A stretch of DNA of 64,000 nt from assembly GCF_002900095.1 (NCBI RefSeq), contig NZ_LLKN01000002.1, forward strand, positions 2,170,001 through 2,234,000. Direction: 5' to 3'. The DNA comes from Salegentibacter mishustinae (GTDB taxonomy: Bacteria > Bacteroidota > Bacteroidia > Flavobacteriales > Flavobacteriaceae). Shown piece after piece: positions 1 to 64,000 of this stretch. Under the pieces are notes generated by a model that was not told the DNA's origin, made no database searches, and saw only the letters and a list, made by a program, of their open reading frames with translations. A program made the position numbers and the translations under genes. Every line of letters begins with the position of its first letter. The stretch's first letter is position 1.

Positions 1-52
1 ATTCTTTTGAAAGAGAAAGTTTCTATAATTATCTAGATTGCATTATTAAAGT

Positions 53-448
53 TTATTTCAATTTCTCTAAAATATATTGTGGACAACGAATTGGTTTTTT
101 GGTTTTGGAATCCATAAAAACAAGAGTAGTAAATGCTTTAGTGAGCAACTCTTTATTTTGATTATAAATTAAATATTCAAAAGTAATTTTTACCGAGGGA
201 AGTTCCTTCAGCTGCACTTCAATTTCTAATTCATCTTCAAAAACTGCAGGCCTTAAAAATTTTGTGTTCAATTCGTAAACCGGTAACATTACACCGTTTT
301 CTTCCATCGTTTTATAGGAAATTCCTAGTGCTGAGAGCCAGTCAAGGCGGGCTATTTCAAAGTATTGAGCGTAATTCCCGTGGTGTACCACTCCCATTTG
401 ATCGGTTTCCGCATAACGGACTTTAACATAAGATATGTGACTTTTCAT
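53..448 (-). CDS. acyl-CoA thioesterase, hotdog fold (YbgC/FadM type)
   Basis: A 131-residue single hotdog-fold domain, the usual length for the 4-hydroxybenzoyl-CoA thioesterase/YbgC family, which hydrolyses acyl-CoA thioesters in the cytoplasm. The active-site signature is visible near the N-terminus: Asp16 in ETDQMGVVHHGNY, with HHGNY at 22-26. It is transcribed divergently from dnaA across 205 bp that hold no other gene and no clear DnaA boxes. Family assignment is firm; the natural acyl substrate cannot be read from the sequence. Bases 1-52, downstream of its stop, show nothing identifiable. Confidence 0.88.
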   Translation of the reverse strand: MKSHISYVKVRYAETDQMGVVHHGNYAQYFEIARLDWLSALGISYKTMEENGVMLPVYELNTKFLRPAVFEDELEIEVQLKELPSVKITFEYLIYNQNKELLTKAFTTLVFMDSKTKKPIRCPQYILEKLK

Positions 449-653
449 ATTGAATTTAACAGGTAAAGTGAATGAGGTTTTGTACTTTCATAAGCGGATT
501 TAAGTATGCATAAATTTTTCTTAAAATTCAACCCTAAACAGGTTTTTTTATTAGATAATTTGTTCACATATTTGCTCTACTCAAGTTGAAAGACCCCTAT
601 ATCTTTTAACTGCTTATAAACCACTACTAATCTAAAATAATACAACACTAAGC

Positions 654-2081
654 ATGTCAAAAACTGCGCAATCAGTTTGGAATAGCTGTCTGGCTTTTAT
701 CAAAGATAACATCACTCCACAAGCATACAAAACGTGGTTTGAACCTATACAAGCAGTAAAGCTTACGGATTGTGCACTTAGCATACAAGTGCCGTCTAAG
801 TTTTTTTACGAGTGGTTAGAAGAACACTACGTAAAGCTTTTAAAAGTTTCGCTTACTAAAGAGTTAGGAGAAAAAGCGAAATTGGTCTACGTGATCAAAA
901 TGGAGAATACCTACGGCAATAAAATGCCATTTACCGAGAAAATTCCAAGTACCCAGCGTAGTAACATGGCTTCCCAGGAAGTAGATGTCCCTATAAAGAA
1001 TAAAAATCCCGAATTAAAGAATCCTTTTATAATTCCGGGAATTAGAAATGTAAAGATCGAATCTCAATTAAACCCGAGTTACAATTTCGAGAATTTCCTG
1101 GAAGGAGATTCTAACCGATTGGCAAGATCGGCTGGATTAGCTGTGGCGAATAAACCGGGTGGAACTTCATTTAATCCGCTGCTTATTTTTGGTGGGGTTG
1201 GATTAGGAAAAACCCATTTAGCACACGCAATTGGGGTTGAAATTAAAGATAAATATCCAGAGAAAACCGTTTTATATATTTCGGCAGAAAAATTTACACA
1301 ACAGTATATTGAATCTGTAAAGAAAAATAACCGAAACGATTTTATTCACTTTTACCAGATCATTGATGTTTTAATTGTGGATGATATCCAATTGCTTTCA
1401 GGAAAAGCAGGAACCCAGGATGTATTCTTCCATATTTTCAATCACCTTCACCAAAACGGAAAACAGGTAATTCTCACCAGTGATAAGGCACCGGTAGATA
1501 TGCAGGACATTGAACAACGCCTGCTTTCAAGATTTAAATGGGGACTTTCGGCAGAATTACAACATCCAGATTTTGAAACAAGGATCTCTATTATTAAAAA
1601 CAAACTTTATCGCGATGGCGTTGAAATGCCAGAAGAGATCGTAGAGTTTTTAGCTAATAATATTAAAACAAATATTCGCGAACTGGAAGGCGCTATTATT
1701 TCTCTTATAGCCCACTCTTCTTTCAACAAAAAAGATATCACTTTAGAACTCGCTAAAAAGATCGTAGATAACTACGTGAAAAATACCAAACGCGAAGTTT
1801 CTATAGATTATATTCAAAAAGTGGTGAGTGATTATTTCCAGATGGATGTGCAAACTTTGCAGTCTAAAACCCGCAAAAGGCATATTGTACAGGCAAGACA
1901 ACTGGCCATGTTCTTTGCTAAAAAGTTCACAAAAGCTTCTTTAGCAAGTATCGGTTCACAAATTGGAAAACGCGATCATGCCACCGTTTTACACGCGTGC
2001 AAAACGGTAGATAACTTATCTACTACAGATAAGCAATTCAAGAAATTTGTTGAAGACCTCAACAAGAAACTTACTATATAA
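654..2081 (+). CDS. dnaA: chromosomal replication initiator DnaA
   Basis: Full-length 475-residue DnaA, the AAA+ ATPase that opens the replication origin. Domain I occupies about 1-80, followed by a variable linker. The Walker A motif GGVGLGKTH is at about 180-188, Walker B is VLIVDDIQ, and the C-terminal DNA-binding signature RDHATVLHACKTV lies near the end. The start ATG is preceded by an AT-rich leader without Shine-Dalgarno, normal for this phylum. A phosphatase gene follows 11 bp later. The intergenic region upstream shows no cluster of DnaA boxes, so this gene does not visibly mark oriC. Confidence 0.98.
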   Translation: MSKTAQSVWNSCLAFIKDNITPQAYKTWFEPIQAVKLTDCALSIQVPSKFFYEWLEEHYVKLLKVSLTKELGEKAKLVYVIKMENTYGNKMPFTEKIPSTQRSNMASQEVDVPIKNKNPELKNPFIIPGIRNVKIESQLNPSYNFENFLEGDSNRLARSAGLAVANKPGGTSFNPLLIFGGVGLGKTHLAHAIGVEIKDKYPEKTVLYISAEKFTQQYIESVKKNNRNDFIHFYQIIDVLIVDDIQLLSGKAGTQDVFFHIFNHLHQNGKQVILTSDKAPVDMQDIEQRLLSRFKWGLSAELQHPDFETRISIIKNKLYRDGVEMPEEIVEFLANNIKTNIRELEGAIISLIAHSSFNKKDITLELAKKIVDNYVKNTKREVSIDYIQKVVSDYFQMDVQTLQSKTRKRHIVQARQLAMFFAKKFTKASLASIGSQIGKRDHATVLHACKTVDNLSTTDKQFKKFVEDLNKKLTI

Positions 2082-2092
2082 ACGCATTTTTT

Positions 2093-2563
2093 ATGAAGAC
2101 TAAGGTATTGATGGTGTGCCTCGGCAACATATGCAGATCACCGCTTGCCGAGGGAATTTTAAAATCTAAAGTAGACCAATCTCAGGTTTTTGTAGATTCG
2201 GCCGGGACGGGAGATTATCATATAGACGACTCTCCAGACCCACGATCTATTGCGATAGCAAAAAAGAACAACCTGGATATTACTTATCAGCGCGGAAGGC
2301 AATTCCAGGCTGAAGACTTTGATAAATTCGATCGCATTTATGTGATGGACAATCAGAATTTTAAAGATGTGATCTCCCTTGCCAGAAACGACGACGATCG
2401 CGCTAAGGTACAATTGATCCTTGACGAAATTTTCCCAGCGGAAAACGTAGATGTTCCCGACCCATATTTTGGTGGCGAGCACGGGTTTGAAAATGTGTAC
2501 CAAATGCTTGATGAGGCTTGCGAAAAAATAGCAAACCAGCTGAAGGAAGAAAACAAAGCATAA
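2093..2563 (+). CDS. low-molecular-weight protein-tyrosine phosphatase
   Basis: A 156-residue LMW-PTP, full length. The P-loop C-L-G-N-I-C-R-S spans residues 9-16 and supplies the nucleophilic Cys9 and phosphate-binding Arg15; the general acid Asp lies in the late DPYFGG motif. It removes phosphate from tyrosine, or possibly arginine, residues in the cytosol. It lies 11 bp after dnaA and its stop overlaps the ATG of the next gene (TAATG), suggesting co-transcription and translational coupling. The physiological substrate is unknown. Confidence 0.93.
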   Translation: MKTKVLMVCLGNICRSPLAEGILKSKVDQSQVFVDSAGTGDYHIDDSPDPRSIAIAKKNNLDITYQRGRQFQAEDFDKFDRIYVMDNQNFKDVISLARNDDDRAKVQLILDEIFPAENVDVPDPYFGGEHGFENVYQMLDEACEKIANQLKEENKA

Positions 2564-3288
2564 TGGCAGACTTTAAATATTCAGGAAAACTTTACCTTAT
2601 CCCCACTACTATGGGCGCTGCAAATCCCATGCAGGTTTTACCGATACAGGTAAAAGAAATTATGGAAGATCTGGATATTTATATTGTTGAAAATGAAAAA
2701 ACAGCCCGCCGACATATAAAACAACTACTTCCGGAAAAACAGCAATCTATTTTAAAGTTTTTCAGCTTAAATAAATTTACTGAAGCTACTGAAATACCTT
2801 CCTTTCTAAATGACTGTAAAGAGGGAAAAGACATAGGCCTACTCAGTGAAGCCGGTTGCCCCGGTGTTGCAGATCCAGGTGCAGAAATTGTAAAAATCGC
2901 CCACAGCGAAGGAATACAGGTAATTCCATTAGTAGGGCCTTCTTCAATCCTTCTGGCAATGATGGGCAGCGGAATGAATGGCCAGCGTTTTACCTTTAAC
3001 GGCTATTTACCTATAGATAAAAAAGAAAGAAAAAAGGAAATTAAAGATTTAGAGCGACTTTCTTCAGAAAAACAGGAGGCTCAAATTTTTATTGAAACTC
3101 CTTACCGAAATAATAAGTTACTGGAAGACTTTTTACATCTTTTACATCCAACCACAAGACTTTGCGTAGCTTGTGATCTTACACTGCCTACAGAGTACAT
3201 TGTAACCAAACCGGTATCAGAATGGAGTAAAACAAAAACAGACCTCCATAAGAGGCCTGCTATATTTATATTTCAAAAGGAGATCTAA
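2563..3288 (+). CDS. SAM-dependent methyltransferase, RsmI-like tetrapyrrole methylase fold
   Basis: Resembles the short Bacteroidota relatives of RsmI, the 16S rRNA C1402 2'-O-methyltransferase. Visible motifs are the N-terminal LIPTTMG strand, LLSEAGCPGVADPG (matching the SDAG-x-P-x-x-SDPG loop of RsmI), and PLVGPSSILLAMMGSG for SAM binding. I chose the ATG at 2563, overlapping the phosphatase stop, over an upstream in-frame ATG at 2518 that would lie inside that gene; this gives 241 residues. The replacement SEAGCPGVADPG is unlike canonical RsmI, so the exact methylated substrate is uncertain. Its TAA overlaps the TAG of the convergent gene. Confidence 0.88.
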   Translation: MADFKYSGKLYLIPTTMGAANPMQVLPIQVKEIMEDLDIYIVENEKTARRHIKQLLPEKQQSILKFFSLNKFTEATEIPSFLNDCKEGKDIGLLSEAGCPGVADPGAEIVKIAHSEGIQVIPLVGPSSILLAMMGSGMNGQRFTFNGYLPIDKKERKKEIKDLERLSSEKQEAQIFIETPYRNNKLLEDFLHLLHPTTRLCVACDLTLPTEYIVTKPVSEWSKTKTDLHKRPAIFIFQKEI

Positions 3289-3956
3289 GCTCTAAAAGCT
3301 TTCATATTCACCCTGGGATTTTGCTCTGGCTGAACAAAAGAGGTGTCATAACCTCCAAATTTCTTCATATAGTTTCTTATAGAAGTTCCAAAGGCATCGC
3401 TAAAAGATTGCGCACCCCAACTTCTCAGGTATTTTTTTACACTTCCGGGACCTGCAAGGTGAGCAGCAGCAAGAATACCAGATTCGGTTACTTTCACTCC
3501 ATTGATCACTTTACCTTCAAAACGAGCAATATCTCGAATTAAGATCCATTTGTTTCTGGAAGCGTTCGTGTAAAATGCGGCTTCCTGCAGTTCTGGAGAG
3601 TTCAGGAATTCTGCTCCATTGTAAATGCCGAGTAACTCGAGAGTACCAATACCAAACTGATATTTTCCCATATAGCCAAACTCATTTACGGTTTGATAGT
3701 TTCCACGGGATTCTTTAAAACCAAGTGCTTCTTTAAAACCATCATAGGACTTCCCCAGTTTAGGCAAAGGCCTTTTAAGGCTTAGATCTTTCGCTAATTC
3801 GCTTTCCTCAACAAGGGCCACGGTATAGTTTAGATCAAGGTTGGAAGTTGAATATCCTTCAATTTCCAGATTTGCTGCTTCTCTAGTTGAAAAACTGAAA
3901 AACATGCAGCCTGCAAAAACAGGCAAGATTGAAAATTTTGCAATTTTCCTTCTCAT
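3285..3956 (-). CDS. secreted lysozyme-fold (transglycosylase-like) protein
   Basis: A 223-residue exported protein. An N-terminal hydrophobic segment (about 8-22) has a Cys at 17 in an imperfect lipobox context (VFAGC), so it may be a lipoprotein or a simple secreted protein. The C-terminal domain (about 70-205) has a lysozyme-like look: GFKESRGNY with candidate catalytic Glu82, GYMGKYQFG, and the helix AAAHLAGPGSVKKYL. This points to peptidoglycan cleavage in the periplasm, by inference from fold motifs. No terminator separates it from the convergent methylase gene; the two stop codons share bases. The 212 bp upstream hold nothing recognisable. Confidence 0.7.
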   Translation of the reverse strand: MRRKIAKFSILPVFAGCMFFSFSTREAANLEIEGYSTSNLDLNYTVALVEESELAKDLSLKRPLPKLGKSYDGFKEALGFKESRGNYQTVNEFGYMGKYQFGIGTLELLGIYNGAEFLNSPELQEAAFYTNASRNKWILIRDIARFEGKVINGVKVTESGILAAAHLAGPGSVKKYLRSWGAQSFSDAFGTSIRNYMKKFGGYDTSFVQPEQNPRVNMKAFRA

Positions 3957-4168
3957 TACATTTTGTTTCTGAAAGGTTAACGGTTTCAGTTAAAAAATTA
4001 AACTTACACCCCTTTCAATTTCGCCGTGCAAATGTACAACAAAATTTAAAAATCTGAAGAACAAGGTGTTAACCAAATTATAAAGTTTCAAGTGAGCTTA
4101 ACATGGCTATAAGAAAGCGCCAGTCAAGCCGTTAGAGCTTTCTTAAGAGTTATGGAGAAAAATCTTTT

Positions 4169-5212
4169 TTATCTTTTTACACCTTGCTTATTAATCCAAC
4201 GCACATATTCCTGCTTATTCCGGTTATGTTGCGCTAAATTCTTAGCAAATTTATGGTAGCCAAAATTCTCTACATCGGCTACAAAATAGAAGTAATCGTG
4301 GTCTTCATAATTGAGCACTGCATTTATTGCCGAAATGTCTGCCATAAAAATAGGACCTGGTGGCAATTCTTTATACATATAAGTATTATAAGGTGAATCC
4401 AATTCCAGATCTTTATAAAGCACCCTCTTTATTATAGTATCCCATTTTTGCGTTTTGTTTTTAAGCGCATAGATCACGGTTGGGTCGGCATCTAGCTTCC
4501 AGCCGTTTTTATATCGGTTCATATAAACTCCCGCTACTTTAGGGCGTTCGTCCACTTTTGCTGTTTCTTTATGTACTACCGAAGCTAAAATGGAAACTTC
4601 TTTAGGATTCAATCCAATTTCTTCAGCTTTCTTTCTCTTTTCTTCAGTCCAGAAACGTTCGTATTCACGTTTCATTCTGCTTCTAAATTCTTCGGCTGAA
4701 CTATTCCAGTATAATTCATATTGATTGGGAATATACATTGCTAAAGCTTCCGCTTGCGTAAAATCATTTTCGGCTAAAAATTCTTCATCTTTAAAAGCTT
4801 TAATCAAAGCAGTACTATCGGCTTCAATTTGCTCGGCGATTCTTCCGGCAAGATCTTCCAGGCGCTCCTGGTTATTAAAGGTAAGCTTAACAGGAACATT
4901 CCCTCGACGCAAGGCATTTACCAATTCATTATTATTCATACCAGATTTTATATCATATCTACCCGGTTTAATATTGGAAGCATAACCTTTTTTGCTGGCC
5001 ACAAGATCAAAAGATTCCATATCCTCAATATAAGGCTGAAGGCTATCTATCACGGTTTGATAATCTGCCCCGGTAGGCACATAAACCATCTTTTCTTCTT
5101 CTGAAAAACTGGTATTTGCCGAAAATATACTGGTATAAATATAATAGCTAAAAACTGAAAGACCTATAAGTCCAAGAATGGCAATGGCCAGGAGAATTTT
5201 TTTAATATACAT
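4169..5212 (-). CDS. mltG: endolytic murein transglycosylase MltG
   Basis: A 347-residue YceG/MltG protein that cleaves nascent glycan strands at the inner membrane and limits their length. It has one N-terminal membrane anchor (about 5-27) and a LysM-like periplasmic part. The catalytic domain contains ILASVVHKET with the conserved Glu, then KLDADPTVIYAL and the substrate-site stretch SPYNTYMYKELPPGPI. Its start codon overlaps the stop of the upstream GNAT gene by one base, so dapF, the GNAT and mltG appear to form an operon. dapF makes meso-diaminopimelate for peptidoglycan, which fits a cell-wall context. Confidence 0.95.
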   Translation of the reverse strand: MYIKKILLAIAILGLIGLSVFSYYIYTSIFSANTSFSEEEKMVYVPTGADYQTVIDSLQPYIEDMESFDLVASKKGYASNIKPGRYDIKSGMNNNELVNALRRGNVPVKLTFNNQERLEDLAGRIAEQIEADSTALIKAFKDEEFLAENDFTQAEALAMYIPNQYELYWNSSAEEFRSRMKREYERFWTEEKRKKAEEIGLNPKEVSILASVVHKETAKVDERPKVAGVYMNRYKNGWKLDADPTVIYALKNKTQKWDTIIKRVLYKDLELDSPYNTYMYKELPPGPIFMADISAINAVLNYEDHDYFYFVADVENFGYHKFAKNLAQHNRNKQEYVRWINKQGVKR

Positions 5213-5736
5213 TATTTATTGATCAATTGATATAGAATTTCATCTTTAAATCGGCCTTCAAAATAAGTCCAATCTTTTTTTACACCTACTCTTTCAAAGC
5301 CCAAATTTTCAAAAAGCTTTACACTTTTTTCGTTCCCGCCGGTAATATTCGCATAAACCTGGTGCATTGCAAGATGCTTAAAACAATAATTACAGATAAG
5401 CTCAAGAGCTTCTGCTCCATAACCTTTTCCGCGTTCTGAAGCATCGGCTATTAAAATACCAAGGGCAGCCCTTCTATCTTTAGGTTCAAAATCAAAGATA
5501 TCTATTAGTCCTACTTCTTTATCCTTTAAATCACATATTACCAGGCGAAGTTGTTTTACATCATAAATATCGCGGTGTGCATTTTCCAGGTATTGCTTAA
5601 TCATAAAGCGAGAGTAAGGAGTTTGAGTAGCACTTACTTCCCAAAACTCTTCGTTATTCTCCACAGCGTGAACAAAATCGAGATCTTCGGGCTCAAGGGC
5701 TCTTAGATATATCTTATCTCCTTTTAAACTTAGCAT
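5212..5736 (-). CDS. GNAT-family N-acetyltransferase (RimJ/RimL-like)
   Basis: A 174-residue single GNAT domain of the RimJ/RimL or spermidine-acetyltransferase type. The acetyl-CoA-binding loop is visible as ASERGKGYGAEAL near residue 95 (pattern R-G-x-G-Y/A), followed by NYCFKHLAMHQVYANITGGN, which carries the usual Asn, and a GFERVGV strand near the C-terminus. The substrate amine cannot be inferred. It overlaps dapF by 7 bp and mltG by 1 bp, so it is translated as part of a three-gene operon. Confidence 0.88.
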   Translation of the reverse strand: MLSLKGDKIYLRALEPEDLDFVHAVENNEEFWEVSATQTPYSRFMIKQYLENAHRDIYDVKQLRLVICDLKDKEVGLIDIFDFEPKDRRAALGILIADASERGKGYGAEALELICNYCFKHLAMHQVYANITGGNEKSVKLFENLGFERVGVKKDWTYFEGRFKDEILYQLINK

Positions 5737-6518
5737 ACTATTTCACCTTTAAAAACCTGCTCTGCCGGGCCGGTTAACCACACATCGGTATAGATTTCAT
5801 TTTCCTTCTTAAAAGAAACCGATAATTCTCCACCGGGAACAATAAGTTTTACGATATTTCCATTCGCTTTCCCCGATGCGTGTGCGGCCAAAGCTACGGC
5901 TGTAACGCCGGTGCCACAGGAAAGTGTTTCGTCTTCCACTCCCCTTTCATAGGTTCTAACGAGAAAGGTATTATCTTCCTGCATATCTACAAAATTCACA
6001 TTGGTCCCGCCCGCACTAAGATACTCATCTGAATACCTAATTACAGCGCCTTCTTTTTTCACATCAAGATCAGTAACATTTTTTGTAAAAACCACGTGAT
6101 GCGGAGAGCCGGTATCCAGAAAAGCAGTGTTCCCCAATTGCTTTATTTCTGAAAGATTTTGCATTTGCAAGCTCACTTCGTGATCATTAATAGTTGCTTT
6201 ATGGGGGCCGTCTATCGCGGTAAAAGTTGCTTCGTTTTCTATAATTCCTAAAAACCTGGCAAAAGCTACCAAACAACGTCCGCCATTGCCACACATACTA
6301 CTTTCGTTCCCATCGGCATTAAAATAGACCATTTTAAAATCATCTCCATCTACCTCAGGATTTTCTAAAAGGATTAACCCATCTCCACCAATGCCAAATT
6401 TACGGTCGCAAAGCTTCTTAATTAATTTGGTATTGTTTTTGGATATTAATTGTTGACGGTTATCAATCATCACGAAATCATTTCCCGTCCCTTGATATTT
6501 ATAAAATGGAATTTTCAT
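5730..6518 (-). CDS. dapF: diaminopimelate epimerase DapF
   Basis: A 262-residue DapF that converts LL- to meso-diaminopimelate, the penultimate step to lysine and a direct peptidoglycan precursor. Both catalytic cysteines of the two-base mechanism are present: SSMCGNGGRC (about residues 73-82) and TLSCGTGVTA (about 199-208). The N-terminal KYQGTGNDFVMIDNR motif is canonical, supporting the ATG at 6518. A Bacteroidota -7 box (TATCTTTG on the minus strand, 6539-6546) lies just upstream, so this gene probably heads the operon dapF-GNAT-mltG. Confidence 0.97.
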   Translation of the reverse strand: MKIPFYKYQGTGNDFVMIDNRQQLISKNNTKLIKKLCDRKFGIGGDGLILLENPEVDGDDFKMVYFNADGNESSMCGNGGRCLVAFARFLGIIENEATFTAIDGPHKATINDHEVSLQMQNLSEIKQLGNTAFLDTGSPHHVVFTKNVTDLDVKKEGAVIRYSDEYLSAGGTNVNFVDMQEDNTFLVRTYERGVEDETLSCGTGVTAVALAAHASGKANGNIVKLIVPGGELSVSFKKENEIYTDVWLTGPAEQVFKGEIVC

Positions 6519-6655
6519 TACTTAAATTTTAAGGGCTACAAAGATACTATAAAATACACGATTTTTTGGGGTGTTAAATGGCCGTTAAAGTTAAAAACAC
6601 CAAATACTAATAGTATAATTTTAAAGTTGAATTATATAAAAATACGTCTTACAAA

Positions 6656-8053
6656 ATGAAAAATTTATCAAAACTACTTCTCGTCTCCATCCTTGGAGGC
6701 GCCTTGACCCTGGGGTGTTATAAAATATTTTTCGAGGAAGAAATCCCGGCAGGCTTACCACCGGTTTCCAATACTGCCGCTGAAGCAATTCCGGCGAATT
6801 ATTCGGGAAATATTTACGGTACTAATGCCGATTTTACTGAAGCTGCAGAAAACACCGTTAACGGCGTGGTTCACGTTAAAAACGTAGCAGTTTTTAAAGG
6901 CCCAAGAACCCTGAGAGACCTAATGTATGGAAATAATAGTGGCGGAAAAGCACTTCAGGGTGCAGGTTCTGGAGTTATTATTTCTCCCGATGGATATATT
7001 GTAACTAACAATCACGTGATTAGAGAGGCAAACGAGGTTGAAGTCACTTTGAATAATAATAAAACCTACCAGGCTGAAATTATTGGTACAGATGAAACTT
7101 CAGATATCGCTTTATTAAAAATTGATGCTGAAGGTTTGGATTATATTCCTTTTGGAGATTCTGACAATGTGAAACTAGGCGAATGGGTTTTGGCGGTTGG
7201 AAATCCGTTTAATTTAAAATCTACTGTTACCGCAGGAATTATAAGTGCCACGGCGAGAGATTTAAATACTTATGATGCCACTCCCCAGTCTTTTATTCAA
7301 ACTGATGCTGCGATAAACCCGGGAAATAGCGGGGGCGCCCTGGTGAATATCAATGGCGAATTAGTAGGAATTAATACCGCCATCACTTCTCAAACCGGTA
7401 GTTATGTAGGTTATGCTTTCGCAGTACCCTCCAACAACACCAGGAAAATAGTAGAAGATATTATGGAATATGGTGATGTACAAAAAGGAATTCTGGGAAT
7501 TAGAGGCGGAAGTATTACTCAACGCGTTATTGAAGAATTAGATCTAAAGACTTCACAGGGAGTTTTGGTAGCCGAAGTTACTAGCGGAAGCGGAGCAGAA
7601 AAAGCAGGATTAAAAGAAGGTGATATTATCAAAAAAATAGACGATATAAACATCAATAAATTCTCTGATCTTACCGGTTACATCTACACTAAGCGACCAG
7701 AGGATGAAGTTCTGGTAACTTTTTTAAGAGAAGGTAATGAAAAACAAGCCAGGGTAAAACTTAGCAAATTTGAAACTTACGTTATTTCCCCTATTAAAAT
7801 TGAAGTTGCTAATGTAACAAAAGAAGACTTGAAAGCTTTAAATGTTGAAAACGGCGTTAAGATTCATAGAACTTTATCACCGAAGCTACCGGCTGAAGAA
7901 CTAGTAGGAACCATTATTACCGCAATAGATAATAAACCTGTTTCTAATGTAGGCGATGTAGAACGAATCTTTAGAAGTAAGAATCCTAAAGAAGACATCG
8001 TTATTACCATTGTAGATAGAAATGGCCAAAAACAGCGTATGGTTTGGCGATAA
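6656..8053 (+). CDS. Do/DegP-type periplasmic serine protease with two PDZ domains
   Basis: A 465-residue HtrA-family protease for periplasmic protein quality control. The catalytic triad is visible: His120 in TNNHV, Asp150 in TSDIALLKID, Ser225 in NPGNSGGAL. PDZ1 spans roughly 285-365 and a weaker PDZ2 about 380-460. The N-terminus (5-22) is a signal or anchor; Cys21 sits in TLGC, only a partial lipobox. It is monocistronic, divergent from dapF, and followed directly by a strong terminator. Confidence 0.95.
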   Translation: MKNLSKLLLVSILGGALTLGCYKIFFEEEIPAGLPPVSNTAAEAIPANYSGNIYGTNADFTEAAENTVNGVVHVKNVAVFKGPRTLRDLMYGNNSGGKALQGAGSGVIISPDGYIVTNNHVIREANEVEVTLNNNKTYQAEIIGTDETSDIALLKIDAEGLDYIPFGDSDNVKLGEWVLAVGNPFNLKSTVTAGIISATARDLNTYDATPQSFIQTDAAINPGNSGGALVNINGELVGINTAITSQTGSYVGYAFAVPSNNTRKIVEDIMEYGDVQKGILGIRGGSITQRVIEELDLKTSQGVLVAEVTSGSGAEKAGLKEGDIIKKIDDININKFSDLTGYIYTKRPEDEVLVTFLREGNEKQARVKLSKFETYVISPIKIEVANVTKEDLKALNVENGVKIHRTLSPKLPAEELVGTIITAIDNKPVSNVGDVERIFRSKNPKEDIVITIVDRNGQKQRMVWR

Positions 8054-8075
8054 AAATGAAGCAATAAAATTAATA

Positions 8076-8106
8076 AAAACTCCCTTTTTAACAGGGAGTT
8101 TTTTTA
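8076..8106 (+). terminator. Rho-independent terminator after the Deg protease
   Basis: The stem AACTCCC/GGGAGTT with loop TTTTTAACA is followed by a T run. It sits 23 bp after the protease stop. Confidence 0.9.
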
Positions 8107-8178
8107 TGCAGAATTTTCTTTACGAAAACGTTTGAAATATATACTTTTGCGCCATTATTAAAACAACACAAACCACAC

Positions 8179-9627
8179 ATGAGCTTTAATAAAGTTTACG
8201 AGAAAGAACTTTCTTTTCAGGCAAACCGGCGCAAAGCGACCGTAGAATTCATTAACATAATTAGCGATCTTTGGTATGATAAGTCAATAGAACTTGTGCT
8301 TTTCAGAAATCAATTGCTTAATAGAAATGTGAGCGATATTCTTAACCTACACGAATACGCGGGAGAATTTGTAGAAAAACCAATTTCAATTTTTGATTCG
8401 GTAGAAATCGCAAAAGCAATCCAGGATATGGATCTCCCACCTGCAAAACTGGATATTGGGAAATTAACTTACGAATTTCACCTGGAAGATCAGGGACATC
8501 TTAATGCCATGGCTTTTGTTTCTGATAAATTAAAAGATGCAAAAAAATATGATAAGGTTGTTCCTAAAGACGTTGTGCTTTATGGTTTTGGACGAATTGG
8601 CCGTTTAGTAGCCAGGGAACTTATGGCCAGGACCGGTAAGGGGAGTCAGTTAAGGTTGCGAGCTATAGTTACTCGTGGCGCGGTAGATAGAACGGTATTG
8701 GAAAAACGTGCTTCTTTATTAAAAAATGATTCGGTTCACGGAGATTTTTCAGGAACTGTTAGTATAGACGAAGCCAATAGCGCACTTATTATTAACGGCA
8801 CCACGGTAAAAATAATTTCGGCTGATAAACCTGAGGATATCGATTATACGAAATTCGGAATTAATAAAGCTTTAATTATAGACAACACTGGTGCCTTTAG
8901 AGACAAAGAAGCACTAAGCAGACACCTAAAAGCAAAAGGGGCGGCAAAGGTTTTACTTTCTGCTCCGGGGAAAGGGATTCCTAATATTGTTCACGGGGTA
9001 AATCATAAAGAACATAATCCTGATAAAATTTCGATATTTTCTGCAGCTTCCTGCACTACAAATGCAATCACCCCTGTTTTAAAAGCCGTTCAAGATACTC
9101 TGGGTGTAGTTCATGGCCATTTAGAAACTATTCACGCCTATACTAATGACCAGAACCTGGTAGATAATATGCACAGCAAATACCGCCGGGGTCGTGCAGC
9201 TGCGCTTAATATGGTGATTACCGAAACCGGTGCCGGGAAAGCCGTAGCCAAAGCTTTACCTGTCTTTGAAGGTAAATTAACCTCTAACGCCATTAGAGTT
9301 CCTGTTCCCAATGGTTCTTTAGCTATTTTAAATCTTGAAATTGAAGGTCAAACCACTGTTGAAGGCATAAATAATATTTTAAAGAAATACGCCCTGGAAG
9401 GTGAACTGGTAGAACAAATTAAATACTCTTTAGATAATGAGCTGGTTTCATCAGATATTGTAGGCTCTAACGCTCCGGCAATTTATGATAGTAAAGCCAC
9501 CATAGTTTCTGAAGATGGCAAGAACGTTATTCTTTACATCTGGTATGATAACGAATACGGCTATAGTCACCAATTAATAAGGTTGGCAAAATATATCGCG
9601 AAAGTAAGAAGGTTCACTTATTATTAG
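8179..9627 (+). CDS. glyceraldehyde-3-phosphate dehydrogenase, long form
   Basis: A 482-residue GAPDH, about 140 residues longer than the classical enzyme. The NAD-binding GFGRIGRLVARE is at about 137-148 and the catalytic Cys292 lies in SAASCTTNAITP, with the C-terminal WYDNEYGYSHQL. The first ~130 residues have no Rossmann features and form a helical N-terminal extension known from Bacteroidota GAPDH homologues. It catalyses the phosphorylating step of glycolysis or gluconeogenesis. A -7-like TACTTTTGC lies at 8142-8150, about 30 bp before the ATG, with no good -33 element. Direction of flux and coenzyme preference are not readable. Confidence 0.93.
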   Translation: MSFNKVYEKELSFQANRRKATVEFINIISDLWYDKSIELVLFRNQLLNRNVSDILNLHEYAGEFVEKPISIFDSVEIAKAIQDMDLPPAKLDIGKLTYEFHLEDQGHLNAMAFVSDKLKDAKKYDKVVPKDVVLYGFGRIGRLVARELMARTGKGSQLRLRAIVTRGAVDRTVLEKRASLLKNDSVHGDFSGTVSIDEANSALIINGTTVKIISADKPEDIDYTKFGINKALIIDNTGAFRDKEALSRHLKAKGAAKVLLSAPGKGIPNIVHGVNHKEHNPDKISIFSAASCTTNAITPVLKAVQDTLGVVHGHLETIHAYTNDQNLVDNMHSKYRRGRAAALNMVITETGAGKAVAKALPVFEGKLTSNAIRVPVPNGSLAILNLEIEGQTTVEGINNILKKYALEGELVEQIKYSLDNELVSSDIVGSNAPAIYDSKATIVSEDGKNVILYIWYDNEYGYSHQLIRLAKYIAKVRRFTYY

Positions 9628-9638
9628 AACATGAAAAC

Positions 9639-9657
9639 TTTACTCGATAATCGAGAT
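9639..9657 (-). repeat. dispersed intergenic repeat, copy A (core)
   Basis: The minus strand reads ATCTCGATTATCGAGTAAA, the same 19-mer as at 14638-14656 and, with one change, at 35400-35418. It contains the palindrome CTCGATTATCGAG. It lies just after the GAPDH stop and is flanked by a diverged element containing GACATCCCAATGCTTCGAGAC. The 293-bp gap 9628-9920 otherwise holds only a terminator. Confidence 0.75.
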
Positions 9658-9747
9658 TAATTGCTCCGTCTCGAAGCATTGGGATGTCTTGAAATCAAGC
9701 TATCTTTTTGCACAATGCCTCTCGAGACCTGCACCTAGATATTTTAT

Positions 9748-9780
9748 AAAAAACCCACCTAATTATGGTGGGTTTTTTAT
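9748..9780 (+). terminator. Rho-independent terminator after GAPDH
   Basis: AAAAAACCCACC and GGTGGGTTTTTT form a strong A/T-flanked stem with loop TAATTAT. It is 120 bp downstream of the GAPDH stop, beyond repeat copy A. Confidence 0.88.
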
Positions 9781-9920
9781 TTGAAATACTTTACATTTGC
9801 GCGCTCAAATTATTAATTTAAAGGAATTTAGCAAATTAATTTTAAAATAGTGAAGGCCATTACAATAAGTAGAAAAAGCAGGCGTTCAAGCATATAAATT
9901 CTCAACCAGAAAAACCCCAA

Positions 9921-10505
9921 ATGATGCGTACCATTATTTTTTCAAGTTTACTTTTAATATTTTCAGTTAATGTTTTAACCGCTCAAGACTCATTAGCTAC
10001 CTCTAATTTTATTGAAGATGAATTTGACAACCTTATCGAATCTTCAAATAATTACCAGGGCTACAAAGTAGTAGATTATGATGCTTTAATTGAATTGCGG
10101 GACAATACCAAACGCCACGTACAGGATTTAAAGAACGAGCTTCAGGAAGAACAAAGCACTATTGCCAGCCAGAACGAGGAAATAGAAAATCTCGAAAATC
10201 AATTAGCGGAAACCCAGGAAGATCTTAAACGTGTAAACGAAGAAAAAGATGCCATAAAATTCCTTGGAATGCCTTTTAGCAAAGGAAGTTACATGGCAAT
10301 GATGTGGGGAATAGTTGGTGTTTTAATTCTGGCGCTTCTTTTCTTTATTTATAAGTTTAAAAACTCTAACGCCACCACTAAAGAAGCAAGGCACAGATTA
10401 AACGAAACCGAAAAAGAGTTTGACGCCTACCGCGCTAAAGCCCTGGAGAAGGAACAACGCCTAGGCCGTATGCTTCAGGATGAGAAGAACAAAGCCAAAG
10501 AATAA
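9921..10505 (+). CDS. exported coiled-coil membrane protein, unknown function
   Basis: A 194-residue protein with a signal peptide (about 1-21, ending LTAQD), an acidic coiled coil (about 55-112), one transmembrane helix (about 127-145) and a second charged helix to the C-terminus. Homologues beside trmD are sometimes labelled tRNA (guanine-N1)-methyltransferase in databases, but nothing here resembles the methylase fold; I regard that label as copied from the neighbour. trmD follows after 51 bp, so they may share a transcript. Function unknown. Confidence 0.75.
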   Translation: MMRTIIFSSLLLIFSVNVLTAQDSLATSNFIEDEFDNLIESSNNYQGYKVVDYDALIELRDNTKRHVQDLKNELQEEQSTIASQNEEIENLENQLAETQEDLKRVNEEKDAIKFLGMPFSKGSYMAMMWGIVGVLILALLFFIYKFKNSNATTKEARHRLNETEKEFDAYRAKALEKEQRLGRMLQDEKNKAKE

Positions 10506-10556
10506 TTCTTCTTCAGCTTAAATTTTAATTAGCATCTTTGCATTTTATTAGAAAAT

Positions 10557-11243
10557 ATGCGCATAGATATAATTACCGTAGTTCCAGATTTACTTAAAAG
10601 CCCTTTTGATGCTTCCATTCTAAAAAGGGCTATAGAAAACGGCCACGTAGAAATTCACCTGCATAATTTAAGAGATTATGTAACCGATAATTACAAACAA
10701 ATTGATGATTATCAATTTGGTGGAGGTGCTGGCATGGTGATGATGGTAGAACCTATAGATAAGTGTATCTCAGACCTTAAAAGTCAGCGGGATTATGATG
10801 AAGTAATCTATATGAGTCCCGATGGCGAACGTTTTAACCAGAAAACGGCGAATGCACTTTCCCTTAAGGAAAATATCATTATTCTCTGCGGACATTATAA
10901 AGGAGTAGATCAAAGAGTACGCGATCACTTTATTACTAAAGAAATTTCTATTGGTGATTATGTTCTTTCTGGTGGAGAACTAGGTGCTGCTGTGGTTTGT
11001 GATGCTATCATTAGGTTAATTCCCGGTGTTTTAGGCAATGAAACTTCAGCGTTAACAGATTCTTTCCAGGACAATTTACTCGCTCCTCCGGTTTACACAA
11101 GACCTGCGGAATACAAAGGATGGAAAGTTCCCGAAATATTAACCTCAGGTAATTTTCCGAAGATAGAAGCCTGGAGAGAAGAAAAAGCCTGGGAAAGAAC
11201 AAAGCGCTTAAGGCCTGATCTTTTGGATGAAACAGAAAAATAA
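10557..11243 (+). CDS. trmD: tRNA (guanine-N1-)-methyltransferase TrmD
   Basis: A 228-residue SPOUT enzyme that makes m1G37 in tRNAs reading G-starting anticodon neighbours, preventing +1 frameshifts. Characteristic segments are the N-terminal [12 protein letters not shown], the knot-forming [16 protein letters not shown] and [14 protein letters not shown] that bind SAM, and the GVLGN-x-x-S substrate loop. Length is normal for Bacteroidota. It precedes rplS, the conserved trmD-rplS order, but a separate rplS promoter lies in the 114-bp gap. Confidence 0.97.
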
Positions 11244-11257
11244 TTACAATTTCTCAA

Positions 11258-11287
11258 TTGCATTATAAATTAAAATTAATACTTTTG
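11258..11287 (+). promoter_or_regulatory. rplS promoter (TTG-N19-TACTTTTG)
   Basis: TTG at 11258-11260, a 19-nt spacer, then TACTTTTG at 11280-11287. This matches the Bacteroidota housekeeping consensus TTG / TAnnTTTG. Confidence 0.7.
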
Positions 11288-11299
11288 CACTCGTTCTAA

Positions 11300-11357
11300 A
11301 ATAACCTCTGGCGAGGTCCGTGTATGTTGTTTTGGATTTTACATTAAATAAGCAATT
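11300..11357 (+). promoter_or_regulatory. rplS 5' leader with small hairpin
   Basis: The predicted L19 transcript carries a ~65-nt leader. Bases 11304-11317 form ACCTC-tggc-GAGGT, a 5-bp stem with a tetraloop, followed by a U/G-rich stretch to the ATG. Ribosomal-protein leaders are known autoregulatory sites; whether this one is such a site is inference. Confidence 0.35.
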
Positions 11358-11708
11358 ATGGAATCGTTAATTAAGTACGTACAAGACGAATTCGTTGAAA
11401 GAAAAGATTTACCTCAATTTTCTGCAGGTGATACTATTACTGTGTATTACGAAATTAAAGAGGGTCAAAAAACCCGTACCCAGTTTTTTAAAGGGGTAGT
11501 AATTCAGAAAAGAGGAAGCGGTGCTTCACAAACATTTACCATTAGAAAAATGAGTGGTACTGTAGGTGTAGAAAGAATTTTTCCTTTAAACCTTCCTGCA
11601 ATTCAAAAAATTGAATTGAACAAACGAGGAAAAGTAAGAAGAGCTCGTATTTATTACTTTAGAGAACTTACCGGGAAAAAAGCCCGTATTAAGGAAGCTA
11701 AAAGATAA
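11358..11708 (+). CDS. rplS: 50S ribosomal protein L19
   Basis: A 116-residue L19, a large-subunit protein at the 30S-50S interface. The family motifs GDTITVYYEIKEG, FKGVVIQKRGSG, FTIRKMSGTVGVERIFP and the basic C-terminus RRARIYYFRELTGKKARIKE are all present. It has its own promoter and leader upstream and a strong terminator 24 bp downstream. Confidence 0.98.
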   Translation: MESLIKYVQDEFVERKDLPQFSAGDTITVYYEIKEGQKTRTQFFKGVVIQKRGSGASQTFTIRKMSGTVGVERIFPLNLPAIQKIELNKRGKVRRARIYYFRELTGKKARIKEAKR

Positions 11709-11731
11709 ATTACATCTTATTAAATTTATAG

Positions 11732-11760
11732 AAAGCCCCGAAAATTCGGGGCTTTTTTTA
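11732..11760 (+). terminator. Rho-independent terminator after rplS
   Basis: AAAGCCCCGAA/TTCGGGGCTTT stem followed by a T run ending at 11759. Confidence 0.92.
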
Positions 11761-11818
11761 TGCCTAATTTATAAGAAAATAAAGCTATAAATCTCTGCCT
11801 AACAAAACGTTAAATTTC

Positions 11819-11849
11819 TTGCGAAAACTTATTTTTGGTTGTATATTTA
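11819..11849 (+). promoter_or_regulatory. candidate promoter of an intergenic RNA
   Basis: TTG at 11819-11821, a 20-nt spacer, and TATATTTA at 11842-11849, one base off the TAnnTTTG consensus. It lies after the rplS terminator with no CDS for 465 bp downstream, so it would drive a non-coding or leader RNA starting near 11856. Confidence 0.5.
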
Positions 11850-11855
11850 GTATAG

Positions 11856-12158
11856 GAATTAGTTGAATAAAGAATGACAAAAGGATTTCTTAAACAGCAG
11901 ATTCTGAGTAGAGCTTAAAACGCTTTACATACGGTTTTTATCTTCTATATAACGCTCATTTTTGCCAGGTCAAAAGAAGTTTGAAGGATAAAAACCTTTA
12001 GATTCAAAAATCTAACTTTACTAAGTTTTTATTTTTGAGTCATTGAAATAATACACACCGGGATTTTTCCCTTAAAGAATTTCGAAAATTCAGTGAGCAC
12101 GTATTATTTCAGTTGAAGCCATTTCATTTTAGCTAATAAGATGAAATGGCTTTTTTTT
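11856..12158 (+). ncRNA. candidate structured non-coding RNA, unassigned family
   Basis: The 606-bp gap between rplS and icd is mostly occupied by a self-contained unit: promoter, ordered inverted repeats and terminator. Hairpin 1 pairs 11933-11945 with 11983-11996. Hairpin 2 is TAGATT-caaa-AATCTA at 11999-12014. A three-way junction follows: outer stem 12042-12054 with 12101-12113, inner arms GGGA-tttt-TCCC at 12060-12071 and GAATTT-cga-AAATTC at 12077-12091. The terminator is at 12118-12158. A 14-codon ORF at 11874-11918 could be a leader peptide but is probably chance. I see none of the diagnostic sequences of tmRNA, RNase P or SRP RNA. It may be a known flavobacterial family such as 6S-Flavo or Flavo-1, which I cannot test. 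Confidence 0.5.
12118..12158 (+). terminator. Rho-independent terminator of the candidate RNA
   Basis: GCCATTTCAT/ATGAAATGGC, a perfect 10-bp stem with a 13-nt loop, then eight T. It is too far from rplS, which has its own terminator, to serve that gene. Confidence 0.9.
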
Positions 12159-12242
12159 GTGCCTTTTAAATAATAATTAACAGGCTTTCATGTTGCTTCA
12201 GCTATGATAAAAGCTTGAAAAATATTATATTGCGCAGAGCTC

Positions 12243-12268
12243 GAACGCCCAATAGCTATTGGGCGTTC
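12243..12268. promoter_or_regulatory. perfect 26-bp palindrome upstream of icd
   Basis: GAACGCCCAATAG followed directly by its exact reverse complement, with no spacer. It ends 47 bp before the icd ATG, immediately after a TATATTGCG stretch that may be a -7 box. No T run follows, so it is not a terminator. It could be a dimeric repressor operator or an RNA cruciform/hairpin in the icd leader. Confidence 0.55.
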
Positions 12269-12290
12269 ATTGAGTTTAGACTATTCATAA

Positions 12291-14534
<2,244 letters not shown>

Positions 14535-14609
14535 TTAAGTTCTAAATAAATTATAGATAAACAACTTTCTAGCAAGCTTACGAAACATTATTGTTGGAAA
14601 ATACAAATT

Positions 14610-14656
14610 GATTTCGACGTAAGCCTTGAAGCATTTGATCTCGATTATCGAGTAAA
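14610..14656 (+). repeat. dispersed intergenic repeat, copy B
   Basis: Contains TTTCGACGTAAGCCTTGAAG followed by the 19-mer ATCTCGATTATCGAGTAAA at 14638-14656. The same core is found in inverse orientation at 9639-9657 and in variant form at 35400-35418. Confidence 0.7.
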
Positions 14657-14687
14657 GCCGGGAAATATTTTCCGGCTTTACTTTTTT
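14653..14687 (+). terminator. terminator downstream of icd
   Basis: AAAGCCGG/CCGGCTTT stem with loop GAAATATTTT, then ACTTTTTT. The first bases are shared with repeat copy B. Confidence 0.75.
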
Positions 14688-14769
14688 GAATTAATTTTAC
14701 TTCAACAATTCTTAATAATTGCATTAAGCTTTTAAATAATAAGCTTCTACACTATATTTACTTAAAAAA

Positions 14770-17148
14770 TTGAAATTCTCTCTTCCTTTTTCCCTTATAT
14801 TAGTTTTCCTCTTTATCAGTTTAGGTGTAAACGCACAAGAAACTTACTCTTTAAAAGGAACTATTACCAATGCCTCCAGTAATGAAACCCTAATAGGGGT
14901 CAATATTATAATCCCTGAAGAAAATAAAGGCGTGGTGACCAACGAATATGGTTTCTATTCCATCAAATTACCTGAAGGCACATATACCGTAGAAATCTCG
15001 TACCTGGGTTTTCAAAGCCTTAGAGAAAGAATTACCATAAATGGAGATACTACCTTTAATACAGCACTTACTGAAAGTTCAGAGAGTTTAGACGAAGTAG
15101 TTATACAATCTAATAACGAAAGTTTCAACATTAAGAGTCCTGAAATGAGCGTCAATAAACTTTCTATAAATACCATTCAAAAACTGCCGGTTGTTTTTGG
15201 GGAGGTAGATATTATAAAATCACTCCTATTATTGCCTGGTGTTTCTAATGCTGGGGAAGGCGCTTCAGGATTTAATGTTCGTGGTGGAGCTGTAGATCAA
15301 AATCTTATTTTACTTGATGAAGCTACTATTTTTAATTCTTCCCACCTCTTTGGTTTCTTTTCGGTTTTTAATCCCGATGCAATTAAAGATCTAAAACTTT
15401 ACAAAGGCGGAATTCCAGCTAAATACGGGGGCAGGGTTTCATCGGTGTTAGATATTTATCAGAGGGATGGCAATAGTAAAGAATTTGAAGCCCAGGGCGG
15501 AATTGGCGCTATTTCCAGCCGATTACTTGCCGAAGGCCCTATTGTAAAAGATAAAGGTTCTTTTCTTGTAGGAGGCCGAAGTTCTTATGCTCACTTATTT
15601 CTAAAGTTAGCCGATAATCCAAACTTAGCCTACTTCTATGATCTCAATACAAAACTGACCTATTCCCTGAATGATGAGAATAAACTATTGTTTTCAGGAT
15701 ATTTTGGTCGTGATGTTTTTGACATTAACCAGAATTTTATAAATACTTACGGCAATTCAGTTTTTAACCTTAGATGGAATCACTTAGTTTCCGATGATAT
15801 TTTCACTAATCTATCGCTTATTTATAGCGATTACTATTACGGACTTACGCTTGATTTTGTAGGATTCAACTGGGATAGCGGTATTAAAAACCTGAACATT
15901 AAATACGACTTTAACCATTATCTAAATAATACCTTCCAATTGGAATACGGGATTCATAATACTTACTATGAATTTAACCCGGGAGAGATTGAACCAATAG
16001 ATGAAAATTCTGGTATAAATTATTTTAAGCTTACCAATAAATACGCTTTTGAAAATGCAACTTACTTTTCTGTGGAACATACGATATCTAATCGTTTTTC
16101 CGCAGAATATGGAATACGATTCAGCAATTTCTTTAGGCTTGGGCAAGATAGCTTCAATGTATACGAAAATAATAATCCAATAATCTATAATTCCAGCCTT
16201 GATATTTATGAGGAAGCCGAACCTGTAGGTCAGGAATCATATTCAAGGTCTGAAGTAATTAAGACCTATTCTAACCTGGAACCGAGACTTGCATTAGCTT
16301 ATAGTTTTACCGATAATCAATCTATAAAAGCCAGCTATAATAGAATGGCTCAATATCTTCATTTAATTTCTAATACCAGTTCCCCTACTCCACTTGATGT
16401 TTGGGCACCAAGCGGCCCATTTATTAAGCCACAAATTCTGGATCAATATGCTTTAGGATATTTTCGTAAATTTCAGGAAGGAAAATATACTTTAGAATCA
16501 GAAGCCTTTTATAAAGATATTCAGAATCGAATAGACTATGTGAACGGAGCTAATCTTATTGCGAACAACAACATTGAAACTATTATCTTAAACGGGAAAT
16601 CAAGGGCTTATGGCTTGGAAATTTTAGCTAAAAAGAATGAAGGTCGTCTAACCGGGTGGTTGGCGTATACTTTATCTAAATCTAAACAACAAACTCCGGG
16701 CAGAACACCCAATGAAAGTGGTATAAATAATGGAAAATGGTACGCTACAAATTATGATAAAACACACGACATAAGTTTTACAACCACTTATGATTATAAT
16801 AAGAAGTGGGATTTTAGTGCAAATTTTGCTTTTCAAACCGGTTTACCGGTCACTTATCCTACCGGTCAATATAATTTTAACGGAATAAACGTTCCGGTTT
16901 ATGGCGATAGAAATAGCAATAGATTACCGGCTTATCATAGATTAGACATTTCAGCAACCTACATCCCCAAACCGAATAAACAAAATGGGTTGCAATCATC
17001 CTGGAATTTTGGTATTTATAACGTATATAATAGAAAAAACGCGAATTCAATAAGCTTTAGAGAGAATGATGACACCGGGCGCAATGAGGCTGCAAAATTA
17101 AGCCTATTCGGAATAATACCATCTGTGACTTATAATTTTAAATTTTAA
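14770..17148 (+). CDS. TonB-dependent outer-membrane receptor with carboxypeptidase-like N-domain
   Basis: A 792-residue receptor that would import a ligand across the outer membrane using TonB energy. It begins at TTG with a signal peptide ending VNAQE (about 1-23), since no in-frame ATG precedes it. A CarboxypepD_reg-like domain (about 25-110) carries GVVTNEYGFYSIKLPEGTYT. The plug follows, with LLLPGVSNAGEGASGFNVRGG and AKYGGRVSSVLDI, then a long beta-barrel ending in SVTYNFKF. A DUF4249 lipoprotein gene follows 1 bp later, the usual pairing for this receptor subclass. The substrate is unknown. Confidence 0.92.
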   Translation: MKFSLPFSLILVFLFISLGVNAQETYSLKGTITNASSNETLIGVNIIIPEENKGVVTNEYGFYSIKLPEGTYTVEISYLGFQSLRERITINGDTTFNTALTESSESLDEVVIQSNNESFNIKSPEMSVNKLSINTIQKLPVVFGEVDIIKSLLLLPGVSNAGEGASGFNVRGGAVDQNLILLDEATIFNSSHLFGFFSVFNPDAIKDLKLYKGGIPAKYGGRVSSVLDIYQRDGNSKEFEAQGGIGAISSRLLAEGPIVKDKGSFLVGGRSSYAHLFLKLADNPNLAYFYDLNTKLTYSLNDENKLLFSGYFGRDVFDINQNFINTYGNSVFNLRWNHLVSDDIFTNLSLIYSDYYYGLTLDFVGFNWDSGIKNLNIKYDFNHYLNNTFQLEYGIHNTYYEFNPGEIEPIDENSGINYFKLTNKYAFENATYFSVEHTISNRFSAEYGIRFSNFFRLGQDSFNVYENNNPIIYNSSLDIYEEAEPVGQESYSRSEVIKTYSNLEPRLALAYSFTDNQSIKASYNRMAQYLHLISNTSSPTPLDVWAPSGPFIKPQILDQYALGYFRKFQEGKYTLESEAFYKDIQNRIDYVNGANLIANNNIETIILNGKSRAYGLEILAKKNEGRLTGWLAYTLSKSKQQTPGRTPNESGINNGKWYATNYDKTHDISFTTTYDYNKKWDFSANFAFQTGLPVTYPTGQYNFNGINVPVYGDRNSNRLPAYHRLDISATYIPKPNKQNGLQSSWNFGIYNVYNRKNANSISFRENDDTGRNEAAKLSLFGIIPSVTYNFKF

Positions 17149-17149
17149 G

Positions 17150-17983
17150 ATGAAAAAATCAACCAATTTATTCATATTCTTTCTTGCTATTAGCTTAATT
17201 TCTTGTGAGGAAGTTATTGATTTGGACCTGGAAGAAAGCGAGCCCAGGCTAGTTATAGATGCCTCTATAATTTGGTATTTGAATACTGAAGGTAACGAAC
17301 AGAGAATTACTTTATCAAAAACTACAGGTTTCTATGAAGACGAAATTGAGCCTGTAATTGATGCACAAATTAGCATTGAAGTAGATAACGGAGAAGAGTT
17401 TATTTTCGAACACCAGGAGCAGGGAGTTTATACCAATAATAATTTCAACCCCAGGTTCGAAGAAAATTATAGCTTAGAAATAAATTACCAGGATGAAATA
17501 TATACTGCAAGCTCGAGTTTTGTTTCTGTTCCCGGTATAGATTTTATTGAACAAAATGATGAAGGTGGTTTTACAAGAGAAGATTTGGAAATCGAACCTT
17601 TTTTCACTGATCCAGAAGGAGAAGAGAATTTCTATCTTTTTACCTTTAGGGACTTTTCTATTTCAAAACTTTCTTTAGAGATTTACGAAGATGAATTTAC
17701 CGACGGCAATCAGGTTTCAGCTACTTATTCTGACGAGGATTTAGCTGCCGGTGATGAAGTATTTGTAACTATGGAAGGAATTTCAGAAGCTTTCTACAAT
17801 TATTTATTTATACTTAGGTCTCAGGGTGGTGATAACGGCGGCGGACCTTTCCAGTCTCAACCTGCTACGGTAAATGGAAATATTATCAATGAAACCAATC
17901 CAAAAAACTATCCTTTTGGTTATTTTAGACTTTCAGAAGCAGATTCAACTACCTATATTGTACAGTATGAAACACACCAATAA
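17150..17983 (+). CDS. DUF4249-family lipoprotein
   Basis: A 277-residue lipoprotein: a signal peptide with lipobox SLISC (Cys19) followed by acidic EEVIDLDLEESEPRLVIDA, which is typical of DUF4249. The rest looks like beta-sandwich strands. The start lies 1 bp after the receptor stop, so the two are certainly co-transcribed. By analogy with SusC/SusD-like pairing it may be a surface accessory for the receptor, but this is inference; DUF4249 has no firm biochemical role that I know of. Its last 17 bases overlap the next ORF. Confidence 0.85.
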   Translation: MKKSTNLFIFFLAISLISCEEVIDLDLEESEPRLVIDASIIWYLNTEGNEQRITLSKTTGFYEDEIEPVIDAQISIEVDNGEEFIFEHQEQGVYTNNNFNPRFEENYSLEINYQDEIYTASSSFVSVPGIDFIEQNDEGGFTREDLEIEPFFTDPEGEENFYLFTFRDFSISKLSLEIYEDEFTDGNQVSATYSDEDLAAGDEVFVTMEGISEAFYNYLFILRSQGGDNGGGPFQSQPATVNGNIINETNPKNYPFGYFRLSEADSTTYIVQYETHQ

Positions 17984-18188
17984 AGAAATATTAGGAAAAG
18001 GAATTAAATACCTGGCTTTTGCCCTGCCATTAATATTAATAGGACCTTCCGTACTCTTTACGGCATTTAATAACCAGGATCATCCTTATTATATCCCTGT
18101 TTTAATCGTGGGAATAATAGCTTTAATTGCGGCTATATTATTATTATTTAAAGGAATTATGACCGTAGTAAAGGCTGTATTTGATTAA
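17967..18188 (+). CDS. small two-helix membrane protein (DUF6095-like)
   Basis: A 73-residue protein starting at an ATG inside the end of the DUF4249 gene. It has two transmembrane helices (about 14-36 and 45-66) separated by NNQDHPYYIP, with charged ends. It resembles small flavobacterial membrane proteins annotated DUF6095; I cannot state a function. No terminator is evident directly after it. Confidence 0.65.
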   Translation: MKHTNKEILGKGIKYLAFALPLILIGPSVLFTAFNNQDHPYYIPVLIVGIIALIAAILLLFKGIMTVVKAVFD

Positions 18189-18200
18189 ATCCTATTTCCT

Positions 18201-18230
18201 TCTTCTATTTCATCTTCTATTTCATCTTCT
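18201..18230 (+). repeat. short tandem repeat, period 12
   Basis: Two and a half copies of TCTTCTATTTCA, 13 bp beyond the small membrane protein gene. The surrounding 18189-18500 is AT-rich and shows no gene or other structure that I can identify. Confidence 0.8.
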
Positions 18231-18499
18231 CTGAGAGTAGAATAAAATACCATATATATTATTACTGAAAAAATATTACACTCCCAAATAGTCTGATAAT
18301 TTAGTTAGACGCAAAAAAGTTACAATCTCCATAGACAAAGTCTTTGATTATTATGTGAAGAATATTTCAGATAATAATTTAAAATAATTTTTTAAGCCAA
18401 CGTAGGCCTTATAAACTCTTGATTGTTTTAATAGTTGAGTCCATCTTCTATAAGAACTTCCCTGAAGTATAGAATAGAGTATCTCTGACTTTCGGATAT

Positions 18500-18535
18500 A
18501 AAAAAACCCTTCACCAAATAAATGATGAAGGGTTT
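18500..18535 (-). terminator. second minus-strand terminator beyond the rRNA operon
   Basis: On the minus strand AAACCCTTCATC and GGTGAAGGGTTT form a stem followed by seven T. It directly follows the collapsed 5S copy, as the main terminator follows the true 5S. Confidence 0.85.
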
Positions 18536-18536
18536 C

Positions 18537-18571
18537 AAAGAAAGGCGGTGACATATTAAATGACCACCTTT
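18537..18571 (-). pseudogene. collapsed 5S rRNA remnant
   Basis: On the minus strand the 5S 5' end (AAAGGTGGT) is joined by ~13 nt to the 5S 3' end. Bases 18537-18555 are identical to 18691-18709 of the real 5S region (19 of 19). About 80 internal bases are missing, so only the terminal helix is left. It is followed by its own terminator. This indicates an ancestral second 5S gene or duplicated operon tail. Confidence 0.7.
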
Positions 18572-18651
18572 GAATACAAGTGCTTGCACGCAGTATGAAA
18601 AGCTGTGGGAATTAATCCCGCTACGCAGCGGGACCTCACACAAGATTATGC

Positions 18652-18690
18652 AAAAAAAAAAGACCCTTACAACTTAATGCAAGGGTCTTA
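18652..18690 (-). terminator. rRNA operon terminator
   Basis: On the minus strand AAGACCCTTGCA and TGTAAGGGTCTT pair around ATTAAGT and are followed by nine or more T, immediately after 5S. The stretch 18600-18651 also carries a small GC hairpin, CCCGCTacgcAGCGGG. Confidence 0.93.
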
Positions 18691-18694
18691 AAAG

Positions 18695-18802
<108 letters not shown>

Positions 18803-18857
18803 AGTCTTTGAGTTTGGTATAACACGTCTTTAAACGTCCTATCCAACTCCTAATAAG

Positions 18858-18883
18858 TTGACATATTTAAGAAACAAAGAATA
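18858..18883 (-). repeat. 23S processing stem, 3' arm
   Basis: This segment is an inverted repeat of 21879-21903 (TTGACATATT...AGAAACAAAGAATA, about 23 of 26 positions). The two arms bracket 23S rRNA and would pair in the precursor as an RNase III processing stem. Confidence 0.75.
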
Positions 18884-18941
18884 TAGAAGAACTTCAAGAT
18901 AAAGCATTCAAGTCCCCACACCTCTTGCAAGGCGTGGGAAT

Positions 18942-21772
<2,831 letters not shown>

Positions 21773-21878
21773 TGCTTCTTGCTTATGCTCGAATTTCTCG
21801 TGACCTTAATCACAATGTATTCTATTAATTTAATTTACCTCGTTATAAAATTTAACTTCTATAACTGTAGTTTTCTCG

Positions 21879-21903
21879 TATTCTTTGTTTCTCAATATGT
21901 CAA
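21879..21903 (-). repeat. 23S processing stem, 5' arm
   Basis: Inverted partner of 18858-18883, lying about 105 bp before the 23S 5' end in transcription order. It directly abuts a boxA-like site at 21897-21910. Confidence 0.75.
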
Positions 21904-21910
21904 TGAACTT
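21897..21910 (-). promoter_or_regulatory. boxA-like site before 23S
   Basis: The minus strand reads AAGTTCATTGACAT. AGTTCATTGACA matches E. coli boxA TGCTCTTTAACA at 8 of 12 positions. Related sites occur at 22099, 22287, 24205 and 24574. Confidence 0.4.
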
Positions 21911-22013
21911 TTTTCCTCTCTAGCAACCTAAGCTCGATGGTAACCAAACGAATATGCAAAACGCATTTCCTGATTGTTTAAATTACCTATCTCCCTTAAA
22001 TCTCAAGGAATCG

Positions 22014-22080
22014 TGGAGAATATCGGAGTCGAACCGATGACCTTCCCGATGTGAAATCGGGACGCTCTAGCACCCTTAAT
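22014..22080 (-). pseudogene. truncated tRNA relic in the 16S-23S spacer
   Basis: Reading the minus strand, the T-arm and 3' acceptor half are identical over about 30 nt to the neighbouring tRNA-Ala (22014-22043 equals 22134-22163). The anticodon arm differs (CCCGA-TTTCACA-TCGGG, loop giving TTC), and a fragment GCTAGAGCG of the D arm remains. The 5' acceptor strand and most of the D arm are missing, so it cannot fold as a tRNA. Confidence 0.65.
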
Positions 22081-22098
22081 GTGCAAAATCTCTTCAAA

Positions 22099-22111
22099 AT
22101 GTAATGAACTT
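22099..22111 (-). promoter_or_regulatory. boxA-like site in the 16S-23S spacer
   Basis: The minus strand reads AAGTTCATTACAT. It is one of five copies in this operon, located between tRNA-Ala and the tRNA relic. Confidence 0.35.
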
Positions 22112-22133
22112 AACAGCAATCTTACTGTTACAG

Positions 22134-22207
22134 TGGAGAATATCGGAGTCGAACCGATGACCTCCTGCGTGCAAGGCAGGCGCTCTAGCCAGCTGAGCTA
22201 ATCCCCC
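22134..22207 (-). tRNA. tRNA-Ala (TGC)
   Basis: A 74-nt cloverleaf on the minus strand: acceptor GGGGGAT/ATTCTCC, D arm GCTCAGCTGGCTAGAGC, anticodon arm CCTGC-CTTGCAC-GCAGG, T arm ATCGG-TTCGACT-CCGAT, discriminator A. CCA is not encoded. It lies in the 16S-23S spacer after tRNA-Ile, the standard arrangement. Confidence 0.97.
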
Positions 22208-22286
22208 GTCTTTTAGTTGCCAGTTAACCAGTTATTAGTTAACAGTACTTATAACGGCTACTCAACCTCTAAAATTTCCTTTCAAT

Positions 22287-22299
22287 TTGTAATGAACAT
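22287..22299 (-). promoter_or_regulatory. boxA-like site between tRNA-Ile and tRNA-Ala
   Basis: The minus strand reads ATGTTCATTACAA, a weaker member of the set of five repeated motifs in this operon. Confidence 0.3.
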
Positions 22300-22366
22300 A
22301 CTTGTCTCAAATTCAAATAACTTTGAACTATTCACCTTTAACTTTAAACTGCGCTTTAGCGCGTCG

Positions 22367-22440
22367 TAGTCTCAGGCAGACTCGAACTGCCGACCTCTAC
22401 ATTATCAGTGTAGCGCTCTAACCAGCTGAGCTATGAGACT
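22367..22440 (-). tRNA. tRNA-Ile (GAT)
   Basis: A 74-nt cloverleaf: acceptor AGTCTCA/TGAGACT, D arm GCTCAGCTGGTTAGAGC, anticodon loop CTGATAA, T arm with TTCGAGT, discriminator A, no encoded CCA. It is first in the spacer, 110 bp after 16S. Confidence 0.97.
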
Positions 22441-22550
22441 GTCCTTTATTCTTTAAATATTAAATCGACAGCTATAGAATCAAGACCAAAAAAGATCTTT
22501 AAGCACTTCCCTTTTGATTATTGCGCATTGCCTTAAAAGGCGTTGCTCTA

Positions 22551-24082
<1,532 letters not shown>

Positions 24083-24204
24083 GCTTCTTAAATATAATTA
24101 CAACAATCAATTGTCTGTACTCAAAGATGACTTATCTAGTCTTAATTCTAAATTATTTGTATCATTCTTCTCTCGAAAAATGTACGCGCTGTCAATTCAA
24201 TAAA

Positions 24205-24215
24205 TCAATGAACTT
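24205..24215 (-). promoter_or_regulatory. boxA-like site in the rRNA leader
   Basis: The minus strand reads AAGTTCATTGA. It lies downstream of all three promoters and 123 bp before 16S, the position expected of an antitermination site. Confidence 0.45.
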
Positions 24216-24333
24216 CCCCAAGTTTACTCGGGATATTCTTGCCGAAATTAAAGGACTCGAACCTCTTGTTTTACTTACCCACCCGGGATTTCTTTTCAGT
24301 ATTTTTGGGAACTCAGTTGCGCCGTAAGCGGCT

Positions 24334-24366
24334 GCAAATATACAATGCTTTTTCTTTATCCGCCAA
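24334..24366 (-). promoter_or_regulatory. rRNA promoter P1 (16S-proximal)
   Basis: On the minus strand TTG at 24366-24364, a 21-nt spacer and TATATTTGC at 24342-24334, followed by AGCCGC. It fits the Bacteroidota consensus. Confidence 0.75.
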
Positions 24367-24471
24367 ATCTTTTTTAGAAAAATTTTTGACTTTTTTTTAA
24401 AGCTTTCCATTCTCAAAAGAACTTCAAAACAACTCCCGTTTCTATTAAAAACCTTCGCTGTTTTTGCGGCT

Positions 24472-24502
24472 GCAAATATACACCCTCTTTTGATTCTGGC
24501 AA
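24472..24502 (-). promoter_or_regulatory. rRNA promoter P2
   Basis: On the minus strand TTG at 24502-24500, a 19-nt spacer and TATATTTGC at 24480-24472, followed by AGCCGC, the same initiation context as P1. Confidence 0.75.
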
Positions 24503-24573
24503 GTAAAAAAATAAGTTTTTTTTACTTTTATTTTTTTAAGCTTTATTTCCTTAAAAAATCACCGTATCCCAAT

Positions 24574-24586
24574 ATGTAATGAACTT
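24574..24586 (-). promoter_or_regulatory. boxA-like site between promoters P3 and P2
   Basis: The minus strand reads AAGTTCATTACAT. Only transcripts from the distal promoter P3 would carry this copy. Confidence 0.35.
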
Positions 24587-24627
24587 TCCACTTTACTTCG
24601 CAACCCTCGTTGTGTCTCAAAGCGGGT

Positions 24628-24658
24628 GCAAATATACTGCTGTTTTCTTCCCCCGCAA
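24628..24658 (-). promoter_or_regulatory. rRNA promoter P3 (distal)
   Basis: On the minus strand TTG at 24658-24656, a 19-nt spacer and TATATTTGC at 24636-24628, followed by ACCCGC. The 814-bp stretch 24083-24896 thus holds the rRNA leader, three promoters and, at its right end, the thrS promoter. Confidence 0.75.
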
Positions 24659-24843
24659 GCCGCAAATAACTTTTTTTTAAAGAAAACTTAAAACTAATCC
24701 CTAATCTTCTCAATAAAAGGAACTTGTAAGATAAAAAAATTTAAAGAAATATTGGGGAGACAAAAGTTAATGTTTCAGCATAAAGAAAAACTACTTCTTT
24801 TCTATATTTCAGCAATAAATATCCTCCTTTATATATAAGTATA

Positions 24844-24874
24844 TTGCGCAGACAAAATCAACCTATTATCTTTG
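24844..24874 (+). promoter_or_regulatory. thrS promoter (TTG-N20-TATCTTTG)
   Basis: TTG at 24844-24846 and TATCTTTG at 24867-24874, ending 22 bp before the thrS ATG. It probably drives thrS-infC-rpmI-rplT. Confidence 0.75.
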
Positions 24875-24896
24875 CGCTCATTAAAACTACATATAC

Positions 24897-26843
24897 ATGA
24901 TTAAGGTAAGCTTGCCCGATGGCAGTATAAAAGAATTTGAAAAAGGCGCCACTCCAATGGATGTTGCTAATAGTATTAGCTCTGGACTGGCCCGAAACGT
25001 AATTTCAGCAAAATTCAACAATAATATAGTAGAAGTTTCTACGCCATTAACTACAGATGGCAGTTTAACCTTATTTACCTGGAAAGACGACGAAGGCAAA
25101 AAAGCCTTTTGGCATTCTACCTCTCACGTGATGGCCCAGGCGATAGAAGAAATGTATCCCGGTTCTAAATTAACTATTGGACCGGCCATTGAAAATGGAT
25201 TCTATTATGATGTAGATTTTGGCGAGCACAAGATTTCTGAAAACGATTTTAAGAAGATCGAAGAACGAATGCTTCAAATTGCTCGCGAAAAACATGATTT
25301 CAAACTTCGAGAAGTTTCAAAAGCTGATGCGCTGTCCTATTATAAGGAACAAAATAATCAGTTTAAAGTTGAATTAATAGAAAACCTGGAAGATGGTGAG
25401 ATCACTTTCTGCGATCACGACAACTTTACAGATCTTTGCCGCGGAGGGCACATCCCAAATACCGGCTTTATTAAAGCGGTAAAGTTAATGAGTGTTGCCG
25501 GAGCTTACTGGCGCGGTGATGAAAACAATCCTCAGTTAACTCGCGTTTATGGAATTTCATTTCCGAAGCAAAAAGAATTAAAAGAATACTTAGAACTGCT
25601 TGAAGAAGCTAAAAAAAGAGATCACCGTAAGCTTGGAAAAGAACTTGAGTTATTCACCTTTTCTCAAAAAGTTGGACAGGGACTTCCATTATGGTTACCA
25701 AAAGGAGCGGCTTTACGAGAACGACTCGAAGATTTCTTAAAAAAGGCACAGAAAAAGGCAGGTTATGAGATGGTGGTAAGTCCGCATATTGGTCAAAAAG
25801 AACTTTATGTAACTTCAGGGCATTATGCTAAATACGGCGAAGACAGTTTTCAGCCAATTCACACTCCAAATGAAGGTGAGGAATTTTTATTGAAACCTAT
25901 GAACTGCCCGCATCACTGCGAAATTTACAATGCTACTTCCTGGAGTTATCGCGACCTTCCAAAACGTTTTGCTGAATTTGGTACCGTTTATCGTTACGAA
26001 CAAAGTGGAGAATTACACGGATTGACCCGTGTTAGAGGATTTACCCAGGATGATGCACATATTTTTTGTACTCCAGATCAATTAGATGAAGAATTTAAAA
26101 AAGTAATAGACCTTACCTTATATGTATTCGATTCTTTAGGTTTTGAAAACTTCACCGCACAGGTTTCTCTAAGAGATCCGGAGAATAAAGAAAAATATAT
26201 AGGATCTGATGATGTTTGGGAAAAAGCCGAAACTGCCATTATTAACGCAGCTAAGGAAAAAGGTCTAAATTATGTTGTTGAAACCGGGGAAGCCGCATTT
26301 TATGGGCCTAAATTAGACTTTATGGTGAAAGATGCACTTGGCAGAAGCTGGCAACTTGGCACCATTCAGGTAGACTACAACCTGCCAGAAAGATTTAAAC
26401 TTAGCTATAAAGGAAGTGACAATGAGACACACCGCCCGGTAATGATTCACCGTGCGCCATTTGGAAGTATGGAACGTTTTATCGCTATATTATTGGAACA
26501 TACAGCCGGTAACTTTCCATTATGGTTGATGCCCGAGCAGGCTATGGTGCTCTCAATCAGTGAGAAATATGAAAAATACGCCCAAAAAGTTTTAACTTTG
26601 CTGGAAAATAACGAAATTCGCGCTTTGGCAGATAACCGAAATGAAACCATTGGGAAGAAAATAAGGGAAGCCGAAATGAACAAATTCCCATATATGTTGA
26701 TTATAGGGGAACAGGAAGAACAAGATGGTACGGTTTCTGTACGAAAGAGAAGGGAAGGCGATATTGGTACTATGCCAGTAGAAGACTTTGCCGAAATAAT
26801 AAATAATGAAATCAAAAAAACGTTGAAGACGTTTAAAGTTTAA
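24897..26843 (+). CDS. thrS: threonyl-tRNA synthetase
   Basis: A full-length 648-residue class II synthetase. The TGS domain (1-61) is followed by the editing domain (about 65-225) with [10 protein letters not shown] and the second zinc-type signature [10 protein letters not shown]. The catalytic core contains [10 protein letters not shown] (zinc Cys/His) and [17 protein letters not shown], and the C-terminus holds an anticodon-binding domain. It charges tRNA-Thr. The thrS-infC-rpmI-rplT order is a conserved translation operon; infC begins 17 bp downstream. Confidence 0.98.
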
Positions 26844-26860
26844 CCAAAAATAGATCAGCC

Positions 26861-27418
26861 ATAGCAATACGTAGAAAAAAATCGAAGAGACCGCTTAGAG
26901 CAGTCAAAGAGAATCAACACCGGATTAACCAAAAAATCAGGGCAGAAGAAGTTCGTCTTGTAGGTGATAATGTAGAAATGGGCGTTTACCCAACTAAACA
27001 AGCATTATCTATAGCTGAAGAATTAGACCTGGATTTGGTAGAAATATCTCCAGATGCTAAACCACCAGTGGTAAAAGCAATGGATTACAAAAAGTTTCTT
27101 TACGAACAAAAGAAGCGCGAGAAGGCTATGAAAGCCAAAGCGAGTAAAGTTGTGGTAAAAGAAATACGTTTTGGCCCTAATACAGATGATCACGATTACG
27201 AATTTAAAAAACGTAACGCAGAGAAATTTTTAAAAGACGGAGCTAAATTAAAAGCTTTTGTATTTTTTAAAGGACGTTCTATCGTTTTTAAAGATAAAGG
27301 TGAAATTCTACTGCTAAGATTAGCGCAAGATCTTGAAGAACTTGGAAAAGTAGAACAAATGCCGAAGCTGGAAGGAAAACGTATGACTATGTTTTTATCT
27401 CCCAGAAAAGCAAAATAG
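26861..27418 (+). CDS. infC: translation initiation factor IF-3, ATA start
   Basis: Full IF-3 of 185 residues if started at ATA 26861, reading [19 protein letters not shown]. The first in-frame ATG (26978) would cut off about 39 residues, including the conserved N-domain segment [19 protein letters not shown]; continuous coding through that part shows the ATG is internal. Later motifs [19 protein letters not shown], the linker rich in Lys, and [17 protein letters not shown] are canonical. IF-3 blocks subunit joining and discriminates against non-AUG starts, so a rare start codon provides autoregulation (known for E. coli AUU). The exact rare codon chosen here is inference from family alignment by memory. 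Confidence 0.9.
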
Positions 27419-27455
27419 TATAATAAGAGAGTTATAATATAAAAAAGAGGATAAC

Positions 27456-27653
27456 ATGCCTAAAATGAAGACAAAATCTAGTGCTAAAAAGCGTTTTAAG
27501 CTTACAGGTACTGGGAAAATAAAAAGAAAGCACGCGTTTAAAAGCCACATCTTAACAAAGAAGTCTAAAAAACGTAAGCTAGCCTTAACGCACAGTACAT
27601 TAGTACACGATGCAGATAAGGACAATGTTAAACTTATGTTGCGTTTAAAGTAA
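27456..27653 (+). CDS. rpmI: 50S ribosomal protein L35
   Basis: A 65-residue, highly basic L35. [20 protein letters not shown] and the [12 protein letters not shown] segment are diagnostic. It lies 37 bp after infC in the conserved infC-rpmI-rplT order. Confidence 0.97.
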
Positions 27654-27699
27654 CAATAAGCTCTTAACGGTTTAATTAATTTAAAAACCCTGGAGTTGG

Positions 27700-27770
27700 G
27701 CAACACTTCGACTGCGCTTAGTTTGACAGTTTGAAGTTTAAGTTAAAAGTGTCGATTATCGACCGCCTGC
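27700..27770. repeat. repeat-like insertion between rpmI and rplT
   Basis: The 135-bp L35-L20 gap is long for this operon. It contains CTTCGACTGCGCTTAGTTTG, a sequence type widely dispersed in Flavobacteriaceae intergenic regions, and later GTCGATTATCGAC, a short palindrome resembling the CTCGATTATCGAG core of the other repeats here. Confidence 0.4.
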
Positions 27771-27788
27771 TACAAAACACATAAAAAT

Positions 27789-28133
27789 ATGCCAAGATCA
27801 GTAAATTCAGTTGCAAAGAGAGCCAGAAGAAAAAAGGTTCTTAAGCAAGCAAAAGGTTACTTCGGACGTCGTAAAAACGTTTGGACAGTAGCAAAAAATG
27901 CGGTTGAGAAAGCAATGCTTTACTCATACAGAGACCGTAAAGTAAAGAAGCGTAATTTCCGTTCACTATGGATTATGCGTATTAACGCTGCAGCCCGTGA
28001 ACACGGTATGTCTTATTCTCAATTTATGGGAGCTGCAAAAGCCGGTGGAATAGGTTTAAACCGTAAGGTACTTGCCGATTTGGCAATGAACCATCCAGAA
28101 GCTTTTAAAGCAATTGTAGATAAAGTAAAGTAA
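27789..28133 (+). CDS. rplT: 50S ribosomal protein L20
   Basis: A 114-residue L20, needed early in 50S assembly. [40 protein letters not shown] and [19 protein letters not shown] are canonical. L20 commonly autoregulates its operon in other bacteria; whether the unusual 135-bp leader here does so is untested. A strong terminator follows 27 bp later. Confidence 0.98.
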
Positions 28134-28160
28134 TTACAAATTAGTTATACTCTCTTATTT

Positions 28161-28194
28161 AAAAATCCGGTTCAATAAAGAACCGGATTTTTTT
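28161..28194 (+). terminator. terminator of the thrS-rplT operon
   Basis: AAAAATCCGGTTC/GAACCGGATTTTT stem with loop AATAAA and a T run. Confidence 0.93.
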
Positions 28195-28356
28195 GCTCTT
28201 ATTTTCTTTGGAAATTGAATTATCGAATACTTTCAAAGTTTCTTAAAAAATGACCTTCAAGTTTTTTGCCACTAATACACAAATATTCATATAGAACTTA
28301 TTAGTGAATTCGCGGCTTCTTTGTTCCCTACATAGTTCCTTGCAACCGCAATAAAC

Positions 28357-28779
28357 TTAAATCCCGTAAAGGCTTAAAACCAATTTTCGCGAACCTCCAT
28401 TATTTCTATGTTCCGCCAAATAAATTCCCTGCCAGGTTCCCATATTTAATTTTCCATTGGTTACAGGGATCTGAAGTGAACTTCCCAACAAGGAAGCCTT
28501 AATATGCGCCGGCATATCGTCTGATCCTTCCAACGTATGTTTGTAATACGACATATTTTCTGGCACCATTTCATTAAAATGACTTTCAAAATCTTCCCGA
28601 ACCGTAGGATCGGCATTTTCATTAATGGTTATTCCTGCTGAAGTATGTTTTATAAACACATTTAATATTCCTGACTTCATTTCTTTTAGCTCCTCTATTT
28701 TACTTTCAATCTCATCTGTCACCAAATGAAAGCCTCTAGACCTTGCTTTTAATCTTATTTCCTTTTGAAAAAGTTTCAT
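28357..28779 (-). CDS. YjbQ-family protein (UPF0047)
   Basis: A 140-residue member of the YjbQ/UPF0047 family, for which a weak thiamine-phosphate synthase side activity has been reported. Signature parts are IKHTSAGITINENADP and the C-terminal GTWQGIYLAEHRNNGGSRK with conserved His and Arg. It is the last gene of a minus-strand trio; its ATG is 2 bp after the stop of the small membrane-protein gene. Its true cellular role is unknown. Confidence 0.9.
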   Translation of the reverse strand: MKLFQKEIRLKARSRGFHLVTDEIESKIEELKEMKSGILNVFIKHTSAGITINENADPTVREDFESHFNEMVPENMSYYKHTLEGSDDMPAHIKASLLGSSLQIPVTNGKLNMGTWQGIYLAEHRNNGGSRKLVLSLYGI

Positions 28780-28781
28780 AG

Positions 28782-29006
28782 TTACTTCTTATTATTTTCT
28801 TTTAGATAAATTCCTGTTGCAGTTAAAATCCCGACTGAAATTAATAATATTCCATATACTAAAGAAGGCAATGTAATTGCATTAGTCAAATCTAAAATGA
28901 GAAATACCACCAAAATTAAGTTGATGACACTTAGTATTTTTAACAACCGGCTTAGTTTTATATTAAGTTTTTTGAGGCTTTTTCTTGGCCGCCGGGAAAA
29001 GCACAT
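28782..29006 (-). CDS. small two-helix membrane protein, unknown
   Basis: A 74-residue protein. A basic N-terminus (MCFSRRPRKSLKKLNIK) is followed by two hydrophobic helices (about 19-40 and 45-66) and a charged tail. The ATG lies 44 bp inside the end of the upstream gene and no later Met exists before the first helix. The tight overlap on one side and 2-bp spacing on the other imply translational coupling. I do not recognise a family. Confidence 0.6.
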   Translation of the reverse strand: MCFSRRPRKSLKKLNIKLSRLLKILSVINLILVVFLILDLTNAITLPSLVYGILLISVGILTATGIYLKENNKK

Positions 29007-30312
29007 TATTTAAAATAAGTCGATAGCCCGGCGAAGTTGGGTGTAAATCAAGTTCGGTCTTTGGATCCCCTACCCTATGCTGATAATCTTCAGGATCGTG
29101 GCCTCCGTAAAAAGTAAAAAATCCTTTTCCTTTTATTCCGTGAATGTATCTTGCTTCACCATTTAATTTACTTTCTCCCATCACCAAAACATTGGCTTTA
29201 ATATTATCTGGATTATAGGCTGTTGTTTGCCCCATAAATCCTTTGACCAATCGAGTGTGGTTTTGGGTTAACATAGTAGGCACAACATCCCATTTTGCTG
29301 AAAAATCCATAAGGGTAAAATAATCAGTTTCCTTAGGAATTTTTCTTTTAGCAGTCATATCTATAGAGGAAAACTCGTAAACCATCGGGCTTCGTTCCAG
29401 GGTGAAATCGGTAAAGGCGAAAGTATTACTGAAATCTATTTTAGATTGATAACCGGGTTCACTGGGATCGCCATCAAACATAGTTTCGGCAATATCTACT
29501 CCTTCTGCGGCGAGGGCAATATCAAAACTATCGGTAGCGCTACACATCGCAAACATAAAGCCGCCGCCAACAACATAATCTCTAATTTTTAAAGCAACAT
29601 CCCGCTTCTCTTCAGAAACCTTATTATACCCCAACTTCTGTGCTAAGGCTTCAGCCTCTTCTTTTTCCTGGATATACCAGGGTGTAGTTCTAAATGTTCT
29701 ATAAAACTTCCCGTATTGCCCGGTGAAATCTTCGTGATGCAGATGTAACCAATCATATAAAATGAGCGCATCATTTAATACGGCTTCATCATAGATAATT
29801 TCATAAGGAATTTCGGCATAAGTAAGTGCCATCGTCACCGCATCGTCCCAGGGTTTATTTCCCTGTGGAGAATACACCGCAATTTTTGGAGCCTTTTCTA
29901 ATACTACAGTTTCCATATTCTGGGAAGGACTACTTATTTCTTCTAAAATGGACTGGGTTTTATCATCGCTTATTATTTCAAAAGAAACTCCACGTATCTG
30001 GCATTCTTTACGCAATTCTTCGGTATCTGAAATTAAAAAGGAACCACCGCGATAATTCAGTAACCATCTCACTTCTAACTCTTCTTCTAAAGCGAAATAG
30101 GTTATTCCGTAAGCTTTTAAATGATTCTTTTGGGAGTCTCCATCCATAGGAATTAGCAACTGGGATGCTGAAACCCTGAAAGAAGTTAAAGCCAATAAAA
30201 CAAAAAAGACCAGAAAAACGGTAAATTTCCCGCTTTTCTGGTCTTTTAAATCAATATTATTAAACTTAGTCTTATTTATTTTGTCAGAATTTTTAGAATG
30301 GAACTTCGTCAT
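28963..30312 (-). CDS. exported protein of unknown function (often mislabelled asparagine synthetase B)
   Basis: About 449 residues from ATG 30312. The N-terminal ~25 residues are polar, then a signal-peptide-like helix FTVFLVFFVLLALTSFRVSA appears, so the mature protein is probably periplasmic or surface-exposed. Flavobacterial homologues carry the name asparagine synthetase B, but I see neither the N-terminal Cys of a glutaminase domain nor the SGGxDS synthetase loop. Conserved-looking parts are IAVYSPQGNKPWDDAVTMAL, WLHLHHEDFTGQYGKF, GGGFMFAMCSATDSFDIAL and GFFTFYGGHDPEDYQHRVGD. GGGFMFAMCSATD resembles a glutamine-amidotransferase-like strand-turn. Upstream in-frame ATGs at 30315, 30321 and 30333 lie further inside dnaB. 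A terminator hairpin lies inside the signal-peptide codons. Confidence 0.7.
   Translation of the reverse strand: MTKFHSKNSDKINKTKFNNIDLKDQKSGKFTVFLVFFVLLALTSFRVSASQLLIPMDGDSQKNHLKAYGITYFALEEELEVRWLLNYRGGSFLISDTEELRKECQIRGVSFEIISDDKTQSILEEISSPSQNMETVVLEKAPKIAVYSPQGNKPWDDAVTMALTYAEIPYEIIYDEAVLNDALILYDWLHLHHEDFTGQYGKFYRTFRTTPWYIQEKEEAEALAQKLGYNKVSEEKRDVALKIRDYVVGGGFMFAMCSATDSFDIALAAEGVDIAETMFDGDPSEPGYQSKIDFSNTFAFTDFTLERSPMVYEFSSIDMTAKRKIPKETDYFTLMDFSAKWDVVPTMLTQNHTRLVKGFMGQTTAYNPDNIKANVLVMGESKLNGEARYIHGIKGKGFFTFYGGHDPEDYQHRVGDPKTELDLHPTSPGYRLILNNVLFPAAKKKPQKT
30202..30247 (-). terminator. terminator-like hairpin inside the signal-peptide coding region
   Basis: On the minus strand AAAAGACCAGAAAA and TTTTTCTGGTCTTTT pair as a 14-bp stem, followed by six T, 46-91 bp after the dnaB stop. 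It looks like the dnaB terminator, yet it is read as codons for the hydrophobic helix of the next gene. Confidence 0.8.
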
Positions 30313-31858
30313 CATCGTCATTATTAAACCCACTATTCATTGAGCTGCCAAAAGCTTCATTCGCACTTGGGTTAGGCAGGTTTGGCGAGCCAAACTCATT
30401 CTCTTCATTCTCACCGGTATTCATTTTAGAATGATACTCAAAAGGCGAATCGAACTCTTCTAAGTTATCAAATTTACCAAGATGACCAATAAATTTAAGA
30501 CGTATATTTTCCAGTCCACCGTTCCTGTGCTTAGCTACAATAAATTCACCCTGTCCATCGGTTGGTGTTCTTTCTTCATCATCCCATTCTTCAATTTTAT
30601 AGTATTCTGGACGATAAATAAAGGATACAATATCGGCATCCTGCTCAATCGCTCCAGATTCCCTAAGGTCAGAAAGCAATGGACGTTTACTGCCACCCCT
30701 GGTTTCTACCGCACGCGATAGCTGAGAAAGTGCAATTACCGGGACATTGAGTTCTTTAGCCAAAGCTTTAAGGTTACGGGAGATCGTTGATATTTCCTGC
30801 TCCCTGTTTCCGCCACCTTTTTGGCTTCCACCAGCCGTCATTAACTGCAAATAATCAATAACAATAAGCTTGATCCCGTGTTGGGAAGCCAACCTCCTGG
30901 CTTTTGCTCTAAGGTCAAAAATCGAAAGTGAAGGTGTATCATCTATAAATAAAGGAGCATTTTCAAGATCTTTTACCTTTACGTTAAGTTGCTCCCATTC
31001 GTGCTTTTCAAGATTTCCGGTTCTTAATTTTTCTGATGAAAGACCGGTTTCCGAAGAAATTAATCGGGTAATTAGCTGCACGGCTGACATCTCCAAAGAG
31101 AAAAATGCCACCGGCATATTTTGTCCAACCGCAATATTCCTGGCCATAGATAAAGTTAAAGCCGTTTTACCCATACCTGGACGCGCTGCAACAATAATAA
31201 GGTCACTGGGCTGCCAACCGGAAGTTAACTGGTCTAACTTATCAAATCCTGAAGGAACACCACTTAAACCTTCTTTATTAGAGATTTCTTCAATTCTATT
31301 TTTCGCCTGGATTACCAAACTCTGGGCAGTCTCGGTAGATTTTTGAATATTCCCCTGGGTTACTTCATACAATTTTGCTTCAGCGCTATCTAAAAGGTCA
31401 AAAACATCGGTAGATTCATCGTAAGCTTCCTCAATAATTTCGTTTGAAATTTTAATAAGGCTACGCTGAATATATTTTTGAAGAATTATACGGGCGTGAA
31501 ACTCAATATGGGCAGAAGATGATACTTTTTGGGTTAATTGAATGAGGTAATAATCGCCGCCGGTTTTTTCAAAATTACCATCTTTCTTTAATTGGTTAGA
31601 AACGGTTAATAAGTCTATCGCCTCAGTATTTTCGAAGAGCTTGTGTATTGCTTCAAAAATTAATTTATGGGAGTTTTTATAGAAAGCATCAGGGCTTAGG
31701 ATGTCAATTATTTCATCTACCCCTTTTTTATCTATCATCATCGCCCCCAACACAACTTCTTCTAAATCAACAGCTTGCGGCGGAAGCTTGCCTTTTTCAA
31801 GGCTAATAACATTACTTTTTTTTGCCGAAAATTGCTGCGGGGCGGTCATTTTATCCAT
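30293..31858 (-). CDS. dnaB: replicative DNA helicase DnaB
   Basis: A full 521-residue DnaB. The N-terminal domain begins LPPQAVDLEEVVLGAMM (about 24-40), the linker helix follows, and the RecA-like domain carries Walker A ARPGMGKTALTL (about 223-234), the DnaB motifs FFSLEMSA and LIVIDYLQLM, and the arginine-finger region SKRPLLSDLRESGAIEQDAD. It has no intein. The acidic C-terminal tail ends DDDDEVPF. It unwinds DNA at the fork. DnaA-box-like sites lie about 70 bp upstream of its start. Confidence 0.98.
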   Translation of the reverse strand: MDKMTAPQQFSAKKSNVISLEKGKLPPQAVDLEEVVLGAMMIDKKGVDEIIDILSPDAFYKNSHKLIFEAIHKLFENTEAIDLLTVSNQLKKDGNFEKTGGDYYLIQLTQKVSSSAHIEFHARIILQKYIQRSLIKISNEIIEEAYDESTDVFDLLDSAEAKLYEVTQGNIQKSTETAQSLVIQAKNRIEEISNKEGLSGVPSGFDKLDQLTSGWQPSDLIIVAARPGMGKTALTLSMARNIAVGQNMPVAFFSLEMSAVQLITRLISSETGLSSEKLRTGNLEKHEWEQLNVKVKDLENAPLFIDDTPSLSIFDLRAKARRLASQHGIKLIVIDYLQLMTAGGSQKGGGNREQEISTISRNLKALAKELNVPVIALSQLSRAVETRGGSKRPLLSDLRESGAIEQDADIVSFIYRPEYYKIEEWDDEERTPTDGQGEFIVAKHRNGGLENIRLKFIGHLGKFDNLEEFDSPFEYHSKMNTGENEENEFGSPNLPNPSANEAFGSSMNSGFNNDDDDEVPF

Positions 31859-31921
31859 ATTACGAAAGTATAAAATTTGTTAAGAGCATCTTAATATTAG
31901 AATGGTTAGTTAATTAACCGG

Positions 31922-31966
31922 TAATCAACAATTCACGTGTTGAAAACTTAATAATAGTGTTGATAA
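31922..31966. promoter_or_regulatory. cluster of three DnaA-box-like sequences upstream of dnaB
   Basis: TAATCAACA at 31922-31930 (plus), and TTTTCAACA and TTATCAACA on the minus strand at 31946-31938 and 31966-31958. The last differs from TTATCCACA by one base. The two minus-strand boxes are 20 bp apart, about two helical turns. The flanking 31890-31920 is very AT-rich and includes GGTTAGTTAATTAACC. Confidence 0.5.
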
Positions 31967-31970
31967 GTGC

Positions 31971-31996
31971 AAAAAAAACCGAAACCAGGGTTTCGG
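31971..31996 (-). terminator. terminator of accA
   Basis: On the minus strand CCGAAAC-cctg-GTTTCGG is followed by eight T, 30 bp after the accA stop. Confidence 0.92.
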
Positions 31997-32025
31997 AAAT
32001 TTAATAGCTTATGATATGTAAGGTA

Positions 32026-32979
32026 TTAGCCTTTAAAAACCCCCATATCCAAATACTTATCCATCCTCTTATTAACTAAATCTGTTGGTGATAAGTTTTT
32101 AAATTCATCATATGCCTCTAAAATTGCATTTTTTACCGTATCAAAGGTCTCTTCTCTATTACTATGAGCGCCTCCAACTGGTTCTTTTACAATCTCATCT
32201 ATAAGCTTCTGTTTTTTCATATCCTTAGCGGTGAGTTTTAAAGCATCTGCCGCTTGTTCTTTATACTCCCAGCTTCGCCAAAGAATAGAAGAACAGGATT
32301 CAGGAGAAATTACCGAATACCAGGTATTTTCAAGCATCATCACTTTATCTCCAACGCCAATTCCCAAAGCACCACCACTAGCTCCTTCTCCAATAATAAC
32401 AACAATTACCGGCACTTTTAGCCTGGTCATTTCAAGAATATTTCGGGCAATAGCTTCTCCCTGTCCGCGCTCTTCAGCTTCCAGACCTGGATATGCTCCC
32501 GGAGTATCCACAAATGTAACTACAGGAAGACCAAACTTTTCTGCAGATTTCATTAAACGTAAAGCTTTGCGGTAACCCTCAGGATTTGCCATCCCAAAAT
32601 TTCTATACTGCCTGGTTTTAGTATTATAGCCTTTTTGCTGACCAATAAACATAAAACTTTGGTCTTCAATTTTACCAAGACCCCCTATCATCGCTTTATC
32701 ATCTTTTACATTTCTATCACCGTGAAGTTCTAAAAACGTATCACCGCAAATAGCATTAATGTAATCTAAAGTATAGGGCCGGTTAGGATGCCTTGAAAGT
32801 TGAACCCGTTGCCAGGCCGTTAAGTTCTTATATATGTCTTTTCGGGTAGCCTTTAATTTCTTCTCAATTTGCCTGCAGGTAGCCGTAACATCAACATCAC
32901 TCTCTTCACCTATGTTACAGGCCTTTTCGTACTGCTCTTCCAACTCTTTAATGGGTAATTCAAAATCTAAATATTCCAT
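32026..32979 (-). CDS. accA: acetyl-CoA carboxylase carboxyltransferase subunit alpha
   Basis: A 317-residue AccA, which with AccD transfers carboxyl from biotin to acetyl-CoA, giving malonyl-CoA for fatty acid synthesis. Family motifs are [60 protein letters not shown] and [15 protein letters not shown]. Length is normal. It is flanked by its own terminator and about 100 bp from the upstream permease gene. accD is not in the window. Confidence 0.98.
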
Positions 32980-33078
32980 AAGTTGTTATGGTTTGTTTTT
33001 TATTAGCCTACAAATATAACAAACTTTAAAAGGAAGAATTATACTGAAAGAGCATTAAATTTTCAGAAATTTATTCAA

Positions 33079-34155
33079 CTACCTCTTAGCCCTGTAAAGT
33101 AGAAAAATAGCAAGGACACCAAAGCTGATGTTTGGAAACCAAACCGCAATTAAGGGAGAGAAGGTAGATTGCTCTGCCATGGTACCAAAAACTTTATCGA
33201 AAAATATAAATATAAAAGCAAGGGTAATCCCAACAGCAAGGTTCACACCCATTCCTCCGCGCCGTTTCATAGAAGATACAGCCACAGCAATAATCGTTAA
33301 AATAAATGCTGAAACCGGGATACTCCATCTTTTATAAGCTACCACCAGGTATCTATTTATATTTCCTGAACCTCTGCGGCGCTCTTGTTCTATAAATTCG
33401 TTTAATTCGGTATAATTTAAGGTTTCAGCGATATAGGTTTCCGGGGTGAGTTCATCAAATTCAAACGGCAGTATCGTATCCAGCTTATTTTGATGAAAAA
33501 TAGAATCCCCGTCAACTCCAACGATACGCTTATCTACATTGGTCAGAGAATAAGTGGTATCCCCCTCGTTAAACCTTAAACTGGTAGCGCTAATTTTAAA
33601 TTTGAGCTTGTTACCTTCAAAATGCTCCAGGGTGAAATTTCGTGCCGATTTACCTATGGGTTGAAAATGACTCGCGTAAATAAATTCATTATCGTTAATT
33701 TGCCGGTATACATCCCTGGTTTCCTGGGTTTGCTCGTTCTTCTTAAGATATTCGTACTTAAACTCATTAAAACCTTTACTGGCTTTAGGCGCAAGGAACA
33801 TTCCTAGGAATAAAGCCAGAACGCAAACAATACTGGCACCAATAAGATAGGGCCTTAGAAATCTCCAAAAAGAAACACCACTACTTAAAAAAGCGATAAT
33901 TTCGGTATTATTAGCAAGTTTCGAGGTAAACCAAATCACCGATAAAAACAGGAAAAGTGGGAATAATAAATTGGCAAAATAGATCGTGAAATCTACATAA
34001 TAAAGCGCCACTTCAATAAAAGGCACTTCATTATCCAGTATTTTACCAATTTTTTCGGCAAGATTTACCGTGATCCCAATTGGTATAAATAGTAAAAGCA
34101 TCAGGAAAAATGTTCCTAAATAGCGTTTTAATATGTACCAATCTAATATTTTCAA
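33079..34155 (-). CDS. LptF/LptG-family permease (YjgP/YjgQ)
   Basis: A 358-residue inner-membrane component of the lipopolysaccharide export machine. It has the family layout of three N-terminal transmembrane helices (about 10-30, 50-75, 95-120), a periplasmic jellyroll domain (about 130-265), and three C-terminal helices. The opening MKILDWYILKRYLGTF is typical. It follows tgt with a 3-bp gap, so they share a transcript. Assignment to LptF versus LptG cannot be made from one gene. Confidence 0.9.
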   Translation of the reverse strand: MKILDWYILKRYLGTFFLMLLLFIPIGITVNLAEKIGKILDNEVPFIEVALYYVDFTIYFANLLFPLFLFLSVIWFTSKLANNTEIIAFLSSGVSFWRFLRPYLIGASIVCVLALFLGMFLAPKASKGFNEFKYEYLKKNEQTQETRDVYRQINDNEFIYASHFQPIGKSARNFTLEHFEGNKLKFKISATSLRFNEGDTTYSLTNVDKRIVGVDGDSIFHQNKLDTILPFEFDELTPETYIAETLNYTELNEFIEQERRRGSGNINRYLVVAYKRWSIPVSAFILTIIAVAVSSMKRRGGMGVNLAVGITLAFIFIFFDKVFGTMAEQSTFSPLIAVWFPNISFGVLAIFLLYRAKR

Positions 34156-34158
34156 GTT

Positions 34159-35289
34159 TTACAGTCTTTTGTCCATTTGTTTTACCATCATATTCTTCCA
34201 GGTGGTAAAATCTCCGGCTAAGATATGTTTTCTGGCTTCACGCACCAACCACATATAAAACCCGAGGTTATGAATTGTAGCAATTTGCTTGCCGAGAAGT
34301 TCATTCACACTAAATAAATGCCTAACATAAGCTTTGCTGTATTCAGTATCTACGAAAGTGATTCCCATTTCATCTATTGGAGAGAAATCGTCTTCCCATT
34401 TTTTATTTTTGATATTGATGGTACCGTGGGCCGTAAAAAGCATTCCGTTACGGGCATTTCTGGTTGGCATCACACAATCAAACATATCTACTCCCAACGC
34501 AATATTTTCCAGGATATTAATAGGAGTTCCCACGCCCATTAAATATCGCGGTTTATCCTCCGGAAGAATTTCAGTAACAACCTCTGTCATCGCATACATT
34601 TCTTCAGCAGGTTCTCCAACTGAAAGTCCGCCAATTGCATTACCCTCTGCTCCAACTGAAGCAATATATTCGGCAGATTGTTTTCTTAAATCTTTATATG
34701 TACTCCCCTGGACAATTGGAAAAAGCGTTTGATCAAATCCATAGAATGGATCTACTTTCTCAAGATGATTTACACATCTATCAAGCCATCTATGCGTCAT
34801 ATGCATAGAACGTTTGGCATATTTATAATCACAGGGATAAGGTGTGCATTCATCAAAAGCCATAATGATATCGGCCCCAATAGCACGCTGAATTTCCATT
34901 ACGTTCTCTGGAGTGAAAGTATGGTATGATCCGTCTATATGAGATTTGAATTTTACACCTTCCTCCTTAATTTTTCTTCTGGCAGAAAGAGAATATACCT
35001 GGTACCCGCCACTATCGGTTAAAATATTTCTATCCCAGTTCATAAACTTATGTAAACCGCCGGCTTTTTTAAGAATTTCGGTTTGGGGACGTAAATAAAG
35101 GTGGTAGGTATTTCCTAATATAATATCGGGATTAATTTCTTCTTTAAGTTCCCGCTGGTGCACTCCTTTTACAGAAGCCACGGTACCAACAGGCATAAAA
35201 ATAGGAGTTTCAATCTTACCGTGATCGGTTGTAATGGTCCCGGCACGGGCTTTACTACCGGCATCGGTACTCAACAAATCAAATTTCAT
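34159..35289 (-). CDS. tgt: queuine/preQ1 tRNA-ribosyltransferase lacking canonical zinc cysteines
   Basis: A 376-residue TGT, which exchanges G34 for preQ1 in tRNAs with GUN anticodons. The catalytic Asp sits in LTDSGGYQVYSL, base recognition in GLSVGEPAEEMY, and the second aspartate in DCVMPTRNARNG. I chose ATG 35289: the open frame extends to 35406, but a promoter box (TATCTTTGC, 35308-35316) lies between, and MKFDLL is the usual beginning. The zinc-site region that normally reads C-x-C-x-x-C has instead GITFVDTEYSKAYVRHLF with no cysteine. Confidence 0.95.
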   Translation of the reverse strand: MKFDLLSTDAGSKARAGTITTDHGKIETPIFMPVGTVASVKGVHQRELKEEINPDIILGNTYHLYLRPQTEILKKAGGLHKFMNWDRNILTDSGGYQVYSLSARRKIKEEGVKFKSHIDGSYHTFTPENVMEIQRAIGADIIMAFDECTPYPCDYKYAKRSMHMTHRWLDRCVNHLEKVDPFYGFDQTLFPIVQGSTYKDLRKQSAEYIASVGAEGNAIGGLSVGEPAEEMYAMTEVVTEILPEDKPRYLMGVGTPINILENIALGVDMFDCVMPTRNARNGMLFTAHGTINIKNKKWEDDFSPIDEMGITFVDTEYSKAYVRHLFSVNELLGKQIATIHNLGFYMWLVREARKHILAGDFTTWKNMMVKQMDKRL

Positions 35290-35307
35290 AGTGTATTTTA
35301 AGTGAGT

Positions 35308-35340
35308 GCAAAGATACTCAAGTAAACTACCTTTAGGCAA
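35308..35340 (-). promoter_or_regulatory. tgt promoter (TTG-N21-TATCTTTG)
   Basis: On the minus strand TTG at 35340-35338 and TATCTTTGC at 35316-35308, ending 18 bp before the tgt ATG. The -33 element falls inside dispersed repeat C. Confidence 0.65.
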
Positions 35341-35520
35341 ACCCACGAAGCATTTTTTTGTTTTCGAGGCATCCCAATTTGAAGGGACGAAACATTTAAA
35401 TCTCAATTATCGAGTAAATATCAGGTAAACTATCTCGGGGCAAGCCCACGAGGCATTCGTTGGAAACAAATTTTTAATTTCGAGGCAAGCCCCCGGAGTA
35501 TTATACTCTTTGGCGGTGCC
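35317..35520 (+). repeat. dispersed intergenic repeat, copy C (tandem, ~103-bp unit)
   Basis: Two related units begin at 35322 (AAGTAAACTACCTTTAGGC) and 35425 (AGGTAAACTATCTCGGGGC); each continues into CAA-rCCCACGA-rGCATT. Between them, ATCTCAATTATCGAGTAAA at 35400-35418 is a one-base variant of the 19-mer core of copies A and B. The rest of the 365-bp tgt-tkt gap holds only promoter sequence. Confidence 0.7.
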
Positions 35521-35654
35521 AATAAAAGAAGTTAAAACGGGAAATTGTTAGTTACTTGAATAGTTTTCTTGATAACTGACTCGCAACCACTTTGACAAAG
35601 CTTTATAAAAACCTATTTTTGTGGCTATTATTTTAACAACACAATTTTACTTTA

Positions 35655-36503
35655 ATGTCAAAAATCAAAGAATTAGAAGATTTTGCCACCCAGGTTCGCC
35701 GGGATATTTTAAGGCAGGTTCACAAAGTGAATTCGGGACACCCGGGAGGTTCGCTTGGTTGTACAGAATTTTTCACCGCTTTGTACCAGGGTGGGATTAT
35801 GGAGCACAAGCCCGAGTTTAATATGGATGGGAAAGAAGAAGATATTTTCTTCCTTTCTAACGGCCATATCTCTCCGGTATTTTATAGTGTTTTAGGCCGT
35901 AGCGGTTATTTTCCTGTAGATGAATTGAATACTTTTCGCCTTATTAATTCCAGGTTACAAGGTCACCCTACAACACATGAAGGCCTACCGGGAATTCGCG
36001 TAGCTTCAGGCTCTCTGGGTCAGGGAATGTCAGTTGCTCTTGGAGCTGCCCAGGCTAAAAAGCTTAATAAGGACAATCATTTGGTATTCGCCCTTTTAGG
36101 TGACGGTGAACTGCAAGAAGGCCAGAACTGGGAAGCTATTATGTATGCTGCCGGAAATAAAGTTGATAATCTTATTGCTACAGTAGACTTAAACGGCCAG
36201 CAAATAGATGGAAGCACCGAAACCGTTTTACCTATGGGTAATATGAAAGCTAAATTTGAAGCCTTTGGCTGGGATGTTATGGAGATTGATGATGGTAACG
36301 ATATGCAACAGGTTATTGATGGTTTAACCGAAGCAAAATCTCGCACCGGAAAAGGAAAACCGGTTTGTGTACTTATGACTACTGTAATGGGCAACGGCGT
36401 AGATTTTATGATGCATACGCACGCCTGGCACGGAAAAGCGCCTAACGATGAGCAATTGGAAACCGCGCTTGCACAAAATCCTGAAACTTTAGGAGACTAT
36501 TAA
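35655..36503 (+). CDS. transketolase, N-terminal subunit
   Basis: A 282-residue thiamine-pyrophosphate-binding half of a split transketolase. The TPP/Mg motif GDGELQEGQNWEAIMYA-x-x-KVDN (about 150-176) and HKVNSGHPGGSLGCTE (about 21-36) are present. It ends naturally at the domain boundary and the next gene encodes the pyrimidine-binding and C-terminal domains, so this is the known two-subunit form. It acts in the pentose phosphate pathway, transferring two-carbon units. Confidence 0.95.
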   Translation: MSKIKELEDFATQVRRDILRQVHKVNSGHPGGSLGCTEFFTALYQGGIMEHKPEFNMDGKEEDIFFLSNGHISPVFYSVLGRSGYFPVDELNTFRLINSRLQGHPTTHEGLPGIRVASGSLGQGMSVALGAAQAKKLNKDNHLVFALLGDGELQEGQNWEAIMYAAGNKVDNLIATVDLNGQQIDGSTETVLPMGNMKAKFEAFGWDVMEIDDGNDMQQVIDGLTEAKSRTGKGKPVCVLMTTVMGNGVDFMMHTHAWHGKAPNDEQLETALAQNPETLGDY

Positions 36504-36579
36504 AGGTAAAATAAAATTGATTTCTCGCTTATTCTGAAATAAAATCAGTTTAGCTACGGAAATGACAAAGAAGACAAGA

Positions 36580-37533
36580 ATGAAAACATATATAGATACA
36601 GGAAAGAAAGATACCCGCTCCGGTTTTGGCGCAGGACTTACCGAACTTGGCAGAACCAATCCTAACGTAGTAGCACTTTGTGCCGATCTTGTGGGATCTC
36701 TTAAAATGCAGGATTTTATAGATGAAAATCCAGAGCGTTTTTTCCAAACGGGAATTGCTGAAGCCAATATGATGGGAATGGCTGCCGGCCTTACCATTGG
36801 CGGAAAAATTCCTTTTGCCGGGACTTTCGCTAATTTTGCTACCGGTAGAGTTTACGACCAGATTCGTCAATCTATTGCTTACTCAGGGAAAAACGTAAAG
36901 ATTTGTGCTTCCCACTCGGGAGTAACTTTAGGAGAAGATGGTGCCACACACCAGATCCTAGAAGATATTGGACTTATGAAAATGTTACCGGGAATGACGG
37001 TAATTAACACTTGCGATTTTAACCAGACCAAAGCAGCAACTTTAGCAATTGCAGAACACGACGGCCCAGTTTATCTTCGTTTTGGAAGACCAAAAGTGGC
37101 CAATTTTACTGCCGAAGATCAAAAGTTTGAAATTGGAAAAGCAGTTCAACTATATGAAGGGAAAGATGTAACCATTATCGCTACCGGCCATTTGGTGTGG
37201 GAAGCGATACAGGCTGCACAGAAGCTTTCAGAAAAAGGGATTAGTGCTGATGTCATCAATATTCACACGATCAAGCCTTTAGATGAAAAAGCCATTATCA
37301 AGTCGGTTAAGAAAACCGGTTGTGTGGTAACCGCTGAAGAACATAACTTCCTTGGCGGACTTGGAGAAAGCGTTGCGCGTACTCTAGCTGAAAATAATCC
37401 TGCACCACAAGAATTTGTGGCCACCCAGGATACTTTTGGAGAAAGCGGTACACCAGAACAACTAATGGATAAATACGGACTTAATGCAGCAGCAATTATT
37501 AAGGCCACTGAAAAAGTATTAAAAAGAAAATAA
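36580..37533 (+). CDS. transketolase, C-terminal subunit
   Basis: A 317-residue partner of the preceding subunit, containing the pyrimidine-binding domain (about 1-165; GIAEANMMGMAAGLTIGGK, TFANFATGRVYDQIR) and the C-terminal domain (VTAEEHNFLGGLGESVA). I prefer ATG 36580 to an in-frame ATG at 36562 because MKTYIDTGKKDTRSGFG matches the usual N-terminus. The 76-bp gap to the N-subunit gene has no terminator, so both are co-expressed. Confidence 0.95.
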   Translation: MKTYIDTGKKDTRSGFGAGLTELGRTNPNVVALCADLVGSLKMQDFIDENPERFFQTGIAEANMMGMAAGLTIGGKIPFAGTFANFATGRVYDQIRQSIAYSGKNVKICASHSGVTLGEDGATHQILEDIGLMKMLPGMTVINTCDFNQTKAATLAIAEHDGPVYLRFGRPKVANFTAEDQKFEIGKAVQLYEGKDVTIIATGHLVWEAIQAAQKLSEKGISADVINIHTIKPLDEKAIIKSVKKTGCVVTAEEHNFLGGLGESVARTLAENNPAPQEFVATQDTFGESGTPEQLMDKYGLNAAAIIKATEKVLKRK

Positions 37534-37555
37534 AAAAATCTTTTTAAGTATATTT

Positions 37556-37592
37556 AAAGCCTTTGAGAATAAGATTCTTGAAGGCTTTTTTA
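37556..37592 (+). terminator. terminator after transketolase
   Basis: A 15-bp stem AAAGCCTTTGAGAAT with ATTCTTGAAGGCTTT around loop AAG, then T-rich sequence. Confidence 0.92.
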
Positions 37593-37655
37593 TTTTATTT
37601 AGAATAATGAGCACTATTTGTGCGTTATCAAAAACTAACAATAAAACAATCTACT

Positions 37656-38258
37656 ATGAAGAAATTAATGTTTATCGCTGTTTTTCTGTTTTCCTCTGCG
37701 GGGCTTATGGCACAGGAAGCAGATTTTGGAATTAAAGGAGGTTTCAATTACGGAGCTACAGGAGATTATGAAAGCCTTGGTGATGGAGCTGACGATTTTA
37801 GCCAAATTATTGAAGGAAAAGAAAAATCGGGATACCATATAGGAGTTTTCAGTCGATTTGAAATTATAGGTATTTTTCTGCAGCCAGAATTAATGTTTAC
37901 CCGTTTGAATACCGAATATGAAACTTTCAATTATAAGATTGATAAAATTGACGCTCCTATTTTGTTAGGTGTAAATGTTTTTGGTCCCCTTAACATAAAA
38001 GCAGGCCCTTCATTTCAATATATTATAAATAATGAACTTGAGGACACCACGCTTAAAATTGGTGATGTTGAAAAAGATATTACCGTAGGTTACCAGGTAG
38101 GTGCAGGCATAAATCTTGGACGCTTAGGTTTTGATGTAAGATATGAAGGGGCGTTTACAGAAAACACTGCTTTTGGAGCTACTGAAACTGCTCAGGAAAA
38201 CTTTTCGATAGATTCAAGACCATCTCAATGGATTTTGAGTTTATCGTATGCTTTTTAA
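37656..38258 (+). CDS. outer-membrane beta-barrel protein (porin-like)
   Basis: A 200-residue secreted protein. The signal peptide MKKLMFIAVFLFSSAGLMAQ (1-20) is followed by GIKGGFNYGATGD, alternating amphipathic strands and a terminal aromatic motif ILSLSYAF typical of outer-membrane insertion. ATG 37656 is preferred over an upstream GTG at 37620, which would precede the signal peptide with a polar tail. It belongs to the PorT/outer membrane beta-barrel group; no specific cargo is known. Confidence 0.85.
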   Translation: MKKLMFIAVFLFSSAGLMAQEADFGIKGGFNYGATGDYESLGDGADDFSQIIEGKEKSGYHIGVFSRFEIIGIFLQPELMFTRLNTEYETFNYKIDKIDAPILLGVNVFGPLNIKAGPSFQYIINNELEDTTLKIGDVEKDITVGYQVGAGINLGRLGFDVRYEGAFTENTAFGATETAQENFSIDSRPSQWILSLSYAF

Positions 38259-38277
38259 TTTGAATTGATATTTTATA

Positions 38278-38318
38278 AAAAAAGCGCTGATATAAATATT
38301 TACATCAGCGCTTTTTTA
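38278..38318. terminator. bidirectional terminator
   Basis: AAAAAGCGCTGATGTAAAT-type stem: AAAAAGCGCTGAT pairs with ATCAGCGCTTTTT and is flanked by A and T runs. It serves the convergent barrel and FKBP genes. Confidence 0.92.
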
Positions 38319-38341
38319 TTTTTAAAATTATCTTCAGCTAC

Positions 38342-39247
38342 CTATTGAAAGGTATCAGGATCTAAATAATCTGGAGTTCCATTTCCGTTAGCATCCGGAA
38401 ATTCTAAACTACCATCTTCATTTATAATTATTTCGTCGCGAGTTGGAGTACCATCACCATCATCATCTCTATCAGCAAAATTTGGAGTACCATCTTCATC
38501 GGTATCATCATCTATAATATCGTTGTTTTCATTAAGATCTTCCATCCAGCTAGGAATACCATCACGATCGTGATCAGCCTCGTTTACTCCTAATAACTGC
38601 ACATTAAAAATTAAAGGGCTATAAGGTGGAATGCTAGGCTGAGAGCTCGAAAAATATCCCAAACCTGAAGGAAAAATAAGTGCTCCAATGCCATAATCAT
38701 CATTAAAATCTACAGTGTTATCAGGATTAACGGTGTAACCGGTAGCACCTTTAAATTCTACGACGCCTGCAGAAAAGCCTTTAATTAACGTAGTAAGATC
38801 AAACCAAACCGGAGTACTGGCATTATCAAAAGCACTAAGATTTAATAATTCCCCGCGGTAATTAACCAAAGTAGAATCGGTGAATTTGGGCTGTTGCCCT
38901 TGCCCTTCTCTAACTTTAAGTACATACATACTATATTCTACATCATTATTCACCACCGTTTTCATCTCCAGGTTTTCTTCTTCAGAAAGCGGCGTTTTAT
39001 CGGCATTTTCTCCGGCTATAGTATCGAACCTAACCATATAATCAAAATCATCAGAAGGGTTTTCAAACTCCTCATAATTGTAAAAATGGGTGTCCAGGAA
39101 ATTATTAATAGAATCTTCATCAGCTATAGCCTGCTCTTCAGGATCCCTTTCTTCAAATTCAGGGGCATTTCCGTTATCATCTTCGTCACAGGAAATTAAA
39201 GTTAAAGCTGAAATAAAGCTTAGAATAAAAAATTTGTTTAATTGCAT
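38342..39247 (-). CDS. FKBP-type peptidyl-prolyl isomerase lipoprotein with C-terminal TSP3-like repeats
   Basis: A 301-residue lipoprotein: lipobox TLISC (Cys20) followed by DEDDNG, the acidic +2 context associated with surface-exposed lipoproteins in Bacteroidota. The FKBP domain runs from about 125 to 228 (STLVNYRGELL, KGFSAGVVEFKG, IGALIFPSGLGYFS). The C-terminus (about 230-301) has D-x-D-x-D-G-x-P repeats (DHDRDGIPSWMED, DTDEDGTPNFAD, DDDGDGTPTRDE, DANGNGTPDYLD), which resemble thrombospondin type-3 calcium-binding repeats. It would assist folding in the envelope. The fusion of an FKBP to calcium repeats is noteworthy. Confidence 0.85.
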   Translation of the reverse strand: MQLNKFFILSFISALTLISCDEDDNGNAPEFEERDPEEQAIADEDSINNFLDTHFYNYEEFENPSDDFDYMVRFDTIAGENADKTPLSEEENLEMKTVVNNDVEYSMYVLKVREGQGQQPKFTDSTLVNYRGELLNLSAFDNASTPVWFDLTTLIKGFSAGVVEFKGATGYTVNPDNTVDFNDDYGIGALIFPSGLGYFSSSQPSIPPYSPLIFNVQLLGVNEADHDRDGIPSWMEDLNENNDIIDDDTDEDGTPNFADRDDDGDGTPTRDEIIINEDGSLEFPDANGNGTPDYLDPDTFQ

Positions 39248-39327
39248 TGTCTCTATTTTTGGCGCGCAAGATACAATATTCTTGTATTTTTGTTTAAGAA
39301 TAACGCAGTTTTTAAAGGAGAGATTTT

Positions 39328-39723
39328 ATGAGAATTGACAAGTTTTTATGGTGCGTAAGATATTTTAAAACCCGAAGCATTGCCACCAACGCATGCAAGC
39401 AGGGAAAAGTGAAAATGGATGGCACCAGTGTAAAGCCATCTAAAGAAGTTTTCCCAAATGATAAACTTAGCGTACGCAAAAACCAAATAGATTATCAAAT
39501 TGAAGTTTTAGACCTTCCCGCCAGCCGGGTTGGCGCCAAATTGGTTAATCTTTATCTAATAGATGTTACGCCAAAAGAGGCTTTTGAAAAACTGGAACTT
39601 TTAAAGTATTCTAAAGATTATTACCGTAAAAAAGGAACCGGCAGGCCTACCAAAAAAGATCGTCGTGATATAGACGATTGGTTTGAAAATACAGATCCCA
39701 ATCCAGATGACATCAAATCGTAG
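39328..39723 (+). CDS. S4-domain RNA-binding protein (Hsp15-like)
   Basis: A 131-residue protein. The S4 domain (about 1-60) begins MRIDKFLWCVRYFKTRSIATNACKQG-type sequence, with KVKMDGTSVKPSKEVFPND, and the C-terminus is basic then acidic (KKGTGRPTKKDRRDID). E. coli Hsp15 rescues stalled 50S subunits carrying nascent chains; the same role is plausible. Its last 17 bases overlap the next gene. Confidence 0.9.
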   Translation: MRIDKFLWCVRYFKTRSIATNACKQGKVKMDGTSVKPSKEVFPNDKLSVRKNQIDYQIEVLDLPASRVGAKLVNLYLIDVTPKEAFEKLELLKYSKDYYRKKGTGRPTKKDRRDIDDWFENTDPNPDDIKS

Positions 39724-40306
39724 TTTTTCTAATGAATTCTGGTCTCTACGTTATGAGCAGAACCAAACCGGCTGGGATATTGGTGAAATTTCCAGGCCGT
39801 TAAAAGCGTATATAGATCAGCTTGAAGATAAGGACTTAAAAATATTAATTCCGGGAGCCGGAAACGCTTATGAAGCAGAATATTTATTTAAGCAAGGTTT
39901 CAAAAATGTTTACGTTGCCGATATTAGTAAAAAGCCATTACAGAACTTAATAGCTCGTGTACCCACTTTTCCCAAAAATCAATTGCTAAATATTAATTTC
40001 TTTGAAATTGAAGATAAATTTGATCTTATTTTAGAACAAACCTTCTTTTGTGCGCTACCAATAGATTCCAGGAAGGATTACGCCCAAAAAACCGCTGAGC
40101 TCTTAAAGCAGAATGCTCTATTAAGCGGATTACTTTTTAGTTTCCCTTTAACTGAAGACGGACCACCTTTTGGCGGCAGTAAAGAAGAATATTTAACGTA
40201 TTTTAGTCCGTATTTTGAGATTGAAATCCTTGAAACTTCTTACAATTCTATCAAACCAAGACAGGGAAACGAATTGTTTTTTAAGTTTAGAAAGAAATCG
40301 GCATAA
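39707..40306 (+). CDS. TPMT-type SAM-dependent methyltransferase
   Basis: A 199-residue class I methyltransferase of the thiopurine methyltransferase family. Visible are W-x-x-RYEQNQTGWDIG near the N-terminus, SAM motif I LIPGAGNAYEAEYL (about 59-72), the acidic VYVADIS, and FDLILEQTFFCALP. I use ATG 39707, within the end of the S4 gene, because W-x-x-RYE normally starts near residue 12. In bacteria such enzymes detoxify thiols, selenium or tellurium compounds; the actual substrate is unknown. Confidence 0.88.
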   Translation: MTSNRSFSNEFWSLRYEQNQTGWDIGEISRPLKAYIDQLEDKDLKILIPGAGNAYEAEYLFKQGFKNVYVADISKKPLQNLIARVPTFPKNQLLNINFFEIEDKFDLILEQTFFCALPIDSRKDYAQKTAELLKQNALLSGLLFSFPLTEDGPPFGGSKEEYLTYFSPYFEIEILETSYNSIKPRQGNELFFKFRKKSA

Positions 40307-40382
40307 CGATCAACGACTATTTTTTACAAGTAATTAAAAGCCTGTATTGAATTCCCACATTGGGATTAAAATTATCAAGAAA

Positions 40383-40883
40383 ATGAAAGAACGTGTACTT
40401 ATTTTAAATCACGACCAAATTCAGCATAAAATAAAACGCATAGCCTACCAGGTTTATGAAAGCAATATTGACGAAAAAGAAATTATCCTGGCCGGTATCG
40501 CTAAAAAAGGCTATCAATTGGCTACACTTTTAAAAGAAGCTTTAGAGAGCATTTCACCCCTAAAAATAAAGCTTTGTGAAGTTCACGTGAATAAGAAAAA
40601 TCCGCTGGAAGAAATCACTACCTCGCTTGAGCCTGAAGTTTACCGCGACAAATCGGTTATCCTTGTAGATGATGTATTAAACTCGGGAACTACCTTAATT
40701 TATGGAGTAAGACATTTTTTAAATGTTCCGCTTAAACAATTTAAAACCGCAGTTTTAGTAGATAGAAATCATAAAAAATACCCGGTAAAAGCAGATTTTA
40801 AAGGAATTTCTCTTTCTACCTCTTTAAATGAAGTAGTAAAAGTTTCTTTTGAGCCCAATAAATTTAAAGCCGAACTTTTATAG
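40383..40883 (+). CDS. phosphoribosyltransferase (PyrR/Hpt-like)
   Basis: A 166-residue type I PRTase. The PRPP-binding motif is VILVDDVLNSGTTLIYG (about 98-114), and a PyrR-like N-terminus MKERVLILNHDQIQHKIKRI precedes it. An in-frame TTG at 40347 gives a longer frame but has no family support. It resembles PyrR, which regulates pyrimidine genes or has UPRTase activity, or a hypoxanthine PRTase; the hood region does not settle which. It is convergent with aroK, and the two coding ends overlap by 6 bp. Confidence 0.85.
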   Translation: MKERVLILNHDQIQHKIKRIAYQVYESNIDEKEIILAGIAKKGYQLATLLKEALESISPLKIKLCEVHVNKKNPLEEITTSLEPEVYRDKSVILVDDVLNSGTTLIYGVRHFLNVPLKQFKTAVLVDRNHKKYPVKADFKGISLSTSLNEVVKVSFEPNKFKAELL

Positions 40884-41396
40884 CCGCTCCATAATTTCAG
40901 CTACAATAGTTTCAGGAGTTTTCTCATCTACAGTAACACTAATATCTGACTGGCTATAATAGTAGGCACGTTCAAAAAGGTGTTTTCTAATAAACTCTTC
41001 CAGAGCTTCCCTGGTTTCGAGATGACTAATCACCGGGCGATGAATTTTTTCAACAAAAAGCCTGTCGGTTAAAGTTTGAATGGAAGCTTTTAAATAAATG
41101 CTCTTAGTATCTTTTTGCTCGCAAATTCGCTCAAAATTATTTCCATAACAGGGGGTTCCTCCGCCTAAAGAAATGATCATATTGGAAGTATCTTCTAGAA
41201 TATCATCTAAAATCTGCGATTCTAACTTTCTAAAAAATAATTCTCCTTTAGATTCAAAAATAGCATTGATACTCTTCCCCTGTATCACTTCTATTTGATC
41301 ATCTAGGTCTACATATTTGTAATTCAGTTTCTTAGCAAGCATTTCGCCTATTACCGATTTGCCAGAACCCATATAGCCGGTTAAAAATATTTTCAT
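40878..41396 (-). CDS. aroK: shikimate kinase
   Basis: A 172-residue AroK, ATP-dependent phosphorylation of shikimate in aromatic amino acid synthesis. Walker A GYMGSGKSVIG is at about 7-17, DLDDQIE carries the shikimate-binding Asp, FRKLE the Arg, and ISLGGGTPCYGNN the glycine-rich site. The lid has RPVISHLETREAL. Length is typical. It is a single gene between the convergent PRTase and the tRNA cluster. Confidence 0.96.
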   Translation of the reverse strand: MKIFLTGYMGSGKSVIGEMLAKKLNYKYVDLDDQIEVIQGKSINAIFESKGELFFRKLESQILDDILEDTSNMIISLGGGTPCYGNNFERICEQKDTKSIYLKASIQTLTDRLFVEKIHRPVISHLETREALEEFIRKHLFERAYYYSQSDISVTVDEKTPETIVAEIMERL

Positions 41397-41456
41397 TGTT
41401 AAAGTACTTATTATTAGGAAGATCCAAATCTAATATAAATTTATCTCAATTTAGGC

Positions 41457-41486
41457 TTGAAAAATAAATTAATGAATGTATATTTG
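41457..41486 (+). promoter_or_regulatory. promoter of the tRNA-Lys/Leu cluster
   Basis: TTG at 41457-41459, a 19-nt spacer and TATATTTG at 41479-41486, 35 bp before the first tRNA-Lys. Confidence 0.75.
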
Positions 41487-41492
41487 CACCCG

Positions 41493-41520
41493 CATTCGCA
41501 AAAAGACGGATGCTTTTTAT
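41493..41520 (+). promoter_or_regulatory. leader hairpin with T-run before tRNA-Lys
   Basis: GCATTCG/CGGATGC pair over 7 bp (one G-T) around CAAAAAGA and are followed by TTTTTATT, just before tRNA-Lys copy 1. It looks like a weak intrinsic terminator or attenuator in the tRNA leader. Confidence 0.4.
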
Positions 41521-41521
41521 T

Positions 41522-41594
41522 GATCTGGTAGCTCAGTTGGTAGAGCATCTCCCTTTTAAGGAGAGGGTCCTGGGTTCGAGCCCCAGCCAGATCA
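41522..41594 (+). tRNA. tRNA-Lys (TTT), copy 1
   Basis: A 73-nt cloverleaf: acceptor GATCTGG/CCAGATC, D arm GCTCAGTTGGTAGAGC, anticodon arm TCTCC-CTTTTAA-GGAGA, T arm CTGGG-TTCGAGC-CCCAG, discriminator A. CCA is not encoded. Confidence 0.97.
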
Positions 41595-41654
41595 CTTTTT
41601 AAGTTCAGATTTTGTTGGGCTAGAAGTTTATTCCGATTTAAGCGGTAGCGAAAT

Positions 41655-41690
41655 ATCGGAAAGCCCCAGATCACATTTTAAGTTCAGAAT
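41655..41690 (+). pseudogene. vestigial tRNA-Lys 3' end
   Basis: AAAGCCCCAGATCACA followed by TTTTAAGTTCAGAAT repeats the 3' end plus downstream flank of tRNA-Lys copy 2 (agccccagccagatcaca ttttaagttcagaat), with four bases lost. It suggests that a third tRNA-Lys unit once stood here. Confidence 0.5.
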
Positions 41691-41707
41691 TAAAATATTG
41701 AAAACCG

Positions 41708-41780
41708 ATCTGGTAGCTCAGTTGGTAGAGCATCTCCCTTTTAAGGAGAGGGTCCTGGGTTCGAGCCCCAGCCAGATCAC
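41708..41780 (+). tRNA. tRNA-Lys (TTT), copy 2
   Basis: Identical over all 73 nt to copy 1, starting 186 bp further on. The downstream flank TTTTTAAGTTCAGA is also shared, so this is a recent tandem duplication. Confidence 0.97.
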
Positions 41781-41865
41781 ATTTTTAAGTTCAGAATTCT
41801 TAACTCGTAGAATTCGATTTCTTGCTACAGCCCTTGGAAATTTACTTTTTCCAGACTTGTTTTAA

Positions 41866-41949
41866 GCCCGGGTGCTGGAACTGGTAGACAGGCATGGTTG
41901 AGGGCCATGTGTCCATTAGGGCGTGCGGGTTCGACTCCCGCTCCGGGCA
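41866..41949 (+). tRNA. tRNA-Leu (GAG)
   Basis: An 84-nt class II tRNA: acceptor GCCCGGG/TCCGGGC, D arm with CTGGTAGACAG, anticodon arm CATGG-TTGAGGG-CCATG, a short variable arm, T arm GCGGG-TTCGACT-CCCGC, discriminator A, no CCA. It reads CUC/CUU codons. Confidence 0.95.
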
Positions 41950-41961
41950 CTTTCAAATTAC

Positions 41962-43338
41962 TTATCCTACTATTTTCTTAATCAAACCAAAAAACTTATA
42001 AGGCGGATACTTTAAAGGTATATCCAGTTTTGTTGAAGAATTCACCACTCCCCTTTCGTGGGTAAAAGCCAGGTAACTCTCTTTGCCGTGATATTTCCCC
42101 ATCCCGCTATTCCCAACGCCGCCAAATGGTAATTTATGGTTTGCCACGTGAATAAGCGTATCGTTAATACAGGCGCCGCCAGAACTTGTTTCCCGCAGCA
42201 CTCTTTTTGCAGTTTTATCTTTTCCAAAATAATAAAGCGCAAGTGGTTTTTCATTCCCATTAATATAGGATATAGCCTCTGTTAACTCACCAAATTCCAT
42301 TACCGGTAAAATAGGACCAAAAATCTCCTCCTGCATAATTTCATCTTCGGAATCTATATTATTTAAAATTGTAGGTTCTATATATTTTTTCTCTAAATCA
42401 ATTTTTCCCCCGTAGTAAATATCTCCGTTCAGGTATTTCTTTAAACGATTCATTGCCGCAGGGGTTACAATTCGGCCGTAATAATTACTATTAGCAATAT
42501 TTCCTCCCAGCATTTCTTCAAAAGCCTTAGAAATTTCAGCTAAAAGATCTTTTTTAACTTCTTTATGAACCAACAAATAATCTGGTGCGATACAGGTTTG
42601 CCCTGCATTCATAATTTTCCCCCAGGCAATACGCTTTCCGGCGATCTTTAAATTTGCATCTTTATTGACAATGCAAGGACTTTTACCTCCCAGCTCCAGT
42701 ACAACCCTACTCAAATGTTCCGCAGCCGCTTTCATCACTATTTTACCAACGCCTGGGCTGCCGGTAAAAAACGTGACATCAAAAGCAAATTTAAATAATT
42801 CCTGGTTTGCTTCCTTTCCACCCTGAACTACCGTAATATATTCGGAAGAAAAATGTTCTGATATCATTTCTTCAATAACCCTTGCTACATTTGGAGTATC
42901 TGGCGAAGGTTTTAAAACCGCACAGCAACCCGCAGAAATCGCTCCGATTAGAGGATTAAGCGTTAGCTGAAACGGGTAATTCCAGGGCGCAATTATTAAA
43001 CCTATTCCCAACGGCTCAAAATAGATCTTTGAACGCGAAGGTTTAATTTGTAGAGGCGTCCCTACTTTTTTAGGTTTGGCCCAGCTTTTTAGATTTTTAA
43101 TATGATAATTCAGTTCTTCTATAAGCAGGCTGGTCTCGGTAAGAAATGCTTCCTCTTTAGATTTATGCAGGTCTCTCCATAATGCCTCATTTACTTTATT
43201 TTCATATTGAAGAATAGCTTCCTTTAGTTTTTTTAACTGCTGAAGCCTGAAATCTATACTTTTTGTTTCCTGAGAAGCGAAAAACGTTCTTTGCTTCTTA
43301 TAAATTTTGGCTATATCTTTTGCTGAAGTTTCTTCCAT
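41962..43338 (-). CDS. aldehyde dehydrogenase, class 3/fatty-aldehyde type
   Basis: About 458 residues from ATG 43338, which is 4 bp after the SDR stop; the longer open frame to 43389 would overlap the SDR gene. The catalytic Cys lies in NAGQTCIAPDYLL and the general-base Glu in LELGGKSPCIV; the phosphate-binding FFTGSPGVGKI is present. The C-terminal tail LKYPPYKFFGLIKKIVG is hydrophobic, as in membrane-associated fatty aldehyde dehydrogenases. Paired with an SDR, it could oxidise alcohols to acids by way of aldehydes, perhaps lipid- or carotenoid-derived; substrate is inference. Confidence 0.92.
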   Translation of the reverse strand: MEETSAKDIAKIYKKQRTFFASQETKSIDFRLQQLKKLKEAILQYENKVNEALWRDLHKSKEEAFLTETSLLIEELNYHIKNLKSWAKPKKVGTPLQIKPSRSKIYFEPLGIGLIIAPWNYPFQLTLNPLIGAISAGCCAVLKPSPDTPNVARVIEEMISEHFSSEYITVVQGGKEANQELFKFAFDVTFFTGSPGVGKIVMKAAAEHLSRVVLELGGKSPCIVNKDANLKIAGKRIAWGKIMNAGQTCIAPDYLLVHKEVKKDLLAEISKAFEEMLGGNIANSNYYGRIVTPAAMNRLKKYLNGDIYYGGKIDLEKKYIEPTILNNIDSEDEIMQEEIFGPILPVMEFGELTEAISYINGNEKPLALYYFGKDKTAKRVLRETSSGGACINDTLIHVANHKLPFGGVGNSGMGKYHGKESYLAFTHERGVVNSSTKLDIPLKYPPYKFFGLIKKIVG

Positions 43339-43342
43339 ATTT

Positions 43343-44146
43343 CTATTTTTTTCGACCTTTAAATTCATCCATAGTTTTATAAACACCAATTATCCTTCCT
43401 ACAAACCAATCGTAAAACCAGATAGGAAAAAGTCCTTGTGAAAATCTTACAAAGCGCATACTCCACGGCATACTTAAATATATCCTTTCCTTTTCTATTG
43501 CATTTATTATTCTTTTAGCCACTTTATTTTGATCCAGAATAGGAATGTTAGATTTTACGCCATCAAACATTCCTGTATTTATATAATAAGGAGTTACAGT
43601 AGTAACTTCAACCCCGGTTTTAAGTTGCTGCATCTCCAAACGCAAACTATCAGACCAACCGGTTGCAGCCCATTTACTTCCTGCATAAACAGCCATTTTA
43701 GGATTGGAGACCAGGCCTGCCGAAGAAGTAATATTGCAAATATGGCCTTGTTTCCTTTCCATCATTCCGCTTAAAAAAGTTCGCGCAAGTTGCATGGGAG
43801 CAATGGCATTGACATTCATGACCTTTTCTATGTTTTCTGAAGAATTTTCGTGAAAATAACCTCCAAATACAATTCCCGCATTATTTATAAGAATATCAAC
43901 GGGACCAACTTCATCCGCCACCTGTGTGGCAATTTCTTGAATCCAGGCGGTATTAGTGATATCTACGGTATAGCCATAAACTTCCCCAAACTCTTCAAAT
44001 TCCTCCAGGCTTTGCTGTAAGTTGATCTTATCTACATCCCAGATTACCAGCTTACTGCCGCGTTGCAATACCTCGCGCCCCATTAATTTACCAATGCCAG
44101 AGGCACCGCCGGTTATAAGTACAATTTTAGAGGAGAACTTCGTCAT
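43343..44146 (-). CDS. short-chain dehydrogenase/reductase
   Basis: A 267-residue classical SDR. The NAD(P) motif TGGASGIGKLMG (about 12-23), NNAGIVFGG, and the catalytic Ser/Tyr/Lys in ITSSAGL and YAGSKWA are visible. The C-terminal ~40 residues are hydrophobic and aromatic (FVRFSQGLFPIWFYDWFVG), a retinol-dehydrogenase-like membrane tail. It is co-transcribed with the ALDH gene 4 bp downstream and is divergent from the MerR-type regulator, sharing its 104-bp intergenic control region. Confidence 0.92.
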   Translation of the reverse strand: MTKFSSKIVLITGGASGIGKLMGREVLQRGSKLVIWDVDKINLQQSLEEFEEFGEVYGYTVDITNTAWIQEIATQVADEVGPVDILINNAGIVFGGYFHENSSENIEKVMNVNAIAPMQLARTFLSGMMERKQGHICNITSSAGLVSNPKMAVYAGSKWAATGWSDSLRLEMQQLKTGVEVTTVTPYYINTGMFDGVKSNIPILDQNKVAKRIINAIEKERIYLSMPWSMRFVRFSQGLFPIWFYDWFVGRIIGVYKTMDEFKGRKK

Positions 44147-44149
44147 AAA

Positions 44150-44250
44150 ATTTACTGTTTAACTTTTTAACTAAACAATTAAACATTTTAACAATTCAAT
44201 AAAGTGTTTAATGTTCAAATTTAGTTAGATTTGACTATCTTAAACACATT
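44150..44250. promoter_or_regulatory. divergent control region with repeated TTAAACA motifs
   Basis: The half-site TTAAACA or its complement occurs at 44155-44162, 44178-44185 (with a TAAACA just before it), 44205-44212 and 44240-44246. The pair ATTAAACA/TGTTTAAT is an inverted repeat with a 19-bp spacer. The layout fits operators for the adjacent MerR-type regulator, overlapping both the SDR and the regulator-crt promoters. Confidence 0.5.
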
Positions 44251-45144
44251 ATGGAACTAATTAAACAAAATTTCAGCATAAAAGACCTTGAAAATTTAAG
44301 CGGAATCAAGGCTCATACCATAAGAATTTGGGAAAAAAGATATAATATCTTAAATCCCGAACGTACTTCTACGAATATAAGAACATACGATAGTTCTAAC
44401 CTACAAAAGATTTTAAACGTTGCTTTCTTAAATGAACACGGCTATAAGATCTCCAGGATTTCTAAATTAAGTGAAGAAGAAATTTTTAAAATGGTACGAA
44501 GTATTTCTGCTCGCGCAAGTAAAGAGAATCGCGCTCAAAATTCATTCAAACTTTCTATGATGAATTTTGATGAAGATCTTTTTAATAGTACTTATGAGAG
44601 CCTACAGAAAGATAAAAGTTTCCGTGAAATTTTTCACCAGGTATTTCTTCCGCTTTTAGAACAAATTGGAATGTTATGGCAAACTGATACCATAAAACCA
44701 ATTCACGAACATTATATAGTAGATCTCATCAAACAAAAACTCTACTTGAATCTTGCAGAAATTAAAAAGGAGGTTGAACCAACTTCAGATAAACTTTATG
44801 TGCTTTTTCTTCCTGAAAATGAAATTCACGATATAGGAATTATTTACCTGTATTACGAACTCTTATATCACGGGAATAAGGCAATTTACCTTGGGCCAAG
44901 TTTACCTTTAAGTGACCTTGATTATTTATTGGAACGTCATAACAAAATTAGTTTCGTAAGTTATTTTACCACCGCACCGGGTGATGTTGAAGATTTTATT
45001 AATGAATTTAATGAACAGGTTTGCGAAAAAGAAAAGTATGAACTACTACTTTTTGGACATAAAATAAGGGAGATACAGCACAAAGAATTACCTCCATTTG
45101 TGAAAACTCATAGCAGTTTAAACCAATTTATAGATAACTTATAG
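44251..45144 (+). CDS. MerR-family regulator with cobalamin-binding domain (CarH/LitR-like photoreceptor candidate)
   Basis: A 297-residue protein in CarH order. A MerR winged helix is at 8-75 (FSIKDLENLSGIKAHTIRIW, WEKRYNIL). A helical cap (about 100-170) carries Trp143 and Glu153-His154, exactly W-x9-EH, the signature for adenosylcobalamin recognition. The B12-binding Rossmann domain (about 180-297) has EIHDIG at 191-196, in which His193 matches the base-off axial ligand of E/D-x-H-x-x-G. CarH-type proteins repress carotenoid genes in the dark as tetramers and release DNA on illumination. It starts the crt operon (crtI 7 bp downstream), so it would also autoregulate. Confidence 0.88.
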   Translation: MELIKQNFSIKDLENLSGIKAHTIRIWEKRYNILNPERTSTNIRTYDSSNLQKILNVAFLNEHGYKISRISKLSEEEIFKMVRSISARASKENRAQNSFKLSMMNFDEDLFNSTYESLQKDKSFREIFHQVFLPLLEQIGMLWQTDTIKPIHEHYIVDLIKQKLYLNLAEIKKEVEPTSDKLYVLFLPENEIHDIGIIYLYYELLYHGNKAIYLGPSLPLSDLDYLLERHNKISFVSYFTTAPGDVEDFINEFNEQVCEKEKYELLLFGHKIREIQHKELPPFVKTHSSLNQFIDNL

Positions 45145-45151
45145 AATACTT

Positions 45152-46612
45152 ATGAAAAAGAAAGTTGCTATTATTGGTTCGGGATTCGCTTCTCTGGCAG
45201 CCGCTTGCTACCTTGCTAAAGACGGCTATGAAGTAGAAATTTTTGAAAAAAATTCAAACATAGGCGGCCGCGCGCGTCAGCTCAAAAAAGACGGATTTTG
45301 TTTTGACATAGGGCCGACCTGGTATTGGATGCCCGATGTTTTTGAACGTTTCTTTGCCGATTTCGGCAAAAAACCTTCAGATTATTATGAGCTGGAAAAA
45401 TTAAGCCCGGCGTACAAGGTTTTCTTCGGAGAAGAAGACAGTATCACCATAGAAGATAGCCTGGATAAAATTTGCGCTGCTTTTGAAGCTGAAGAACCGG
45501 GAAGCTCAAAAAAACTGAAAGAGTTCATTAAAGAAGCTAAAGATAATTATGATATTGCTATCAAAGACCTGGTATATCGCCCGGGAGTTTCTCCCCTGGA
45601 ATTGGTAACTCCAACTACAGCCGGGAAAATAGGTCAGTTTTTTAGCACAATCTCTAAAGAAGTTAGAAAAGAGTTCAGCAATACAAAATTGGTTCAAATT
45701 CTTGAATTTCCGGTTTTATTTCTTGGCGCTAAAGCCAGTAATACCCCGGCCTTCTACAGTTTTATGAATTACGCAGATTTTGGCCTTGGAACCTGGCATC
45801 CAAAAGGTGGAATGTATAAAGTTATTGAAGGCATGGAAAGCCTGGCTAAATCGCTGGATATAAAAATTAATGTGAATGCGCCGGTTTCCGAAATTTTTGT
45901 AGAAAATAATACGGCAACCGGTATGCAGGTTAATGGCAAGAAAATTAAAGCCGATTATATTTTAAGTGGTGCCGATTATCATCATACCGAAACTTTATTG
46001 CCAGAATACAAAAGACAATACAAAGAATCTTACTGGCAGAAAAAGACCTTTGCTCCTTCAGCTCTATTATTCTTTGCCGGTTTCAATAAAAAATTAGAGA
46101 ATGTAACACATCATACCTTGTTTTTTGATACTGACTTCGAAAAACACGCAAAAGCAATTTACGATGATGCTGAATGGCCTGAAAATCCACTTTTTTATGC
46201 TAGCTTTCCATCAGTTACAGATGATGCCGCTGCACCGGATGGTAAGGAAGCAGGAATATTTTTAATTCCACTGGCACCAGATGTTGAAGATACTCCTGAA
46301 ATTAGGGAGAAATATTTTCAGAAAATTATTACACGTTTTGAAAGTTTAACCAATCAAAATGTAACCGATCATCTTCTTTTTAAAGAATCGTTTTGTGTAA
46401 AAGATTTTAAAGAAGAATATAATAGCTACAAGGGTAATGCCTATGGCCTGGCGAACACCCTTTTGCAAACTGCATTTTTAAGACCTAAATTGAAGAGCAA
46501 AAAAGTGCATAAATTATTTTTTACCGGGCAGCTGAGTGTTCCCGGACCCGGTGTACCGCCCTCCCTCATTTCAGGAAAGCTTGCCGCCGGATTAATTCAA
46601 AAAGAAGATTAA
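45152..46612 (+). CDS. crtI: phytoene desaturase CrtI
   Basis: A 486-residue FAD-dependent desaturase that converts phytoene to lycopene. The dinucleotide motif VAIIGSGFASLAAACYLA starts at residue 5, followed by IFEKNSNIGGRARQL. The C-terminal signature is FTGQLSVPGPGVPPSLISGKLAA. Length is normal. It is the first biosynthetic gene, 7 bp behind the regulator and 3 bp before crtB. Confidence 0.95.
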   Translation: MKKKVAIIGSGFASLAAACYLAKDGYEVEIFEKNSNIGGRARQLKKDGFCFDIGPTWYWMPDVFERFFADFGKKPSDYYELEKLSPAYKVFFGEEDSITIEDSLDKICAAFEAEEPGSSKKLKEFIKEAKDNYDIAIKDLVYRPGVSPLELVTPTTAGKIGQFFSTISKEVRKEFSNTKLVQILEFPVLFLGAKASNTPAFYSFMNYADFGLGTWHPKGGMYKVIEGMESLAKSLDIKINVNAPVSEIFVENNTATGMQVNGKKIKADYILSGADYHHTETLLPEYKRQYKESYWQKKTFAPSALLFFAGFNKKLENVTHHTLFFDTDFEKHAKAIYDDAEWPENPLFYASFPSVTDDAAAPDGKEAGIFLIPLAPDVEDTPEIREKYFQKIITRFESLTNQNVTDHLLFKESFCVKDFKEEYNSYKGNAYGLANTLLQTAFLRPKLKSKKVHKLFFTGQLSVPGPGVPPSLISGKLAAGLIQKED

Positions 46613-46615
46613 ATT

Positions 46616-47455
46616 ATGAAAGCCATTTTTGACACGGTTTCACGGGCTTGTAGCAAAACTGTTACGCATCATTACAGCACCTCGTTCTCAACAGCAACAA
46701 GGATGCTAGCCCCCTCAATACGCCAGGATATTTACAATATTTACGGCTTTGTGCGCTTTGCCGATGAAATTGTAGACACTTTTCACGATTACGATAAGGA
46801 AAAACTTTTTAATGATTTTGAAGTAGATCTTTACAAAGCCATCGAAGATAAGATTAGCCTAAATCCTATTCTAAATTCTTTTCAGGAAACCGTGCATAAA
46901 TATGAAATAGATGAATCTCTTTACCGCTCATTTATGAAGAGTATGCGCCTTGATTTGCATAAATCTGATTATCTTAGTGTAGCCGAATATAAAGAATATA
47001 TCTACGGAAGCGCAGATGTGGTTGGCCTTATGTGTTTAAAGGTTTTTGTAAATGGAGACCAGCAAAAATATGAATCGCTAAAAGATTCGGCGATGAGTTT
47101 GGGTTCTGCTTTTCAAAAAGTGAATTTTTTAAGAGACTTAAAAGCCGATTTCGAAGATCTTAGCAGAAGTTATTTTCCAGGTACAAACCTTGAAAAATTA
47201 GATGAAGTTAGTAAGCAACGAATTATAAAAGAAATTGAAGAAGATTTTAAACACGGTTTAAGCGGAATTGCGCATTTACCGGTAGAAGCAAAATTTGGTG
47301 TTTATACCGCTTACATTTATTATAGAAAATTATTACATAAATTAAAGAAAGTACCATCTTTGGAGATTAGAAACAGCAGGATTCGTGTTCCAAATTATCA
47401 AAAAGCAGGTCTCCTGGCCAAATCGTACATTTCTTATAGATTAAAACTTATTTAG
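46616..47455 (+). CDS. crtB: phytoene synthase CrtB
   Basis: A 279-residue trans-isoprenyl diphosphate synthase of the squalene/phytoene type. It condenses two geranylgeranyl-PP into phytoene. The two Asp-rich motifs are visible: VRFADEIVDTF (about 48-58) and KVNFLRDLKADFEDLSRSYF (about 168-187). It is co-transcribed between crtI and crtZ. crtE is not in the window, so the GGPP supply is encoded elsewhere. Confidence 0.95.
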   Translation: MKAIFDTVSRACSKTVTHHYSTSFSTATRMLAPSIRQDIYNIYGFVRFADEIVDTFHDYDKEKLFNDFEVDLYKAIEDKISLNPILNSFQETVHKYEIDESLYRSFMKSMRLDLHKSDYLSVAEYKEYIYGSADVVGLMCLKVFVNGDQQKYESLKDSAMSLGSAFQKVNFLRDLKADFEDLSRSYFPGTNLEKLDEVSKQRIIKEIEEDFKHGLSGIAHLPVEAKFGVYTAYIYYRKLLHKLKKVPSLEIRNSRIRVPNYQKAGLLAKSYISYRLKLI

Positions 47456-47456
47456 T

Positions 47457-47906
47457 ATGACTATTTTATTATGGATCTTAGTTTTTCTGGGCACCTTTGC
47501 AGCAATGGAAGGAATGGCCTGGTTTACCCATAAATATATAATGCACGGACTTCTTTGGAAGCTACACAAAGATCATCACCATAAAGATCACAGTCACTGG
47601 TGGGAACGCAACGACCTTTTCTTTATATTTTATGCATTAGTAAGTATCGGTTTTTTCCTGCTATGGCGTTATGAAGATGTTTGGATAGGATTACCCATTG
47701 GTCTTGGAATTTTAGCTTATGGGATCACTTATTTTACCGTTCACGATATCTTTATACACCAGCGTTTTAAAATGTTTAGAAATGCGAATAACTCTTACGC
47801 GAAAGGAATAAGAAGAGCTCATAAAATGCACCATAAACATCTTGGAAAAGATGATGGCGAATGTTTTGGGATGTTGTTTGTTCCTTTTAAATATTTTAAA
47901 AAATAA
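47457..47906 (+). CDS. crtZ: beta-carotene hydroxylase CrtZ
   Basis: A 149-residue integral-membrane di-iron hydroxylase that adds 3-OH groups to the beta-ionone rings, giving zeaxanthin. The histidine motifs are present: HKYIMHG, KLHKDHHHKDH, FVHDIFIHQRF-type (V-H-D-I-F-I-H), and AHKMHHKH. Membrane helices occupy about 3-20 and 50-90. It starts 1 bp after the crtB stop. Confidence 0.95.
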   Translation: MTILLWILVFLGTFAAMEGMAWFTHKYIMHGLLWKLHKDHHHKDHSHWWERNDLFFIFYALVSIGFFLLWRYEDVWIGLPIGLGILAYGITYFTVHDIFIHQRFKMFRNANNSYAKGIRRAHKMHHKHLGKDDGECFGMLFVPFKYFKK

Positions 47907-47932
47907 AATTATAATATAGCTTTTATAAGCCT

Positions 47933-49069
47933 ATGCTAGGTCCCAGGTATTTTTATGTAATTATTGGCGGAGGACTCGCAGGCCTACAACTCGCCCGGCA
48001 ACTTAGCCGGGATGTTTTTTTTAAAGGAAAAAAGATAGCTATAATAGATTCCGATTTTTCCATGCCGGTTAAAACCTGGTGTTTTTGGGAAAAAGGCAAA
48101 GGTAAATGGGACGATTTACTCACTAAATCCTGGAATAAAGGCAAGTTTATTTCTTCCGAAGAAAATATTGATCTGCAACTTTCACCTTATACCTATAAGA
48201 TGATAAAAGCTAAAGATTACCACCAAAAATTACAGGACGAAATTGAAGAATCTGGGGACATTGAATTTATTACCGATGAAATTCAAAAAATAGATCCTGT
48301 CACGATGAAGGCCAAAGGCCAGAAAAAATCTTATGGTGCCACACACTTCTTTGACAGCAGGGTTGACCCTTCTTACCTGGAAAGTAAAAAGCACACGACT
48401 ATTTTTCAGCATTTTAAAGGTTGGGAGGTAGAAACCGAAAAACCGGTCTTTACGCCAGATTCTTTTACAATGATGGATTACCGGATTAAATATCCAGATG
48501 CGACTGCGTTTACTTATATTCTCCCTTTTACCGAAAAAAAAGCTTTAGTTGAATATACCTTCTTCTCTCCCTTTTTAACTGAAGACAAGGTCTATGACGA
48601 AATGCTGCAGCAATATTTTGAGAAGGTTTTAAAAACAAAAGATTTCAAGATCAAAAGCACAGAAACAGGCGTTATCCCAATGACCGATTTTCCTTTTGAT
48701 AAAGCTAATACCGAGCAAATAACTAAAATTGGTACCGGCGGTGGCTGGGTAAAACCTTCAACCGGTTATTCCTTTAAAAATACCGAAAAACGTATTGCGA
48801 AGATTATTGATAATATCAAAAGCGGAAAACAACCCGGTGAGAATTTAATCAATAATAAATTCAGGAAATATGATGCGATCTTTTTAGATGTGCTCGCGCA
48901 GAACAACCAAAAAGGAGAAGAGATTTTTACAAAATTCTACACTAAAAACTCTCCCCAGGATATTTTTAGGTATTTAGACGAAGAGACTTCGGTTTCAGAA
49001 GATCTAAAAATTATGTTGTCTCTTTATAGTTTTGATTTTGTCGCGTCTTTTTTTAGAAAAACTTTTTAG
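47933..49069 (+). CDS. crtY: lycopene beta-cyclase CrtY
   Basis: A 378-residue FAD-dependent lycopene cyclase that forms beta-carotene from lycopene. The N-terminal FYVIIGGGLAGLQLARQLS is the dinucleotide-binding fold; KTWCFWEKGKGKWD and the later FPFDKANTEQITKIGTGGGWVKPSTGYSF are family hallmarks. It is last in the operon, 26 bp after crtZ. Together the operon gives zeaxanthin from GGPP. The downstream convergent TlpA stop is only 2 bp away. Confidence 0.94.
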   Translation: MLGPRYFYVIIGGGLAGLQLARQLSRDVFFKGKKIAIIDSDFSMPVKTWCFWEKGKGKWDDLLTKSWNKGKFISSEENIDLQLSPYTYKMIKAKDYHQKLQDEIEESGDIEFITDEIQKIDPVTMKAKGQKKSYGATHFFDSRVDPSYLESKKHTTIFQHFKGWEVETEKPVFTPDSFTMMDYRIKYPDATAFTYILPFTEKKALVEYTFFSPFLTEDKVYDEMLQQYFEKVLKTKDFKIKSTETGVIPMTDFPFDKANTEQITKIGTGGGWVKPSTGYSFKNTEKRIAKIIDNIKSGKQPGENLINNKFRKYDAIFLDVLAQNNQKGEEIFTKFYTKNSPQDIFRYLDEETSVSEDLKIMLSLYSFDFVASFFRKTF

Positions 49070-49071
49070 CC

Positions 49072-49641
49072 TTATTCCGCTAAAAGCTGATTCAATAAAT
49101 TTCTAAAATTCTGACTATTCCAATCGGCTGCACCTTTTTTATCAACTACAATAGTTCCATTCTTATCAATTACATAAGTAGAAGGCAGCGTATAACCATC
49201 TAAAGGTTTTGGATCTTCAGAAAGCATCCGGTAACTGGAAAAACGATAGCCTTTACGCTTCAGAAAATTATTAGTGGTTTCGTGATCTTCTCCAGAAATA
49301 AAATAGAATTCCACTTCATCTTTATAATCGGTATAAAGTTCCTGGAAACTTGGCATTTCGGCAATACAGGGTGGGCACCAGGTAGCCCAATAATTTACAA
49401 TGATCACTTTCCCCTTAGATTCAGCAAAATCTACTCTTTTACCCGATGCTTTTTCTAACGCCCAATTATAGGTTTCAAGCTCCTTTCTATCTTCTTCATC
49501 GGTCGCAGAAGGGCTAAATGCAAATATCTTATTTACTACAATTTGAATGGGTTTACGAGTTTGGGGAATAATCATCGCGAGGATAATTACAATAAAGATT
49601 ATATTACTCCATTGATTCTTGAAAAGCTTCTTCATTGCCAA
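49072..49641 (-). CDS. TlpA-like membrane-anchored thioredoxin
   Basis: A 189-residue protein: an N-terminal signal anchor (about 10-30) followed by a thioredoxin domain with the active site ATWCPPCIAEMPSF (about 91-104) and the cis-Pro region LPSTYVID. It is probably a periplasmic thiol-disulfide oxidoreductase in cytochrome maturation or redox homeostasis. Its gene follows aconitase on the same strand but is separated by a terminator with a REP-like insert. Confidence 0.92.
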   Translation of the reverse strand: MAMKKLFKNQWSNIIFIVIILAMIIPQTRKPIQIVVNKIFAFSPSATDEEDRKELETYNWALEKASGKRVDFAESKGKVIIVNYWATWCPPCIAEMPSFQELYTDYKDEVEFYFISGEDHETTNNFLKRKGYRFSSYRMLSEDPKPLDGYTLPSTYVIDKNGTIVVDKKGAADWNSQNFRNLLNQLLAE

Positions 49642-49697
49642 ATTTTAATACTTAGACGTAAAAAGCAAAGGTACTTAACATCTGAATTTTGGGCATA

Positions 49698-49830
49698 AAA
49701 AAGAGGCTGATTAATATTGATTTCTCATCACGTCACCCTGAACTTGTTTCAGGGTCTAACTCCTAAGAATTTTAGATTCTGAAACGAGTTCAGAATGACG
49801 AAACGATCAAATATTGATCAGCCTCTTTAT
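49698..49830 (-). terminator. aconitase terminator carrying a nested REP-like palindrome
   Basis: The outer stem AAAGAGGCTGATTAATATT (49700-49718) pairs with AATATTGATCAGCCTCTTT (49810-49828) and has a T run on the minus strand. Inside its loop, 49731-49757 and 49774-49800 form an inverted repeat of the family CGTCAnnCTGAACT-n-GTTTCAG. This accounts for most of the 208-bp gap. Confidence 0.75.
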
Positions 49831-49849
49831 AATTATAATCCTAAACTAA

Positions 49850-52117
49850 TTAAGCAGCGTTTTGCTTCTTAATCAAGTTAAGTGCTGAACCGTGCTTATA
49901 CCACTCAATTTGAGGTTTGTTATAAGTATGGTTTGTTTTAATAGTGTCTTTGCTGCCATCGGCATGTACGATTTCTACCGTAATTTGCTTGTCTGGAGCA
50001 AAATCTTCAAGGTCTATAAAGTTGAAGGTATCGTCTTCCTGGATAAGGTCATAATCGGCCTCGTTAGCAAAAGTTAATCCTAACATACCTTGTTTTTTAA
50101 GGTTTGTTTCGTGAATACGGGCAAAAGATTTCACCAATACCACTTTCACTCCCAGGTGACGAGGCTCCATAGCCGCGTGTTCTCTAGAAGAACCTTCACC
50201 ATAGTTATGATCTCCCACAACTACCGTTGGAACTCCTTCTTTTTTATACTCTCTTTGTACCGCCGGTACTCCATCGTACTCTCCGGTAAGTTGGTTCTTT
50301 ACAAAGTTCGTCTTCTTATTAAATGCATTGATTGCTCCAATTAGACAGTTGTTAGAAATATTATCTAAGTGTCCTCTGTAACGCAACCAGGGTCCTGCCA
50401 TAGAAATATGGTCAGTTGTACATTTACCGAAGGCTTTAATTAGCAATTTAGCGCCGGTAAGGTTTTTACCATCCCATGGCTCAAATGGAGTTAACAATTG
50501 AAGTCTGTCGCTATCTTCAGCTACTTTTACCTCAACAGAACTTCCATCCTCCTTTGGTGGCACATAACCATCTTCTTCCACATCAAACCCATCTGATGGC
50601 AATTCAATTCCTGTTGGTTCATCCAACATTACTTCCTCACCATCTTCGTTCATCAATTTATCGCGAGTTGGATCAAAATCAAGACGTCCTGAAATTGCAA
50701 TTGCGGCAACCATTTCTGGAGAACCTACAAAGGCATGGGTGTTTGGATTACCATCTGCACGTTTCGAAAAGTTACGGTTAAAAGAATGTACAATTGTATT
50801 TTTCTCTTCACCCTTTCTATCACTTCTATCCCACTGGCCTATACAAGGTCCGCAGGCATTGGTGAAAATTGTAGCATCAAGATCTTCAAAAATCTTTAGC
50901 AAGCCATCGCGCTCTGCAGTAAACCTAATTTGTTCAGATCCAGGATTAATACCAAAATCAGATTTTGCTTTTACCTTTTTTTCAACCGCCTGTTTCGCGA
51001 TTGAGGCAGCCCTGGTTAAATCTTCGTAAGAAGAGTTTGTACAGGAACCTATTAATCCCCAATCTACATTAATTGGCCAGTCGTTTTCTTTTGCTTTAGC
51101 CGCCATTTCTGAAATCGGTGTTGCCAAATCTGGAGTAAAGGGTCCGTTAAGGTGAGGCTTTAATTCTGAAAGATTAATCTCAATTACCTCGTCAAAATAT
51201 TGTTCAGGGTTTGCATAAACCTCATCATCTCCGGTAAGGTGCTCCTTAATTTCGTTCGCAGCATCTGCAACATCTGCACGATCTGTAGCTTTTAAGTAAC
51301 GCGACATAGACTCATCGTAACCAAAAGTTGAAGTAGTTGCTCCAACTTCAGCTCCCATATTACAGATAGTTCCTTTTCCGGTAGCCGACATAGAGCGGGC
51401 TCCTTCGCCAAAATATTCTATAATCGATCCGGTTCCACCTTTAACAGTAAGAATTCCGGCTACTTTTAAAATAACATCTTTAGAGGAAGTCCATCCAGAA
51501 AGTTTTCCGGTTAATTTAACTCCAATAAGTTTTGGGAATTTAAGTTCCCATGGCATTCCGGCCATTACATCTACCGCATCAGCACCACCAACACCTATGG
51601 CAACCATTCCCAGTCCACCGGCATTTACCGTGTGCGAATCGGTACCAATCATCATTCCTCCAGGGAATGCATAATTTTCTAATACCACCTGGTGAATAAT
51701 TCCTGCTCCTGGCTTCCAAAATCCTATTCCATATTTATTAGAAACAGATTCCAGAAAATCAAAAACTTCACTACTGGATTTATTAGCAGCTTGCAAATCT
51801 ATTGCAGCTCCCATTTTGGCCTGGATAAGGTGATCACAATGCACTGTAGTTGGAACAGCAACCTGCTTCTTCCCGGCTTGCATAAATTGCAACAAAGCCA
51901 TTTGGGCAGTTGCATCCTGGCAGGCAATCCTGTCGGGCGCAAATTCTACATAGTCTTTTCCTCTTTGGTAAGCCTCTTTGGCAGCACCATCCCATAAATG
52001 CGAATAAAGAATTTTTTCTGAAAGGGTTAAAGGTTTTCCAACCACCTCACGTGCAGTATTTACACGTTCGGCCATTTGGCTGTACACCTTTTTGATCATA
52101 TCAATATCGTATGCCAT
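49850..52117 (-). CDS. aconitate hydratase (mitochondrial-type)
   Basis: A 755-residue aconitase that interconverts citrate and isocitrate through a [4Fe-4S] cluster. Cluster-binding cysteines sit in [13 protein letters not shown] (about 365-377) and [11 protein letters not shown] (about 438-448). N-terminal [10 protein letters not shown] and [11 protein letters not shown] and the swivelling C-terminal domain with [20 protein letters not shown] are canonical. The length and motifs resemble the eukaryotic mitochondrial class rather than AcnB. It is a single gene with 273 bp of featureless AT-rich sequence upstream (52118-52390). Confidence 0.96.
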
Positions 52118-52390
52118 ATTATTATATATTTAGTTCTAAAAAAGTCTAGCAAATTTAAGGATTTCGAGTGGATTTTGAAAATAAGAAGTGATTATCAAAA
52201 TTTAATGAAAATAATTTTACAATTCGCAATTATCAATAGCTTAAATTTAGCTAAACCTAATAATTAGGTTGAAAATTATGAATTCCGTAAATTAATTAGA
52301 TCAAATTATAAAAAATATAATCTAAAGCGACAAAGAAACCAGAATTTAAACCCATTCTTGATAAGAACGGTTTTCAAAACGTTATTTAGG

Positions 52391-52693
52391 CTACCTAAAC
52401 ATATTATTTTGAAGATGCAGCAGCTTGTTTCTTCTGAATAAATAAACCACCGGTGCGAAAAAGGGAAGCAAAAACATAGAAAGTATCCAGAATGTTTTAT
52501 CTTTTAAATTCTGTTTAAACATATCTATAAGTATGAATAACCAGAATATAAAAAGCAGTACTACTGTTGTCCAGTTAATAAAACTAGTTGTTTCTTTATT
52601 TAAATCAAGAACATTAGCAACAAAATCGCTTCCCCACAAAAGATAGAAAATCACGCTTACTAAAACCCTGTATTTAATAAAGGTACGCATCAT
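52391..52693 (-). CDS. small membrane protein (PLDc_N-like)
   Basis: A 100-residue protein with three hydrophobic helices (about 9-24, 40-58, 68-84). The part KDKTFWILSMFLLPFFAPVVYLF-type (W-x-x-x-M-x-x-x-P-F-x-A-P-V-x-Y) resembles the PLDc_N / short membrane-domain family. Its ATG overlaps the MoxR stop by one base, so it is translated with that gene. Function unknown. Confidence 0.65.
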   Translation of the reverse strand: MMRTFIKYRVLVSVIFYLLWGSDFVANVLDLNKETTSFINWTTVVLLFIFWLFILIDMFKQNLKDKTFWILSMFLLPFFAPVVYLFRRNKLLHLQNNMFR

Positions 52694-53646
52694 TAAAATA
52701 GGTCTCGAATTATTTTTTCTTCGGAAATTCCTTCGGCTTCAGCTTTGTAATTTTTAATAATTCTATGGCGTAATATTCCAATAGCAACGGCTTGCACATC
52801 TTCAATATCGGGGGAAAATTTTCCATGAACCGCTGCGTGAGATTTGGCGGCCAGAATAAGGTTTTGCGAGGCTCTTGGCCCTGCACCCCAATCTAAATAG
52901 TTTTTTACAAACTGTGGTGCTTCAGCAGCATCCGGCCTGGTTTTCCCTACCAGTTTTACCGCATATTCCACCACATTATCGGCAACAGGAATTCTACGAA
53001 TCAATTGCTGAATTTCTACGATTTCTTCCGCAGAAAATAAAGCATTTATTTTTTGAGTTTTATCTGAAGTGGTACTTTTAACGACATCTACTTCTTCCTG
53101 AAAACTTGGATATTCCAGTAAAATAGAAAACATAAACCGGTCTAATTGCGCTTCGGGCAATGGATAGGTTCCCTCCTGCTCTATTGGGTTTTGAGTAGCC
53201 AATACAAAGTAAGGATTGGCCAGTCGGTAATTATGCCCGGCAACGGTTACAGATCTTTCCTGCATAGCTTCCAGTAAAGCGGCCTGTGTTTTGGGAGGAG
53301 TTCGGTTAATTTCATCGGCCAGGACTATATTTGAAAAAACCGGACCTTTTATAAACTTAAAATTCCTGTTTTCGTCCAGGATCTCTGCACCAAGAATATC
53401 ACTTGGCATAAGATCTGGCGTAAATTGAATTCTTTTAAAATCAAGTCCTAAGGCTTGAGAAATGGTGTTTACCATCAATGTTTTTGCTAAACCGGGAACT
53501 CCCACAAGCAAAGAATGTCCTCCTGAAAAAACAGAAAGCAGGATTTGGTCTACAACCATATCCTGCCCTATAATAACTTTAGCAATTTCCTTTTTTAAAT
53601 CCCGGTGCTTAACTACCAGTTTTTCTACAAGAGCAACATCTGACAT
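52693..53646 (-). CDS. MoxR-family AAA+ ATPase
   Basis: A 317-residue MoxR chaperone-like ATPase. Walker A GVPGLAKTLM (about 39-48), Walker B region IVLADEINRTPPKTQAALLEAMQE, and sensor LATQNPIEQEGTYPLPEAQLDRF are canonical. MoxR proteins usually adjoin DUF58 and von Willebrand-factor proteins; here neither follows, only a small membrane protein. It lies 10 bp after the SurA-like gene and is likely part of that operon. Confidence 0.95.
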   Translation of the reverse strand: MSDVALVEKLVVKHRDLKKEIAKVIIGQDMVVDQILLSVFSGGHSLLVGVPGLAKTLMVNTISQALGLDFKRIQFTPDLMPSDILGAEILDENRNFKFIKGPVFSNIVLADEINRTPPKTQAALLEAMQERSVTVAGHNYRLANPYFVLATQNPIEQEGTYPLPEAQLDRFMFSILLEYPSFQEEVDVVKSTTSDKTQKINALFSAEEIVEIQQLIRRIPVADNVVEYAVKLVGKTRPDAAEAPQFVKNYLDWGAGPRASQNLILAAKSHAAVHGKFSPDIEDVQAVAIGILRHRIIKNYKAEAEGISEEKIIRDLF

Positions 53647-53656
53647 TGATAAATTA

Positions 53657-55102
53657 CTAATTTTTTAACCAGTTACTACTATACTCACAATCTTTAAATT
53701 TACCGTTCACCTTGATATAAGTATCACCAATTTTTTCTTTCTGCCATTCTTCAATAGCTTCAAGCTGTTTGTCGCGTAGTGCCAGCTCTTTTATTTTAGA
53801 AAAATCTGTAGCATAATTAGCTTCGTGCTCAGAAATTCTATCATTTACTTTTATCAGTTTAAAATATGGGCGTCCGGTTCTATCCTGGTCACGTAATCTT
53901 AATGAAAGTTCTCCTTCCTGTAACTCTCCTACATCATCATATAACTTAGGGTCTATTTTAGATAACTCAAATCGGGTATCACCTGTTCTTGGGTTAATAA
54001 GCTTCCCGCCGTCTGCCCTGGTTTCTTTTTCATCAGAAAACTCACGAGCAGCTACGGCAAAATCCAAAACGCCTTCATCTACCCTTTTTCTAATACTGTC
54101 AATTTTTGCTTTGGCTTCTTCTACAGAGGCGTTTGTAACATCTGGAATAAGCAAAATATGTCTTAAATCTACATTTTGACCTCTAATTCTATCTACCTGA
54201 ATAATGTGGTATCCAAATTCAGTTTCAAAAGGTTCACTTACCTCTCCTTCCTGAAGACTAAAGGCAACATCTTTAAATTCTTTTACAAAATTATCTTTTC
54301 TGGAAAGCGAAATTCTACCACCGTCCCTTGCACTTACAGGATCCTGTGAATACAAAACAGCTTTAGTAGCAAAACTTGCATCGTTATCCAGAACATCGGC
54401 TCTAAATTCATTTAGACGCTCTATCACTTTTTCTTTTTCACTCTCTGGAATTTCAGGCTTTATAACAATTTGAGAAAGTTCAATTTCTTCTCCAAAAACC
54501 GGACGTTCATCTTCCGGAATACTTTCGTAGTATGCTCTCACTTCTTCGGGAGTAATTTCTACCGTTTCAATAATGCGTTGTTGCATACGGCTGGCTAACT
54601 GGCGCTCTTTATTAAGTTCGAACAATTCGCTTCTAAATTCAGCTTCATTTTCTTTGTTATAGAATTCAAGTACTTTTTCCATTGAACCTACCTGGCGAAC
54701 CATTTCAGAAATTTGCTGATCTATATAATTGTTCACCTCTGCATCCATAATAATAATACTATCCTGAATAGCGTGGTGCGCGTAAAGTTTGTTTTCCATT
54801 AAAGAACCGGCAAGCTGGCAATCGGTAACATCAGCGGTAGACATTCCCTGGCTTTGCATATCCTTGTACATCATATCTACATCGCTGTCAAGAATAATAT
54901 AATCACCAATTACAGCCGCAATTCCATCTACTTTTCTACGTTCTGAGTTATTTTCTTCGGCAACGGTATTTTTTGCGATCTCATCTTCAGGCTGGATAGA
55001 AGTACTATCGGTCACGATCACATCTTGAGAGTAACCACTAAACCCAAGTAAAATGGCTAAAAGAAAGCCGGTGGTATTAATTATAGATTTCAAATTGTTC
55101 AT
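53657..55102 (-). CDS. periplasmic parvulin-type PPIase, SurA-like
   Basis: About 481 residues from ATG 55102; in-frame ATGs at 55114 and 55135 would extend a basic N-terminus ahead of the signal peptide (ending GYSQD). The SurA N-domain runs to about 190. Two parvulin domains follow: one with IELSQIVIKPE and SARDGGRISLSRKDNF, the second with VDLRHILLIPDVTN and ADGGKLINPRTGD. It chaperones outer-membrane proteins. The start overlaps the end of the upstream, shorter PPIase-like gene by 26 bp, so the two are translationally coupled. Confidence 0.9.
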   Translation of the reverse strand: MNNLKSIINTTGFLLAILLGFSGYSQDVIVTDSTSIQPEDEIAKNTVAEENNSERRKVDGIAAVIGDYIILDSDVDMMYKDMQSQGMSTADVTDCQLAGSLMENKLYAHHAIQDSIIIMDAEVNNYIDQQISEMVRQVGSMEKVLEFYNKENEAEFRSELFELNKERQLASRMQQRIIETVEITPEEVRAYYESIPEDERPVFGEEIELSQIVIKPEIPESEKEKVIERLNEFRADVLDNDASFATKAVLYSQDPVSARDGGRISLSRKDNFVKEFKDVAFSLQEGEVSEPFETEFGYHIIQVDRIRGQNVDLRHILLIPDVTNASVEEAKAKIDSIRKRVDEGVLDFAVAAREFSDEKETRADGGKLINPRTGDTRFELSKIDPKLYDDVGELQEGELSLRLRDQDRTGRPYFKLIKVNDRISEHEANYATDFSKIKELALRDKQLEAIEEWQKEKIGDTYIKVNGKFKDCEYSSNWLKN

Positions 55103-55943
55103 TTTTAATTGCATCTTTTGTAATATCTTTTTCAAGTTCCTTTATCAAATTTAATTTTTGCTTGTTAAGCAAAATCTTTTCTATGGTTGGTTCGGCATAT
55201 TCAAAAGGAGCATCCTGCCCTCGTTCCAACACGTCTCTTACATAGATCAAATATACACCTAATGAATCTTCTACCTGAAGAAAATTAGATTTGTTTAAGA
55301 GTTTATCCCTATGATCTAAAGTTAAAGCAGGAATTTTATTATAGACCGTTTTTAACTTCACCCAAACCGAATCATTAAAAGAATAATTTTTAAACTGAAG
55401 AGAGATTTTATCAAGCTCTTCCTTATCCTCCTCCTCAAAGCTGGTTAGGTAAGATTTTATTTCATTTATATTGGTGTTATTTTCGGCAAGGCTTACATAT
55501 CTTAATTTCAATAGATCTTCGGTAAGCTTAAAATTGCCTTTATTTTCTTCAAAATAAGCTTCCATCTCCTCTAATGGCACAGTACTATCTAATTCCCTGC
55601 TTACCACCGCATCTTTGTAAGCACTTGTATAAAGCTCATTTTTATAATTTTCTATAAGATCTCTAAACTCTCTTTGTTGACTTTCGGGAAGATTCAATTG
55701 TGCCCTGTCTATAAGTAATTGTTGTGTGGCCCAGCGATTTATATAATTGGAAACAATAATAGCGCTATCTTCCGGGGAAGTATTTTCGTTTATTAGCGCG
55801 TTAATATCCTCTTCATATAAATAAGCATCGTTAACCCTTACTATAACTATGCGATCTTCTTCTTTTTCAAAATAAGAACAACCCGCAAGCATAAAACCGG
55901 CCAGCAGAAAAAAAATAAAAACAGGTGATATCTTCAAAATCAT
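55077..55943 (-). CDS. SurA-like chaperone lipoprotein
   Basis: A 288-residue lipoprotein: lipobox LAGC (Cys22) in GFMLAGCSYFEKEED. The remainder is helical, with a SurA N-domain-like arrangement (VNDAYLYEEDINALI, ATQQLLIDRAQLNLPE), and a C-terminal region that would hold a degenerate parvulin domain (YLIYVRDVLERGQDAPFEYA). No strong PPIase active site is visible, so it may act purely as a chaperone beside the SurA homologue encoded 3' of it. Confidence 0.75.
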   Translation of the reverse strand: MILKISPVFIFFLLAGFMLAGCSYFEKEEDRIVIVRVNDAYLYEEDINALINENTSPEDSAIIVSNYINRWATQQLLIDRAQLNLPESQQREFRDLIENYKNELYTSAYKDAVVSRELDSTVPLEEMEAYFEENKGNFKLTEDLLKLRYVSLAENNTNINEIKSYLTSFEEEDKEELDKISLQFKNYSFNDSVWVKLKTVYNKIPALTLDHRDKLLNKSNFLQVEDSLGVYLIYVRDVLERGQDAPFEYAEPTIEKILLNKQKLNLIKELEKDITKDAIKNEQFEIYN

Positions 55944-56149
55944 CAGTTATTGAGATAGCAATTTACATACCATTTTTAAATGACTAAACGCCTGTAATTT
56001 GCCAGTAAGCAAAAATAAGAATTCATTTAGGTTCCACAAGCTTAAGTTTAAACGATTACAGCCAGTTAAAAATTATAATTGTTTTATCTTAAGTATCTTT
56101 AAATGAAGTTTAAAAAGTATTTTTTTGAATTCTTTAAAAATTGATTGAC

Positions 56150-56593
56150 ATGAAATATACCACTGAAATTAAGATAATAAAGCCACGTACAGAAGTTGTT
56201 GAGAAATTTAGCAATCCCGATAATATGAAATATTGGCAACGCGGGTTTATTTCTATGGAACCTATAAGTGGAAAATTAGGAGAAGAAGGCTCAAAAAATA
56301 TGCTGAAATATAAGATGGGAAAGCGAGAAATTGAAATGGAAGAAAAAATTATTAAAAACGATCTTCCTGCGCAGTTTCACGCAAACTATTCAGCAAAAGG
56401 TGTTTACAATATTCAGGAAAACTTTTTTGAAGAAACTCCAGAAGGGCATACACTGTGGATTTCTCACAACGAATTTAGATTTAGTGGCTTTATGAAATTA
56501 ATGGGGCTCTTTATGCCGGGCGCCTTTAGAAAACAATCTTACCAGTATATGAAAGATTTCAAGGATTTTGTAGAAAACAACCAAAGTGTTTAA
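56150..56593 (+). CDS. SRPBCC-fold (START-like) protein
   Basis: A 147-residue single domain of the SRPBCC/polyketide-cyclase-like superfamily, which binds hydrophobic ligands. The start YTTEIKIIKPRTEVVEKFSN and the central MKYWQRGFISMEPISGK fit the group. ATG 56150 is preferred to a TTG nine bases upstream. It is divergent from the PPIase operon. No ligand can be inferred. Confidence 0.75.
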   Translation: MKYTTEIKIIKPRTEVVEKFSNPDNMKYWQRGFISMEPISGKLGEEGSKNMLKYKMGKREIEMEEKIIKNDLPAQFHANYSAKGVYNIQENFFEETPEGHTLWISHNEFRFSGFMKLMGLFMPGAFRKQSYQYMKDFKDFVENNQSV

Positions 56594-56666
56594 AAAAAGA
56601 AATAGTTTTAAGATTTAATATGAATAATTAAAAGCTGCTATTATATTTGCCAAAAACAATTTTATT

Positions 56667-57191
56667 ATGATACGAAGCAGTTTATTAATTGCCTTTTTAA
56701 CTTTTAGCATTTTTGCAAGCGCACAAACCAAAGTAGGAACTATAGACACCGATTACATTCTTTCCCAGATGCCCGAAATGGAAGCTGTGAACAAAGGTTT
56801 AGAAACTTATGACAAGGAGTTACAACAAGATTTCCAGGCTAATGTTAAACAGTACGACACTCTGGTAAAAACTTACCAGGCCAATGCCGAAAGCCTTGCT
56901 GCAGAAGCCCGCCAGGAAAGCGAGTCTAAAATTATTGAACTTGAGAACCAGATCAAGCAGTTTAGACAAAGAGCCCAGTTAATGATGCAAATGCGCAGAA
57001 ATGAGCTTACAAATCCACTTTACAAAAAAATTGACGCTGCAATGCGAGCTGTAATAGACGAAGAAGGATTTACTCAAATTCTGCACGCCGGCGGAAATAG
57101 CCTTGCTTTCTCTGCTGAAAAATATGATATTACCGAAAAAGTGATGACTAAAATGGGAATTGAAATTCCTGTTGCGGCTGAAGAAGAGTAG
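56667..57191 (+). CDS. OmpH/Skp-family periplasmic chaperone
   Basis: A 174-residue protein with a signal peptide (about 1-19, FASAQT) and the Skp-like VGTIDTDYILSQMPEM start, then a long coiled coil (about 40-125), then a beta segment ending ITEKVMTKMGIEIP. Skp trimers hold unfolded outer-membrane proteins in the periplasm. A TATATTTG box at 56642-56649 lies just upstream. A bidirectional terminator separates it from guaB. Confidence 0.9.
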   Translation: MIRSSLLIAFLTFSIFASAQTKVGTIDTDYILSQMPEMEAVNKGLETYDKELQQDFQANVKQYDTLVKTYQANAESLAAEARQESESKIIELENQIKQFRQRAQLMMQMRRNELTNPLYKKIDAAMRAVIDEEGFTQILHAGGNSLAFSAEKYDITEKVMTKMGIEIPVAAEEE

Positions 57192-57232
57192 CAAGAAATT
57201 ACATCCTAAAATAAATTCAGGATAAAGCATTT

Positions 57233-57271
57233 AAAAAGCCCTATCAGATTATAAAATTTGAGAGGGCTTTT
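57233..57271. terminator. bidirectional terminator between ompH and guaB
   Basis: AAAAGCCCTaTCA/TGAgAGGGCTTTT stem with A and T runs on either side, between two convergent genes. Confidence 0.88.
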
Positions 57272-57291
57272 AAATTTATAAGGCAATAAGT

Positions 57292-58830
<1,539 letters not shown>

Positions 58831-58921
58831 TTAACTCTCATCTAATTTCATACAAATTATTATCGCATTTGGGAACCAGCCTTATGAGCGAGTTTAAAAT
58901 AAATTAAGCTTAAATAAATCT

Positions 58922-61360
58922 TTAAAACTTAAACTGAATGCTTGAATACCAGCTAATTGGTTGCGCCGGAATGATACCGGGACCTGGATAACCCGTAGCT
59001 CTCCTCGTGAAATATGAATTATCTAAAAGATTGTTCACCCCGGTTTCCAATTTAAACTTCCCAAAACTATAGGAAGCCGAAAAATCTAAAATACCGTAAG
59101 CCGGGATACTCCCTTCTATTCCACGTTGATTATCATTAATATCCTGCGGCGCATTCGTAGCATCTGTGTACTGTTTTGATAGGTAGGTATACTGGAAACC
59201 AGCCAGGAAATTAGAATATCCAAAATTCAAACCTGTTTTAAGGTTCACGTAAGGGATAAATTCAACCTGGTTTCCTTCAACATTAGTTTCTCCAGAAGCA
59301 GTATATTCAGAATTTGTAAAAGCCGTGTTCACAAAAAGATTCAAGCGATAATTTTCAGCTTGTTCAAAAAAGGTATTTCGAATATTCCAATCGGCAAAAG
59401 TCTCTACGCCATAGATAAAAGCATCTCCAATATTTCCACGCTTTCTTACTATAAAACCATCTTCAACTCCCAGGACTTCTCCAATTCTATCCTGATACCA
59501 TAAACCGAAGATACTGGCATCATAAGACAAATAATTCTTCAACCTTCCCCTAATTCCAAAATCTGAAGTAAAACCCCTTTCTTCTGAAATATTTGGGTCT
59601 ACCACAAAACTGGGATTTACTATCCTAATGTCACTAAAGGTAACCGACCTATAATTTTGAGAAAAATTCCCGTATAACTCATTAGAAGCATCTAAATTAT
59701 AACTGGCTCCAACGCCTAATAAAGCAAAACTTCTTTCCAAATCTTTTTCCTCTTCCCGGGTTTCATTAATCAAAGGATTATTGGCCAGATCGAGAATTAT
59801 TTCTTTGTAAGAACCGTTGGCCTTCGTATTAATATATTCGATTCTGAAACCGGGAGTAATAGATAGTTTATTCGTTAGGTTAAAAATGTTCTCTCCAAAA
59901 AACGCCAGGTTTTTATTCGGGAAATTGTATTCTGATTGCCTTGGGTAATTCGGAAATTGATCGTTTGTAAATGTAAATTCCGCCTTGGCCGATGTTGTTC
60001 CTGGACCTTGTTTCTGAAAATTATTAGCATCGTAATATTTACTTCCAACCAGTAAAACCGATTCTTCATCAAACAAATTATACCTTGTTAGCAACCTTGC
60101 CTCTGCTCCCCAGTTAGAAAAATCGTCTACCAATAATTCCCTTGGTGCAGAAAGATCGTCTGGCTGTGAGACCCTATTTTCTCTAAAACCAACCGCTTTT
60201 CGCGAAGCATCTAAACCGAACAGATTTAGGCTAAAATCTGTTTTATCAGAAAAACTGTGCTCAAATTTTAACGCATATAGATTCCAATTTACATCAAACC
60301 AGTTTCTTTCCCTATTGCTATAATCTGGGTTTTCATAAAACTGCGCATCTGTAAGCCCGCCGGGTTGCTGAGCCAGATAATCTAAATAAGTATATTCAAA
60401 ACTCAGCTTGGTTCTATCGTTAAAATCCCAGGCGAGATGAGTAAAAAAATTATTAGAATCATATTCTGAATTTGGCCTGAATCCTTCTCCCGATTTATAG
60501 TTGTAATAGGTATAGTAGCTAAATTTCCCAATAGTACCGGCCAAACTATTAAAACTGGTAAAAAGATTATAAGAACCAACAGATTGCCTGGAGACTAACT
60601 CCACTTTCTTATCACGCGGAGGTTCTTTAAATTTAAAATTGATGAGACCGCCAAATTGTGTTCCATATTGGAGAGAAGCTGCACCACGAACCACCTGGAT
60701 TTCTCTAAGTGCTTCCGGCGGTGGTGTATAATAACTTTCGGGATATCCAAGTACATCTGCCGAGATATCATAACCGTTCTGGCGGGTATTAAAATTCTGG
60801 GTTCGGTTAGGATCAAGACCACGACCACCAATATTCAATTGAAGTCCTGCATCACCATTATCGTATATATTTAAACCAACCACCTGGCTGTAAATTTCCC
60901 TGGCATTATTTGCTGCAAGATTTCCGGAAACCTTATCCATTACTACCACCTCACTTTTTTTCCCGGCATAAATCGCAGTCCCCTCTACTTTTCTAAGTTT
61001 CCGTAAAGCGAAAAGCTGCTCCCTCCTATTGGTGATCATCACTTCGCTTAAACTTTCGGCTAAAGGCGAAAGGCTGAATTCCATTTCAAGATCACCATTT
61101 ATAGTTATTTGCTTTTCCAGAATGGCATATTCGTAACTAAAAACAGCAAATTCATAAGTGCCTGAACTAATATCTGTAATTTCAAAATCACCATTTTCAT
61201 TGGCTACAGTTACTTCAGATTCCGTTTTATTCCAAACTTCAGCATTGGGAATGGGTTCCCCGGTTTCTGCAGAAATCACCTTTCCGCTAAACGTATGCTG
61301 GGCGTAAACGAATGATCCCAAAAAGAATAATATACTAAAGACCTTTAATTTCATCTTCAA
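58922..61360 (-). CDS. FecA-like TonB-dependent siderophore receptor
   Basis: An 812-residue outer-membrane receptor with a signal peptide ending VYAQH (about 21), then a CarboxypepD_reg-like domain (about 22-100; VANENGDFEITDISSGTYEF). The plug contains NIGGRGLDPNRTQNFNTRQN and SLQYGTQFGGLINFKFKEPP, close to ferric dicitrate receptor FecA, then a 22-strand-type barrel ending YSSIQFKF. Its start overlaps the HTTM stop by 26 bp (20 bp if the second Met is used), so it is the terminal gene of an operon with imelysin. Iron-citrate-like transport is inference from plug similarity and neighbours. Confidence 0.9.
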   Translation of the reverse strand: MKMKLKVFSILFFLGSFVYAQHTFSGKVISAETGEPIPNAEVWNKTESEVTVANENGDFEITDISSGTYEFAVFSYEYAILEKQITINGDLEMEFSLSPLAESLSEVMITNRREQLFALRKLRKVEGTAIYAGKKSEVVVMDKVSGNLAANNAREIYSQVVGLNIYDNGDAGLQLNIGGRGLDPNRTQNFNTRQNGYDISADVLGYPESYYTPPPEALREIQVVRGAASLQYGTQFGGLINFKFKEPPRDKKVELVSRQSVGSYNLFTSFNSLAGTIGKFSYYTYYNYKSGEGFRPNSEYDSNNFFTHLAWDFNDRTKLSFEYTYLDYLAQQPGGLTDAQFYENPDYSNRERNWFDVNWNLYALKFEHSFSDKTDFSLNLFGLDASRKAVGFRENRVSQPDDLSAPRELLVDDFSNWGAEARLLTRYNLFDEESVLLVGSKYYDANNFQKQGPGTTSAKAEFTFTNDQFPNYPRQSEYNFPNKNLAFFGENIFNLTNKLSITPGFRIEYINTKANGSYKEIILDLANNPLINETREEEKDLERSFALLGVGASYNLDASNELYGNFSQNYRSVTFSDIRIVNPSFVVDPNISEERGFTSDFGIRGRLKNYLSYDASIFGLWYQDRIGEVLGVEDGFIVRKRGNIGDAFIYGVETFADWNIRNTFFEQAENYRLNLFVNTAFTNSEYTASGETNVEGNQVEFIPYVNLKTGLNFGYSNFLAGFQYTYLSKQYTDATNAPQDINDNQRGIEGSIPAYGILDFSASYSFGKFKLETGVNNLLDNSYFTRRATGYPGPGIIPAQPISWYSSIQFKF

Positions 61361-62702
61361 ATGGTAAAATGAATGTTTTATGTTTAAAAGAGTCCGCGAA
61401 ATTAAGCAAATTAACTTCCGGGTCTATATAAGGAGTGCTCTTTCTTCCGTTGAGAGCTACATAGTTCTCTACATAGATCTCTATATTTTCGTGACCATCT
61501 TTTTCAAAATGATCAGCTAAAAAATGAGCATATTGAAGAATGAAATCTGGCTGAAATGACATTTGTTTCTCCTGAAAAGGAGTAAGAAAATCTGAATTAT
61601 CTACATAAAATCTATTTCCGGTCTCTGCATTTACAACTTTAAACTGCGCGTAGCCGGCTTTTTCCATAAGCATTACTCTCCAGGAAAATCTAAAACCTTC
61701 TTCTGTCCAGAATAATTCTCCAGGATATAATAGATACCTCCACGGAAATAAAAGCTGAATAACAAAAAATACTGAAAGCACACTAATACTCACCTTCTTC
61801 TTTATTCCTGAAAATTGATAGATTTTTAAGTTATCAAATCTATGTTTTGATATCCTGAACCATTTCGATATAAAATTCAATATTTTATGGTGAACCTGCG
61901 GACTAAAAAAGATCAATGCGCTAACTATCATAATAAATGGAAACATCCCTATTGGGAAAAGCACGCGCGTAAGCACGTGAAAAACTATCACCATTAAAAA
62001 AGCTATAAAGCGGGTTCTTTTCCAAAGCAAAAGAAAAGGGATAAAGAGATCATAGAGCATACCGCTCCAGCTAAATGCATAATGCACCCATTCCTCTTGC
62101 ATTAGATCTCCCAGCAAAGGGAGGTCGTATTTTGAAGGCAGCCATATTTTTAACGGCATAGCTTTGAAAAGCCAATCGGAATTAATTTTTGCAAGTCCCG
62201 CATAGAAATACACAATCCCCAGCAATAGTTTTATTGCATCTATACACCATTGCGGTATCTTTTGAAAAGCCCTGGCGGGATTTCGCCAGGCATCTATAGA
62301 AAAATAGGCATTAGCCGGTAAGAAAATCATCAGGAAACTAAGGATACTGATGAAGTAGTAATGATTTAGATAAGTGGTTTTATCAATCAGCTCGATATAG
62401 GTGAAACTGAGGAAAAACAGAATAATCGCGACGCGGTATTTATAACCTACGGCCACCATTAAGGCGGCAATACCACAAAATATAAAAAGTAAATAAGTGA
62501 AATCTCCCAGGGGTTTCACCCATTCAAATCCATAATAAGAAAAGAAGAATTTTGGAGCGATATATAATTTTTCGATCCAGCCATTTAGCCAGAATCTAAC
62601 TATACTGGCAAACATCATAAACCCAAAAAACAAACGAAAAACCGCCAAAGGGGCGGCTTCCGTAGTCTTTTTTAGATATTTGCTCAGCGAAAGTTGCATC
62701 AA
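61335..62702 (-). CDS. HTTM-domain membrane protein (vitamin K-dependent gamma-carboxylase-like)
   Basis: A 455-residue protein of the HTTM family, related to vitamin K-dependent gamma-glutamyl carboxylase. An N-terminal membrane region with several helices (about 20-310) is followed by a soluble C-terminal region (FSWRVMLMEKAGYAQFKVVN). KINSDWLFKAMPLKIWLPSKY and DLFIPFLLLWKRTR are typical. Bacterial homologues beside imelysin and TonB genes have no settled function; a role in heme or iron handling is proposed by context only. Its ATG is 4 bp after the imelysin stop. Confidence 0.88.
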   Translation of the reverse strand: MMQLSLSKYLKKTTEAAPLAVFRLFFGFMMFASIVRFWLNGWIEKLYIAPKFFFSYYGFEWVKPLGDFTYLLFIFCGIAALMVAVGYKYRVAIILFFLSFTYIELIDKTTYLNHYYFISILSFLMIFLPANAYFSIDAWRNPARAFQKIPQWCIDAIKLLLGIVYFYAGLAKINSDWLFKAMPLKIWLPSKYDLPLLGDLMQEEWVHYAFSWSGMLYDLFIPFLLLWKRTRFIAFLMVIVFHVLTRVLFPIGMFPFIMIVSALIFFSPQVHHKILNFISKWFRISKHRFDNLKIYQFSGIKKKVSISVLSVFFVIQLLFPWRYLLYPGELFWTEEGFRFSWRVMLMEKAGYAQFKVVNAETGNRFYVDNSDFLTPFQEKQMSFQPDFILQYAHFLADHFEKDGHENIEIYVENYVALNGRKSTPYIDPEVNLLNFADSFKHKTFILPFEDEIKGL

Positions 62703-62706
62703 CGAT

Positions 62707-63825
62707 TTAGTCTCCGTCAGAATCTACATAATCTACGCTAATAGAAAGTGCCTGCATCATATCTACTTTCAATAGAACCACTTCTTTTTGAAGTTCATCA
62801 AATGCAGCTAACATCTTAGAATTATCTGTTTCCACTTGCGATTTCAGGTTGCTATCCAATTCTGAACTTTGAGCTCTAATTGCTGAAAATTGATCGGCTA
62901 TAGAAGCAGTAATACTTTCTGAACTTGTAGCATCTTGCATATATTTAAGATACTGATAGTAACTGAGACCATTTTCACCTCCATTAACTTTAACGCCATA
63001 ATAGAAATCTTCAAAACTATCTAAAGCTTGTAGATACAGATTTTTAGAAATATCTCCGGCATAAAGAGCCTCTACATTTGTTGGGGAAGGAGAACCGGTA
63101 AAAGCACCGGCCGGATAGCCGATTTTCCCAGACCTTAGGATCTTCTCAAAATACATTACATAATCATTGGTAAATCGGTCTACAGATCCTGTGCTAGAAG
63201 AGCTCGTGTTATTCACAAAAGTATCTCTATAATCACCTTCCCAGGAAGCTGTAACTTCAGTAGTTAACGCATTTATTCTTTCGGTGACTGCTACGATATA
63301 ATTAATATATTCTGGATTTGCAGCAAAAACTTCCAGGGTTTCTTCTGTTGATCCGTATGAATACAGTAAATAATCTAAAGCAGGAAATCCTTGTTCTGCA
63401 AAATTTGAAGGCAGCTCAAGGTTATAACTTCCGGAAGCTATTTTAGATTCAATATTTTCTGTTTTTGTAGGATAGGTATTAAGGAAGCTGCGATAATTCA
63501 ATTCTTCAGCTTTTCCTATTTGAAACATCTCAACGGTTTGAAATTCCTGATAAGCTACTTTGTATTGCGCTCTAAGAACATTTAGCTCGGTAGTTCCGGG
63601 ATTTTCAGCAAAAGCTTTTGCAATATCTTCCAACTTCTGAGTTTCTTCCTGGAAAGCTACAAAAGAAGGCACAATAATATTATCTGCCCAATTTGCCAGC
63701 ATTTCACCTCTGTCAAAATTGTCGCCGCCATTAGAATCACCTCCATTATCACCATCATCTTCTGTACTACAGGCAACAGCAAATAATAATGTTGCAATCA
63801 ATAAAAATTTTGAAATCTTAATCAT
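62707..63825 (-). CDS. imelysin-family (M75) lipoprotein
   Basis: A 372-residue lipoprotein: lipobox AVAC (Cys19) followed by a Ser/Gly/Asp/Asn-rich linker to about residue 40, then two four-helix-like repeats of imelysin (about 45-365). The insulin-cleaving membrane protein/imelysin motif region shows as FAEQGFPALDYLLYSYG, where the classical GxHxxE is replaced (G-F-P-A-L-D). Imelysins are iron-regulated envelope proteins thought to bind iron or heme, not to be true peptidases. The operon also has an HTTM protein and a FecA-like receptor. Confidence 0.88.
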   Translation of the reverse strand: MIKISKFLLIATLLFAVACSTEDDGDNGGDSNGGDNFDRGEMLANWADNIIVPSFVAFQEETQKLEDIAKAFAENPGTTELNVLRAQYKVAYQEFQTVEMFQIGKAEELNYRSFLNTYPTKTENIESKIASGSYNLELPSNFAEQGFPALDYLLYSYGSTEETLEVFAANPEYINYIVAVTERINALTTEVTASWEGDYRDTFVNNTSSSSTGSVDRFTNDYVMYFEKILRSGKIGYPAGAFTGSPSPTNVEALYAGDISKNLYLQALDSFEDFYYGVKVNGGENGLSYYQYLKYMQDATSSESITASIADQFSAIRAQSSELDSNLKSQVETDNSKMLAAFDELQKEVVLLKVDMMQALSISVDYVDSDGD

Positions 63826-63841
63826 AGCTATAAATATTAAA

Positions 63842-63870
63842 AACCGGAGCAGACTAAGCCTTACTCCGGC
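63842..63870 (-). terminator. terminator-like hairpin before imelysin
   Basis: On the minus strand CCGGAGTAAGGC and GTCTGCTCCGG flank a short loop and are followed by TTTTTAA, between the stop of the upstream partial gene and the imelysin ATG. It would attenuate rather than end operon transcription. Confidence 0.7.
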
Positions 63871-63883
63871 TAATTTTTTTAAT

Positions 63884-64000
63884 TATACATCGGCTACAGT
63901 AAACTCAAAGGGAGCAGCAATCTCTTCAGCGATACTATCCAAAGTTTCTGGAGTTACGTCCCAAAAACCGTTTCCATTCATTAACTGTTCTAAATAATTC
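63884..64000 (-). CDS. C-terminal end of a gene cut by the window (probably DUF4856 family)
   Basis: An open frame enters from the right edge and stops at 63884, giving the last 38 residues: NYLEQLMNGNGFWDVTPETL, then DSIAEEIAAPFEFTVADV. In Flavobacteriaceae the gene before imelysin-HTTM-receptor is typically a DUF4856 lipoprotein, and this tail fits my recollection of that family. The gene body is outside the window, so this is an assignment by context. Confidence 0.55.

What the first reader, a model, noticed from the sequence alone, without database searches (positions are those of the whole stretch)
11819..12158. Self-contained promoter-structured RNA-terminator unit of ~300 nt with no protein
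The sequence shows TTG-N20-TATATTTA, then a nearly perfect 13-bp stem (11933-11945 with 11983-11996), a 6-bp hairpin, a three-way junction closed by a 13-bp stem (12042-12054 with 12101-12113), and a 10-bp terminator with eight T. Nested pairings in order, between two genes that have their own control signals, are hard to explain as chance. Known flavobacterial RNAs (6S-Flavo, Flavo-1) are the first alternatives.
Basis: partly seen in the sequence, partly recalled or inferred. Interest (0 to 1): 0.75.

Follow-up and report, generated by a model that had tools for sequence, protein, structure and literature searches.

The report
Unrecognised RNA gene in marine Flavobacteriaceae
Between two ordinary genes lies what looks like a separate gene for a folded RNA that makes no protein; the same RNA sits at the same place in many genera of this bacterial family, matches no catalogued RNA family, and its job is unknown.

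Summary
Window 11855-12158 (+) folds far better than chance (z -6.73, 0 of 100 shuffles) and ends at an intrinsic terminator. It is conserved in 15 of 15 genomes of the genus (Salegentibacter). Over 46 sequences, junction plus terminator show two-sided changes in 26 of 39 pairs; 88.9% of cells pair, at most 43.3% when partners are slid. A covariance model matches 242 of 397 family genomes (an upper figure: terminator-only false matches occur near 36 bits); 70 of 70 inspected loci (39 bits or more) lie by rplS and/or icd. In an rplS-anchored sample 23 of 30 loci have its terminator. No Rfam 15 family matches; the genome's 6S-Flavo is elsewhere. It persists where other genes stand in icd's place or rplS is about 2 kb away, so it is unlikely to be an icd leader or rplS tail. 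Most likely it is an independent structured non-coding RNA gene (about 290-540 nt across genera) acting in trans. No transcript, target or partner is known.

The parts
11800..11814 (+). TAACAAAACGTTAAA, possible remnant of the upstream element (GTTAATAA-N5-GTTnATAA-N3-GTTGAT) found before this RNA in other genera
   Evidence: Element at <=3 mismatches in 19 of 23 RNA-bearing and 1 of 7 RNA-lacking rplS-anchored loci; NOT met in the window (best 8 mismatches). That the window stretch is a remnant is a guess from reading
11819..11821 (+). -33 box TTG
   Evidence: by eye at this place in 6 of 15 genus sequences; consensus type recalled
11842..11849 (+). -7 box TATATTTA
   Evidence: exact in 12 of 15 genus sequences by eye
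11855..12158 (+). the RNA gene (5' end inferred, rough; 3' end in the T run)
   Evidence: z -6.73; 15 of 15 genus genomes; family-wide
11855..11905 (+). 5' stem-loop: 11855-11860/11900-11905, 11862-11865/11895-11898, 11870-11874/11887-11891; loop region UGACAAAAGGAU
   Evidence: fold of the window sequence; TGACA..AGGAT invariant in 15 of 15
11908..11928 (+). hairpin P0 (11908-11914/11922-11928); reads ATAAAGTAACGTTCTTTAT in other genera
   Evidence: that exact form in 22 of the 102 loci listed
11933..11996 (+). P1 (11933-11944/11985-11996) with stacked hairpin 11970-11974/11980-11984 and a strongly conserved unpaired stretch of about 25 nt
   Evidence: 12 of 12 P1 pairs kept in 15 of 15 sequences, 3 with changes on both sides
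12001..12041 (+). hairpin P2; sequence differs strongly between clades of the genus
   Evidence: each of 15 sequences folds alone to a hairpin here
12042..12113 (+). three-way junction: P3 12042-12054/12101-12113, P3b 12056-12058/12093-12095, arms P4 12060-12062/12069-12071 and P5 12077-12082/12086-12091
   Evidence: all 4 P3b, 5 P4, 4 P5 and 7 of 11 P3 pairs show changes on both sides over 46 sequences; the P4 columns counted are those of the other genera, the window's own P4 being shifted
12115..12158 (+). intrinsic terminator with conserved stem (GAAGCCATNTCA / TGANATGGC) and eight T
11358..11708 (+). rplS (ribosomal protein L19), upstream neighbour
   Evidence: PF01245
11732..11759 (+). 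rplS's own terminator
   Evidence: read; compared
12226..12233 (+). icd's own -7-like box TATATTGC
12315..14534 (+). icd (monomeric isocitrate dehydrogenase), usual downstream neighbour
   Evidence: PF03971

Best explanation
[quoted passage not shown] Transcription starts near 11855 and ends at the terminator at 12158. In most other sampled genera the promoter region is preceded by a three-repeat upstream element found only there, so the RNA is probably made under control of a transcription factor. It most likely acts in trans. Its 5' stem-loop shows an invariant loop (UGACAAAAGGAU, in the genus) that could pair with mRNAs, and its 3' three-way junction plus terminator form a family-wide module that probably holds a protein or stabilises the RNA. 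Shown by sequence comparison: the unit, its fold, its separability from both neighbours, its distribution. Inferred: transcription, regulation, action in trans. Undecided: base pairing or RNA-protein particle. The confidence is for the whole statement; that it is a real independent RNA gene I would put at about 0.93.
For: Fold; in 23 rplS-anchored loci, terminator excluded, median z -3.17, 18 of 23 below -2. Compensatory change: 7 of 58 pairs in the genus (1 of 500 shuffles reaches that); 26 of 39 pairs in 46 sequences, covariation score 0.370 against 0.157 shuffled and at most 0.097 slid. Distribution: 15 of 15 in the genus, 242 of 397 family genomes by model R2, 23 of 30 rplS-anchored loci. 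Position: 40 of 40 pattern hits and 70 of 70 inspected model hits lie by rplS and/or icd. Independence: the next gene is icd, an ABC-transporter ATPase, a pentapeptide-repeat protein or an unnamed protein; rplS is about 2 kb upstream in 7 of 40 loci. Upstream element: 19 of 23 RNA-bearing loci, only at this locus at <=2 mismatches in 16 genomes. No ORF of 40 aa or more.
Against: No transcript was seen. icd does follow in most loci inspected. P1 and the 5' loop are confined to near relatives. Model R2 contains the terminator: false matches to lone terminators occur at 33-36 bits (also window 57209-57272 at 28.7 bits), so 242 of 397 is an upper figure. Among the 30 rplS-anchored genomes R2 had matched 24: the 23 with the terminator and G017, whose match is a 46-nt terminator on another contig. 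Seven of 30 loci and 5 of 5 loci of genus g127 lack the RNA, so it is dispensable in the family. In the genus the number of further pair types is not above shuffles (385 of 500), and 14 of 16 terminator pairs never vary. L184's hit covers little beyond the terminator.
Confidence: 0.6

Rival explanations
1. It is the leader of icd: a riboswitch-like three-way junction next to a terminator that controls read-through into the isocitrate dehydrogenase gene, like the icd and icd-II motifs of Proteobacteria.
For: icd is the usual next gene; a three-way junction directly precedes a terminator; the icd and icd-II motifs are also described as three-stem junctions upstream of icd (PMC8632094, passages). 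The 5' arm of P3 could pair with the terminator's 5' arm in 81.3% of cells, more than its slid versions (at most 52.2%).
Against: Other genes follow the RNA in several genera, and icd is 0.8-1.1 kb away in others. A promoter-like box lies between terminator and icd in 21 of 23 loci. The competing helix has no two-sided change, equals its shuffles, and one of its five pairs fails in 23 of 46 sequences. Within the aligned junction no stretch pairs with the terminator arm in more than 61% of cells, against 99.5% for the terminator itself; the 5' part (P0-P2) was not scanned for this.
Confidence: 0.1
2. It is a structural RNA that works as the core of an RNA-protein particle (6S- or OLE-like in kind), not by base pairing with mRNAs.
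For: Size, several helices, and a junction conserved across genera where the 5' parts are not; the terminator stem varies less than that of rplS in the same loci (partly circular); one DNA match in its own genome.
Against: P1, P2 and total length vary greatly between genera; some genera do without it.
Confidence: 0.25
3. It is a 3' fragment of the rplS transcript (3'UTR-derived RNA).
For: rplS lies upstream on the same strand in most loci.
Against: rplS has its own terminator before the RNA (window 11732-11759); in 7 of 40 loci rplS is about 2 kb upstream; a locus-specific promoter element intervenes in most genera sampled.
Confidence: 0.04
4. It is an mRNA for a tiny peptide (ATG at 11874, MTKGFLKQQILSRA).
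For: The ATG and next codons are well conserved inside the genus.
Against: The frame stops after 5 codons in some relatives and runs on with unrelated residues in others (my reading); the stretch is absent in other genera; the conserved letters lie in a hairpin loop.
Confidence: 0.03
5. It is a known RNA (6S-Flavo, Flavo-1 or another Rfam family) that diverged.
For: Same broad class (intergenic flavobacterial RNA).
Against: 6S-Flavo at 107.9 bits lies on contig C3 of the same genome. No match at gathering score in the unit or at the RNA in 19 related loci. Permissive searches of the unit gave 4 matches with E 0.56 or worse and of one relative (L037) E 4.3 or worse; the E 0.001-0.04 matches lie at the rplS terminator and are below their gathering scores.
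Confidence: 0.02

Closest known systems
6S-Flavo RNA (RF01685)
   Same: Flavobacterial, intergenic, structured RNA
   Different: No match of its model here; the genome has its own 6S-Flavo at C3:100082-100189
icd and icd-II motifs (Proteobacteria, riboswitch candidates)
   Same: Three-stem junction upstream of icd (PMC8632094, passages)
   Different: Other phylum; in icd-II the ribosome-binding site of icd is part of the first stem; here a terminator and a promoter-like box lie between, and the RNA occurs without icd next to it
Rfp18 and other Rfp RNAs of Flavobacterium psychrophilum
   Same: Conserved flavobacterial small RNAs with strong predicted structure; Rfp18 deletion lowered two protease mRNAs (PMC9723704, abstract and passages)
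   Different: The position of Rfp18 is not in the text seen and supplements were out of reach; five loci of the large genus g127 (probably Flavobacterium, inferred) lack the RNA at rplS-icd. Identity not settled, but unlikely
FopS / GibS sRNAs of Bacteroides
   Same: sRNAs of the same phylum (PMC11697453, passages)
   Different: FopS are about 65-70 nt and 14 paralogs; this one is about 290-540 nt, with a junction, one copy in its own genome
L19-Flavobacteria leader (RF03130)
   Same: Same locus
   Different: Lies upstream of rplS at 11302-11329, a separate element

Membership tests
6S-Flavo (RF01685) | Scores over the family's gathering score | tested here: not met
   No hit in the unit; the true 6S-Flavo is elsewhere
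Flavo-1 (RF01705) and other Rfam 15 families | Match at gathering score | tested here: not met
icd / icd-II riboswitch candidates | Lies in the leader of icd | tested here: not met
   Here mostly before icd, but other genes follow in several genera
icd / icd-II riboswitch candidates | Expression platform: alternative pairing with terminator or ribosome-binding site | tested here: inconclusive
   A 5-bp competing helix is possible in 81.3% of cells but without covariation and equal to shuffles
Independent bacterial non-coding RNA gene | Conserved secondary structure with compensatory changes | tested here: met
Independent bacterial non-coding RNA gene | Own terminator, and kept when either neighbour changes | tested here: met
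Independent bacterial non-coding RNA gene | Own promoter | tested here: inconclusive
   Conserved -7 box in 12 of 15, TTG in 6 of 15 (by eye); scan not above chance; upstream element in other genera
Independent bacterial non-coding RNA gene | Transcript of the predicted size | not testable with these tools
   No expression data held
Trans-acting base-pairing sRNA | Conserved pairing with target mRNAs | not tested
   The genome was not available as a file; no target search was made

The most novel reading that the evidence does not exclude
A new class of large structured bacterial RNA, old in the Flavobacteriaceae, that forms an RNA-protein particle with a lineage-specific partner. Its own dedicated upstream control element would tie it to a global growth or nutrient signal. 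Its SD-like 5' loop in this genus (AAAGGA, complementary to UCCUUU of the 16S tail) hints that it might touch the ribosome, in a phylum whose ribosomes are reported to ignore Shine-Dalgarno sequences.
Probability: 0.2. Interest if true: 0.85.

Novelty: new member of a known kind. Interest (0 to 1): 0.62.

Why it matters
This family is prominent in the sea and in polysaccharide breakdown (recalled), and it is called understudied in the abstract of PMC9723704. An RNA gene with a junction and terminator matched in 159 of 237 sampled genera (upper figure; 70 loci checked), absent from Rfam 15, would be a core RNA that has been overlooked. It is simple to test: one Northern blot and one deletion.

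Tried and rejected
An exact pattern for the P1 loop matched 2 of 249 family genomes, both of the genus: P1 is not the widely conserved part. A covariance model of the genus alone reached 27 of 397 genomes; in 3 of these the hit was not near rplS or icd (L044, L049, L050). Five of 15 loci were on the wrong strand in the first alignment, which was discarded and redone. The order-level search matched 8 of 148 genomes; the one hit outside the family (L172) and one in g127 (L171) are not near rplS or icd and are taken as false. R2 with filters off over 12 loci without the RNA gave at best 23.7 bits, on the strand opposite to rplS (L187). R2 with laxer filters on 11 genomes that had looked empty or doubtful matched 5 at E<=0.01, all at 29-36 bits; the three of genus g4 are 46-nt terminator-only matches, and the G017 ones are not on the contig that carries rplS; the places of the others were not inspected. 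In one search my terminator pattern failed on 25 loci, many of which other calls show to carry the RNA, so no count of presence is taken from it. Rows left out of A4: 15 of 61 listed sequences, namely L051, L062, L085, L087 (5' arm not alignable) and 11 that I judged near-duplicates by eye; L079 was cut by its contig end. An antiterminator was looked for and not supported. Sharing of the upstream element with other genes was looked for in 16 genomes: 11 further matches at 3 mismatches against 11 for the reversed control, so chance.

Literature: the searches listed no paper that I could recognise as reporting an RNA between rplS and icd; I read only passages of four papers. Most subscription papers and all supplements were out of reach.

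Full report
WHAT WAS CHECKED. The unit lies between rplS (11358-11708) and the monomeric icd (12315-14534), all on the + strand. The described features are there, with corrections. The whole unit folds with z -6.73 (0 of 100 shuffles), and without the terminator with z -4.98 (0 of 200).

CONSERVATION IN THE GENUS. A DNA search found the unit in 15 of 15 genomes, own genome included. The core alignment (A3, 15 rows, 58 pairs) has 97.7% of cells paired against 40-57% when partners are slid; 7 pairs show changes on both sides, reached by 1 of 500 shuffles. The P2 hairpin is kept with very different sequence: each of the 15 folds alone to a hairpin there. Against: the number of further pair types is not above shuffles (385 of 500 reach it), and 14 of 16 terminator pairs never vary.

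ACROSS THE FAMILY. A model of the genus (R1) matched 27 of 397 family genomes; in 24 the hit lies by rplS and/or icd, in three not. A terminator-plus-P3 pattern in genome contigs gave 40 stretches, 40 of 40 by rplS and/or icd on the same strand: Salegentibacter, Christiangramia (also as Gramella), Gillisia, Salinimicrobium, Winogradskyella, Aureitalea, an uncultured Aquimarina and many metagenome genomes. Alignment A4 (46 of 61 sequences, junction plus terminator) gives 88.9% paired cells, 26 of 39 pairs with changes on both sides, and 233 such cells against 87.3 in shuffles and at most 52 when slid. Column 15 with 82, for instance, occurs as AU, CG, UA, GC, UG and GU. The structure was drawn from this alignment, which favours it on paired cells.

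HOW WIDE. A model from A4 (R2) matched 242 of 397 family genomes, 159 of 237 genera, at E<=0.01. R2 contains the terminator, so I checked position. All 70 loci inspected (30 returned, 40 fetched by choice from the listed hits, 39 bits or more) lie by rplS and/or icd. In 69 the hit is on the strand of the neighbours; in L158 the listed best hit is the opposite strand of the terminator, with a + hit at nearly the same place. The other 172 matching genomes were not inspected through this route. Below about 37 bits false matches occur: L171, L172, genus g4. So 242 is an upper figure for R2 matches; on the other hand R2 may miss diverged copies. In the order search (8 of 148 matched) the single non-family match is false.

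A SAMPLE NOT CHOSEN BY THE RNA. rplS was searched in 32 family genomes (32 of 32 found, 30 loci returned). The RNA terminator is present downstream in 23 of 30 (22 with the first pattern; L184 with a relaxed one). R2 had matched all 23 of these genomes and 1 of the other 7 (G017), whose match proved to be a terminator on another contig. The terminator's last seven stem letters agree in 19-22 of 22 loci per position, against 13-19 of 22 for the rplS terminator of the same loci. The pattern that picks the terminator fixes some of these letters, so this is partly circular. In the 23 loci the RNA body without terminator folds with median z -3.17, 18 of 23 below -2; lengths come to 291-540 nt (the start was set by a simple motif rule that picked a wrong box in some loci, so lengths are rough).

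INDEPENDENCE. The RNA is followed by icd in most loci, but by a 247-aa protein in L040, L045, L131 and L133 (an ABC-transporter ATPase by Pfam in L131), by a pentapeptide-repeat protein in L087 and L176 (Pfam) and by other proteins in L042, L062, L126, L132, L137. rplS is about 2 kb upstream in 7 of 40 loci, with icd still 146-248 nt from the terminator anchor. A promoter-like box lies between RNA terminator and icd in 21 of 23 loci (no chance control, and the sequence is AT-rich). Before the RNA, in most sampled genera other than Salegentibacter, lies an element GTTAATAA-N5-GTTnATAA-N3-GTTGAT: 3 or fewer mismatches in 19 of 23 RNA-bearing and 1 of 7 RNA-lacking loci; letter shuffles never went below 4. 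In 16 genomes chosen because they carry it, it occurs at 2 or fewer mismatches only at this locus (14 of 16; the other two have 3 there), and the 11 further matches at 3 equal the reversed control. Its 11-13 bp repeat spacing recalls sites of OmpR/PhoB-type regulators (recalled, not tested).

HOW IT MAY WORK. In the genus the conserved unpaired parts are the 5' loop UGACAAAAGGAU and the P1 loop; both are limited to near relatives. What the family keeps is the junction plus terminator. This fits a trans-acting RNA whose 3' module is held for protein binding or stability and whose 5' part adapts to targets. It fits less well a leader of icd: a short competing helix with the terminator is possible but shows no covariation. 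AAAGGA in the 5' loop is complementary to the 16S tail, which is only a lead; that ribosomes of this phylum do not use such pairing is from the starts of abstracts in the listing (PMC9976891, PMC6847099).

KNOWN OR NEW. No Rfam 15 family matches in the unit, at the RNA in 19 related loci (a 20th source, L044, was a false locus) or in L037 under permissive settings. The searches listed nothing that reports it. Nearest are the Rfp RNAs of Flavobacterium psychrophilum (PMC9723704, abstract and passages) and the icd/icd-II motifs (PMC8632094, passages); the 104-motif list was seen in passages (PMC2864571). I file it as a new family of the known kind 'bacterial intergenic structured RNA', with unknown function.

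Noticed in passing
L176-L199, about 60-130 nt after the end of the rplS match (for instance L176): A three-repeat upstream element GTTAATAA-N5-GTTnATAA-N3-GTTGAT precedes the RNA in most sampled genera and, at <=2 mismatches, occurs only there in the 16 genomes searched.
   Followed up: partly
window 12243-12268: A perfect 11-bp hairpin (GAACGCCCAATAGCTATTGGGCGTTC) between the promoter-like box and the start of icd.
   Followed up: no
L187 (genome G039), downstream of rplS: The upstream element is present at 3 mismatches but no recognisable RNA follows, and a second GTTAATAAC-type stretch lies several hundred nt on. Possibly a diverged or decayed copy.
   Followed up: partly
L200, L201: After rplS a different isocitrate dehydrogenase (by recall the dimeric type; no family search was run) follows directly, and the RNA is missing.
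   Followed up: no
window 24320-24500, - strand: Two near-identical promoter-like stretches (TATATTTGCAGCCGC) in tandem upstream of the 16S rRNA gene.
   Followed up: no
window 11302-11329: L19-Flavobacteria leader (RF03130) upstream of rplS; also in 18 of the 20 sources scanned.
   Followed up: no
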